A DNA stretch of 64,000 nucleotides from contig OU744452.1 of the NCBI GenBank assembly GCA_916610825.1, forward strand, positions 6,253,021 to 6,317,020, given 5' to 3'. The translations under genes were made by a program, and so were the position numbers. Below are positions 1 through 64,000 of the stretch, in pieces; position 1 is the stretch's first letter, and every line of letters begins with the position of its first letter. The DNA is from Haliclystus octoradiatus (lineage: Eukaryota > Cnidaria > Staurozoa > Stauromedusae > Haliclystidae). The notes below the pieces were generated by a model, which saw only the letters and a list, made by a program, of their open reading frames with translations, made no database searches and was not told the origin of the DNA.

Positions 1-284
1 AAATGTTCAGATCATTAACTTTTAACCCATAACATTATAAAATTATGTTACAATAAATCAAGTTGTTGTTCCTAATTGCATGCTTGATCGTTTCGTTTTC
101 GCCGCTCGCTTCTTTCAAATTTTATCTACATTCTCAAAACGGCCGAGGCTGCTATCACTTCATTTCATTTCCGGTGACGTCACGAAAAAAGGAGAATTCA
201 CGGTCTCATCAGTAATAGTCATTCATATTAAAGGTTAACAAATATGTGCTAAATAACCCCAAAAATGGCTAGTTCTGTTCTAAA
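1..284. other. no gene seen
   Basis: AT-rich sequence with no reading frame, splice pattern or RNA motif that I can support. It runs into the duplicated segment that follows. Confidence 0.5.
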
Positions 285-945
285 TCAATTTTAAAACTCA
301 TCAACAAGGGTTGGTACGTATCGCAAAGTAAAATATCGCGCGTCAAATCGCGAGCAAAATTTGAAAATGACGTTAATTGAGTATAGTGAAAGGAAGTCAC
401 CAGCTCAGTTAGTTCCTGGTAGGAAAACCTATGGTTGGTCAGTTTCTATCTATTTTTAGATCTAAATGTGAATAAAATTCCCATCCGAATCGTTATCCTA
501 CAGTAGACTGGCATTATCCTTCGTGCTCGCCATTGTGTTAGCCATGTCGTCACGGCATTTCACACCATTCCGCGCAGCAAGAAATGATATTCACACTCGA
601 TGATTTTTTGTTGATGTTTTTCAGATTACTGTTTTCATGTTAAATATTATAGCAATTTTACAGGATTAATACTTTTCAGTATAGAAATTCAATATGAAAT
701 ATTTTAATAAAAAGTCGTTTTGATATTTTACATAAAAAGCTACCAGTTCATCTGCCTTGTAATTAGATTAACTTGTATTCTGTACAGCATGCTATAGACT
801 ATTTTTATGTCGAATAATAAATCATTTGAATATTTTCTAACTGCGTATCAAAGTTTTCAAGCTGACATATCAATCTGAGAACGGAAACTTGGCCGAGTAA
901 TTGTCTAATTCTTCGACAATTGACATGCTACACTGATTTTATGGT
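285..945 (+). repeat. dispersed segment, copy 1 (second copy near 30.7 kb)
   Basis: This stretch is recognisably similar to 30675-31225 in the same orientation. Shared landmarks, in the same order, are atagtgaaaggaa, the block around 'cctatg(a/g)ttggt', 'cagatctaaa', 'ccttcgtgctcgcc', 'tgtacagcatgctat' and a final 'gacatgctacactga'-like block. Divergence is high and there are indels. No protein can be read through it. It may be an unclassified transposon or a small segmental duplication. Confidence 0.6.
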
Positions 946-985
946 TTTAAAGTAAATAATCATTGTCAATGATATGTTATCACTC

Positions 986-1033
986 GGAATATCCCCTGGG
1001 AATATCCCCTGGGAATATCCCCTGGGAATATCT
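986..1033. repeat. tandem 13-bp repeat, about 3.8 copies, near-palindromic unit
   Basis: The unit GGGAATATCCCCT occurs twice exactly (998-1010 and 1011-1023), with a first copy lacking one G and a shorter last copy. Each contains GGGAATATCCC, a G3-W5-C3 block that resembles binding sites of Rel/NF-kB family proteins. Whether it is a regulatory array or just a minisatellite cannot be seen; no promoter is recognisable next to it. Confidence 0.7.
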
Positions 1034-1040
1034 CCGACAC

Positions 1041-2705
1041 GAATGTATAATTATATTGAAGAATGATTTATTTTGAATTGTGATAATTTTCTAACTCTTT
1101 CAAATAATTCAAGCATGCATATAAATTTAAAACAGATATTTCTTTCTTCTTTTTCGAAACAACAACAGATGACGCCATTTTGTCATACCAGATTGTTAGA
1201 GATTTCATTGAGCAATCACCCGCGTTATATTTTCAACACATGCGCAATGTAAAGTGGCCCCATTATAGGCACTACCGAATTAAATAAATTATTCATGAAT
1301 TAATATTGTAATTATTAATAACACTTGTTCTTGTATCTACTACTCAAAAAGTATTAAAAATGAAATAAAAATGATGATATTATTCGTCATCCTTCTGTGC
1401 TAGCGCCATATTTGACAACAAATACATAAATACATACCTGTACGTACTAGGTATCTAGTTAACATTTTGCCTTTATCATTGAAAAAATTGACTATCTACT
1501 ATAAATTCCAAACTATTACTTTAACGTGAATATATATCGTGCAATACTTAGTATCTTCATTCGAAATTTAAAATCTCACAATTTCGCTATGTAGTATTAA
1601 TAGCAGTATTTTGTCAAAAAAACTTGAGATTTTAATTATCTCAGCTTAAAATTTTATATATCTATTTTTAGTGTCAAATTTAATTCAGACTAAATTATTT
1701 TTGGCATGGACAAACTAAGTTAACTGATCCAGAAGTCGTCCACGAAATATTATTCTCGCAATATCGATGAAAACAAGGCTTATGTATTTGCAGTACTTTT
1801 TCAACTAGATCGCATATGCTCTGTATTTCTCTATTTCACATAGAATTGTAATTCAAATGAGGCTATCATTACAAAAGGACAGATGCTATATCTGTCAACA
1901 GATGGTTAAAAGGTCACACCCATAAATTCCTACAGGTTATCTCTAGGACTATTTGACCTTACTAATTTTGCTTTTAAAAGAACTTTCAATCAGTTTGATT
2001 GATATCTAATGAAAATATAGCTGTAATTCCTTGGTCAAACATCGATATTTCAAAATTCAACAACTACCTGTGAGTAATTATATTTGTTTCAGAACTGTTA
2101 ATCTTCTTTATTATAATGAGAAGTACCTTTTATTTCAAATGCCGTTTTGAATTATGAATGTAATTCCTTATCAAGCTGAATAGAAAAATTATATAATTTA
2201 ACATGAGTTATCATGTATATAGTAGGTAGATAGATCATATATTTCAAACAGATAAGAGGAATATACAAAACTTTAAATGATAGCATTGAGCCATAGATGA
2301 TAGTTACATAATATTTGGCTGGTTAAGTAAAATGAGGATACTAAAAGTTTGGCATGATTCTTGGGCCATAATCTCGAGACGTTGTTTTTCACAGTACGTG
2401 TGCTCAATTAAGTGCAAACGTTTATTTATAATTTTATTTTTTGATGCACACTTTTTCTGATAATAGTTTCTGGTTATCTAAATTCCAAATAAAGATCAGA
2501 TGATAACCCATCTTATTTTTTCATTTTCATAAAAATATGTGTTTTTGTTTGTTTTCGTTTCATTCTGTGACTTACTGTGATGAAAATACACAGATCGTAC
2601 TGTTTTGTATTTGCGAGACGATATAAATTCATCGATGTGCGAAACTGTTTAACTAGCGCTTCAGTCTCTGAAATGATTGTTGCTGAAAAACGAAAAACTG
2701 TTCAT
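1041..2705. other. no gene seen
   Basis: AT-rich, unannotated. No reading frame of note and no repeat shared with the rest of the window was noticed. Confidence 0.5.
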
Positions 2706-2895
2706 AAAGGGTTACCACATACTTGCCATGTTTGTATTCATATTTACTAAACGAGAAAATGTTGGGAGACACGAGTGAAGCGCTAAAAAATCACGAGCTC
2801 CGAGCGAGTGATTTTTAGCTTCCCGAGTGTCTCCCAACATTTTCGAGTTTAGTAAATATGAATACAAACATTTGCAAGCATGTGGTAACCCTTTT
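2706..2895. mobile_element. palindromic MITE, copy 1
   Basis: The 190-bp block is almost completely self-complementary. Both ends read AAAGGGTTACCACAT inward, and the arms, roughly 85 bp each, pair through 'atttactaaac', 'aaaatgttgggagacac' and 'taaaaaatcac'. There is no coding capacity. A second, more decayed copy with the same ends lies at 5549-5690. The structure is that of a non-autonomous foldback or MITE element. Confidence 0.8.
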
Positions 2896-3420
2896 CTAAA
2901 ATAAAACAAATGTCGGAATCTCATTCGACGGCGAATTTTCAATTCATGAATTCACAATTTAAAATTCAATTTCAATTCATAAACCAAGCATGAAGAGAAT
3001 CCCACGACAAGATAGATTTTGTCGAATAAAGAAAGACATATACAAGAACGTCTGTAATATAAGTGGTACAATAGTTCTTAAGCAAATTAATGCAGTAATT
3101 GTTATTTAAATTTTAGGTTTACCTTGAAACAGCATAGCCTATAATTGTCTTTCATTCTATGTTTTTGTTTTGCATGTTACACTATGGTTACACGACCAAT
3201 AACTCATTTACCACGCTTTTCGATAAATAAAAACATCTTGAGCTAAATGTCGTTTTGTAAATCGTAGCCATTATTGAGATATTTATTGGATTGGTATCAA
3301 AAAGTTATAAATTCTGTATTTTATCACAGATCATACTTTTTGAAGCTTACGGTTTTTCCCGGTTTTCGGAGCCATGTTTTACCCTAGGATTTCATGCACG
3401 CTCTTTCGACCAATCAGATC
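2896..3420 (+). repeat. inverted duplicate of 5045-5548
   Basis: Sequence beside MITE copy 1 matches, in reverse complement, the sequence beside MITE copy 2. Shared landmarks are the 'aaaacaaatgtcgg' block, the run of 'aattcaattca' variants, 'aaattttaggtttacctt', 'gataaataaa', 'gttctgtattttatca' and 'cggttttcggag'. The MITE therefore travels with, or forms one end of, an element at least 700 bp long. Confidence 0.65.
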
Positions 3421-4189
3421 GCAGAAAACCTTCGTGATATTTTAGAATTGGCTTTTCTCAACTTTGATGCATTTATTTAAAAAGTGAAGCCGGCCACGTA
3501 TCCCTCTGGTTAATGATGAATCCATTGATATGTGTTTCAAGTATACTACATTTAAAACGGTATCGTGAATCCCGCCTTACATACTACAGACATGCAAATG
3601 AAAATAGCATAAAATTTAAACGTAGATGTATAGGCTATTTACTCCGATATAGCTCTTCGTTTTAAAATGTCGCTAATTTGGAAAACATTGAAAATTCGCA
3701 TAAGATCCAATATTTTATAAGATTATCAGGCAGCGTGATTTAAACCATTTGACAATTAAACAATTACTTAATAGCCCTTAAATATGCTGTATTTAGGCGG
3801 AAAAATTGATGTTCAAATTGGTGTTAATAAAAGATGAACACATTGGAACATTCCACAATTACTTGTTCAGTGGTCTCATAAATGATACTCCAATTCTTCC
3901 TTGTAAAACGTAAAATGAGATACTCTTGCGTATTTTTATATTGTTATTTTTGACTCATGCTTATTTCGTAAGCAGTCCTTTTGGAATGACAGTTCAATCC
4001 AATAAACTCCCACTTTTCATCACTAAACTATTCAAAAATCCAGCGTGGCATGATATATTACAATTCTGTTCCTTATAGAAATGAAAAGGACTGGAAATCT
4101 GTCATTTCGTCATTTTAAAACATCGTCAGAAATTATAATTTTCAAACCACAAATCTGTTACAAAGTTATCTGGCCACAAATGTGCATAC

Positions 4190-4564
4190 AAAAAAGTAAT
4201 GTAGACGGTGTCGCCCTACCAAAGGCACCCGTACCACTCCTCTATTTCTAGATGAATGGCTTTTTTCGCTTAGAGCAATGATTTTAAAAGTTCTTTGTTG
4301 ATCTCAGCCGCGACACTGCAGATCAATTTCAACAGATTTCATGGCAGATAAGTCTTGATTGTCAATGCGCAACGATGCTCCGCAGCTACTCACAATGCAA
4401 TTCCCTCTGGACCATTCCATCCGCCATCCTCAAATGGTACTCATTTGATGTTTCAGATATAGTCAAGGCTGAGTTGACCTTAGGGGGATTTGAACCACAG
4501 TCGATCAGATATGATCCGATTTGAAGTTCGGTTACTCTGCCATCTGAGCTAATCCTCCCGTTGA
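4190..4564 (-). mobile_element. tRNA-derived SINE, copy 1, with 14-bp target duplication
   Basis: On the minus strand the element starts with a tRNA-like head: box A is GATTAGCTCAGATGGCAGAG and box B is GGTTCAAATCC, followed by a tRNA-unrelated body. The perfect 14-bp repeat ACAAATGTGCATAC at 4176-4189 and 4565-4578 is the target-site duplication. Three more copies of the same family lie at 14880, 15484 and 24334, all in this orientation. Transcription would be by RNA polymerase III from the internal promoter. Confidence 0.9.
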
Positions 4565-5044
4565 ACAAATGTGCATACTTTCCGTTAACCTGATATCTCT
4601 ATAATTTCGACAATGAGACGTACAAAATTCCCTTACAGATCACAAAAATAGAATTCATTTAGTAACAGACCAGACTATAAAATGGAGAACAAAAGTTTTT
4701 ACATTTATTCTTTGTATTTAATTGAAACCAACATTAATAAATTTAAAGGTACATCCAAATTATAAATTATTTGCCTACAGATATTTGCTAATTTACAATC
4801 AATTGTCTACACAATCTTTGTGGTTCTCTGAACAACAATGGCAATCTGAAGGTGGTGGTAGATTCCAGGTATAGGGTATAAATAGTGTTGCTTCTCGCAC
4901 TAAGAAGATAGCTATTGTAAATGACGGTGCGCGAGCCCCAGAATTTCCCATTGACTTAACAACAAGATGAGCAATTTCGTAAGTCCTTCTAATTGACAAC
5001 TTTACACATCCATCAGCTGCTCCTACCCAGATTGATGTATTCCT

Positions 5045-5548
5045 TAATGGCTAAAGACCATGCATGAATTCCTAAGGTAAAACATAACTCCGAAAACCGT
5101 GAAAAGATGGATTCAAAAAGTTGCAACTTTGATAAAATACAGAAAATAGCTTTCCGACAGCAATCAAATAAATATCTCAACTATAGCAACGATTTACAGA
5201 ACGATATTCAGCCGATGAAATTTGTATTTATTGAATAGTTTTGAAAATGTAAAAGTTTATTGTTGGTGCAGCATGCAAAATAAAAATACATAATGAAAGA
5301 AAATTGTAGGTAACTGCTGCAACAAGGTAAACCTAAATTTTAATAGCAATTAGTACATTAATTTGCAAGAGAACTATTGTACAATTTGTATGACAGAAGT
5401 TATTGTATATATCTTCTTTACCCAACAGCATTTTTCATGTGGGATTCCCTTTGCTTGGTTTATAAATTGAAATTGAGTTTTGAATTGAGAATGTATGAAT
5501 TGAAAATTCTAGGGCGATATAGAGATCCCGACGTTTGTTTTATTTTTG
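5045..5548 (-). repeat. inverted duplicate of 2896-3420
   Basis: Partner of the segment described at 2896-3420, here in the opposite orientation and leading into MITE copy 2. The short reading frames in it are not shared between the two copies, so it is unlikely to code. Confidence 0.6.
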
Positions 5549-5690
5549 AAAAGGGTTACCACATGCTTGGAAATGTTTTTATTCATATTTAATAAACTCT
5601 AAAAATGATTTTCTGAATTCATGAATGTCTTCCTGCTTTTTCTCTATAGTAATTATGAATACCAACGTGGCAAGTGTGTCGTAACCCTTT
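5549..5690. mobile_element. palindromic MITE, copy 2 (decayed)
   Basis: It begins AAAAGGGTTACCACATGCTTG and ends with the inverse CAAGTGTGTCGTAACCCTTT. The centre is shorter and less self-complementary than in copy 1. Confidence 0.7.
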
Positions 5691-6977
5691 GCTGAACCTT
5701 GCACCTGATTCCTTTGTTTGCGATGCAAGCATTCTTGTGATATCTCTTTGATCTGCTGCAGAGGAAAGGACTTATTTTGTGTTACATGTTGACCATTAAA
5801 AAATGCAAACATGTAATATATCAAATAATAATTATTGGTAGAAGCGGTTATACAATCTAACGTCGGGATGGAACGTAGTTCTGAAATTTGAATGGTTGGT
5901 CCATGTGTTTGGAAATTCTAGTATAAACTTTAAAATTCCTATCGAAATTTGTCGATAAAATTTTCGAAAGATGCTCAAAGCTGAAAAACAATGGGAAAAT
6001 GCAATGAATTACTAAAGACATAATATCAACAAGCTGTCTCTATTCAATGTTTTGAAGTTTTTATTTGACCCAAAGACATTTCAGCCAGTAAACTCATTGA
6101 AGTCAAATTTAGTTTCAAGTCATTTATTCAAGATTCGAACGACCTTACCAGTAGCTTAAACATGTCATCTTCTCAATAGCTTCTAACTAACAAATTATTA
6201 ACGCACTCGTCAGAAAATGGTATCATATTAAATAGGTAGTATCAACATTTGTTGGACAATTTTTCAATTACTCTATCGTCTATTTAACAATTAGAAAACA
6301 TGCCCCAATAGTTATCAAGGTCTTCCGATTTTTAAAACACAACAGTTGAATATTTGATGATGGTCACAAAACTGCAACTTCCACAAAATAGTAAAGTTAA
6401 GCAAGTGAGCTATTGAGTATCTAAAAATATATTAATGTTTGCAGTATGTAATAGAGAATTTGGTTGTATATAAACTTTAGCTGACTAGATTATCTATTAA
6501 ATCTAATTTGAATAAAGTAGAAACGAAACAATTATCAGGAGATTGTTACACAAGAACTTAAATTGTGTATGAAAGAAAATCCACGGGGGGCATAAAATAA
6601 AAGCTTTTGAGGAAGTATAATAAATTACGATGAAATCTTCCTAAAGTGTTTAAATTCGATGATGGAGTTACTTCTATAAACATGCTTGTTAGAGGGATAG
6701 TGTTCAAAGCACTGTTATCACTGAGCAATTTGATTGCATTCCTGTGTAATCGTTTCGAGAAATAACATATATATAAGTTTCGATTGAAGCGACATTGAAA
6801 CAATAATAAATAATTAATAGATGTTTTCAAATTTTAAACAATAAATAATACAATGCGTTCGTAATAATCTATATCTATATTCATATTGCATAATCTACAG
6901 GTGACGCAGTCGACAAATTTTGGTTTGAGAGGCAGATCGCTTTGAAGATTTAATTTTAACGAAACCATTGTTAAAAT
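5691..6977. other. no gene seen; probable upstream region of the PAN-domain exon
   Basis: AT-rich. The 90-codon frame at 6558-6830 (-) has no recognisable domain and no splice context. The last 100 bp should contain the promoter or 5' UTR of the PAN-domain exon, but no clear TATA box or initiator stands out. Confidence 0.4.
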
Positions 6978-7316
6978 ATGGCACATAAAAAGTTATTCGT
7001 CTCTGTTTTGGTATTTATTATGATAATGTTTCAAATTACTATTGGTAACTGCTGTGGATTATATCCAGCTAATTCAATAAACTACAAAGGAAGGTATTTT
7101 ATTAACTCTTTCATAGACAGTATTGAAACAATGAAGAAAACAAATGTGGAAAACAGCTTTATTTGCAATGCAATATGCAGACATACAAATGGTTGTGTTG
7201 CAATTGAATTCAATAATGAAATTGGCGTATCAAACAATTGCAGATTATTCAACTTGACAAATATAAAATCCAGCATCAAGTCAAAAGCCAGGTCAGATGT
7301 TATTGTCTACTTGAAG
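6978..7316 (+). CDS. signal peptide plus PAN/Apple-like domain, first coding exon
   Basis: The exon encodes 113 residues. It starts MAHKKLFVSVLVFIMIMFQ, a typical hydrophobic signal peptide ending near the ITIGNC segment. Then follow six cysteines spaced as in PAN/Apple domains, including the motif around C-N-A-I-C-R-H-T-N-G-C-V-A-I-E-F and a later N-C-R-L-F. PAN modules bind proteins or carbohydrates outside the cell. The exon ends after VIVYLK at a donor AAG|gtgagg in phase 0. The ATG at 6978 is the first in frame and directly precedes the signal peptide. The TSP1/F5-8 exons downstream on the same strand may belong to the same gene, but their first visible acceptor is not phase 0. A linking exon is missing or this is a separate gene. 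Confidence 0.75.
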
Positions 7317-10300
7317 GTGAGGCGAGGAGATGAATATAGATAATATATTCTATACTCAGCTCAAGGTGTTCTTATGACATTTTTCAAGATAAGATGCGTT
7401 TTCAAATAGTATAGATACACCCCAAATAAATAATGCTCAAAATTGCGCGCAAGCTCAATCCTGAAAAATATTTAATGATATCTAGTCTGTAAATTTATTT
7501 GCCAATTTGTAATAATAACATTTGATATATATACTTATATACAGGAAAATACTTAAGGCCAGCATTGGCTTTTCCAAGCACAGAGCGGAATTTGAAATTT
7601 ACTTAAGATAGATCTTAATATGAACACTGACTGCGTATCTTCATCGAACTGTTCCTGAAACTGCTTGTAGCTTAAGAAAGTAAAAGTACATATTTCCAAG
7701 TGCCGTCAATCATCTTGGTCAACTTCATTCGTAAGATAGAGGGTAAGTCTAAAAAGTCCCGCAACTTACCCTTTTTCTACAGCACAATCATTTTATTTAC
7801 TAAATTTTGATTTTTTACTGAAATATTTTTTGGCCTTCGTCGACTTGTTGTTTTGTTTTGAATTCAACTAGTACAAAAAAAAGATCTACCCTGGATCCGC
7901 AATTACATTTTCGCAAATTTGTAGACCGTTGTCTGACATAGACAGAGCAGTAGTTAGCAGAGTATTGACCATGTATTTTGAGACATATGTAGCAACCCTT
8001 ATAAAGCTAGAGAGTTAGGCGCCTTATCGATTTCTTGTTTGCCAATCCTGAGAAAGGCTGAAGCTTGAAATGCAAATCATTGTTTCTTTGCTTGTGGCAC
8101 AAACATTTATCTATGGAGTTGAAATCGGCTAGATATACTCTGCACATATCAAAGACTGATAGTTTTGACAATACAACGAGATATTACAAATTTGTGTTCT
8201 TTTATGGCAACTATTTCTTTGCTGGAATATTATATTATAGTGTTATCGTTTCTAAAACCTAAGTGCTGGAATACATTTATCAAAGATACAGTTTACATTT
8301 CCACTAATTAAATATCTCAAGAAGAAGCAAATACACTGTTATATGCTTATTTATTTGGTAATGTCGTTAAATTTTTGTTAAATATTCTTACATTGATTAG
8401 GCTGCCTGGCTACTAGCCTGCTCGCAGATTCACAGTCAAGGTGTAAGCTTTGTAAACTGTAGAGTCTGATAACTCGAAGAAAAAAGCTTGCTTTTGCTGA
8501 TTCAGCATGGTACGTGGAAAGGTGTAAAAACTATTGCTTTACAATCTTCAAGTTAGCAGACTCTGGTAGTAATGGTGTATGTGTTTAATTAACACAGGTT
8601 TCATAATGTTGCAAATAGAAGAAGGCATCCAAAGCTGTATAACAATGTCCTACCTTTATGCCATCTATGTTTACATATTGAGTCTATTAGTCTAGCTTAT
8701 AACACATCTAGTTCTCTTCCATGTAGTTTTCTGTCTTAAAATTCAGGTATATATACATATCAAAAGTTTTCGACTATAACTGCTATCTTAACCATATTTT
8801 CTGCTGACTGTAAAAAATATTTAAATTTCAAAATTGACCATGTAATCAAATGTTTGAAATTTATATGAAATCAAAAATCATCAATAAAGCAATTGAAATG
8901 TAATTTGCCATGAATGACTAGTGTTTTAGTAATGTTCGAAGATAATATCGTTGAGAATATTAATATTTAACAAATAGAAAACAGTGCTTTGTCTTATGTA
9001 CTGTGATGCGAACACTCTGCATGAAAAATAAGGCCTGATAGAGGCCTAAAATTCTCCCTTCACCAAGAGAGTGATTTTGGCATCTGGACGGTCTCGTAAT
9101 AGTACTTAACACGGATAACCATTTTCAATTTCTGTTATAAAATAAATACATTTTTTAACGAAGTTGATGAAATGGCAAGCTCGTAAAGTTATAACGTCAC
9201 TGTCAACACAAAGTTAGTCAGTTTTTAAAATAATGTCAATCTTGATTGTCGAATTAGACAACATGAATGAGAGTTCAAAACCAAATTAAAGAGATTAATC
9301 TGTACATATAACTATCTAAGACATCTTTTTCAATATGTTCTTTTGTTATTTACATAGTGATTGGTGCACAATTTCTATACATGCAGTACCTTTTTGGCAC
9401 GCTAGTCACTGAAGAAGATAGGATAAAAACACACTTGTGATTTTCTAATGCACTCTCCTTTTGCATTTAAATAACCTCTTGTGTGACGTAAAGCCATTAA
9501 AAGTATTAAAAAGCATATCAAGGTCGATTATTGTAATTGTATAATAACTAAATTGAATCGATCAATCTGATTATTAGATACAACGAGATTATAAAACCAC
9601 AGTTTCATTAAATCAATTGAAATTGGAATTTTAATTTGGAATTCTTGGATGAATATTTCAAATTTGATTAATAATTTTCATGTACATTAATGTATGCATA
9701 TGTTAGTCAAGTAGAAGTTCTAATAGGGTTCCACTTACTGTACAATGGAATTGACATATATTTTCAATAAAAGCCATAGTTTGCGCTCGAAGGCGATTTT
9801 TAGAAATCGCGATAAAGCTACTATTAGAAAAAGACAGAAATAAATCGCCCTGAGAGCCTGTGTAAGTTTGCTACCTTATTGCATTCTTGCACGTGCTCTC
9901 TTGTGCGATATAAAGCTGTCAGTTTCAGGGGCATGCCTCTTTACTTCACCTCACATTGAAATACGTTTTGGCTACAAAATTTCTGATCTTCAAGTTTTTT
10001 TGGTAGTCTTTTACGACTTTGAAACAAATTTTAGAAATAACATATTATTTATATATATTACTTAATTAATTGTTATTATTTCATTTTTCTATGTATTTAT
10101 TTCTATGTATTTAAATGTTTTCATAGATGGAATGCAAACCTTCAGAATTAGGTAAACTCAATTGTTGTTTAATTCGTGTACTTCGAATAATCATACTTTT
10201 GTTGTCTCAATATATATTAAAACTTAGCCATAATAGCAAAATGAATCATTGATGCAATATCCCTGAGGAGCTAGGTAATTTCAGAGGCATATATACATAA

Positions 10301-10781
10301 GATACGTAAATATTGAGTCTTATCCTGTATAATAATGTTGTGAATAATTGAGCAAAAAACACAACTTAATTGACCTTCCAAAATATAATTTAAAACAAAA
10401 CAAATAATGAGCTATAATACAGGCAAGTTTCTGTTTTGAGATGTTGCCTAATTGGCTCTAGTCGACATTATAGCTGTAGTCAGCCTTCTTCGCTCTCAAA
10501 TACCATAAAAATGCAAACTTTATTACAATCTTTGCATTAAACCAGCTTTTGTTGTTAACTACGTTGTCAACAAATACGAAATTGGATAAGGTTTTTTTAG
10601 TTTTTGATTTGTGACAATAAATTCGTAAATAAATAAACTCGTTTCCAGGAGTGATCATTCAATAAAAAGTCAGGTGATAATAGCTGATATATTTCTCGTC
10701 ATTGTGACCAGCAATCTATAATAAAATACGCTGTTATATACTCTCACTATGAAGTAACAATAGCTATAAATTTCTTTTGAG
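7317..10781 (+). other. probable intron or intergenic spacer
   Basis: No exon could be supported between the PAN exon and the TSP1 exon. Frames at 8065-8262 and 9868-10065 show no domain or splice sites. A small hairpin (7-bp stem) lies at 9793-9810. Confidence 0.35.
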
Positions 10782-13700
10782 ATCAGTCAATGCAACATAC
10801 ACGGCTTGGAAAAATGTATCTGCTTGTTCTGAAACATGCAACAGTGGATTGATGACTCAGATTCGTGAGTGTGTCCCCCCCTCGTGCAATGGAGAACAAT
10901 GCAAGGAAGAAACTGAGAGAGTGGTTCCATGCATCGCACCTCCATGTCAAGGTAATATTATTGATTGAATTAATGTACTAACTGTGTGACTTTATACTCT
11001 ACTGACTGATGAACGTTATATTTGAATGATGTCAAGTAAGCTGTCATGAAATAGAATCCTCGGTAGTCAAAGAGCATTCTTAAATCTGTCTATTATTGAC
11101 TCTTATTCCTAATTTAGAGAGCCCGCTCCGATATTTTTTGTTAAAATAAAGATTTCGTAACATTTGTCAACTGAATATAACACTTAAATATAGAATGCAA
11201 ATCACATTACGTATATGAAATTGAACGAATCGCTTAACTATCTGTGTTATCATCAAAGAAACAGGCCGTTCAAAAGACCATTTCAAATCAATATGTTATT
11301 TAAAATTTGTTTGATGAAATCGAAAAAGAATTACCGTATTTTAAAACAACAAAGGTGCGAAAGACATTTACTTACAAAAGCGTTATTCATCCTGGTAACC
11401 TAATTAAGAAACTGAAAATTTTGCCAAGTATGTTGGAAAGTTTGTAATCGGAATTAATCAACACAAATTATCTTCAATCATTAGGAACTTTTGTTGCTCT
11501 TACATTTATCCGAAATTCCGTTCCGAAGGTATTTTGCCATATTTAGTAATGAAACAGTCAATAATTGGTTGATACTAATGGTTGACCGTGCCTGCTGACA
11601 TTACAGGAATAGATTCTAAAAGCAACTCATGGCCGTTACTCAGAGCTCTTTGATGTAACAGACACTATCGTACAATGAGACAACAAGAGGTGGAAGAGAA
11701 GGTTTACGTTTTAGTTTACTAACACATATAGATTTACAGGAAATGAATAACAATAGACAAATATACAATTAGGTGAATACAATAATCAATCACAACAGTA
11801 TGTATAATAATAATAACATTTATATTAAGATTTATATAGAGCTTCACAATTTCTAACAATAAACTAACCAAAATATAAGAAGTTACTGGAACCTTTATAA
11901 ACTTATATTTTATATGAATGATGAATCAATGATATATATTTGTCGAATTGGAATTTGACAGGCAAATAAGCAAAAAATCAATTACACTTATATACAGTGT
12001 AAATAAATCTTAAAATTTGTGCTAATGATTCGCTATTTAATCTAAATTGCAAAAAGCAAGTGATGTAGTCATGACCACACTGGAATGACCCGGTCAATGA
12101 TATCTTATAGAAGCCTGAAAATGGAACATTTTATTATTTCATGTGACAGCATGTCCTCCTCACTTAATTCCATCATCCACATATACGCGTTTTCATGTTC
12201 CTTGAGTTATCTAATATCTAATTGTCACAATTACGGTAAAATCAAACATTTCAATTGCAGTTTGATCTTTATTAAAGAAGTGGGCTTACCTACAATTTCT
12301 GCTAACACATTTCGGTAGACATTCTACTACCCTCTGTAATATCTTATTACATTTACAATTGTGATATACAATGCGAGTCTTTTGTTCTTTTTTGGGTCTT
12401 CTTAGATTTAGAAATAGATCTGCTTAACAAACCTTGCAACATCGGTCCAGTACCGCAAAATGGTTGGGGTTATGGATGTTCGAAAGCAATTGATGGCAAA
12501 CAAGGTGGGTCATGTAATGCTGATGGTTGCAGTGGTACCTATGGAAGTAATGGTGTAAACTATTGGTGGTATGTTGATCTTGGTGCACAACGTACAATAA
12601 GTAAAGTAATGATTTACAACAGAGGGGATCTAGCATCCCACATAGTCCATCTTGATCATTTCACCATTCAATTGCAAAATCAACCAATGCCAGACCAAAC
12701 TAACGCAAAAATGTGAGTTATCAATCAAGACAGTATTAATCATTACATCCAGTAATCATCAATAGTAAATGTAGTATCCGAGACCTATCATTGTCGATCC
12801 CTGAGTAGGATGAATGCAACTAACCTAGATTAGGCCTGTTAACTATGCTTGGTAATATAGTTAACTACTTTAGCAATGATTTACATAGACTGCTTTCGAG
12901 AATATGAATATAAACTATTATGCAATAAAAAACTTTAAATAACATTTCATCGTTAGTATAGCAAGATATTTAAATAGAATTTTCAAGCCAACAAAGTCAA
13001 ATGTGGTTTTTGGGCTACAACTGGTCCCGCGATTATTACAGAAAATCATACAATGTTGAGATATATTCCTGGTTAATTGGTAAAAGTGGGTTTAAAAAAC
13101 GTTCAAAATTACTCGAGACCATATCGGATGAGTACAACTCTTTGCAAATTGATAAATGTACAATAGAGGTCTTTTTTCTTTAGCTAAAATTTTCTATGCT
13201 TCGATTATTCTGTCAAACAATCAACTTTTGATTATTCCTTTTATACACTGCGCGTGTAATAAAGTTCTGCACTGAACTCTCTATTCTGCCTGTATGTGAT
13301 TCAATATAAAGTTTCAAACTCAATAATATTGTAATTTTGAGATATAAATTCAATAAATCACAAACTGCTATAGTCCATGAAGGCTGTGATCCAGTTTCTT
13401 TGCATAGTAAACAACACACTTCTATAAAATAATACATGACTTCTTACTAATATCCTGATCAAACTACGAATTGTTATTTGTAATGTCAATATCGAATTGT
13501 AATAACGTCAGCGTTATCCAAACCTTTGTTGCTGTTGTTTTGTATATATATCGTACCCATATAGGTGTTATAATTGCTGTGAATCAATAATACACAAGAA
13601 TTATAAACTGTAATAATTCGTTTCGATTCCCTACATACATACTATAAAGAGTATCCTACATTGTGGATTACAAAGCTATTTAAATAAATAGAAGAGGCGT

Positions 13701-14482
13701 CGAAAGTGGATCCGACAGTAATTCTGATCCAATCAGACCTTTTGAAGCAATTTTGTTACATTAAAATGTGCAAATTTGCTGAAAATGAAATAAATTTTGT
13801 GTCTAGGAGTATTTTGTTTATATTCTCATAACGTGTAAGGGTTTCCAAAAAACCCCTGTGTCTTGTAATAAGGTGTATATTGACTGATTTGACTGAAAAC
13901 AGAATTAGCAACCATTTGAATGGATATTTGAATGGATGTTTGACTGTTGCATTTATAACTTCAGTTTCAATTATATAACACAATTACAATTTGAGTAATG
14001 TCTATATTAATTTTAGAATTTGTTTTTCCTCTGATCAACAGTTGTTGTTTATTTCCAATTTATTTTGCATAGATTATGACTTATATTACCTCTTTAATAA
14101 ATCAATATTTAAGGAAGTTATTTAAATTTACTATCAGACTTTATCTAATACTTGTAAACATATTTGTGTACACAATTCTGAAACTGAAGCTACGCTGTCT
14201 TTTCAATTGTCATCTTTCAGTGTTCATTTTCAAAAAATACAATTAAACATAATTATTCATATATATTTAGCTATTGTATTTAACATGAAAAAATATCGAA
14301 TGTTTCTATAATCGTACTTATTATTCATTCTCAGATGTGCTAATAGAATACCTTATGACGTGGAAAGAGTTCGTACGTTCAATTGTGAACCTCATGTATC
14401 TGGTCGCTATCTGGCTGTTTGGATTGCTTATGGCGATAGTCCCTATCTTACAATGGCGGAAGTGAGAGCGTTTGGGTATTAG
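10782..14482 (+). CDS. secreted TSP1 plus F5/8-type (fucolectin-like) domain protein, three exons
   Basis: Exon a (10782 or 10787 to 10951) encodes one thrombospondin type 1 repeat: the W-x-N-V-S-A-C-S-E-T-C-N-S-G core, then R-E-C and three further Cys. Exon b (12406-12712) encodes the first two thirds of a discoidin/F5-8-type domain of the fucolectin kind: N-K-P near the start, C-S-K-A-I-D-G-K, then YWWYVDLGAQRTISKVMIYN-type core strands. Exon c (14335-14482) completes it with an R-x-F-N-C block, SGRYLAVWIA, L-x-M-A-E-V-R-A-F-G-Y and a TAG stop. Junctions agree in phase: CAAG|gtaata (phase 1) to cttag|ATTTAG, and AAAAT|gtgagt (phase 2) to tcag|ATGTGC. Such modules usually bind glycans or matrix. 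The 5' end is uncertain: it may connect to the PAN exon at 6978 through an unseen exon. Confidence 0.8.
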
Positions 14483-14879
14483 TTTATTGATTGACAATTT
14501 GTCTCAGCGGGGTTGTACGTAGCTGTTGCGTCATCCTTAATTGTATACTACCCTACTACTTTCACTTTATATTCATATTTGGTGTTTGTATATTAAGACG
14601 ATGGTACAATGTAAAACGAACTTTGTATACTTGTATACCTATCTTCGAGTACTTGCAGAAGCATCATGATATCATTTTGGGATTCACTTAATTTATAGCA
14701 CGGCACAAATGTAACTTCATATTAAAGTCAAGTTATTATTATATTCCATACTATTAGGAATAAATATCACGAACAATGCTATCGATTTCTGTTTACGATA
14801 ACACTTACTCTGTTGAGGATGAATAAATCTGATCTGACTGTTCTGATAATTATTGCGTATGTAATGCCCAGAAAACAAT

Positions 14880-15257
14880 AGTAAGTAATGTAGACGATGT
14901 CGCCCGTCTGAAAGCATCCTTACCACTCCTCTATTTCTAAATGAGTAGCTTTTTTCGCCGAAAGAAATGATTTTGAACGCTCTTTGTTAATCTCAGCCAC
15001 GACACGGCAGATCAAAATCAACAGATTTCATAGCAGAAAGGTTTCAATTGTCAATGCGCAACGATGCGCCGCAGCTACTTACAATGCAATTTCCTCTCGG
15101 CCATTCCATCTTACACCCTTAGATGGTACTCGTTTGATGTTTCAGATAAAGTCAAGGCTGAGTTGACCTTCTGGGGTGGGGGGATTTGAACATCAATCGA
15201 TCAGATATGATCCGATCCAAAGTTTGGTTGTTCTGCCATCTGAGCTAATCCTCACAA
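14880..15257 (-). mobile_element. tRNA-derived SINE, copy 2, with 10-bp target duplication
   Basis: Same family as 4190-4564: minus-strand head with GATTAGCTCAGATGGCAGA followed by the shared body. The flanking direct repeat AGAAAACAAT (14870-14879 and 15258-15267) is perfect. Copy 3 starts about 230 bp further on in the same orientation. Confidence 0.9.
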
Positions 15258-15483
15258 AGAAAACAATGACAAAACACAATGTCATTAATAGCATCAATGA
15301 AATTATGAACAATTTTACGATTGATGCCATGACCAGATAATACCTATGCAACATCACAACTGGTGTTTCTTTAACAATAATTTCCACACTAGTTTGGCAA
15401 AAACTGGGAAATCCAGACCTATACAGTCCGCTATAACAAATCTATAGGATGATAATGGTTTATCTGTTAACGGTCAATCTATT

Positions 15484-15777
15484 AGCTTAGAGCAATAATG
15501 CTAAACGATCTTTAATGATCTCAGGACAAGACAATGCAGAGCAATTTTAACAGATTTTATTGCAGATGGGCCTCGATTGTCAATGCGCAACGATGCGTTG
15601 CAGCTACTCACAATATATTTCCCTCTAGAAAATTCAATTCACCATAGGTAGAAGGTAATCATTTGATGTGTTAGATAAAAACAAGGCTTAGTTGACCTTC
15701 AGGAGATTTGTGCTATAGTCGATCAAATTTGATCCTATCTGAAATTCGGTTGCTCTGCCATCTGAGCTAGTTCTCCA
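15484..15777 (-). mobile_element. tRNA-derived SINE, copy 3, 3'-truncated
   Basis: The tRNA-like head ('tctgccatctgagcta' read on the plus strand) and body match copies 1 and 2 with more substitutions. The distal 80 or so bases of the body are absent and no target duplication was found, so this is an older, truncated copy. Confidence 0.8.
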
Positions 15778-17904
15778 TTAAAAATCGACGACATGTCAAG
15801 ATGACAACACCATGACACGTCGAAGTAACGATATCTTATTTTAGGGAGTGAAGAAAAGTGATATGCTATAGTTCATTACTCTCTAGATGAGATTCGTAGT
15901 GGGAACGAGGTTTGCTTAGTGTATACCGGAATCCGCACCATTTTGGCTTCTTAATACCCGACAATGTTGCCGGAATCTGTATCCATTACTGGGAACAGGA
16001 TTCTGCACATTCAGAATAGTAACACTCTCGTAAAAAAGGAAACAAATTGCTCAGCGTTGGAGAATGGCAGCAGAGCATCTATTTTTATTTGCGTAATCAA
16101 CATAGAAATGACCCGAATAGATTGATAAAAGGTCTCCAACTCCTATTAATAATGTCATAGATAAGATTAATTATTAGTAAGCAGTTTCTTACAAAAATCT
16201 ATAATGCAATATCGATTTTTGGTTAGCATTGTATGTTATCACGTCCAAAATATTTTGATAACTGGCACACACACTATTGATGACTATCCAGTTACGGTTA
16301 CTGATAACTGTAATTTACAATTAGTTGACGATTGTATACTGTAGCTTAAGTATGTGTCTAATATGATTTCGTGAAACTGGCAAGTTCATGTTTACTATCT
16401 ATTCTGTCTCGATTCATAAGCAGGATACAAATGAATGGATAGGAATTTTGATATCGTAGTTCATATTAACACGCCAATATTTCAAAGCTATATTAAATTA
16501 CATTGTTGAAATAGAATTGAGAAAGTGTTTCTCGAATGGAATACAGATGCTGGATTCAAGAGATAAAAGCAGATTGTAAAATTCAAATTTGATAGACAAA
16601 TTAGAATTGAGCACGTGATAGCTGAGCACCGACGGATCTTCTCTAATACATTGAAAAGAGCAGATTGCAATCAATTTAATACAATATTACTGTTCATTAG
16701 TGATGCTTACAGAGTATTCTACTACATTGAATTTAACTTGAATTTTCAATGACGAGGAAATTTGGAGTTAAAATTCTAATTATATTCTGGCACTTGTTAG
16801 AAGTGAATGTCTTCTATAGCAGTAAAAAATACGAGCGAATGACCAATCATGGTATCAGCAGATAACAATTCATAAATCGCATCATCCCCTGCTGGAATAA
16901 TCTTCCACAATCCATTGTCACATCACAAACTATACAAACATTTATAAAGAATTTCTAAGAACATGATTTAAACGGCACGTGCATAATGCGTAATGGAGTA
17001 AGCAGATAAAAGTAACATAAGACAATCGAAATATCAACACATTCAAGTATGAGGATTGCCAATTATTATAGTTTACAGTTTCGGATCTCATCGTCCACTT
17101 ACGGAACAACGATTTTAAAGACGAAAGAAAATCCACTTGCTGCAATATTTTGTAAGTGGTCGACTTTGCGCTTGAACTCAGAAGGAGCTCGTCAAGTTTC
17201 TCGTCTGTCTTTTCTCTAAACCTTGACATAGCATGTCAATTATGATCTGTACATGTTTCTGAATCAAAATTAAGGTCATGCTGCTTCATTGATATTTTGT
17301 TTGTTTTATTGTTTCTCGTTTAAAGGATGGCCCAAAACTCCCATCACTTCACAAGTAGAAGCGTGCATGCTCAAAAACCAATCAAATCGATAGGATTCCT
17401 TACGTCATTTTGGAACATAAATTCATATCATTATTGACTTTCATTTTCACGTTCTTATATTTATTATTATTAGCAAAACTCTCTTATATATTGGTTGTCT
17501 TGGATAACCAATTAAGAAAAGTATCGCAATTTGTAAATTGTGTATTTGCGGCCACAGGTAAGAGGAGCGTTACTTCATCTATTTACCAGTCAAGATTTTC
17601 ACGGATAACTTAACAACATGATAAGGGAATTTTATATCGTATACAAATAATGATTGACATTATTGGATACTAGCCTCTCACGGAGAGGACACCTGTCTAT
17701 AATTGTAACAATTCACCTACGTCATATCTTGGAATCTTGCGAAATATTGTGAAGGGCACGGAAGTGTTTTAACGACATCCGTGTTTTTGAGAATTTATGA
17801 TCAGTGCTGGTCAATAATCTATATTAACTTCACATATGTTGCTATGAAATTGTAATCTTTACTGCTAGTGTGCTTATTACTGATTTTTGATAACAACTTA
17901 CGAA
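15778..17904. other. no supported gene
   Basis: A 95-codon frame on the minus strand (16942-17229) and a hydrophobic 49-residue frame at 17410-17558 (+), ending in a donor-like CACAG|gtaaga, were examined. Neither has a recognisable domain or a partner exon. The rest is AT-rich spacer. Confidence 0.4.
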
Positions 17905-19860
17905 GAAAATGACACCAACAAGGTCAAAAATTGATGAAACTGATGTAAGCCATTAAATCCGATATTTATAAAGAGGTTCTAAAAGAAGTCATTCTCGATG
18001 TAGTTAAGGACTTACAATTTGACGTAAAGCAACTAAAAGAAACGGTACTGAAGCAAGAAATGACCATCCAAGACCTTCATTCTCAAATTTTAAAGCAAGA
18101 CAAAGATATTGAGCGTCCGAAAGCTGCTTCCACCAAACAAATTCGTCGCAGCAACATTGATACGTTAAAATTTTCTGGCATAAACCATCAAGGAAATAAT
18201 ATAGAAGTGAAAAATATAATTATAGAAATTGCCTCAGAAAAACTTGGAGTTGAAATCCAGCCATCATAAATTTTAACATCAGTATTATTACGAAAGAACC
18301 ACAGAACATCAGAGCAATCTGGGTGCAAGAACAATATGCAAAACAATAATGACTTCTAAAGTGAGCTAGTCGATGTAACTTTTTCTAACATCTGGACAAG
18401 GAGAGCAATGTACTCATCAAGGAGAAATTTGAAGTCCACAGGCATATTTGTCTCTGAAAATTTAACCAAAGGAACGTCCAATCTGTTCTATAAATGCCAC
18501 CAATTGAAGAGAGATGGGAACCCCTTGCTGCATGGTCTTATGATCTAAAAGTTTACATGAGCTATTTGGAGAGAAAAATCTTGCAGATAAGTGATGAAGA
18601 TGAGCTGTTAATTTTACTTTATTATATTTTTTTCTCTATGTTTATATATTTGATAAATTATAGTTTATACAGTAGGGTTACATTCAATCAGCTAGTTAGG
18701 CTATCTTGCCCTTGATGATGTTGATGATAAACATCTCACTCTTGGTTCTCAAAATGTTCGTAGCATATTAAAAAACCATGAAAAACTTTCGGAATTTTTA
18801 TCCCAGACCAACATTAACATCTTGGCATTGCAAGAGATCTGGCAAGAAGGAGCCACTTTTATTCCCACTTACAATTTTGTTTGTAGAGAACGACAAAATA
18901 GGAGAGGTTGTGGTGGTTGGTTTTGCTGGTCATGACTCACTCACTTTATCTGTCTGTGATAACCTTACAACTATCAGTGACGACCTTGAAGGCTTTACAA
19001 TTGAAACTCCTTCTTTTTCTATTTTGTCTATATTTATATCCAACCTAAATCAATACTCTCAAAATCTCGTGATGCTTTGAAAAGCATTTTGAATAAAACT
19101 AGATAACAAAACTGTTTTTATGTTAGGTGATTCCAACACTAATCTTCTTGTTTCTTCATGTAAATCCCAGCATCTCATTGATTCATTATTTTACTTAAAA
19201 TATTTTCATTGATTTCTAAACCTACACGTTTAACACACAAATCCTACACACTGATAGACAATATCTTCACTAATTCAAGGCATTCTATTTCCAGTGGTCT
19301 TATTACATCAGATATTTCTGATCATTTTTGCCCTTTTACATCAAACGGCAACCACTGTACCCCTTCGTAGAAAATATGTTTTCGTGCTATAGGTCCAAAT
19401 AACATGGCACAGTTCAAGCATTTGCTTTCTCTGTGTGATTGGTATTTACATAACACATGCCAATTGAATCTTTTCAAAAATTTCAGTTTAACATCAACAC
19501 TTGTCTTGAAACTGCTTGTCCTGTGATCAATAAGCCTTCTGGTGGAAGAAATCACAGTCTACACTCATGGTTAATACCTTCTTTGCTCATCTCTCGCAAG
19601 AGAATACAGCTTTTATACAACAAATGAACCAGAACAAAAAATATCAATGTAAAGGCAATCTATGATTCATACAGCAAATTGTACAACAAATTAATTAGAA
19701 AAGGTAAGACTATTTATAGGAACACTTTCTATGATGAAAACAAAGCAACATCAAGTCGATTTGGAAGGCAACAAATGAAATCCTTGATAGAAACAAAAAC
19801 AAAAATGGATATCCAAACTTGTTTAATTTGAGCGATAAGAAATTCATGAAAAGCATTTTA
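17905..19860 (+). pseudogene. LINE remnant: ORF1 and endonuclease part of ORF2, many frameshifts
   Basis: ORF1 (about 17910-18620) shows a coiled-coil-like stretch (K-E-V-I-L-D-V-V-K-D-L, then Q-L-K-E-T-V-L-K-Q-E) followed by an RNA-binding type region with the K-S-T-G-I-F-V-S-E-N-L-T-K signature of non-LTR ORF1 proteins, spread over several frames. From about 18730 ORF2 starts an AP-type endonuclease: Q-N-V-R-S-I, then I-L-A-L-Q-E-I-W, then F-M-L-G-D-S-N, then S-D-H-F. Stops and shifts interrupt it throughout and the sequence stops before any reverse transcriptase. It is a different family from the LINE at 56828. Confidence 0.8.
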
Positions 19861-20259
19861 TATAGGAGGTTGATAGCCGTTTTGGTATCGAAATAATAAA
19901 ATTTCGAGTGACTATCCGGTAGGTTTCATTTTCCCTCATTTGCCGTAAGATCCTAACGCTGGTCAATATAGAATGGAGTAAGAATATTTATTCCTGTGTG
20001 TAGACGACTCTACTCACTCATGAGTATTGCTTGATAAGTAACGATGTTTAATCAGCAACCAGCAATCAGAAATATTCAATTACCTCATCGGGTTCACTAA
20101 GGTCAAGAATTGTTCTACCCTTAGCACTCTTTACTGTTTTTATCTGACTGATTTGTCAACTCATTGTAAATTCAGGCTTATTCCTTTTTAATGTTGTACT
20201 AATATAGAGGCTGTTTGGCATTCCTCGGGATTGGGAAAATCAATATGGACATGTAAGGA

Positions 20260-21170
20260 TTAATCAATCATTGAAGATAATCGTGATGAGTCCTGTAAGC
20301 CACCTTCCCGTGTTCGAATCATATGATCAGCTACGTTCATATCTCTAGTGTAGATTGTTGCAGGTTTATTGGTATGAAACTGCAAATTAATGTTAAAGTG
20401 TGGCTTTAACACAGCCTCAAATAGATGATTGAAAGCTGGTTCAATGAAATGATGATATGGTGTGATCATTCTCACTTGATTTGTGATTAAATTTTGCTCC
20501 GTTTTCTTAGAGTGACTTTTCGAATGTGTGATGTATGTGTTGAGTATCATATTAAACGTTTTCCTCTGTGGGTAGCCTTTGGTACAGAACAACAAATAAC
20601 ACATGTACAAGCGCAAGATGATGATGTTTTGATCAAATATAATGCGCAAATAGCGAATACTTTGCATTTTAGCTATTCCTCATTTTGTAGCAGGGTTATG
20701 TTGTGATTTAAAAGGCAAAATATTACGTACATCTGCAGGTATAAATCTGATTTTACTATCCCCTCATGCGCGTAAACATTAATATATAAGAATGCAACAT
20801 TCGTTGGTGAGAATTTTGCTGTGAATTTCAGGCGAGTGTGCACATTAATGAGGCCACCGATGAAAGCTTTAATTGAGTCGATATCGTGTCGCCATATTAA
20901 AAATATGTCATCCAGATAGCGAACCCAAAACGCTGGCTTGTACTCTTGGCTTGATTTCTAATGTTCCTCTACCTCAGCCATGTAAATGTCAGCATAGCTT
21001 GGTGCACAACTGCTACCTATTGCGGTGCCAGATATTTGCAGGTAAAATTGGTTATCGAACATAAAATAATTTGTCGATAGGATCATATGAATACTATCAA
21101 GCAATGCCGAAATTGGAGGTCCTTTGTAAATCCGATTGTGTTTGGTCACAAATGACCATGTAACGGCTAA
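20260..21170 (-). pseudogene. Penelope-like element reverse transcriptase fragment
   Basis: Read on the minus strand, 21149-20958 carries the motif L-Q-I-S-G-T-A-I-G-S-S-C-A-P-S-Y-A-D-I-Y typical of Penelope-like RTs. A frame-shifted segment (about 20955-20760) has the catalytic R-Y-L-D-D-I-F. The 135-codon frame 20667-20260 carries the C-terminal part with K-P-A-T-I-Y-T-R-D-M-N-V-A-D-H. Frameshifts separate these parts, and no GIY-YIG endonuclease is visible after it. At its 5' side it abuts the RNase H part of a Ty3/gypsy element, so one was inserted in, or fused to, the other. Confidence 0.75.
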
Positions 21171-22967
21171 TAATTCCAGCTCAATAGTGGCATAGCGTGA
21201 CTCAGCATCAGATAAATACCTTGATCGTAGGTACGGGAGGCATCAGTATGCAGTTCTGTTGTAAACTAATATCAAACTGCTTGAGGAATGGAAGTGAAAC
21301 TAGTGTCTTCTTGACACTGTCAAATGCATTTTGGTGAAGTTCAGTCCATATAAATTCGTTACGAATAGATAATAAATCACGTAATGGCTCTGAACTGAGC
21401 AACTTCTTTCGAGAAGTGTCCTTATTGACTAACCATTCCCATAAATGAACGTAGTTCAGAAATATTGGTAGGAGCTGGAAAGTCAGTAATCGCTTCAACT
21501 CGTCTGGGTGTAGCACTAATATCATATTTGCTTCGGATTCGAGCTCAATTAGAAGTTGAGTTGGAATAAGAAAGTATGAGACCCCTTTACAAATATATAT
21601 TTTCATCTTGGTGCTATATGTAACTAGAATACCACGGCAATGTAAAACGCCAAGCACTTGTAAAGGTGAACCATTAGTAGCAGATAACTGGTCTGAGGTG
21701 TGGTTTAAACGAGACAAAGGAATATTTTAATGTCCATCAATAGGGTGTCACTTGCAATGCAAACTTCATCGCCAGTATCAGGAATACCACTAACAGTTAT
21801 TTCCTTGCGATGTGTCAATGATAATGCTAGAGAGATGTGTTGACATTTTGATGTGACCTTAGGTGTGGTATGTGAAACAGCATTTAGCTTCACACTTTCA
21901 ATTATGTGTGAAACATCATTTGTAACTTTATTAATGTCCACTTTACCAGAACGACACACAGGTCTTATATGATCTTTCTTGTTACAATTATGACAAGTTT
22001 TATCCTTAGCCCAGCAAGATTGTGGATCATGACCATGATTGATTTTATCACAATGCTTGCAGGGGACAGTGTTAGATTTCGTATCTGAAGCTTTTTTACG
22101 AAGTTTCATGATGAACATTAGTTACATGAGCAGGCTGAGCCGTTTTAGAGACCTCTTCGTTTCGTGCAGTTTCTTCGGATTCACATAATTTTTTGATAAT
22201 AAAAATAGATACGCCTTCATCGAGAGCACTAAATTTTCGTCTGATTTCAGCGTCATAAAGTCCTTCTATAATGAAGTCCCCCAATGAGCACTCGTGACAA
22301 TGGGGACAGGGGTCCGTAAGATGAAATAATTTCAGTTTTTCACGATAGAATGCACAAAACGGTTCATTCTCACCTTGTGAATACTGCATAAATGCTGCAC
22401 GACGTATCGGCAGATTATCTTTCTGCCGATCTAATTTATGTAATAATGTATTTGTATTAATAGTGCTTTGATCTACATTCAATACCAATCGGACAGTATC
22501 TTGAGTGTTTCTTGTGTATCAAAGTGTTTCTTGAGTCATACGAGAAAGTAGAAATGAAACTTGCTGTTGACTAGGGCAACGAGTAAGGCCCGTAAATGAT
22601 AAGTAGTTATCTATTTGACGTCTCCAGTCCAAAAACTGACCATACGTAAGGTTATCGGATAATTTATCTGGAAGTGGGAAAGCTCTCGATAGGCGTATCC
22701 CGAAGGTGAGTTTTCAATATTACTCACTGGCACACTTTCAATAACAAGAGAATCGTCGTCGCATGCATCAGGCAAAATAGATGCCGCAGTCTCAGTAGTG
22801 GTATTAAGGCCAGTAAGTTGTGCCATAAATGCAGATAACGAGCTCTCCATACGCTTTTCAATCGAATTCATACGGGCAGCGAGATTGACATTATCGTCAA
22901 AAAGGGACAGCTCCACATTAGCATTGCCCTTCTTTCGTGCCTTCGATTTTGGAGTTTTATCAGGCAT
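21171..22967 (-). pseudogene. Ty3/gypsy element: gag, protease and RNase H remnants, RT core deleted
   Basis: In minus-strand order: a gag N-terminus starting at 22967 (basic K-S-K-A-R-K-K then a helical region), a gag capsid-like part (22488-22096) with F-C-A-F-Y-R-E-K-L, a zinc knuckle C-H-N-C-N-K-K-D-H-I-R-P-V-C near 22000, a protease active-site D-T-G near 21775, and the RT thumb/tether with L-R-D-L-L and I-W-T-E (about 21380). RNase H traces (H-T-D-A-S, then A-T-I-E-L-E-L-L-A-V-T-W) run to about 21172. Most of the RT palm, including the YxDD box, is missing. Several frameshifts make it non-functional. Confidence 0.85.
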
Positions 22968-23132
22968 AACGTTTAATGTAAACGATATAACATATACAGA
23001 ATGATAATATATTATATATCAAACTAAACAAGATATAATAATAAACAATGGTATAAGTTCAAAAATATCAACTGCGTCATGTGATGTCTCAATATAATGT
23101 GACAATTGATCATGTTTACGCTAGATACAAGG

Positions 23133-23613
23133 TGTTAATAATAAGATCTAGCTGTTAGTTAACACAAATATAACACTATATCCATCATATAATTTGCCGA
23201 AGCATAGCGTCATAAGTGAGTCAATTCAAGTCAACTATATGCTTGTGGTTGAGGAAGCCCACGTTTCAGATGCACATAACAGAACAGGTTCTATCGTATG
23301 TATGAATAGTCGTAGCTTAACAAGAATGTTAACATCAGACGTCCAAATTTATTTAGGTCTCTTGTTCTATCCGATCCTGGCCTCCATCTTGGGTTAGATC
23401 ATGTGAAGGAGTACAGAATTTGCACTTACTTTAAACGAATTTAATAGTTCCAGATGTGATCATTTTATTATGTTCTCACAAAAAAATACAGTATGATTTC
23501 ATACGTATGATGTTATTATCATTCACAAGGACGACTAACAAATTCTGATTACAGTTAACACATACGCAGTAGATATAGGAATATAAGGGTGTTAGATTTG
23601 TGACATCAAAACA
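23133..23613 (-). repeat. probable long terminal repeat between pol end and gag start
   Basis: The 800 bp between the pol C-terminus (ending near 23754) and the gag start (22967) lack coding sequence, where an LTR is expected. On the minus strand a segment beginning TGTTTTGATGTCACA and ending TTATTATTAACA has the TG...CA ends usual for LTRs. No second copy is present in the window to confirm the borders, and the primer-binding site was not identified. Confidence 0.35.
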
Positions 23614-23753
23614 TATCGCTTTTTTAAAATTAATTATTTATTATTAATTAAATTAATTATTAATTAATTATTAAATGATACACAATTAAATTCAAATATC
23701 TTATTAATAATCTGAGTAATTAGGTAAAATCTTTTGAGAACAATGTCAAGTAG

Positions 23754-24785
23754 TCAAGTAGAGACACATGGTATAATAGATTGTCGTGTGCTTCGACGTG
23801 GCTGTGATACAGTAACATCAGTATTGTCGTAATCATCAATATCACGATGAATAAGACCTAAAAATCGACGATTACGCCAGTTAATTGGATCAGACAATAA
23901 TTGAATAAGATAATCACGGTAGTTAGCCAATACAATAATTCCATATTCTATCAAATGGTTTGAAGTTTCATCTTGAATACAAACAAGATCTCTGATATGA
24001 ATTCAAGGTAAAGGTCCGGCATGTTGATTATAATATGCTTTAGTGTTCTTGGAATCTTTAATAAGCTTGGAATCAATTGCTTGGACTGTTTTCTACCATT
24101 CAGGACTAAAAGTGCGGTAATGTCCCAGTACACATTAGCGAAATAAATGACAATATACCCTCTGACTAGGCGATAAACCTTCATTTCTTGGCGTGTCACG
24201 TAACTCAAGTAAACCTTGTAAAAATGACTCTGAATGTACATCTCCATTGGTAGTCTTAGCAAGTAAATATTTGAAAGCCTTTATACTACATTCATCATGA
24301 CCATTACTTTGTGTAAAATAAGTGGATGATGGGTAAAGTAGTGTAGAGGGTATCGCCCTACCAAAGGCACACGTACCATTCCTCTATTTCTAGAGGAACT
24401 GCTATTTTCGATGAGAGAAATGATTTTAAAAGCTCTTTACTGATCTCAGCCGATCTCTTTACTGATTTCGATTGTCAATGCGCAATGATGCGCCGAAGCT
24501 ACTCTCAATGTAATTCCACCTTGACCATTCCGTCAGCCATACTAAGATGGTATTCATTTGATGTTTCAGATATAGTCAAGGATAAGTTGACCTTCGAGGT
24601 ATTTGAACCACAGCCGATCACATATAATCCGATCTGAAGTTCGGTTGCTCTGCCATATGAGCTTATCCGCCGATCCGGATGATGGGGACCAAGATACACC
24701 CCAACGTGATAAGAAAGAGGTAAATTGGTCTGACAAAAATTGTGGTCCAGCATCAGATATAAACTTGCAATGCACACCAGTATGA
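23754..24785 (-). pseudogene. Ty3/gypsy integrase, split by a SINE
   Basis: The minus-strand frame at 24785-24690 carries the integrase core with S-D-A-G-P-Q-F and W-G-V. After the SINE (24334-24676) the core resumes with Q-S-N-G-H, followed by G-L-L-E-L-R-D-T-P-R-N-E-G-L-S-P and, after a further shift, the C-terminal tail with R-R-S-T-R-Q near 23790. The first catalytic residues lie upstream and are not present. It is followed by the probable LTR and then by a gag gene, so two elements or a rearranged one are involved. Confidence 0.85.
24334..24676 (-). mobile_element. tRNA-derived SINE, copy 4, inserted in gypsy integrase
   Basis: Same family as copies 1-3, with a small internal duplication (ctctttactgat twice). 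The perfect 10-bp target duplication is GGATGATGGG at 24324-24333 and 24677-24686. Because integrase sequence lies on both sides, the SINE landed after the retrotransposon was in place. Confidence 0.9.
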
Positions 24786-24786
24786 A

Positions 24787-25228
24787 TAAAATGGTGTTTG
24801 ATTATAGCAATAATCTGAGAGGTTGAACGGTGAAGGGTTATGTTGCCATTAGGAAATGAAAGGGAATCCTGAAAGGCGGTCAGTGTAAGAAATTCTAACT
24901 ATTGTAACAATAAACCACAAGTAAGTTAAGAACCAAAGAATCTCATTGTTTTTATATCACTCATACTGTATCTGCCCTTATGGATACATCTGACAAATTT
25001 CCATGTTGCTCTCCACAAGGGACTGGAGCATAAACAATACATTTATAACTAGTGACATCATTTCACATAATTAGTAAATATGCATATACATCTACAAATT
25101 ATACTTCAAAGTCTACACTTGAAAAATAAAAGTATATATATAAAATTTAAGGTATTGAAACAACTAACATTTCGTTACGAAAAAAAAATATGTTTCCAAA
25201 AGTACAGTTTCATATTTATATTACTTAA
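24787..25228. other. no gene seen
   Basis: AT-rich junction between the gypsy remnant and the Helitron helicase remnant. It may contain the Helitron 3' terminus, but no convincing hairpin followed by a CTRR end was recognised. Confidence 0.35.
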
Positions 25229-27330
25229 TTAGGATTTCAGGATTTCTCCAAAAACAACGTTCCTGGTTTTACAATTATCCTTTATTCCAATTACAGGCTC
25301 TTCCAACCACACACCAACTGCTTGCAGAGTTTGTCCTTGACTTTTGATTATGGTGACGGCAAAAGCTGGGCGAACAGGAAATTGTCGACGTTTCCATTGT
25401 ATTGGAAACTGCACTGTCTGGTCTGCTTTTTTCGTCATATCAATACGTGGGAGGCAAAATTTCTATTCCAATGTGGTCGCCTGAAAATGATAAATATAGT
25501 GCAAATTTATTGGCTGTAAATCGCGAAGAGATGCTCTGATGCAAGATTTATTGGCTCTGTCCGCAACCAAAGATACCCAGTCAGTGAATGGTTTGTTGAA
25601 CATGTTGGTAATATTACTTTGAGACATGTTGATAATCAGGGAATATAACTTCAACGAAAGATAGCATTGAGCTTTTAATAGTAGATCGATTCTGATCATT
25701 CATTTCAAATAAATACTCTTCTGGGATTTGTATCCAATCTGGTGATTTGACAATTGGAACATCTCCATTCCCAATGTCCAGAAGCCATTTGTCAAACTGC
25801 GATAAATTAGGGTCAAGTCCATGCGCATATTCTCTCATGGCTGGGTGAGTTGGAAATGTCGTCAAAGGAAACTCTTTTTGATGGAGGCATTGTTATTTGT
25901 GATCTAGTGCCTCTAGGCACAACAGGAAGACAATGTGAAAATCTCCGGCTAAAATTAGCAACTTTCCTCCAAACAATTCCTGGGATAACATTATGTCTTC
26001 CAACGTGCGGTCCAGGGCTTCAAGCTGAAAGCGATGAATTATTGGAGCCTCATCCCATACTATTAGCGCCGCTTCTCTTATCAGTGCAGCGAGTGGGTCA
26101 TTCGGGCTGATTTTCATAGTAGAGTTTTGTTTAGTGAAAGAGATGCCTTGAATATTGAATGAAATGTTCGACCGATCGTTAATAACGTTAATATCGATCG
26201 TTATCAGCAATTCCACTGGAGGCAACAGCAATTGCAGGTTGTTTGTTATTATTCAATGTGTGGACAGTGACTAGTATCGTGTCAAGGGTGAATGTTTTTC
26301 CTGCGGCTCCTCTGGCATCTATGAACATAGCTGACTTTGAATCTGCTCGAAGAGTACTCATTGCTTTCTCAAAGAGTGCTATTTGAGAAGGAGAAAGATG
26401 GGAAATCATTGTTGTAGCATGTTGTATTGTCTGATCGTCATTGAAATTTAGTTCTTCCTGGAGTACCACATGTACGTCTACAGTGTCCTGATAGTGAATA
26501 ATTTGTCTGATATCGTTGCGATCTGTATCTGATACAGCAGGTATGTCAAAGTCTGTCAGGCACTTTCCTTTTACTTGTAGCATATTTCCAAGTCCATAAG
26601 AACAAATACTCTCAAGTTAATGTCTGTTGCATCAGGGTATTTATTCTTGAAGTCATCCCACCATTGTCAGCATACATGTTTATCGTATAATTTCATTTGA
26701 TCATTTGCTTCACAAAATAGGAGAATAGCAGCAAATAGATGCCTGATTTGTCTACATAGTTGAGAAATGGCAGCTTCTGACAAAACCATTCCCCTTTCAC
26801 CATCATCTCGAAGAAGTCCAAGCTCTCGGCACACGCTCTTGTAGTTTTGGTGTGAAACGTCATTTAACTTCAGCATGGATGAAAATATTATTTTACCTTT
26901 ACAATGGTCATGATGCCGCAGTATTCTTAGATAAAATTAATCACCACTCATTGGATAGATTGTGTGCAGGCAATCAATTATTGCTCCAAACCCTCTTTTT
27001 CTATCATACCACTTTCCCTGCCTCTGCAAAGTTTTAAATTTCGGGAAATCTACATATTTGATCGTGGTTTGGGGATTATTCTCATTAAAAGAAAAAAATG
27101 TAGTTAACTCAGTAGACTTGGCAGGTTCCATGACTATATTGTGGGCCTCATCTTCCTCAAATATAAAATACTTTTCATTTTATAGGTGTACTCAGAGGGC
27201 TTTTACTGCTGGCAACTGTTGTGTTAGGTGGAATCGTAGTAATCTCAAGCAGGCTTCACTGGCTCCTAATCATCAAAGGTTCTGAAACTCTGACACCTCG
27301 TCATACACCTGGACTGCTTCCATTTCCCTA
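25229..27330 (-). pseudogene. Helitron RepHel remnant: PIF1-type helicase region
   Basis: Minus-strand order: near 27290 E-V-S-E-F then A-S-E-A-C-L-R-L-L, then F-E-E-D-E-A-H, then T-T-F-F-S-F-N-E-N-N at 27110, all typical of the region before the helicase in Helitron proteins. The helicase follows: Walker A D-A-R-G-A-A-G-K-T-F (about 26310), Walker B I-V-W-D-E-A (about 26060), G-G-K-L-L-I-L-A-G-D-F, and the C-terminal F-A-V-T-I-I-K-S-Q-G-Q-T-L with G-V-W-L-E-E-P (25360-25290). At least six frame changes and stops break it. The Rep (HUH) nuclease part is not present. Confidence 0.85.
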
Positions 27331-27339
27331 TTGGATCCT

Positions 27340-27906
27340 GTGTGAAAATTGAAATTTGATCGCATGACCAAAATGCTTTGATCATTGAAGCTGCAAAAGT
27401 CTTACATCAATCATCTTGTATTTACATTGACTTGCGAATTTAATTTTATGTTTTATATTTTCTTGCATTTGATCAAGCTTTTCACTTGCAACTCAATTTG
27501 TATTTGGCCAGATACATTTTAATTCGTAGACATGATAATCTACATAATTATTTGATGTTCTATTACGAACGGATTAAAGACGTCACAATGGATACATCAA
27601 TAGAACAATGACTTGAAGATTTTTTTAATTTGTAACCCCCGGTTTATTGCCATGTAAAGGCAATTACGGAGACATTCACGACCCTGTGATAAAGCTGCAT
27701 TTGATTCGGTTCGCTTTTAGCTCGCTCGTATAACGCAAAAGTGCGCTTAATGCATTAGATTCGCTGTTAGCGCGCTTGGACTATGCGAACTTAATACATT
27801 GGCGAGCTCAACTGCGTTATACGGAGCGCGCTCACAGCGAACTTAATTCGAATGAATAAAATAATTGAAATGTATTAGGTTTGGTTCGGTCGTATAATCC
27901 ATGCCT
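27340..27906 (-). mobile_element. TIR element family A, partial copy
   Basis: This is a direct duplicate of 28130-28707: shared are 'gaccaaaatgctttgat', 'gtatttggcca', 'ttctattacgaacgga', 'cccggtttattgc' and 'gcgcgcttggactatgcg'. Only one end (cgtataatccatgcctt) is present. It abuts the Helitron remnant on the left. Confidence 0.7.
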
Positions 27907-27948
27907 TAAGAGTTCGTTGGAAGTAGAATTTTATAAGTAAAAATAAGA

Positions 27949-28707
27949 TGTGAAAATGAGGCATGGGTTATACGAGCGAACCGAACCTAATAGCAATTGA
28001 GCTCGCTCCTAATCGAATTAGGTTTGCCCGCCGCGTTATACATGCGAACTTAACTATTAATTTAGCTAATGTGATGTAATGTAATGTAATGTGATGTAAC
28101 ATGTCTCTTTTGTCATGGAAAATTTTGTTGTGTGAAAATTGAAACTTGATCGCATGACCAAAATGCTTTTATACTGTTTTGTTCGGTTGAAGCGGGAAAA
28201 GTCTTGCATCTTGTATTTACGTTTACTTGGAAGTTGTATATATATATATAAATATAATACTAAAATATATAAATCTTCCTCATGATAATTTTGATTTCTT
28301 GCAAATTAAATTTTATGTTTTATATTTATTTGCATTTAATCAAGCTTTTTCTTTGTAAATTAATTTGTATTTGGCCAAATACATTTTTATTCGTAGATAT
28401 GACAATCTACATAATTATTTGTTGTTCTATTACGAACGGATCAAAGACGTCACCATGGAAACATCAATAGAACAATGACTTGAATTTTTTTTAATTTGTA
28501 ACCCCGGTTTATTGCAATATAAAGGCAATTACGGAAACAGTCACGGCTCTGTGATAAAGGTGTATTTGATTCGGTTCGCTCGTATAACGCGAAGGAGCGC
28601 TTAATGCATTAGGTTCGCTGTTAGCGCGCTTGGACTATGCGAACTTAATTCGAATGAATGAAAATATCGAAATGTATTAGGTTCGGTTCGCTCGTATAGT
28701 CCATGCC
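27949..28707. mobile_element. TIR element family A, full-length copy
   Basis: Left end AGGCATGGGTTATACGAGCG and right end CGCTCGTATAGTCCATGCCT are inverted repeats that extend over at least 33 bp with few mismatches. There is no long reading frame, so this is a non-autonomous DNA transposon. It sits inside the left arm of the large inverted repeat. The right arm (around 33080) lacks it and reads straight across the insertion point, which fixes the element borders. Confidence 0.8.
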
Positions 28708-29616
28708 TAGAATCATAGTGCTTCATTTATAATTTTCAAGAATTTTCAAGAATGGGAGCATTGACATTCTTTTACAATGAAATAAAATTCTATAATAAAT
28801 CGCGATAATAATTCGATATTGATGTTGAGCTACATCTTGTTGTCAATATTTCTAGGCGCTATTTATAAAACCTTACAGATGTCGAATAAAAGAAAAGACG
28901 ATTATGAATGAATTAGTTGTTTTGATAGAAAACCTGAAACAATTAATTTTGCCAGATTCGTGATATGTATATATATTCAGAATTTCTTGAAAGGGACGCC
29001 TGATTTATAGATTGGAAATGTTCAGTGAAGCTTTAAAGATATATAAATGCTATAGCCGATGGTTATATTGTATTGCTCATGTCATGATGTCTGACGAAAA
29101 GGATAATTTACTATGTAGAAAATGAATCTACTTTACTATGCATTTGATCGCGATATGAAACGATCTTTCTTTGTCAGATTTATTTCGAATAAAAGACAAA
29201 TTATGCTTTATTCTTATCGGGTTTACATTCTCCTTCGATAAAATATGATTGTTAACTTATTATTGATTGGTGTATTAACTCAGAGAACCTGCAATTATGT
29301 TTATAAATGCTGTTCGGAGATTATGCCGCTCGTATAGTTTTTATTTGGATCTCATTTGGAAAATGGTAATTTGTATTTTAATAAATAATGTTTGCGATGA
29401 ACGATAATTATATGCAACCTTTTTCGCTTTTATTTTTGTAACACAAGGTTTTTTACACTCATATAAACTTTATTAACTATTGAAAAAATGTTCTTGAATT
29501 ATGTTTTTCTGTTTTTAAAGTTGAAAGCTATTTTTGAACGCTGAAAATAATATAATTATTATTTATCACAAATCATACGCTCAATTCAATTTTATTTTGT
29601 TGAATTAGATATACCT
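28708..29616 (+). repeat. large inverted repeat, left arm
   Basis: Reverse complement of 32169-33080 with moderate divergence; the match continues beyond the TIR insertion to 27908-27948. Shared landmarks are 'tataaaaccttacag', 'gccagattcgtgatatg', 'ctatagccgatggtta', 'gatcgcgatatgaaa', 'gttgcatataatt' and 'ttgttgaatta'. No protein is readable. Confidence 0.8.
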
Positions 29617-30674
29617 GAATTTAGCTTTATTAAATGTTGATAAACGATAAGAACAAGACACCGCTATTTTTATTCTCGAAACTGTAGTAACATACTGTGT
29701 CTTAATCTATAGCAAATCAACAGAATGAAATTTTATTTTAATCGATGTTTACTATTTCTTTGTTAATTATGGAAGCAAAATCGGAAAACAATAGTCTGCC
29801 CGCTTATAATCAAATGATTCATATTTTTATATCAAATAATTAATTTTAAAATGATTTTGTGCAATGCCTTGATTAATTCTGAACTCTGTAGTTTTAGACT
29901 GTATACAGATAATATCTTCAATTTTTAAATATTTTTTCGAATTAGTCGAACGCCAACGTCATTTTGAAAATTTTTGCAATTTCATTTGTTTTTATGCCCC
30001 ACGATAGATTGTTGATTTCAAAACAGATTGTTTTATCAGTGTTCTCACAAATTATATAAATTAAAATAGCCTTTTCAAAAGTGAAATGTTTATATTTTGA
30101 ATTTAAGAAAACGTAGAAAGTAATAAATGAAAAACTGAATCAGTTTTTAGTTTCACTTGTTAAAACCATTTACACGAAGCTTTTAAATTCGAAGCGAAAT
30201 ATTTTTGATCGGAAAATTTCAATTTGATTTCGATTTGGCTGCCCGCTAGATTATTAACCAATGAAATTTTTCAAATCTCTAAATCTGTTAATACCATGAT
30301 ATCAAATAAAGTATCAAGAGAAGTTAATTATTTCAAAACAACGCCAGAATATCATAATATTCAGCAGCACAGGCCACAATTTATTCAAAGGAGATTATTT
30401 GTGAATGCAAACGGTCTGTGATGCATGCACACTAGTATTTAAGGTCGCATAAATATCACACAAATCATGCAAGAATATGAAAATGGTGAAGCAAAATATA
30501 ATATTTCTAATTACCAAACATTATTAATCATGACACGCTATCCAATTATGTTATTTTTACACGAATAGAAACAGCGAAATGTTGTTAGATTTTGATTACT
30601 TTCCACAAAGTAATTCTTCTTAAGAAAGATGTAAAACTTTTCTTCCCCTCCAAGCTTTTCAAACATCGTCAAGT
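29617..30674. other. spacer of the large inverted repeat, no gene seen
   Basis: AT-rich. The only frame (30224-30421 +) has no domain or splice signals. Confidence 0.4.
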
Positions 30675-31225
30675 TGTATACGTATACTCATCAACAACTG
30701 TTCTCACGCCCAAGTAAATTTCGCGCTTTAGAACGCAAGCAAACAGTCAAGACGACGATGATATAGTGAAAGGAAATCACCAACCCAGTTATTTTCGTGT
30801 AGGGAATCCTATGATTGGTTGGATTCTATTACTTTTCAGATCTAAACGGGAGTAAACATTTCCCCTCCAAGGCGCTTTCTTGCGGTAAACTGACATTGTC
30901 CTTCGTGTTCTTCATTGTCTTGGCAATGCGGAATAATACATCACACGTTTCTGTGAAGTAGCGGGCGTTGCAAGAAATTATATCACTCTTGATGTTCATT
31001 TTTTGCTGTTTTCTTTCTTAATAACCTTACTTTAAAAACTGTACAGCATGCTATGGACTATGTTTACGTTGAATAACAATCATCTGAATTTTTTTAAGAC
31101 TGTGTATCAAGGTTGTCACTTGGAAAGGAGACTAAGCTGATTGAATTCAATTCAAAATCAATTAAAGTTAATTCAATTGAATTCAAAGTCAATTTTTTGA
31201 TGATTGACAGACTGCACTGACTTAC
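30675..31225 (+). repeat. dispersed segment, copy 2 (first copy at 285-945)
   Basis: Direct, diverged duplicate of 285-945, as described there. It lies inside the spacer of the large inverted repeat. Confidence 0.6.
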
Positions 31226-31715
31226 TTTTTCAAAGTGTGTCAAACTTTCCCATTATTTTGTAATACATCATTATCATTAGTATATAGTATCATCGGCTAC
31301 TTCTATTTCGGGAGTCACAATTATTCTTGTGGCATTCTTTTTGTTTCACCTTTTCGTTTTCTTTCTTTTTTTCAATTTTTCAATTCCACTTTCGTGTCTA
31401 GCAATACTTCTATCTTGAATAGTGCATTTAATCGGTCACGATGTGGTCTGACTCTATCACAGCTGATAGTATGGCCAAAACATTTCAACTTTTGGCGATT
31501 TATCTAGCATTTTTCATTATTCAATAATCCCTAGGCAATAACATTTGCGGTGGCGAACAATAGCTTTCCTAACCAGTCTAATCAATAAACTATGGTGCGA
31601 TCAAGGTAAAGGTATGCCAATCTTTCTCCCGTCTTCCAGGTCAAAGATCTGATCACATGAAAAGGTCATTATCATGCTAGTTTGAAATACTTTGCAACAA
31701 ATTTGTAGACTTGGA

Positions 31716-32132
31716 TAAACAAAAATGGTCGCAATAGCCACGCTAAAGCCCCTAAAGAGCCCACCTGCAAGCTAGAAAAAAGAAACACAGCCTTCGTGCT
31801 CGTAAGTGCTGAAGTGTTTGCCAGAGGTAAGACTGCAAGCAGAAATTTTATATAATATTATTTTTGTTAAACCAATCGCTAATTCAAAATGCTGTTTTCC
31901 AGATTCGTTGAAAGTAGCAACAGTTGGTGAAAAGGTGGCAGAGGCTTAAGCGGTAGATGATTCTTTGCCAGAAGAAAAATTGCGTGGCCTCAAAGAGTGG
32001 GCAAAGAAACTGTCAAATCTTTGTTGGGAAGATTTGATTGCCTTAACAGATCAAGAAAAAGATGTTGTTGTCACTAAGAAAAGACACAGTATTATTCTAC
32101 AGTTTAGAAATATACAAGAGTGTGTCTTGTTC
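31716..32132 (+). pseudogene. possible two-exon gene remnant, unrecognised
   Basis: A frame from 31716 (S-H-A-K-A-P-K-E-P-T-C-K then T-A-F-V-L-V-S-A-E-V-F-A-R) ends at a donor-like CCAGAG|gtaaga near 31826. An acceptor ttttccag at about 31902 opens a second frame in matching phase: D-S-L-K-V-A-T-V-G-E-K-V-A-E-A, an in-frame TAA, then D-D-S-L-P-E-E-K-L-R-G-L-K-E-W-A-K-K-L-S to the stop at 32132. The charged, codon-like composition is unlike the AT-rich surroundings. I do not recognise the family. The internal stop and the missing start suggest a decayed copy. Confidence 0.4.
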
Positions 32133-32168
32133 TAATTATTTCTCATCAACTTTTAAAGAAGTCTAATT

Positions 32169-33128
32169 GTAGGATATATAATTCAACAAATATTAAATTG
32201 AATTGAAGATAAAGCGTATTATTTGTCATCAATAATAATTACAATATTTCTAGTTTTCAAAAATAGCTTTCAACTTGAAAAAATCACTAAAACATAACTA
32301 AAAAACATTTCAATAGTTAATACGGTATGATATGAGTGTTACCTAGCTTGTGTTACAAAAATGTAAAAGTGAAAAAGGTTGCATATAATAATCGATCATA
32401 GTAAAAATAATTTTTAAGTAAATGTAGATTACCATTTTCCAAGTAAGTGCGAGTTACGAGCGGCATAATCTCCAACAACATTTATCTAAATACAATTATA
32501 TTGCAACCATACTTCATCGAAGGGAAAAGTAAACCCGATAAAAATAAAATATAAATTTTCTTTTACTCAAATTAATTCAGACTAGGATAGATTTCATGTC
32601 GCGATATAATTCTGACGAAGATAGATTTCATGTCGCGATCAAATGCCTGGTAAAGTAGATTCCTTTTCTCTATAATAAAATCCTTAAGTAATCCTAAGTA
32701 AATCATACATCATAACATGAGCATTTAAATATAACAATCGGCTATGGTATTTCTATATCTTTGAAGGGGCACTAAACATTTTAACTCTATAAATCATCGC
32801 GTCCGATTCAAAAATTCTGAATAAATATGCATATCACGAATCTGGCAAAATGAGTTGTTTTCGTTTTTCTATCAAAACAACTAATTTATTCATAATCGTC
32901 TTTCTTTCATTCTCTATCTGTAAGGTTTTATAAATAGTGCGTAGACATATTGACAACAAGATTTAAAATAATATCAATATCGAATTATTATAGCAATTTA
33001 TTATTGAATTTTATTTCATTGTTAAAGAATGTTGATGCTCCCTTTCTTGAAACTTTGATAACAAGAAGCACTATTGAGGCTCATTTTTCACATCTTTTTT
33101 TACTTATATAATTCTATTTTCAACGAAC
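32169..33128 (-). repeat. large inverted repeat, right arm (empty site for TIR element)
   Basis: Partner of 27908-27948 plus 28708-29616. It reads without interruption from the 'aagcactattgaggc' block to the 'cacatcttttttt...cgaac' block, whereas the left arm has the 759-bp TIR element at that point. It also contains a local tandem duplication of 'gatagatttcatgtcgcgat' near 32586-32640. Confidence 0.8.
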
Positions 33129-34978
33129 ACTTACTTTTTTATGGATAATTTCAGATTTCGAAATTTGACTGAGTCGTAATTTTTAATAATTGATGTGTTT
33201 TAGCTTCCTTTTAGCACATAAAATATAGCTTTTGTAGTATTTCTACGTTAAATGCATATATTGGACGGCTGCCTCAGCGCTTGGTATTCAGGTATGCACT
33301 GATTCACAACACTATCCATATAGCTTGAAAAATTGCATTCACGTTTAACGCTTTGGTCTATTTTATGCCAATAATATGCCGTTATCTAAACAGTTCAATC
33401 GACACAATTGATGTGAAATGAATAATATCTTTATGGAGGAAATGGTTAAGATGTTTTGATTATTTGTACATCGATTCAATGCGTACTGTGTCTCATGTTC
33501 TCCAAAGTTCATTCTCGTTATTATACAGTGATAGTCAGCTTAGTCAATAGTTTAATTACTAGTGATCTGAAAGTTTTATCACTAAATATTCAGTACTCGA
33601 CCTACACTAATTGCTAGTTATTTGAATAATGATCTCAACAAACTCGGCCCAAATTAAACCCAGCAACGCAGGTAGCTCATTGCTAATAATAAATAAAAGA
33701 AGATATCAACTTTAGCCAGAATCACAAGTGAAAAAAATGTGAATTCATATTTTCGTATCAAGACATTCATTGTGGTTTCAATGGAATAATTAATTTGCAC
33801 CAGTTACTTTTTGTTTCTTGAAAAAGCCTCTATGATCGGAAGTACTTATTTTCAGTACAGTGTTTTCCAATTATTACTTTGTTGTGATTATGAATTCCAA
33901 CTTTTCGTAATAATTGGAATTCAAAAATGGGATTATATATGTTATATTCATAGAAAGTCTGTGTGCTTCACTTTTAATTTGCTAAATGTCTTGTAAAATC
34001 AGGTGATATGTAGGCTGAGCTGGATAAACTGTCTGTATTTATTATTTAAACAATTTCTAAAATAAAATGGATTCAAATACGAGTCTCATTGTATAGCAGC
34101 TCAAACTCTTGAAAGAGAAAAACATGCTCCATTTTTGTTTTGCCTATTATAAATTCAAATTCCTTGTCGCAGAATGCTGTTCTTTGAATTAGCGATATAT
34201 TAGAAAGTCTACTTACTTTTTGTGTAGTTATTTTAATATTATTTCTTCCTTAACGACAGTGTTTTTCCTTGCCATTGTTCTTTATCATTCAAAAATGAAA
34301 GTTTATCTTAGTATTCATCTGTAATTACTTATTGTATTAATCTCACTGAAGCAATCATATCTACATTAATAATATCTAACAAACTCAATATATAGTAGTG
34401 GAAAAAGTTAAATATTTTAGCTTTAAACTGTGATATCTTAGTATTTCTATGAGTAATTACGCACAATCTATAGTGTATAATCTAATAGTTAGTACTGCAA
34501 AATATATAGGCAATAGGCATCAACACAGGTTGAGCTAACGTGTGATGTTTTCACTACTGAGCATTCGGAATCAATTACCATCTCATAGATATGCCTCTAT
34601 TATCAGTAAAGAAACGGTCAAGGAACAAATCTGTCGCACAAAGACCAAATAGATTTGCCATTCGCATAGATGATAGATAATAAAATCACAAGTAAACTTC
34701 CTATTCTTCATTATGACATACAAAATAATGTTGAAAAAGTTGGATTTACCTAGTTGTAGAATATAATTATTAGTAATTCTGTGAATTTACAATTATTTCA
34801 AAACACTACATGCTGAATTTTTTTTCCTCTTTTTCAGCATCAAGTACACTTTCAATATATTTCATTACAGACCATTAAGGAACAAATGTGTCTCAGGCAG
34901 GACACCCGTAATTGTAGATTAATCAGATAATGGAATGTATCAACAGAACTCTACTTCCTATTTTTTCTGTGTCCATAG
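33129..34978. other. no gene seen; upstream region of the cationic-peptide gene
   Basis: AT-rich. Frame 33811-33996 (+) is not supported. The last few hundred bases should hold upstream control elements of the gene starting near 35013. Confidence 0.4.
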
Positions 34979-34985
34979 TATAAAA
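34979..34985 (+). promoter_or_regulatory. TATA box of the cationic-peptide gene
   Basis: TATAAAA lies 34 bases before the A of TCATTCC (35011-35017), which matches the initiator consensus YYANWYY. A splice donor follows at 35072. Together these define a conventional promoter and first exon. Confidence 0.65.
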
Positions 34986-35012
34986 AGCTTAGTCAGGCCT
35001 TGTTTTATTATC

Positions 35013-35071
35013 ATTCCTCGGTGATATTGAGAGCATCAGAAATCAAAGAAAGAATTTACAGTGCATTGAAA
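35013..35071 (+). other. 5' non-coding exon of the cationic-peptide gene
   Basis: Inferred from the TATA box and initiator upstream and from the donor GAAA|gtaagt at 35072. The next acceptor, cattttgttag-like at 35656-35666, leads into the exon with the start codon (35667-35754). The 5' UTR would then be about 83 nt. No ATG precedes the coding start in this leader. Confidence 0.5.
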
Positions 35072-35690
35072 GTAAGTAATCACTATATGTTATATAGTGG
35101 AAGCAATAATGTCATAGTGGACTATAACATCATTTTACGTTTCATTTAACTGAGCTAATTAATCATTATTTGCAATTAGAGACAAGGAATTACAATATTG
35201 TATGTGAGAATGTATAATCAGTTCTAGATATAACAGTAGTGTTTGTGATTAATTACAGGCTAAGAACACTCCCAGACTCACTTATATTCAAAGAATATCG
35301 ATTATTTTCATGCTATAGTAATAGCTGTATGATGCCATTTATAGTATTTGCCTTCACTTCCAAATGTTGTTCTTTAAATTATAAAAGAAAGATTTTTAAT
35401 AATTTTCAAGACTAATTAATGAGCCTTTGCTTTCCAATGCTATTAACTAAACAAATCTGCATATATATATATATTAGCCTATAAAAGTTAAAATTTAGAA
35501 TGATAGATTTCTAGCTTGCTGTTATTCTATTAAGTAGATTATAATGATGTATTTGGACTCTAAGTATGCTAAACTACGAAATATGATGTCTTTAAAATTA
35601 CTAAAATATCGTGAATATTTCCTATTTTACATATTTTTAACCAAAGCATGATTGTTCATTTGTTAGAAATTCAATTGGGAATTATTCATA

Positions 35691-38600
35691 ATGACGAAAA
35701 CTCTGTTTTTGGTATGCCTTATTGGTCTTTGTATCGCAACTTATTTTGTTAGAGGTAAGTAAGAGATAAATTACACAAATGTTTATAGAGGTTATTTTGT
35801 TGGTAGTACTGGATTTATTCAAAAGTTGTGACGCCATTTTCTACTAACAAACAAACATTTACCAACAAGTAATGTCATGATACAAAACATCGAAATCAAA
35901 AATGATAAATTTAACATAAGGATGTGTAACACTTTACATCAGCGTTTTTAGAGGAAATGTATTGCAATTATCATGCTATCATACAGTATTGTATAATGCA
36001 ACCCAAAAAAAGGAATGTGGGGTAGGCTTTCAAACATAATTACCTTTACTGTCTAAAGTTTAAAACCATGAATATACTAGAGCACTTAATATATCTCTCT
36101 GTTCGGGCTAAGAGTGTGTTCCCCGGAGGACCTTTGAACCTCAAGGAAATAATACTCATTATTTGTCTAGGCTATTCTCTATGACAATATTCCTTGATTA
36201 ACTATCTTTGTAAAAATGTGTATTAGATTTTTCCATTAAACTGTTTTGAATCTATAATTCTCAGGAGAAAAAGAAGATGAAGAAATCGAAGACGAAGGTA
36301 TAACATAAATATTCAAAGTTTCTATTTATTTAACCTCTTACCTTCGGTTTTCATTTAATTCTGTTCGTTGTACGTACAGCAGATGTGCTTTTATGGATTA
36401 TTTGTCTACAAAAGAAAACATTTTATTCTGATAAATAGAATTAATTCAAAATTTACAAATATTTCCAAAGATTTTAGGAGAGAAATTTAAAACTTTTATG
36501 TAATCAATTCACCTTTATAATAAGGTATTTTTCCTTAAATATGTTTTTAAGCAATTTAATCAAGTTGACATTTACTGCATGAATTTTCCAAAAGGAAAAA
36601 AGAAGAATCTTATGTTGTGACTCTAATCTCCTTAAAAAGTTACAGATTTCACTACGAAAATTCAACGGAGACGCTATTATTACTGTGCATCACTATTGCA
36701 AATATTTGTAGGAGATATATTGTTATAATTTTGAATTATTAAATAGAGATTATCATGATTCGTCCGGAAGTGAAACCGAACATTTCTTTATTGAGTTGTT
36801 AGCAATATGTCTTAATAATCTTAATAAGTTACATATAATACCAAGTTATGGCAAGATAATAGACAAGATTATATTTTCGGGGATTCTGGCCGTTTGTAAA
36901 ATAAAGTTTTCTCGTTATTCATGCACCATTCCGTTTTTAAATCTGAAACATTTATTTACCATAAAACGATAATGCAACGATGTCAGAGCCTCAATAAGCT
37001 CACCGTCCTTGTTATGAAAATTAGAAATTCCATCATTCTTCGACTGGTCTGACGCTTATTTTCAACTTTCTTTAGAGACATTTGTTGCTATAGCTCGTTA
37101 GATGTTGTTACACCTGGCATTTTAATAAAGGTTGTTTATACTGTGCCAACTTATGTATATATGACAACTCAGCTGTCAAATTGCTTATGTCAACTTTTTT
37201 ACAAATTTTCAGAATAAGTTTCAGAACGTAATGTTTCCAGTGCCCACATTAATTTGGAAATTGTAAGGCTTAGAATTCAGCCCATTTTTTAATTGAATAA
37301 TTATTCATGCTATATAACAAACACAAATTCACAAAGTAACGACGCAAAAGCAAATTGATTGTCACATATTTCTAATGTGTAATTTCACATAGTTTTGAAA
37401 GAAATGAAAAATAAAAAAGTGCAAATTTGAAACTGCCCGTGATGGTTAACGATTTGTATGACAAGCATTTATTGTAATAACTTTTTGGTTTTTATTTTAT
37501 TTGAAATGCTCGCAGTAGATGTGAAGTAAATGTACCAAGGTACCAGATGGGCCAGATACAAAATTATTTTCGAAAATCGGTTTCCAAAGAATTCATACGT
37601 TTGTGTTTCTAGATGATCTATTAAATATTGACCTGGAACAAGTCCAGTGCGCATTTTTTCATTTTTTTTTTCTTGGGATTGACTCTAAGTTATTAACGGA
37701 TTGATGCAAGATCATTTCCATTCCAGTTTTATATCAGTTAAAAATGTCATTTTTGGGTAAAACAGTTGACGTCTATGCTCTGTATGTTGGCAATATTTCG
37801 TTTTATTTTTAATTATGTTTTTTAACTCATTAGTTTTCACAAACTTTATATAATATTTATTAACGAGTCCTCCAAATATTTCTTAATCTAAATAATCAGC
37901 TTATAATTATTATAATTAATTGATTTATTATTTCTGTCAATGAGACTGATATGCTTTGGTATTACGTCATTCGATACTCACTTCATATACTGTAATATGT
38001 AGCTTATGTAAATCTACATGTGATTTCATTATGGTTGAAACACATATTCATTCAAATATCTTCAATAGAATTTAATTACTTTCCCATCATACATTGACAA
38101 CCCAAGTACCCTAATAATATGGGCCTTTTATTTCTTTGAAATTATGTCTACTGTTCCAAGCTTCCTTAACGAAGTTACAATTTTGATTTTAATTTTTTAT
38201 AATTTGAGGTTTACAATCTGAAGAAAACGATGCTGCGAGAGGTATAGTACAAAAAAACTATCTATGTATAAAAAAAAACATTTAACTTGCCACCATGATA
38301 CGTAAAGCACAATGATTCTCATTTCAAAACTAGGTGTGTTGATTTTGTTTTCATTTACAAACAATAGGGTCGATTAAAAAAAATCAAAAATAATTTGTTG
38401 TACTAAGTGACTTGATTACCTTTCCAAGTTTCTTCGATAAACGGATAAACAGCTTTTGAGAGATAAGTATTTCAAAAGAGAGAATTTTCGAAAATGGGGA
38501 ATGAAGGTGAAGTGCCATAATACTGTAAAAAAAGTGTGATAAGATCACAACGACTATCGAGCATTCGTTCATACGAACAGAATATTCAAAATCGTGTTGT

Positions 38601-41600
38601 TGTTATGGGGGAATGCTCGATAGCTTTTGTGATCTTATCGCGCTCACTCGTAGTGATAACAATTTTACAGTATTACGTCACATATCTATGATTCTCTGTT
38701 TTTGAAGAATTGAGATTCTCACTTGTTCAAATTTCTCAAAAATACTTGGCCGTTTATAAAAAAAATCTTCACTCAGTACAATAAGCATGAGGTGAACATT
38801 TTTATTTTCGATTTAATATGAATTCCTATTAACATATCCACTGAAAAACTGGTTCGATTGGACAGCTCTAGCTTTCCATTTGATGTAATAACGAGATGAT
38901 AGGCTATGTTTAACGAATATAATGATGTATAGGTTTAATTACAGTAATAGAATCACCTATCCTATTTAAACAGCAATAGTAAACAATCATTATCACGATC
39001 TACATTGAACTTTTCATTGAAGTGTTTACAAACTCAGTTTACACCTCTTTGTAAAGGTCACGCTAAGCAGCAACCAACTGTATATATTGGCCCATTGACT
39101 ATATCATGTTAATTTGTATTGAAGTAAGCCTCCATAGACGTCAATTACTTCATCTTTGTGTCTAATATCATATAATCACGTAAGTGGCTGCTATATACAG
39201 GTTTCCATGTTCCCAATGTTGCGATAGAAGAATAGCTACCTCTCTCACTTATGCGCGGCCTTATATGCATTGATATCAACTATTCTGACTGACACAAATA
39301 AAGGTAGCAACCTATGAGCGATCAGTATAACATTCTATGATTTTATATATCGCATATAGATATATATAGATAAGATCTAACAGAACAAATCGTATTCAGT
39401 GTCTGCATTTGACAAAGCGAAATATAACAGACGTAGTCAAAAGCTACATACCCGTAAATGTTAATACTCATTTCAGTTTAAATCCAATACTTGCTGACAA
39501 TTAAATTAAAAATTTATTTTTCTTTAGTTAAGAAGATTATTTAGTTTATTTGTCTAATGACTGCATTACGCATGATGCTTTTAGGAACAACTATGAATGT
39601 GTAATTTTTGACTTCTTTTAACAAATATATAATGATAAATAAACGCAAATATCAGGCATTCGTATGTGCTACCATTAGCTTCATTCCAAGCCGATTTAAT
39701 CTGTGAAAATCTATTGAATTGCCCATTGTAATTTGAAAACTCTGATATGACACAGATGTTGTTTTCAATCTATATAGTGAACTTTTTCACAAACTTAACT
39801 AAGGCTACGGTTATATGGACTCAACAAACTCAATTCGAACTAGATGCGACACCGAATAGCATTAAATTCGCATTTGGGGTTATACAGACGAACCAAATGT
39901 CGAAGATCTCTAAAAATCTCACATGATAGAAAGTAGTTTTTTTGGAATTATACCGTATGGTTTGAAACCACAGTGTTTTGTTTGCATTATAATTCACTTT
40001 TAGCGATTTTTTCGTTCTATTTTGCCTATCAATAGTTTGAAACTTGAATGAAATAGTAATCTCAAAGGTTTGTAAGCATTTCTACGGGATACAGTTTTTG
40101 TTCTAACAAAGCATAGTACTCAGAGCAAATTAAATGCAAATTTCCGTTAAGATAAGGTATGATAAAAGCGACCCCAATTCTAGTGCTGATACATTGAATA
40201 AAATAAAACGGTTTTAAATGTTTTAAATCATGATTTTGGAAAACATCAGCTTCCCTATCAGCCATCTTTCAATCATATAAACAAGTCACCATTACAACTT
40301 CTGAAAAGCGATGTTCTTTCCATCGCATTGCCATGGAAACTTTCTTTAAAATAATTTATGATTTGCACATCCCCCGGTTTATTGCCATATAAGGTAGATA
40401 TATGAGCTCAGTCACGGCACCGAGAGTCAAATGTATTCAATTCGGTGCGATGATAGCTCGCTCGTATAACGCGGCGATAAATTTAATTCATAGAGAAGAG
40501 CTCCGCACGTCGAGGCTTGAAGTGCGGAGCTAGCTTGACGCACTTAATGTATTTTGAGGAACGTTCATGAATCGAATGATGTTATACGAAGCGCACTATC
40601 ATGAGATTTAATTCGAATGAATGAATCAATAGAGTTCGGTGCTTCCATAACCCTAGCCTAACTCATCTTGACTTAGTTATAGCACGCTAGGCAGTCCCTT
40701 GTTCACTGATCAGTACTGACGATTTCTAATGGCCGGAAACAAGTACTTGTCTGCTGCTATATATATTTAAATTTAGATTATCATAGTAGTACAAATCATT
40801 TGTATTGAGCAAAATTTCAAACAATTTCAAACAATCACAGTACCGGCCTTCATGTTTCAGGATTGGTAAATTTATCTGCCTGTTTGTATTACACTGTTAA
40901 ATAAAATGTGAACTGTCTGGAGTGTTCTCATCATCAATTATCAATACTGTTGATTATTTGATGTTATTGTATGCCATTTCATATCCATTAAATACATTTG
41001 AATAATGCCACTAAATAATCAATTATACTCCACTTCTATGATTCTCCTGGAGTCTGGAGCTCATAAAGATTTTGTAATAATGACAAAATTCCTCCCAATT
41101 TTGTACTGAAAAGAAGATTATTATATTTGAATTTAGTGTCATTAAAGGAACGCACTTCAAGGAAATATGTACGTTAGAATGAGGACGACTGACCCAGTTT
41201 CCTCTATGAAAGAGTTGTTTTTGCAAATATGGGAAATTCTCTGCTTGTGATCCCGGGGAGGGGACTTCCATTGCGCTTTGATGGGGTCGTTGAAATGATG
41301 GAACGTTGGCAGAATGACCATAAAAATGTTGCACATGATGAAAAGGATACCCCAAATATGTTTTTATGAATGACAGATTTAACCAAAACAAAGTAAAAAA
41401 AGAAAAATTCATATAGGCAGAATTTGTTTTGCAGAATGAAAAATTGCAAAAGCCTCAAAAGGATACCTCAAAAACTTTTTATGACTAAGCATACCCTAAC
41501 AACTTTTTCTGGATTTTGAAAAAGTTACCCTTGAATATTTGAACGTCCCCGTATATCAAAAGTATGGAAGTTACCCCCCGGGCTTGTGATTATCTTCAAC

Positions 41601-41822
41601 CACGAAATTGAAAATAATATACTTTCGTAGGCTATACAGTCGTGATTCAAACCCGTTTTATTTTTTACTAAATTAGATGAAGATGCAATACTCTATTCAA
41701 TGGAGAATCAAGACCCTAAGCCATGGGGTCGTCGTCGTCGACGCCGTCGTCGTCGTTTTGGTCGTCGTCGTCGTCGCTGGACAATCAGCGGTGGCGGTGG
41801 ATGGTCTAGAAGCTGGGGTTGA
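35691..41822 (+). CDS. precursor of a secreted Arg/Trp-rich cationic peptide, four coding exons
   Basis: Coding exons are 35691-35754, 36265-36297, 38209-38241 and 41677-41822, 276 nt giving 91 residues. All three introns are phase 1 with donors AGAG|gtaagt, GAAG|gtataa and AGAG|gtatag. Residues 1-21 (MTKTLFLVCLIGLCIATYFV plus R) form a signal peptide. Residues 22-57 are a strongly acidic segment (16 Asp/Glu). Residues 58-91 are cationic: K-P-W-G, nine Arg, F-G, five Arg, W-T-I-S, four Gly, W-S-R-S-W-G and stop. The C-terminal Gly after Trp is the signature of an amidation donor. Signal peptide, acidic pro-part neutralising a cationic amidated C-terminus is the layout of antimicrobial peptide precursors; Hydra arminins share it and, as I recall, a KPW start. 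Homology is not shown. A DNA-condensing role is the alternative, but the signal peptide argues against it. Confidence 0.8.
38519..38674. mobile_element. palindromic MITE in intron 3 of the cationic-peptide gene
   Basis: The ends are AATACTGTAAAA and its inverse TTTTACAGTATT. Inside, TGATAAGATCACAA and CTATCGAGCATTC on the left pair with their inverses on the right; a stretch of about 17 bases is missing from the left arm. Non-coding. Confidence 0.75.
39801..40661. mobile_element. TIR element family A, diverged copy in intron 3
   Basis: Left end AAGGCTACGGTTATATGGAC and the right end, inverse of GGCTAGGGTTATGGAAGCAC, resemble the ends of the element at 27949. The interior shares 'cccccggtttattgccatat', 'agctcgctcgtataacgcgg' and 'gaatgaatga'. 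It contains an added perfect 11-bp hairpin, AGCTCCGCACG... to ...GTGCGGAGCT, at about 40499-40532. Confidence 0.65.
41252..41582. mobile_element. CCCGGGG-ended MITE (hAT-like, 8-bp duplication) before exon 4
   Basis: The ends are CCCGGGGAGGGGACTTCCAT and the inverse of CCCGGGGGGTAACTTCCAT. The flanking direct repeat CTTGTGAT (41244-41251 and 41583-41590) is a perfect 8-bp target duplication, as made by hAT transposases. The frames on the minus strand at 41023-41458 overlap this element and are not taken as genes. It ends only 94 bp before the coding exon of the cationic peptide. Confidence 0.8.
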
Positions 41823-41982
41823 AAGGATGTTACTTTTTGGTAAAATTCTTATCTAAAAGAAGCAGTCATACTTTATTTATTAGTATTTGTTTTGAACATC
41901 AAATGAAACCTATGTTATCATTTAATGTTCATTTCATGCATTTAACGTATAGACGATGTGTATCTTATAATCTGTAGCAATT

Positions 41983-41988
41983 AATAAA
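41983..41988 (+). other. polyadenylation signal of the cationic-peptide gene
   Basis: AATAAA lies 161 nt after the TGA stop, and another AATAAA-like hexamer follows near 42010. The 3' UTR would be about 180-200 nt. Confidence 0.6.
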
Positions 41989-42115
41989 AATTTCATTCGT
42001 GTAACAGATAATAAACCTTTTCCAACATATCTGCTTGTTTTTCAATAATGATTAACTCTCTTACAATACATGTGTTTCGTAAATATATGAAGTGATCTGA
42101 GAAAAATTCCACAGA

Positions 42116-42724
42116 CTAATACGAATTGCATGGAGAGACCAAGTATCTTGGCGAACAACAACAAAAAATATTTTTTTTGTAATCTTGTGCGAGCTGCTTG
42201 ATATGAATAATGAATGAATTGAACTGCGCAATTATGAAACGGAAACCGTGTTTGCACAGGTTTTGGTGAACAAGAGAGATGAGTAATGACTTGAAGTTTA
42301 ATACAAGCATGCTCCAGAAATTTGTTGTATTTGATGTTAAGACATCAGTGTATTCCTTATAGTTATTTGTCAATAAATGTAATTTGATTTTCTTTGAGAA
42401 TATTTGAGAATGTTTCAACTGATATTTATTGTCTATTGGATAATTGTTTTCTATCGTCAGATAATTGTTTTTCATACATTTTCCGTCGTCAGCAAACAGG
42501 TTTAGAAAGGAGGATGGTACAACACAAGAGAAAATATCCATAACTCTGATTAGTAGAAAAATGGTCCTAACGCGGAACCTTTGACGCCAACTTTGACAAA
42601 CGTTGGACTCCACTTGTGAAAGGTAAACTGGAAGATAGTTTATCTCCAATGCATACAGCTTGCTTGCGGTATGATAGAAAACATCCAATCCGTTCAAGAA
42701 GCTTCTGAAGAATTCCATATGCAT
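42116..42724 (-). CDS. hypothetical 202-residue open frame, unrecognised
   Basis: An uninterrupted 202-codon ATG frame is long for such AT-rich DNA. The product would be rich in Leu, Asn, Lys, Ser and Phe with no signal peptide, domain or motif I recognise. No splice partner was seen. A short frame on the opposite strand (42600-42700) also looks codon-like. It may be chance, an old transposon piece or a lineage-specific gene. Confidence 0.2.
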   Translation of the reverse strand: MHMEFFRSFLNGLDVFYHTASKLYALEINYLPVYLSQVESNVCQSWRQRFRVRTIFLLIRVMDIFSCVVPSSFLNLFADDGKCMKNNYLTIENNYPIDNKYQLKHSQIFSKKIKLHLLTNNYKEYTDVLTSNTTNFWSMLVLNFKSLLISLVHQNLCKHGFRFIIAQFNSFIIHIKQLAQDYKKNIFCCCSPRYLVSPCNSY

Positions 42725-43869
42725 ATTAACTTATAATGAACTATTCACGTGAAACTGTCAAATGATTTACCAAAAACAATAAAACGATGTCTAGTCTTTG
42801 TCTTTTATTCACTCCGAAAATCCACTCCGGTTTTAAAGAGTAAACTTTTTGATGAATTAACTACCTTGACGTAAGGAGGAGCTTATAAAATTAATAGCAT
42901 TGTGGCATAAAATGATGGGTTACTTTATAACTTATGCTGATAATGTAATATATTTAATATCATGTTTGAGGTTGACCACAGCCGAATAGAGGATGATTTT
43001 GATAAACATTATGACAGAGCCTTCTGCTTCTGCTATATTGTTTTAATGAATCCTGTTGACAATATTTATCTGGAGGCTATCGAGATGTTCCTTTATACAC
43101 TTTACCAAGAAAACAGGACAGTATGGTCGAAACGTGACAAAATAAAGGCATTGAACTAAAGTTTCTCTGCGAGTTTAGCATCATTTATGTGGTGTGGCAC
43201 GGCTGCCTTCGATGGGGCAATACCGTTGGTTTAATTTCTATTTTTCTCCTTCTCAAATTTTGTGAAACTTATTATTTGACAGCTTATAAATAATATCTCA
43301 GGTATCGAATGACAGAATTTTGAAAAGGGAACATGTAAATCATGGGTACTAGATATAATGCAGCCGGTAAGAAAGCGCCACATTGATTCTTTGACACATG
43401 CAATATGTTAGATCCGTTGCAACAGGTATAGTGAAAATAGTTGATTTAATGAAAATTGTTCGAAACGATAATCGTAATTATCATCGTCATTTAATCACTA
43501 TAACTTGATAGACGTACATGCATTTTATACAGAGCTGAACCACATAGAAATATATAACCATATTATTTCAAACGTTCGTAATCCCGATATTTCATAGCAC
43601 TACCTAGTGATAAATTGACCTATAATTCTCGTGAAACTGAGATCTATTACAATTTTAATTGAAATTCCATATAAAATCGCAATGGAGTGTTGTTGATTTC
43701 TATACATGAAGTTGCTTTAAACAAATTAAGCCTGTACTCTTCCATAATATATCATATGATAAACTTGAAACATCACTATCATTCAATGTTTGTTATCGTA
43801 TAGGTCTCGTAATTAGTATTGTTTCCGTTTATAAATCCACATTAATAGATATGAATGTACATCCAATAT
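42725..43869. other. no gene seen; 3' flank of the WSC-like gene
   Basis: AT-rich. Frame 42962-43159 (+, 65 codons) has no domain. No clear AATAAA on the minus strand was found close to the stop at 43870. Confidence 0.4.
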
Positions 43870-46800
43870 TTACATATTTAAATTATCATCAACAAAAATG
43901 GGTGGAGGAATCATTCTATAAATATAATTAGTCAGTTGTTTACCAACAGCAATATATGAATTGCGATTAGGTTCATCAAAATATTTAGCCTCGCATTCTG
44001 TTGAATGCCCATTACGATAGTATTCGGTTGTATTAGAGCATCCAGTCCAGCATTCTCCTGAAATTGAAAGATTCAAAATTATAGGTCAATCCCATTATTA
44101 TTCGTCTTTTAACTGTATAGAACTACATTTTGGAATTCCCATAGACTCGTGCAAAGGCTATCACTATGTAATGATTGACCAAATATAGAGGCATCTACCC
44201 GCAAGATGAGTGCTATTTTTCTCCTAATTGATAAGTCATTTACAGGCTGCCGCAATGTATCGCAATATTCCTTCACAAGTCGTGAGACACGAGTGAAAAA
44301 ATATAATGGATAAATGAGCCGAAGGAGTAGAAAATAGCATCTCGATTGCAGCTACTGTATTATTATTATTACAAATCTATTTTTTTTTCATCGCAAATAT
44401 ATACAACCTAGCATTGTTTTACCCGCGCAGTCGGGTTAGTTTTGGCTAAAGTAAGACTGTAAGCAATCATCTATAAGATGATATGCTATTTTGATTCATT
44501 TGGTATTGAAATTGTTGAGTTAATCGTGATTAATCACATCTATCCATATTGATTACTATACCACAACCATTAACTGAACAACCCTTTCAAATCAGAATAA
44601 TCAAACAATACATAGGATGCTGAAGGAAAATATCAATTTTTGAAGACTAAAACATTTTTTTGATTCAATTTCAAGTTTAGACCGTGCAGGTATAGGTAAA
44701 CACAACAGCTATAGAACACATGTTTTGAAAATTCTTCATGAAATCAAATCAAATGTTTCTGTAATTGAGAATTCAGGTTGGAAAATTCAAATACAGTAAT
44801 AGCTTGGGGTTGTGATATGCAGATGTAACTATAAGATAAGAGTTTGAAAAACTATGTTGAATTCTTTGCGTTGGGCTATTTTTAAATTATATTTGTAGGA
44901 ATTTCAGACAAATTGTACATTATGAAAAATCAGTAACCGATTAAATTAGAACACAAATCATTGTTGTGATGAAATTGATGAGAGATAATTGATGTTTCAG
45001 ACCAAGGTTATGTTGCATGGTAGTTAAAATGATTACATCACTGTTGTCCGTGGTTCACAAACAATTCCAGTTCAGAAACTCACAACATCTCACAACTTCA
45101 GTTTGATTATTTTTCCATTTTATTTCAATCCTTCTGAAGGATTATGAGCATTGGTCGTATTTAAATTGTGATTAACTGAAACTCAAACGATATATCTATA
45201 AAGATGCTATTGTTAGGCGTCATGAACCGTATTTGTTTGATATCTACACAAGAAACAAGTGACATCAATAAATAATAAGAATTCTAATTGAATATATTTT
45301 CAGGTTCACAATAATTAGAGATGGATAACCAATTGAATTGAAATTACATTAAACTAAGACAATATTGCATTCATCACATTTGAAATGCATATCCCTTTGT
45401 ATCTAAATGCAGCCTTGGTGTAGTGGTTAAGGCGTTGGATTTCAAATCCTTGGGTCTTGGGTTCAATCCGTTTGGTCGTTGCGTCAGAAAATCATCCAGC
45501 TATTTAACGTATACATGCTTCAAAATACTAACAAAATAACCAAACATTCAGGTCAAAAAAAAGCTGCAAGCTTAACCTGCTTTTGAATAAATTAAAAATC
45601 AAAAAAAAAAAAATTACCCTTTGTATAGAGAGTTTTCTTACAGATACTTTCTACTTACCATAAAATTGTAATGCAAAATAATCATGCATTCGTCTTCTTG
45701 CCTGATGAGCACATCGACATATCATCTCAATGCTGTATGTATTCCAATTCCTCCAATCCACAAGAAAACCATTAGAATTAGGCATGTTGTAGTCTCGTTC
45801 AGTAAATGCATAGTCAGTAAACATTCGGGGTAACACCCCATCATCACTATAACAACCAACTGGCTCGAAAAATTGTTTGCAGCCTAAAAATAAATAAAAT
45901 ATCATTATCATCGCTTTGAGATAAATTGAATAGATCTTTCCGTATCGGCGATGTTAGAGTTGTGTTGGGGTAACCGTCTTTTCGAAATTCACCATCAGGG
46001 TTATCAATCTTTTAATTAACTAGTTATTGAAGGCCTCTTTGGGAATATGTGAGAAATTCACCATTGGAATTTTATTTCATTATACTTAGTAGCGACAAAT
46101 AAAACACACGATAATCTGCAACGGTTTCGATTTATTCTTAAATCATCGTCAGGCAAGTGAAAGAGAGAGAGAACAGGTTTTACATCGTATTTATAGTTAG
46201 AAATTATTTACATGATCTATTGAAATTTGGGGCTCTATATACGACTATAACACACTAAACAATACATGAAACATTATGACGGAAGGGATGGTCTAAAGCG
46301 GTACTAATTACGGATACAATTCAAAAAAAATATGTTTTGTATTGTATCAATGGAATGTATTATTGGAAATTGGAAAGAGAATGTGGATGCAATGAATAGA
46401 TACGACATTGAACTTAAAGTTTGGGAGCGATACCTAATTTACTTGTCTTCATGCCTTAACGTTGATGACATTTTGTGTGACTATTGGATTATAGTTATGT
46501 CGTCCACTCATGTCGGCAATATTTTCATTATCAACACCTGCTGGACAATAAAATTTAAAATATCTATGACCATTCTGATAGAACATTTTACTTTCGATTC
46601 TTTGTTTCATTGTTTTCTTTGTATAACAGTAATTATTATTTCATATTTGTTTTGTATTGTATCCGTAATTAGTACCGCTTTAGACCATCCCTTCCGTCAT
46701 AATGTTTCATGTATTGTTTAGTGTGTTATAGTCGTATATAGAGCCCCAAATTTCAATAGATCATGTAATTAATTTCTAACTATAAATACGATGTAATACC

Positions 46801-49800
46801 TGTCTCTCTCTTTCACTTGCCTGACGATGTTTTAAGAATAAATCGAAACCGTTGCAGATTATCGTGTGTTTTATTTGTCGCTACTAAGTATAATGAAGTC
46901 GAAATTAAGAACCTCTCAATCTATATGGAATTTTATTTATTGCGTAATTCACAGCTTTTGTAGTTTCCGCATCTAAAAATAAGTGGTAGTTATTTTCACT
47001 AAACTTTATGAAAATTTTATTTTTCTGTGTATTTCAAGCGGACCTCTCCATTCCAAATTAAAAAAGGATGCAATCTTCTCTATCATTTGCAAAACCAACA
47101 GAGCTGATGTATAGTAAAATTCAAATTTAAACCAGTTTCTCTGTCCGTTACCAATAGGATTCTGAAGACAATCACTATGTTGAGATAATCGTATGAACTT
47201 TTTAAAACATTTGTGATATAAGATTATTGTTTGGTCTACATTAGTTATATTTAATATTATATCGTAGTTATACCAATACATAGTTGCAAACGCTGCTTAC
47301 TCGATGGAGCAATTCGATAGACGTAGTTGGATAATCCTGGACCTGTACATAAGTTATCGCTGCTTTGGCAATTTTGATAATATTGATTGTAACATGTGTT
47401 ACTAGGGCCATATTGATCATATGAATCCGGGTCTTCTTTTGCTGCCCAACATTCAGCTAAAAAATAAAAAAAAATTATTAAATAGAATAGATTGAAGCTT
47501 CCATTAATATACCTGATATTGAAACGGGGTCACTAACACGCAACACAAACACTTTTAGATTTGTTAATCGAATTAATAAGAATGTAAAGATTCAGCGAAA
47601 GATGAGGAAAGGTGAACCTGTTATTCTAGAATATGGTTTCAAAACAGCGTTCGATGATCTTTGTGATATATCTACATGCACGGTCTACGACCATTTGAAG
47701 ATGATTATCTTCGTCGTACATAGTGCACACACGGGGAAGGTTTTTAAATAGATCTTTATATTTTAAAGTAAAATTTTAAATACTTTTGTGCAATATGGTT
47801 CTCTTAGCAAGAGTATTGCTTCATAATGCATGAGTAAGGAGTAACCAAATCAGGGGGTGCATTTCCTTCCCAGCACACACTAACCGTCATCTGTTGGCCT
47901 CATACCACTTCAGAGAGGTCTTTCAGTTCGTTCCTGTCAGTTCCTGATAAGTTTTGAAACTATCTTTGACCAAACATACAACCTTTTCCTTTTTCAAAAG
48001 GAAGATAATGATGTTTTTGTGTGGAGATATTGTACAGAATTTTGTAGTTGTTTTTTGAAATTTCGAAGCAATTTTTCACATTGTTCCTGCCTTTCAATCC
48101 ATAAAAGTTACCAGCCCGATGAGGGGATCGAACCCACGACCCTCTGATTAAAAGTCAGATGCTCTACCGCTGAGCTAACCAGGCCATATTTCACTCCTCT
48201 CATATCAATGTAGAATTACTATCATATGCGTTGGACTATATATTTACAGGGTTTGTTAAAGGTCAGTAGTTTCTATATTAGTAAAGTGACCATTGATATA
48301 GGTAGTAGCCAGGATTGGAAAATGTTTTATTAAAAACGACGATAACAATATCATTTCGTACCGATCATAATAATATGACAGTATCCTGCAATCCAACAAA
48401 GACGTCATGATCGAGTGTAATCCTCCAATTTGTTTGGTTGGTTAGTCGGAAGCTCTAGGGTATAAACGTTGTTTGAGAATCGAGGTTTAACAATAAAGTT
48501 CATAATTGAAAAGGAATAAGAACCTAGGCACCCTATTACTGCCAAAAGCAATATGTTAAGATGAACAAAAGCTGTCGCTATTTGTTGCAGTAATACATTG
48601 TTAACTTTTAGTATGATCCAAGGACATTGTCAGTAGAAACAAAGAACTGCACTATTAAATTATTGATTAATCAAAGTTTGAAACGATCTTTTGTAATACA
48701 TAAAAAAATGTATTCTGTACTTCAGCTGAGACTCGTGATTTTTGAAAAAACTAAATCCCAGATGATGTTCAGGAAAACTGCTCAAATTCAACAAATAAAA
48801 TATAGCATATCGGAAGAATAATACCGTTGTACATCAATCAACTCTGTTTGTGTGCTTGATTAATTTTATTCTCGTCATATCGATAAAAATGGATCTATTG
48901 TATATTATAACACAGTAGATGCTGGTAATCGAAAACAAATTAGGAAATAATTCCCACTATTAAGGCATGCATGTACTAAGAAAGGAAGTTAATTGGTTTT
49001 TGGCTGGTGAACTACTATGTCTATTGCAACTCATTCCTCTCCATAGGGTCTTTTTAGGAAAAGGTTTAAGAACGCTTGTAAACGTTTGTAGGGATCTTTA
49101 CTACACGTATTGAGGTTGTGAGAAACTTTACTTGTGTCTTCCCTCATTCCTCTAATGATAATATGAATAAATCCAAGGCAAATGAGAATAATAGCTCCAC
49201 TGTGTTGCATAATTAATATCACAAAATGATAAAAAGTTGCTATTTATTCTCAGTACTTAATATAACAGCAAAATTAGAGGGGAGGCATATTTAGTGTCAC
49301 ATACAATTGAAATACCGGAAACTCACCCCAATAATGAATGCCAATAATATTGTATCCTTTTTCAAATGCAATGTCAGCACATCTATATATCGATAAATAA
49401 AAGTAACATATAATTAACAATTGTTCGAAATTTGTAGCGAATGAGATTGTTTTCCAAATCGAATTTTTCAAAACGGATACCATGTAATATGGAGAATAAA
49501 AGGTAAGTTACAAATAGTGTTTTCCTATTGTTTACATAGTTATTTATAGAAATGTTTAAGATAATCCTGATGACTGATCGGTGTTTAATGGTAAGGCTTG
49601 AGCATCTATACCAAAAAGACTTTATCTAGGTTGACAACTGTGCTTCAAATGCTTGGTGTTGTTTGTCAACACAGTGAAATACTAAAAGAAAAAAATAATT
49701 ACGTACTGTGATCGTGTTTTGGTAAGGAAATTATGAATAATAGCAAAATGATTTTATGTATTTAAATTTATGGAAAATTCAGGAGAACAATATAAAGCCA

Positions 49801-52283
49801 GTTCGGTATAGCTTCTCCAACTCGAGTAAAAGAGGTTTTTAGACAAAATGGATAACACAATATAGAATGAAATTGAAAAAGTTAAATTTGGATTTTCATC
49901 CGAGGTCAAAAGAGATATCCTTACACATATTTCATCAAAACCTATTTAGCAGATGTTTGGATATAATTCTCAAAAAGTCTATTTTAACGAAAGCAGTTAT
50001 TATTTGTCAAATAATCATGTTGATGTTGCTGAAGAAAATACTGATGCTATGATTTTTTATTGTTGTTGTGGTTATCGGTTTTACTGTTCTTGATGGTAAC
50101 AACATTAAAATTTCTGATAACTGATTATTACATACTTGAATGGATGAGCATTATCTCAAAAAAAAGGAAAAGGTATTTTCTTCCAGTATTTCAGAAAGGC
50201 TCATTAGACAATTTTTATATTTATGCCAATCACAAGCTGCGCCTTCTAGTACCACCTCACAATTACAGCAAAGCGTGTACAAGAACAAAGCATAATTTTC
50301 AAGTTCCTCTGTATAAGACAAAGAGACATTTAGACACCTTCATCATCAAGTATTACCTCACCAATTCATTAATTAATTACTTCTGAGCATATACTTTTTA
50401 TAAAGATAATAATGGGTGAGCGATGTTTTCTTTTAAATATAAATGTATATTTAAGATTAAATAATATATTAAGATTTTAAGATTATATTAAAATTGTTAT
50501 AATAAGCAATTAAACCTTTGATTTTGTAACTTATATGTTGATTTTTATCCTTAGTGTTTATAAAGAAACTATGTAAAGTAGATTGTATTTCAGCCTGCCA
50601 CTGCTGCAATGATTTATTTGAATAAACTATCTATATCTATCTGTTTCGGGGCATTCAATATTACTAATAGAAACATATATACGTTTATCGATGCATTCTG
50701 CAAACATTATTTTATTCCTTCTATACCTGCATGTGAATGCTTCTAGCCATTCGTTGTAGTTATTCCATTGTATTGCTGGTCCCTCGTATGCGCTATTACT
50801 AGGATCTCTTCCAGTCAAAATCTGAAAAAATAAAAGTAATAAGAATGATACTATAGATGATATTATTATAACTATAGTTTAATTTTATAAAAATTGCTAT
50901 CAGATCACCCTAAATATTATTCCTGCAGCATTCTCCTTTTCTCTGGCAGTTTGTTTTTGGCAAGCAGACCAAATAATTAACGTAAAACAGTGCAAAACGC
51001 TTATTAATGGCAGAGAGATAGTATTATCTACTGAAGCAATATTCCAACCTACAATTATACATTCCTAGAATATAATTAATAGAAAAGCATGTGCAGAACG
51101 TCAGAGTTGCATCGATAAAATCAATTAAAGAAGCACATTAACAATCGGTCGCTATACTAGCTCAACATGAATTAATCTTAGCGTCAACTTAAAACTCAAC
51201 GATCAATGTCATTTATGGCCTCAGCACGACTTCAAATTTCAATTTTTCAGCATGACTTCAAGCAAACGAACAATGCTAATGACAAACACGCATGTCATTC
51301 TCCCATTATGAATTGAATTAAATACATTGCATTTTCATTGGCATGGTATAACTTTCAATATATTTACCATCTTTTTTAATGCTCTGTTACCAGCTTGTTC
51401 ATTAAAACATCCCACTGGCTCCATTTTAACAGAACAGCTTTCGACTGATGAATAAAACACAATACCACATCAACCAAATATGTTTTTCCTCATTAATCAA
51501 TTAATTTCATACTGATCTGTCATTTGAATCTGTCACTAGAGTCCGCCCTAGAGGTTTTTCACAGGTTCCAATGAGTTCTTCGAGAATTTTTCAATGAAAA
51601 ATAAATAAAACTTTAAGATGTATTTTGTAAAGACCATGATCCCAGTATGTTTTTTATTGTGCTGCAACAACATGACCCTTGTGATAAAGCTCTGCCGAAT
51701 GATATGCAGATAGCACTTGGATACAGAGCGTCATCTATATGTTCTACTGCACACGAGAATTGCTAATCAGCTCAATCAATCAAAACTTCCTTATCTATTT
51801 CCACGCAATTCTATATTTCTACGGAATAAATGAAATTTTTAATCAGGCAATCTCTGATTATTATTTCATTTGCTGTGAGTAGCACATCAAAAATATAGAA
51901 AATGATAATTTTATGTATACTTCGTCTAATGTGTAGCTATCACGCTATATCTTGCTTTGTTTTATAGTTCACTACCTGTCTGCTTGTTACCAATCTACCT
52001 ACATAGCTACCGCCATACCTATATACCTATATTGTTACCTATCTACCTAGATATAACGTCTGATGATCGTGAAATAAACACGTGAAAGCTGGAGTTACGG
52101 AAAGGCTTTGTCTCATCTTTGTCTCAATTTTATACCTACATATACCTATAGAAGTTTCTATTTTTTATAACTTAAATGGAAATTATCTCTGAAGATATAC
52201 TTACATCCTCCTTGAGCAGAATGCATACACGCAAAAATCACAATGGCACAGTGCCTAGTAGATAAAATAAAAGATAAAAGCAT
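43870..52283 (-). CDS. secreted protein with two WSC-like modules, seven exons, complete
   Basis: Exons (minus strand): 52205-52283, 51368-51444, 50727-50821, 49327-49382, 47301-47456, 45659-45883 and 43870-44057, 876 nt in all, 291 residues. Phases run 1, 0, 2, 1, 1, 1 and every junction has gt/ag. Exon 1 encodes a signal peptide (MLLSFILST then A-I-V-I-F-A-C-M-H-S-A). Module 1 (about 30-152): E-P-V-G-C-F, then F-T-C-R-C-A-D-I-A, G-Y-N-I-I-G-I-H-Y-W, A-E-C-W and N-Y-V-Y-R-I. Module 2 (155-291): E-P-V-G-C-Y, then I-C-R-C-A-H-Q-A, L-Q-F-Y-G-E-C-W-T-G and N-Y-I-Y-R-M. Order and cysteine pattern resemble WSC carbohydrate-binding modules but the long half after ECW is extra, so the family name is tentative. 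Introns hold a SINE, a foldback element, a tRNA gene and a LINE piece. A paralogue lies upstream at 56114-63186. Confidence 0.85.
45403..45616 (+). mobile_element. tRNA-derived SINE, second family, poly(A)-tailed, with 10-bp duplication
   Basis: The head has box A TGGTGTAGTGGTTAAGGCG and box B GGGTTCAATCC, then a short body and an A-rich tail ending in 14 A. The flanks carry a perfect duplication CCCTTTGTAT (45393-45402, 45617-45626), so the insertion is recent. It lies in intron 6 of the WSC-like gene, antisense, about 32 nt from the donor of exon 6. Confidence 0.9.
46076..46897. mobile_element. foldback element with 256-bp terminal inverted repeats
   Basis: The arms 46076-46332 and 46642-46897 are near-perfect reverse complements, beginning TTCATTATACTTAGTAGCGA at the left end. 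The 309-bp centre has part of an open frame (46332-46721 +) without recognisable domain; the frame runs into the right arm, so it is probably not a gene. The element lies in intron 5 of the WSC-like gene. Read outward, each arm carries CTGACGAT followed by a short stem-loop and CGAAACCGTTGC, a motif string seen in Penelope-like and related terminal repeats. Confidence 0.85.
48114..48184 (-). tRNA. tRNA-Lys (anticodon TTT)
   Basis: The 71-nt cloverleaf on the minus strand has acceptor GCCTGGT paired to ATCGGGC, D stem GCTC/GAGC, anticodon stem TCTGA/TCAGA with loop CTTTTAA, and T loop TTCGATC. The D loop is one base short and one T-stem pair is T-T, so it may be slightly degenerate. A TTTT terminator lies 8 nt after the end. 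It sits in intron 4 of the WSC-like gene, on the same strand as that gene. A tRNA-derived SINE head is the alternative, but no SINE body or tail follows. Confidence 0.8.
49860..50643 (+). pseudogene. probable LINE 3' fragment with tandem tail
   Basis: The frame ending at 50386 has a C-terminal segment (H-N-Y-S-K, then T-K-H-N-F-Q-V-P-L-Y-K-T-K-R) like the last part of jockey/CR1-type ORF2 proteins. About 250 bp later the sequence ends in 'gaataaactatctatatcta', a short tandem tail typical of these elements. The part upstream of 50060 is not confidently assigned. It lies in intron 3 of the WSC-like gene, and the tail ends about 84 bp from exon 3. Confidence 0.45.
51960..52060. repeat. CTAC/CTAT-type simple repeat, imperfect
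   Basis: Runs of 'cctacctac', 'catacctatatacctat' and 'tacctatctacctag' in the first intron of the WSC-like gene. Similar shorter runs occur near 52130. Confidence 0.6.
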
Positions 52284-54080
52284 ATTGCAACTAGTTAATA
52301 TGTAAAAATTTGTAATAAGAAACATGATTTACATGATATGGAATAAATAATGAGGATCATTCATCAGAGCGGAAAGATTATATCATAATCCGCGCACGCC
52401 ATAGAACCAGGGCGAAAAGAGAACATGATATATTCAAGTTTTGGAACTGGTATGTATATATAACTCATTTTCACCTACCTATATAGCAAAGTAAATCCCT
52501 TACTCGATGAGCATTAGGGATAAGAATAATAATAGCAATAATAATAATAATGATTAGTTGGATGAATGAAGTCCATAACTCTCTATATTAGATATATATT
52601 ATAGGGACAGCTCCATATGTTTTATCTATAAATTAAATGCTTCCTCGAAGTATTGTGTGTCTAAACAAGATCTAAACTGTTGTAATGGTTTTTAATTTCT
52701 ATTTGAAAATGGCATTTTATTCCATAAAAAGGTGCAGAGAATTTGAAAGATCGTGATAAAGAAAAATTATTGTTTCTTCAAACAAGTTAAATTGAGTTCA
52801 AACAAGAAACATATTTTGCAAGAATGACATTTTTAATGTGTAGATTATGGTGAAATATGGCAAACTATAAACGGTTATTGTTATAAAAAAACGTAACTTT
52901 CTTTGGATTTTAACGATTCAGCACAATGCCTTGCATTTAAAACATTAACCCTCCATTATTTTGCTTAAAATGTCAGCTTTAATAGGTTCTATGCAGATAG
53001 AATGCAAAGTCTCAATTGTCATTTCCTCTTACAGAAATAAATTAATTATATCGATATAATTAGCAGCAGGCAAGCACTTATTTACAGCCATTAGCCGTGG
53101 TCACTATTGCTCAGTGAATATGGAACTGACTTCGTCTGTTATAGCTAGTTCACCACATGAAAATACGTCTCTGCAATGCCATGCCATACAATACTATCTG
53201 TGCGATACTATATTGGTATAATTATATTGACAAAGCAAATGATCTACTGTTTTCATATGTGGTGAACTTAAACCTCTAGAGCAGTCTTGTATTTGAGTTA
53301 TAAATTTAATACAATATACTAGTTCTTTACGTAAGTTTAAAGGGCTATGTGTGCGTAACCTTCTATCACAGGAGTAGTGTCTCAAAGTAATTCATAGGAA
53401 AAGCGTAACGAAATCAATAGTTACGATAGACGATAGATTTGGAATGATTGAAATACTCAATTTGAAAATGTACTGTGAATGGTTGTTGGCTAAAACACAA
53501 ACCTAGGATAATCTATTATATTGTATTAATTGAAACTTACCAAAATATTATATTTGATTCCATTTCAAACCTAAACTGAAAGTATTATCTTTGCCTAGCA
53601 AGAAGACCATTTACCAATGTTTACTGAGTATTAATATTTCAAGTGTAACATTTTCAGATAAGGAATCACATCTTTTTTTCTCTGCTTACGTAAATAAGTG
53701 ATCATAATTATGACCATTAAAATGTTATCACATTCTGTTGTCAGTAGCAACGAATTGCTGCCCTATTAAAATGTTTGTTTTCTCTTATTGATAGAACAAT
53801 GCGGTCGAGATCAGAAGTCATTAGTAAGTGTTATCATTTAACTGATATAGCATTTATTGTAGCTGTGTGTAACTCTGATAGAGCAGCTTTCAATATATAT
53901 AGCTTTAACCTTTCTCTTGCGATGGCTGCTACCTTCTAATACAACTAGATTAAAATCAAATACTTACAATTTATTTTTATCCTTTTATTGTTAATATCAT
54001 AGACTCTTCGAGATGATAGTCTACGACCAATTTTCGGTACAATCTAACATGCCGCGAAGACCCTTTAGACGCAATTCAAC
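52284..54080. other. no gene seen; upstream region of the WSC-like gene
   Basis: AT-rich. It should contain the promoter of the minus-strand gene starting at 52283, but no distinct TATA/initiator pair was recognised. Frame 53194-53385 (-) is unsupported. Confidence 0.4.
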
Positions 54081-54588
54081 AAGATTTCGCATTTCGTTTT
54101 GTTTAATATAATATTGTAGAATTTTATGCAGATTTTAAACTTTCTATTCATTTTTCTGATCAGACGAATATACCTCATTTTATTTCTGCAAATAGATTTA
54201 GTTGTGCAGAGTAAATTTGAAGTCACACATCGGAGAAAATGCAGCACAAAGTTTAGTCATTATCACAAGAACAATAAATGTATTATTATTAATTTCGTCG
54301 CAAATTTAATGACATCAATTTATGTTAATTGCACGCTTATCGCGGGTTGCGGTTTGAAGGGAAGTAATGATTGCATATGTAACGGTTCGTGTCAGAATCG
54401 ACAAATTAACAGGTTTTCGCATTTCGTTTTATTTAATAATATAATGTAGAATTGTATGCATTTTATAATCTTCTATTCATTTTTCTGATCAGAGGAATAT
54501 ATCTCATTTTATTTATAAGAATACATTTAGTTGTGCAGAGGAAATTTGAAATCACATAACGGAGACAATGCAGTACAAAGTTTAGTAA
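54081..54588 (+). repeat. direct repeat pair of about 178 bp with 152-bp spacer
   Basis: 54081-54258 and 54411-54588 share 'ttcgcatttcgtttt', 'tctattcatttttctgatca', 'atctcattttattt', 'ttagttgtgcagag' and 'cacaaagtttagt' in the same order. Frames covering it (54065-54247 -, 54126-54449 +) are by-products. Confidence 0.75.
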
Positions 54589-56113
54589 ACTTATAATGCT
54601 GTAAAGTCCTTGACAACGCAACATTACAGCGCATTAATTTAAGACATAATATCAATCGGTAATGGCTTTTCTATCCTGTTTTGTTCTTTCTAATGCTACG
54701 CGGCTTTCCAGAATTCCAAACATATCAAACAACAATTATTAATTTTGGGTAAATGCTTTCATAACGATCACGGTTAAAATATAAAAGTACTTCTGTAGTC
54801 TTTGCTGTTTTAATAGTTTTTAATAGTGTCGTATAAGGATGTTTTTTTCATATGTGACAAATTATACGTGTCGCCAAAATGATACATGTCATGCTAAGAG
54901 CGTTTCTATATTTCTCAATTATCGGATATCTATTGAAGTTTTGGTATGTTGCTAATCTATTGTTAATTAACGTTTACGTTTTTTATGTTTTCATATGAAT
55001 TAACGAGAATCAAAATAAGCCATGCAACTGCCACACAAAAAGGAACTTCCCCCTTGAACAAAAGTGCCAAAACTCAAGGGTAATATACCACGCAAGCCGT
55101 CACAATACCACAATACCTCTCAGACAAAACCTAAACCACCCTAACTGATCATTTATACAACGCAATACACTGCACAAATCATCGTTTACAAAGAAAAACC
55201 TCATCTGGAAGCAAATACCAAAATGCTTACTATGACATTAAATTGTCCATTCTAGCAGCCCTATAATAATATACAGAAAAAAATGTAACCTAGGCCTAAC
55301 AGAGAAGCCTATAAAGTAACATTCTATTAAACAATAGGACGGAACTGATTTCCAAGTGCAGGCACGAAAATAGTTTTACATTGAGATCTATAAGGATACG
55401 AAGAAAGATTGGCAGTAATTAAGTAGTTCTAAAACTGTACTACCAAAATTCTCCTTCCGTTGATTTTTTTTTTAGTTTTTTTTTAATTTTGAACAGAATG
55501 TAGTTTTTGGAAGATACACACACAAATTATTGATTCCCAAGTTACCAATTCCCAGGTATTGTCGGTAGTGAATAATTGTTATGTTAGATTATGTAGAACC
55601 ATTTTTATACATAATTGGGGTCACTATATGACTGTATGAAATCGATTTGGAGATGATATATCACAAACATTTCAGTATTGAAATCGCCGTTTATCATTGT
55701 ATTATCACTTCAGATATATAGAGCTAGTATATATAGTAATGATTAACATAATAATTTGAATTTAAGGATATAAACGAAATTAGAGTTCATTAGTCATCGA
55801 CCAATAGGTTAGCATGGAAAATAACGAGATTGAGCAATTCTATTTGTATAATATGGTTGGAAAGCAGTCAAATCTAACCAGCAGTGACAGCTAAATTTTT
55901 CCTAACCGTTATGGCGATATAGACAATGGATAATTAAAGTATTGATAGATTAAAATAGTTTAATTCATCTAGTGATTTCAGTTTTCAAAATTGACCTGTC
56001 AATCATCGACTAAAGCAGTTATAGATCTCGAATGAATATCAGCGTAATAACTTCGATGGATATCGGTCATTATCAGCCGATAATCATCTCGCCATCATGA
56101 GCCGTTAATTGTC
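54589..56113. other. no gene seen; 3' flank of the paralogue
   Basis: AT-rich spacer between the two WSC-like genes. No reading frame, tRNA or element end was recognised. Confidence 0.45.
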
Positions 56114-59100
56114 TCATGCTGTAGGAGTTCTGATTTGTCGGTAGATGTAATTCGCATGATCTTTACCAACAGCAATATAAGAATTGTAATTTGCTTTATG
56201 GAAACCCTTCGCCACACATCTGTCACTTCTTCCTTCTTTGTAATACTTTGTTTGGTTTGTAGGTCCTGTCCAGCATTCACCTAATGAATAACACAGAAAT
56301 GTTGTTTCTATATATATATATATATATATGTGTGTCTCTAATTGTTAAATATCTTATCTGTTTTTACAAGTCGAAAGCTGAAAGACGATTAGAGGAATCT
56401 TGAAGCCAACTCTGAGCTTCTAAACATTGTATTATCTCTCGTTTTAAATGAGGTTTGTGTATTTCAAGTTATGTAGGTTATTGCAAGCGTCAACTACACC
56501 AAGGGATAGAAGAACGTAGTGGAAATAGTTTAGTGATTGGCAGACACATAAAAGAGCACACATCAAAAGATTGATGATGTTGTCAACTCATTCAAAGTTT
56601 TAAAACATCGCAGTTCCAAATGGGATTGCCTAGTTTTTGAAATGGTATCCATAAGGGACGGAATTATTTTAAGTATATTTCTTTTATTAATCCACAATTA
56701 GTTTAGTGTAGTTAAATGTTTAAAGTTGTCATATGTATAGAATATAAATTCATTTATTATCTATTCAGCTGGTAAGATTGTTGTTTGCACTTCTCTTGGT
56801 TTAAAATCTTTCGAAAATAAACTTTTTATGGCCATGGAAGAGAATATATATCTATCTAGTTATCTACAAACTTCAACGGAAAGTGATGCCGCCATTTTGG
56901 ATTCGAGCCATGCGGACTCAGCTCCGGCGTTTCTAGGGGACATCACCCCTGTTACCAAGACAACTTCGAACAATATTCTACCACTTTTACATCTTGACAA
57001 AGGTGAGCTTTCTGATGTGTCAATGACCACAAGATACAACAAAAGTTCAACGGAAGATGATGTAAATATAAATGTAAATAAACAATTTATTGCACTTGAA
57101 CAACTGTATCACTCCCAACAACATCAAATCAATATCTTAATGAAGAATGTCATTGACCTGTCACAACAAAACACTGATTTAAAGTATGAAATTGAGCACC
57201 TTAAAAACAATGAGACGTACTTAAACTACCCAGCTATTATTACAGATTCAAGCCACTCTAATATGACATATGCGGAAGCAGTATCTTCAGTTCCTATTGC
57301 AGCTCTAGCCAAACAAATTCAATATGAGCAAAATGCTCAAGAAAAATGCAGATGCAACATTATTGTAACTGGTTTAGAGAAAAGTGATACGCAAACTGAC
57401 ATAGAACTAGTAGAAGAGATGTCAAATGACCTCGGAGTAGATACACCATTACAATCTACTGTCTCTACTGTAATAAGAATCGGCACACTCGAGCCAGGTA
57501 AACCTCAACGCATTGTTATAAAATTGAGTTTTGAAAAGAAACAGCAGCTAATGCAAGTATCTAAGAATCTGCGAACTCTCCCAAAATATAACGGGGTGTT
57601 CATTTCCCTGGATCTTACTCCTACAGAACAAAAACTTTCCTATGACCTAAGATGTGAATTGAGAAAAACGAGACAAGAGCTCCCAAATCTTATTTTCAAA
57701 ATTAGTTCTGGTAAAGTTGTCGAAATCCCCATTCCTGCAGTTTTTGATCAGGATTGACTACACAATCCCGAACAAATTACTTTTACAACTTGTCTATGTC
57801 TACTTGTTATGGACTTCTCAGAACTTGCCCTGAAATTGACCCTTTTCTTGATTCTGATCTAATTATTTTAAACGAAACCTTCCTCAAAGATATTCCAATC
57901 AATTTTCTAAATTATTATGCTTTCAATATAGATGCAAGAGACCCCTTTGGTAATGGTACTTGTCCCCTTGGTGGTTCTATAATTTTGAGCAAAGGTTCAT
58001 TGAACCCCAAACAGCATATCAAACAACAATACTGCATTGGAATTACAACCACCTACAGTAACATTCTTTCGTTTTATTTTCCATCCAACACTCAAATCTC
58101 CACCATATTTTATGAAATATCAAACACATGTAAATTCAAATTTACCTTCAAATATTTTCGGGGATTTTAACTGCTACATTGATTATGGAGTACGTGGAAA
58201 ATCATTAATCAATCATCTGTCAGTCACTGGTTTCTTTATATTAAACAGTAACAATGACTTCACTTATACTTATTCTTCTGGAAACAGTACAATAGATCTT
58301 GTTTTTACGAATTGTACCTCACAAAATGTAATTGATCACCATATTGAACATTTGCTATTGCGTAAACATCATCAATGGTTTTTGTAAATGGACATTTCCA
58401 ATGTCAACTCTGAAGGATGTTCAACCCCGTGGTAGAAAATTAAAAAGAACTGTAAATATTAACGAACTCAGCATACATACCAATTTATCACTTGCTAAAG
58501 ATGCAATAAATAATAGTGATTTAGAAAAAGCATTTACTCTGATCGAAACAGCGCTATTAGATTGTTGTCCTCCTCATGTTAGCACGTCTTATCATCATAA
58601 ACCTTGGTTTGATTCTGAATGTAAATCACAGAAGAAATATGTACTATCTTTATTTGATAAAATAATGCATGGATCAAATGATATTAGCTTGAGATACCAT
58701 TATTCAGACGAGAGAAAGCGCTATCAAAAGTTATTAAAATTCAAAAAGTCAATGTATGAGGAAAAAATGATAATTAAAACTGTTGAACTTTCTACGAAAA
58801 AGCCATGGTTATCATTTAAAAAGTCAAATGAAAAACAGCCATTATCAATTCCCCTGGACACTCTCGTTGGTCATTTTCAAAAACTATTAATTTCATCTGG
58901 TAAATCAGCTCTCTTCGATCATACAACACTTGTTTTGTCGTCTGATGACTGGTACAACATTGTATTTGAAGAAGATGAAGTTCTAGCTGCAATTTTATCT
59001 ACAGCCGATCATAAAACCACTGGTATAGATTGTATTACAAATGAGCATTTAAAACTATCTGTTGAACAACTTTTACCACTTTGGACTATGTTTTTTAATT

Positions 59101-60945
59101 TATGTTTAACTCTTGGAAAAATTCCACAGCGTTGGTGCTGCAGTATAGTTAAGTTATTATTTAAAGGTAAAGGAATTCGAAATGATCCAAATAATTATCG
59201 TGGTATATCTCTTCTCTGTTGCCAATTGAAAGTTCTTACGTCTTTAATGAATGGCCGTTAAAGAAAACATTTTTCACTTAATTCCATTTGAACAGTTTGG
59301 ATTTCAAGAAAGCAGTTTTCAAAACCCAAAGGAGAAAGGCATATGTACGCTTGTTTTGTAGGTTTTACGAAAGCTTTTGATAATGTCACTCGTTCATTAA
59401 TAGATACTAAATTACAGAAAAGTTTTAGAATTGATGGTTTATTTTTACTTTTAGTATCAGATTTCTTGGAAAACAATTTTATTTCTATTGACGATGGTCT
59501 AAACTTTGCAAACCCTGTGGAACAGAATCATGGTGTGGTTCAAGGAGGTTGTTTATCACCGACTTTGTTTATTTTATTTATTGCTGACCTTGCAGAACGA
59601 TTAAGGAACTTTGGCACTGATCTAAAATGTTTATTTTATGCCGACGATTTGGTCTTATACTCTCCCAATAGTAGTTCTGTACAAGATGTGCTTGATATTT
59701 TGTTTGATTGGTGTAATGAAAACCATTTATCAGTGAATCTTGCAAAATCTAAAATTATAAAATTCCGTAAAGGTGGCAGACAAGACAGATGAATTCATGT
59801 ATGGCACTAATAAAGTTGAATTAATAAAGTCCTACACTTATCTTGGAGTATGTTTGCAGCAATCTTTAACTTTTCACCAACATATTACAAACAAGTTTAA
59901 TAAATGCATGATCACTATTGGCGCTTTACAAAATCTGTCACTAGTATCACTACAAACATCTCTAATTATTTTTTATATGAAAGTCGCTCCAATAATCATT
60001 TATGCATTTGAAGTCATAGCTCCTTTTTTTAAAGCACATCAACTGGTGTTTCTAGACAGAGTCAAAGCAGCGTATCTGAAACGAACTCTACGTGTCCATA
60101 CATCATCATCAAATACGTTAATGTTCATTTTCTGCAACACACCTTCTTTCGTCGATGATATTAAAGGCCGCTTTCAATTTCATACCGAATCTGTTGACAC
60201 CTGTCTTAAACAAAGATCTGAGAAAGTTGAACAACTATTATCGAGTGACTACATAAATGCTCCAATTTTAAAATCTTCAGGTTGGCAATCATGCAACCAA
60301 ACAAACCGCAACTATCTCGCTAGACTCTCAGTTCATGGCTTTCATCATGAAATTTGCACCAGGAAAGACTATCATAAACTTCAAGTGAACTGCTTTTGCC
60401 AGGAGTGTAATGGTTTGTGCGAGTAATCTCTACCATATCTTGGATTGTCCATCCATTCAATCTTACATCGGTTTCATCAAAAATAAGGAGCAATTATAAA
60501 AGATAAAAAGAAAACTCCTAACAAATTAATAATAATAATAATCTATATAATAAAATAGGTAGTCCCATAGCCATAATCTCTTGAGTATTTTTCAATAACA
60601 CATATATCTCACATTATCGTACCACATGGTTAAATACATTATATACCTCACTTTGGGAAATATACTGTACTAAATACATTTAAATAACTATATCAACTTG
60701 CTTTATTATAAACATATGATTTTAAACTTATAGAAAATGTATAAAACACAAAAAAAAATCATTTATCTCGCATTGAGATGCAAATATATGACACACATAA
60801 AAGATAAACTTGCAAAACTCTAAAAGCAGAGATGAAAATTAAACTTCAGGTAAATGCTTCTCACGGAAGAACCTGTGCTTACAGGTAGCTTATCATCAAT
60901 GGCAAAAAAAATCGATAAGCGTATATGTTTGCACCCTCTCAAGAT

Positions 60946-60977
<32 letters not shown>

Positions 60978-63186
60978 ATATGCAGTGTCTCCATTGCATC
61001 GAATCAAGGAAAGGAATTCAAACATGTTTTTCATGTCAAATTTTCAAATTTTAATTTCACGAGTTCTTGTGTTTTGCTGCCTTTTGACTTTTCTCAAAGT
61101 AAAAAAAGACAAGGCGTTGTGCGATTGGTCAACACTATAGTTCAGTTTTAATATTCAAAAGCACAATTAGAGCGTACAAAAATTTTCTTTTTGTGACGAT
61201 TATCTTTAATAAAAAGCTTCGTTGGTGTTGATTTAGGAAGAAAAGTCAATGAAAACATTCTTTTGTGGACTTTTCTTATTAGATTAACTTTGAGGTAGTG
61301 AATTCCTCTGTTCAAATTTATAGCAATTGCCATAAAATCATGAATCATAATAAATGAAATGGAATGGTAATTGAATTGCATTATTGTAGAGTAACTTTGA
61401 ATGATTGTTTCTTTTCACGATTTTGGTATCTTGTTATTCCAGATAGCCCGAACAACTTGTTGTTAATAGCGTTAAACATGAGACAAATTGGAAACAATTG
61501 CTTTGACTTCATTGACATCATACAGGAAACTTTCTGTAATATTCCAAATTGATGTTTTCATTTCATCTATAATTTTTATTTAATTATCAAATTATTTATT
61601 ACACAGATATACTATGTTTTTTCTAAAAGTATAAATGAAATAATTAAAGATACTAACCATAAAATTGCATAGAAAAATATTCTTGATCAGTTGACCGTGC
61701 CTTGTGTGCACATCTACATATCATCTCTGGACTATAAACATCCCAATTCTCCCAATCAATTAATTTGTCATTCCAGTTGGGTAGTGTGTAATCTCTTTCG
61801 TTCAAAGCGTAATTGGGGAATATTCTAGGTGTTCGTCCATAGTCATTAAAGCATCCAACTGGTTCAAAGTAAACGTCACAGCCTGAAAAGCAATCATCAA
61901 CAATCAATCATTGGACAAATATCTGATTTGAACTATTAACACTTTTTCACGTGGTTTTAAAGGAGTTTGGATCAATCAATTAATATCATCAAATATAATA
62001 GAGATTGATTATCTTCTTATTTCTAAGGAACTTAAATGTTTCTCTTTTTAAAATGATTTTGAAATAGATAAAAAGTTTAGAATGATTATAATGATTTTGG
62101 TATACTTCATTATGTATCTCAGTCATAAATCAAAAACACATTTCTTTGAGGCAGATGTGATAAATCTTCTGTCAAAAATAATTGTTTTTTGGATTTTTCT
62201 CTGCTCTACATGATGAATTTCAAAAATGTTTGCTTTACCAATTCGTAGTAAGTGACAGTTGTAAAAAATACGGGATCTCCTAACGTGCATGTTGAGTGTA
62301 TAAAATTGCCGGTTTATTGTTTAATTTTCGTGTAACTGTAATTTATTATTACCTTCGTAAACTAAAACTTGACATATTTGCTTCTGTATTTAACTACCTG
62401 ATGATGTCATGGAGATGTGATACGATGAAATGTTAAATCCCAATCTTTTTTTTTCTTTCATTTTTGTTACGGTTTAGAGAAATGTATTTTTAAATGTGTG
62501 AGAGAATCAGACAGTCAAGTCTCACATTAAGAGTCTATACCCATTGGCTGATAAAAATACGTCCTTACTCTCTGAATAGCAAACATGACTGATATTTAAT
62601 ATATCATAATGAGATCGAAAACTTACATGTAAAAATCCTGCCTTATTTCTGAAAATGTATCCTGTGACTTGATGTTAGCATAAATTACTGATTATGAATG
62701 TGTGAATGGTTGGTGAGAATAACGGGAACGGCTGAATGATTCTCCAGACATTAGAAGCGGTGTGAATGATTGATGAGTCATACAAGAAAGCCTGAATGTT
62801 TTCAGAGACTTGTAAGAAGTTCTACATGATCCATCAGAATTACGAGAAGGTGACTGGTGTAAATGGCTTCTGAACATACAAGACCGTGTGGTTTGCTCCT
62901 TAGACTAGCAAAGACGGTGTGGACGATTCCTGAGACAGACGAGACTGTATGGATGGCTCCTTAGACTTACGAGACAGTTAGCATGATTCCTCAGACTTAT
63001 GTGAAGCTGTAAATGGTTTCTGAGACTTACGAGAAGGTGCAATCCTGTATATGTAGTTCGTGTTTTGTTCCCCAGAACACATCTTTCCACCATGTGGACA
63101 AGGGGCAAAATCTGTCTTTACACAAGTAGTTGTGTTACCATACTTGTTATACTCTTCATGACCCAGTTCAGAGCCCCAACACTCAC
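56114..63186 (-). CDS. second WSC-like two-module secreted protein, 5' end outside the window
   Basis: Visible exons (minus strand): 63031-63186, 61658-61882 and 56114-56280 with stop TGA. The first two have exactly the same lengths (156 and 225 nt) and phases as exons 5 and 6 of the gene at 43870-52283. The exon at 63186 starts G-E-C-W-G-S and ends N-Y-I-Y-R-I-A-P-S, the second half of module 1. The next carries F-E-P-V-G-C-F-N-D, then I-C-R-C-A-H-K-A and S-M-Q-F-Y. The last begins G-E-C-W-T-G and ends N-Y-I-Y-R-Q-I with a short tail. Upstream exons (signal peptide, start of module 1) lie beyond 64000. The last intron (5.4 kb) contains a LINE in antisense, and the donor at 63030 starts a minisatellite. 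Tandem duplication with the neighbouring gene is evident. Confidence 0.85.
56828..57757 (+). CDS. LINE ORF1 protein (309 residues)
   Basis: Open from ATG to TGA. The middle has heptad-like leucines (residues 85-130: Q-F-I-A-L-E-Q-L-Y, then I-L-M-K-N-V-I-D-L). From about residue 175, C-R-C-N-I-I-V-T-G-L-E through R-I-G to P-Q-R-I-V-I-K-L-S-F matches the RRM-like RNA-binding domain of non-LTR ORF1 proteins. It overlaps the following frame by 4 nt (ATGA-type). This ORF is intact although ORF2 is broken. Confidence 0.8.
   Translation: MAMEENIYLSSYLQTSTESDAAILDSSHADSAPAFLGDITPVTKTTSNNILPLLHLDKGELSDVSMTTRYNKSSTEDDVNINVNKQFIALEQLYHSQQHQINILMKNVIDLSQQNTDLKYEIEHLKNNETYLNYPAIITDSSHSNMTYAEAVSSVPIAALAKQIQYEQNAQEKCRCNIIVTGLEKSDTQTDIELVEEMSNDLGVDTPLQSTVSTVIRIGTLEPGKPQRIVIKLSFEKKQQLMQVSKNLRTLPKYNGVFISLDLTPTEQKLSYDLRCELRKTRQELPNLIFKISSGKVVEIPIPAVFDQD
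57754..60545 (+). pseudogene. LINE ORF2: APE endonuclease, reverse transcriptase, zinc finger; frameshifted
   Basis: In order: endonuclease pieces with I-I-L-N-E-T-F (57870), G-G-S-I-I-L-S-K, then after a shift G-D-F-N (58160) and T-I-D-L-V-F (58290). The RT part begins after another shift (58332-59261) with N-Y-R-G-I-S-L-L, and continues at 59343 with motif A (F-V-G-F-T-K-A-F-D), V-V-Q-G-G-C-L-S-P and the catalytic Y-A-D-D (59640). A last segment (59773-60426) ends C-F-C-Q-E-C-N-G, and in the next frame Y-H-I-L-D-C completes a CCHC-type finger with TAA at 60499. An (AAT)n tail follows at 60525-60545. At least five frame breaks and a changed catalytic position in motif A make it inactive. It lies antisense in the last intron of the WSC-like paralogue. 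Confidence 0.85.
60546..61657. other. intronic sequence, no exon seen
   Basis: Apart from the ATC run, AT-rich intron between the LINE tail and the 61658-61882 exon. Frames at 61148-61381 (-) and 61364-61552 (+) are unsupported. Confidence 0.45.
60946..60977. repeat. (ATC)n microsatellite
   Basis: About nine uninterrupted ATC units. The frames through it (poly-Ile or poly-His) are artefacts. Confidence 0.9.
62690..63040 (-). repeat. 30-bp minisatellite whose unit contains the 5' splice site
   Basis: On the minus strand about 11 diverged units of 29-38 bp follow one another from the exon end at 63031. Unit 1 holds the real donor TTCTC|GTAAGTCTCAG; unit 3 repeats it as GTCTCGTAAGTCTAAGGAGC; other units have ATAAGTCT, GTCTGTCT, GTATGTTC and GTTATTCT at the same place. 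Each unit ends with a CC-AT/A-C-A box such as ACCATTTACA or ATCCATACA. In the exon frame the first units would encode 10-residue Ser/Lys-rich repeats until a TAA in unit 2. Confidence 0.8.
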
Positions 63187-64000
63187 CTAAAATAGAAACA
63201 ACAGATTGTGTAAATATTGTTCAATAACACCCTTCATTTGAAATCAAAGTTGTTTAGTGGTTATGTATCAAGTATTGTAATTGATAGGTATTGTAGTACA
63301 CTGTATTCTATTTCTGCTAAAGTGGTTAATTTGCTGGCTGAAAATAATATTAACTGCAGAAGTGGTATCTTTTATATCTACGGCAATGTTTAATTTAAAC
63401 AAGCTGTTGTTTAGAGCAAATGCCACATGTAGCGGTTAAGAAAAAAAATTGATTTAACAGCGCAATTCTGCACATGCATATATGACACTTAAAAGTAGAT
63501 TCCTCGTATATATATGGCGTTATCAGAGAATCTGTGATATACAAGTAATAGGAAATTCGTTAACGTATACAGCCTAAAAGCTGCGATTTGAATTGAAAAT
63601 TTAGTATAAATCTAAGATGATTATAGTTGGAAATTCGCTAGATCATGTCTGTGCAGATTATGTTAAACTAGCAATGAGTGTAGTCCATAATGGACCTTCT
63701 ATGATAAAACTTTCAGATCACTTATAATTAAACAATTGACTAAGCTTTCTATCGCTGTATAATACGGAGTATGAACTCTGGAGGAGAACATGAGACACAA
63801 TACGCATTGAAACGATGTAGCATTAATCAATACATCTTAATCATTCCTTTAATAAAAATTTAATTTATTTCACATCAATTGAGTCGATTGAAATGTATAA
63901 TTTAACGTAGCTTTGTCTACATAGAAAAACTTTATTTTATGTGTTGAAAGGAAGCCAGAACACATTAATTATTATAAATTACAAATACTCAGTCAAATTT
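63187..64000. other. intron of the WSC-like paralogue up to the window edge
   Basis: AT-rich. Exons for the signal peptide and the first half of module 1 were looked for on the minus strand and not found, so they lie beyond the edge. Confidence 0.5.

Follow-up and report, generated by a model that had tools for sequence, protein, structure and literature searches.

A probable acid-masked, arginine- and tryptophan-rich antimicrobial peptide precursor of Haliclystus octoradiatus in a large arminin-like gene family

A 64,000-nucleotide stretch of the Haliclystus octoradiatus genome, here called the window (C8:6253021-6317020, chromosome 7), was analysed and holds a gene predicted to encode a precursor of 91 residues. 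Its four coding exons (35691-35754, 36265-36297, 38209-38241 and 41677-41822) join in frame, all introns being of phase 1, and the conceptual product reads MTKTLFLVCLIGLCIATYFVRG-EKEDEEIEDE-GLQSEENDAAR-DEDAILYSMENQD-PKPWGRRRRRRRRRFGRRRRRWTISGGGGWSRSWG. The original prediction had claimed this product, with the same residues, together with a TATA box, a non-coding exon, a signal-peptide exon, acidic microexons, a last exon and a poly(A) signal, and every one of these elements was found in the sequence. The features, all on the forward strand, are as follows.

34619..34634, + strand: upstream element CAAGGAACRAAYYTGT, present in four of the five upstream slices examined and absent from the 18.59 Mb slice
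34979..34984, + strand: TATA box TATAAA, read from the sequence, 93 bases from the exon 1 donor
35008..35071, + strand: putative non-coding exon 1 with an approximate start; its end is comparable in paralogs
35667..35754, + strand: exon 2, with the end of the 5' UTR and the signal peptide, ATG at 35691 and a phase-1 donor, read with the help of paralog signal exons
36265..36297, + strand: exon 3, acidic microexon EKEDEEIEDE, phase 1-1, with 36-nt and 27-nt counterparts in four paralogs
38209..38241, + strand: exon 4, acidic microexon LQSEENDAAR, phase 1-1, with a 33-nt counterpart in the 5.51 Mb paralog
41677..41822, + strand: exon 5, with the end of the pro-part and PKPWG(R)9FG(R)5W...SWG, stop TGA, read from the sequence and from 41 family last exons
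41983..41988, + strand: poly(A) signal AATAAA, read from the sequence

A second, looser copy of the upstream element lies near 34876-34891, and a further AATAAA begins at 42010, beyond the listed signal. The exon 1 donor is GTAAGT at 35072. Distances from the TATA box to this donor were read off positions in five upstream slices (the window gene and four paralogs), and the four paralogs have spacings of 97, 85, 77 and 77 bases. The predicted transcript is least certain at the exon 2 acceptor (35667) and at the transcription start.

Comparison with the nearest paralog, at 5.51 Mb on C8, was carried out with blastn. The strongest stretches were found in exons 5, 2 and 3 and in the upstream element, with weaker matches in the introns; the exon 2 region (35664-35768) is 77.8% identical, and a match at 34598-34642 spans the upstream element. 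Exon 4 was not recovered by blastn against this paralog, and a microexon scan identified its counterpart there as GLEYEEDDVEQ, 33 nt long, with an acceptor that likewise stands just before GTTTA. An inner AG had been considered as the exon 4 acceptor and was rejected, the 5.51 Mb paralog favouring 38209. Judged by its sequence, the window gene is more than a chance assembly, since the 5.51 Mb paralog has the identical four-coding-exon layout and phases. In all, four paralogs share the four coding exons and phase-1 introns of the window gene. The claim that this is a real gene, with its signal peptide, its acidic pro-part and a C-terminus that is cationic, rich in Trp and closed by a Gly of the amidation type, is supported.

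The last exon encodes 14 Arg in two blocks (nine and five), four Trp and a terminal Gly, as had been claimed, and one additional Arg near the end; the peptide ends directly in WG. No dibasic site was found between the pro-part and the peptide in the window product. The pro-part carries a charge of -14 and the predicted mature peptide +16, and across nine gene models the pro-parts range from -9 to -21 and the mature peptides from +7 to +25, with sums between -5 and +4. Pro-part and mature charges are correlated with a Spearman coefficient of -0.85 in the nine models and -0.80 in eight, one near duplicate being removed, although p-values for this correlation overstate the evidence because the rows are related genes. 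Such near-cancelling charges fit an intramolecular mask. Pfam returned 0 families for the window product and, for the paralogs, only weak matches below the cut-off, while a search of one paralog against solved structures gave 18 matches with E values of 0.09-0.73, none of them convincing.

The genome searched comprises 261,861,806 bases in 33 contigs, and the published assembly is given, in the accessible text of its report, as 33 scaffolds totalling 261,898,343 with an 18.3-kb mitochondrion (PMC9975415), where a polyA RNA-seq set from this animal (ERR9434978) is also listed. In the 18,316-base mitochondrial contig, the cox1 frame reads through eight TGA codons, ARAGORN found only two tRNAs, and cox1 adjoins cox2 in reversed orientation. 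All three features are presumably what is expected of a medusozoan outside Hydra.

Genome searches revealed at least 41 related last exons encoding 36 distinct peptides, so that the gene described by the original prediction is one member of a family. By hand count (n=41), 19 loci lie on C11, 17 on C8, four on C4 and one on C10, and more copies may exist, since the searches score best candidates only. Queried with the window product, the genome yielded 18 exon matches with E no higher than 10, weak at the end of the list; members ending in GKK were found by this query, although the product does not itself have this end. With two more protein queries, both ending in GKK, 9 and 52 matches were obtained under an E limit of 1. 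The pattern PKPWG occurs at 20 genome sites and its reversed form, used as a control, at 12; of the 20, 18 fall within the set of 41 exons. The remaining two are L053, a copy whose frame is altered by a G-run, and L046, which consists of PKPWGKK only and is either unrelated or too short. Last exons were kept if a P-rich start followed D, E, A, S or K and if Arg plus Lys made up at least 22%, GKK and amidation-type ends standing outside the filter. Besides L053 and L046, the family counts exclude the unrelated open frames L034-3314 and L041-5313, L042 with its different C-part, and frames lacking RRR, of which L026-8578, L050 and L060 were retained by hand.

Of the 36 distinct peptides, exemplified by PKPWGRRRRRRWRYVRRRYWGWRRRRRRGKK and PKPWYRRRRRRWWGRRRRRGKK, 28 have KPW within residues 1-6, 25 end in GKK and 22 combine the two; the proposal that the mature peptide probably starts near KPW is supported. 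An acidic residue (D or E) directly precedes the start motif in 35/36, in a filter that also allowed A, S and K, and an amidation-type end, G[KR]0-2, was read in 30, the other six being L034, L036, L037+3609, L051, L060 and L072. Residues of eight kinds (F, I, L, N, R, V, W, Y) precede the amidation Gly. Arg runs of up to nine are found in four of the 36, and a member at 28.8 Mb on C4 has short stretches separated by RRR and ends in FWGKK. Paralogs are clustered at 6.63-6.71 and 14.46-14.56 Mb on C11 and at 5.48-5.83 and 18.54-18.59 Mb on C8, and signal exons and acidic microexons were found upstream of paralogous last exons in the fetched regions. The exon plan is not constant across the family: four coding exons are present in the window gene, in four relatives of its clade and in the two C4 genes, both modelled C11 genes have three, and in the group at 20 Mb on C8 the signal and acidic parts share one frame.

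The signal and acidic part of the window gene is under purifying selection relative to its nearest paralog, with dS 0.91, dN 0.17, dN/dS 0.19 and a Fisher p of 2e-5 on rounded counts. For the C-part of the same pair, dS is 0.91, dN 0.44 and w 0.48, which is not significant (p 0.11). Against three paralogs at 18.5 Mb, w is 0.57-0.98 for the N-part and the ratio for the C-part is 0.18-0.33; dN of the N-part and C-part is 0.17 vs 0.44 in the nearest pair and 0.41-0.43 vs 0.43-0.48 against the 18.5 Mb paralogs. Arg in the whole family is encoded by 156 CGT, 89 CGC, 87 AGA, 48 CGA, 7 CGG and 2 AGG codons, and since all six codons are used, Arg appears to be kept by the protein and not by a pure triplet repeat.

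The original prediction had compared the gene with Hydra arminins, and this comparison holds: a table in the accessible text of PMC12011183 gives arminin 1a as 31 residues that start with KPW and end with GKK. The remark that the peptide is unlike known families was too strong, because arminin 1a shares this start and end with most relatives of the window gene. The KPW start and GKK end are common to most of the distinct Haliclystus peptides and to arminin 1a, the one arminin whose termini were compared, whereas the window member shares KPW but ends in WG. In the available portion of PMC4820302 the acidic N-part of arminins is described as conserved and their cationic C-part as variable, and in that of PMC10945409 arminins are described as clustered paralogs, 9 and 12 in two Hydra species. 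The same acidic pro-part, cationic Arg/Trp C-part and clustering are seen in Haliclystus, where the C-part appears more variable than the N-part in the nearest pair but hardly so against the 18.5 Mb paralogs, and all nine completed gene models follow the order of signal peptide, acidic region and cationic C-terminal region. In contrast to the arminins, the family belongs to Staurozoa, has Arg runs of up to nine and numbers at least 41 related last exons. The placozoan arminin-like AMP1-4 also have a signal peptide, an acidic N-part, a basic C-part and a C-terminal Gly for amidation, but their precursors are about 150-250 residues long, the likeness is by plan only, and the accessible part of their description does not mention a KPW...GKK frame (PMC12013895).

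Taken together, the window gene is likely to encode a secreted antimicrobial peptide precursor, acid-masked and amidated, in a large arminin-like family of H. octoradiatus, and the peptide probably serves in host defence. After transcription, the signal peptide would direct the precursor into the secretory pathway, where the acidic pro-part (-14) would mask the Arg/Trp peptide (+16). Cnidarian precursors are known to be cut behind acidic residues, and a cut at D|PKPW would release the peptide. Its C-terminal Gly, bare in the window member and part of GKK in 25 of the 36 distinct members, would become an amide. Domains of the Cu2_monoox_C type, that of amidating monooxygenases, gave 23 matches in the genome, in a family that presumably takes in other enzymes as well. 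Synthetic nona-arginine and Arg/Trp cell-penetrating or antimicrobial peptides are expected to bind membranes and to be taken up. The window peptide shares with them an Arg9 run with Trp, and differs from them in being gene-encoded, with an acidic pro-part and an amidation-type end. Its Arg blocks would bind anionic microbial surfaces as the presumed target of killing, and its Trp residues would insert into the membrane or aid its crossing. Arg runs presumably contain furin- or dibasic-type sites, by general rule, and those of the peptide might be cut up in cells having furin-like proteases. Tandem duplication with fast change of the last exon would then yield an arsenal of variants. DE cleavage motifs are mentioned in the available text of PMC12013895.

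How the family relates to the arminins by descent is a question separate from its function. When the whole arminin 1a 31-mer was globally aligned with 27 of the 36 family peptides, 0/1000 shuffles reached its score, a result that is partly built in because the 27 were chosen for their PKPW start; once KPW and the three C-terminal residues were taken off, 52/1000 shuffles scored as well against the same peptides. A query of the H. octoradiatus genome with arminin 1a gave no match (an empty answer of such a search shows nothing). Given the core shuffles and this empty search, the resemblance to arminins appears to rest mainly on the termini and the plan. An independent staurozoan antimicrobial family that came to share plan, KPW start and GKK signal with the arminins is, by a small margin over even, what we favour: GKK is a common amidation and dibasic end, and the searches reported in the accessible text of PMC10945409 recovered no arminin homologs outside Hydra, to which arminins are there said to be confined. 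The whole-peptide score and the plan common to both speak against independence. That the arminins descend from a family that the shared ancestor of Hydra and the stalked jellyfish already had, and which in Haliclystus reached more than 40 copies with last exons turned into acid-masked, amidated oligo-Arg/Trp peptides of cell-penetrating make-up, is a tentative idea to which we give about one chance in three. On sequence comparison, the family is best classed as arminin-like, and not as arminins.

Other functions were also weighed. The polycation could belong to nematocysts or venom, or could be a cation-pi adhesive secreted by the attachment stalk, as so dense an Arg/Trp content suits cation-pi bonds and entry into cells and as stalked jellyfish live attached; we regard this as improbable, because short one-peptide precursors, an acidic mask, the prevalence of amidation-type ends and strongly diverging C-parts fit defence better. 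Still less probable is that these are neuropeptide precursors, cleaved at the Arg runs to give short amidated peptides. The signal peptide, the acidic spacers, the amidation ends and the RRR-separated member on C4 would agree with such precursors, but neuropeptide families keep their C-terminal motif, whereas the residue before the amidation Gly varies widely here, and the KPW start, which lies before the Arg runs, ranks among the most conserved parts. Finally, a GTC array of 16 copies with 82% matches at 41728-41776 (Tandem Repeats Finder), inside exon 5, could suggest a CGT triplet array left open by chance near unrelated splice-like sites. This microsatellite artefact is scarcely credible and was rejected in view of the paralogous exons, the phases, the promoter layout, the mixed Arg codons and the synonymous-biased change.

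No described Haliclystus antimicrobial peptide was found among the literature matches listed, and the string PKPWGRR was not found in the papers searched. Three computer-predicted antibacterial peptides are counted for Staurozoa in the accessible text of PMC11820242, and these, known by count, may overlap the Haliclystus family. Hydra antimicrobial peptides are cited as taxonomically restricted defence genes in the available part of PMC10945409, and a large KPW...GKK family in another cnidarian class makes the claim of restriction to Hydra directly testable. An antimicrobial function of the family would supply natural, gene-encoded Arg9-type peptides carrying a built-in acidic mask, and would illustrate clearly how last exons diversify within clusters of defence genes.

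The element AAGGAACAAA followed by TGT is found in two copies upstream of the window's gene for a predicted secreted Arg/Trp-rich peptide, and AAGGAACAAA also lies upstream of three of the four paralogs examined. The features of the window considered here are as follows.

6975-7343 and 12306-12716, plus strand: PAN and F5/8 type C (galactose-binding) domains, matched in these frames above Pfam's cut-offs
20.9-26.6 kb, minus strand, and 56.7-60.4 kb, plus strand: mobile-element pieces, from Pfam matches or by eye
34619-34634 and near 34876: AAGGAACAAA then TGT

Among the mobile-element pieces, a PIF1-like helicase match exceeds Pfam's cut-off and an RNase H match falls slightly below it. At 56.7-60.4 kb, the long frames resemble a reverse-transcriptase element, judged only by eye; the two frames scanned gave no reverse-transcriptase Pfam match.

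Elsewhere in the genome, a copy on C11 (L053, 14.537 Mb) has a G-run after PKPW that shifts the reading frame, and from its sequence it looks like a decaying family member. At a C7 locus (L042, 23.937 Mb), an acidic stretch precedes NDPNPRPWWSGRRRRW, after which comes a longer C-part that contains Cys and matches no Pfam family; this candidate is possibly another defence peptide.

Near the 5.51 Mb paralog, an isolated exon encoding PKPWIRRFRHRWSVTFGR was observed on the minus strand (L026, C8 about 5,509,421), with a strong splice acceptor, ttttccag. By its look it resembles Hydra arminin 1a more closely, and it is included in the family count of 41 exons. No family-like signal exon was seen in the stretch separating it from the 5.51 Mb gene, and this exon is possibly an alternative last exon.

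Two Cys occur in the C-part of 6 of the 36 distinct family peptides, at the following loci.

C8:18.54-18.59 Mb: L027, L028, L029
C8:5.51 Mb: L026
C11:13.47 Mb: L064

Because of these Cys pairs, the sequences suggest a putative disulfide loop as an addition to the Arg block in two-Cys peptides.
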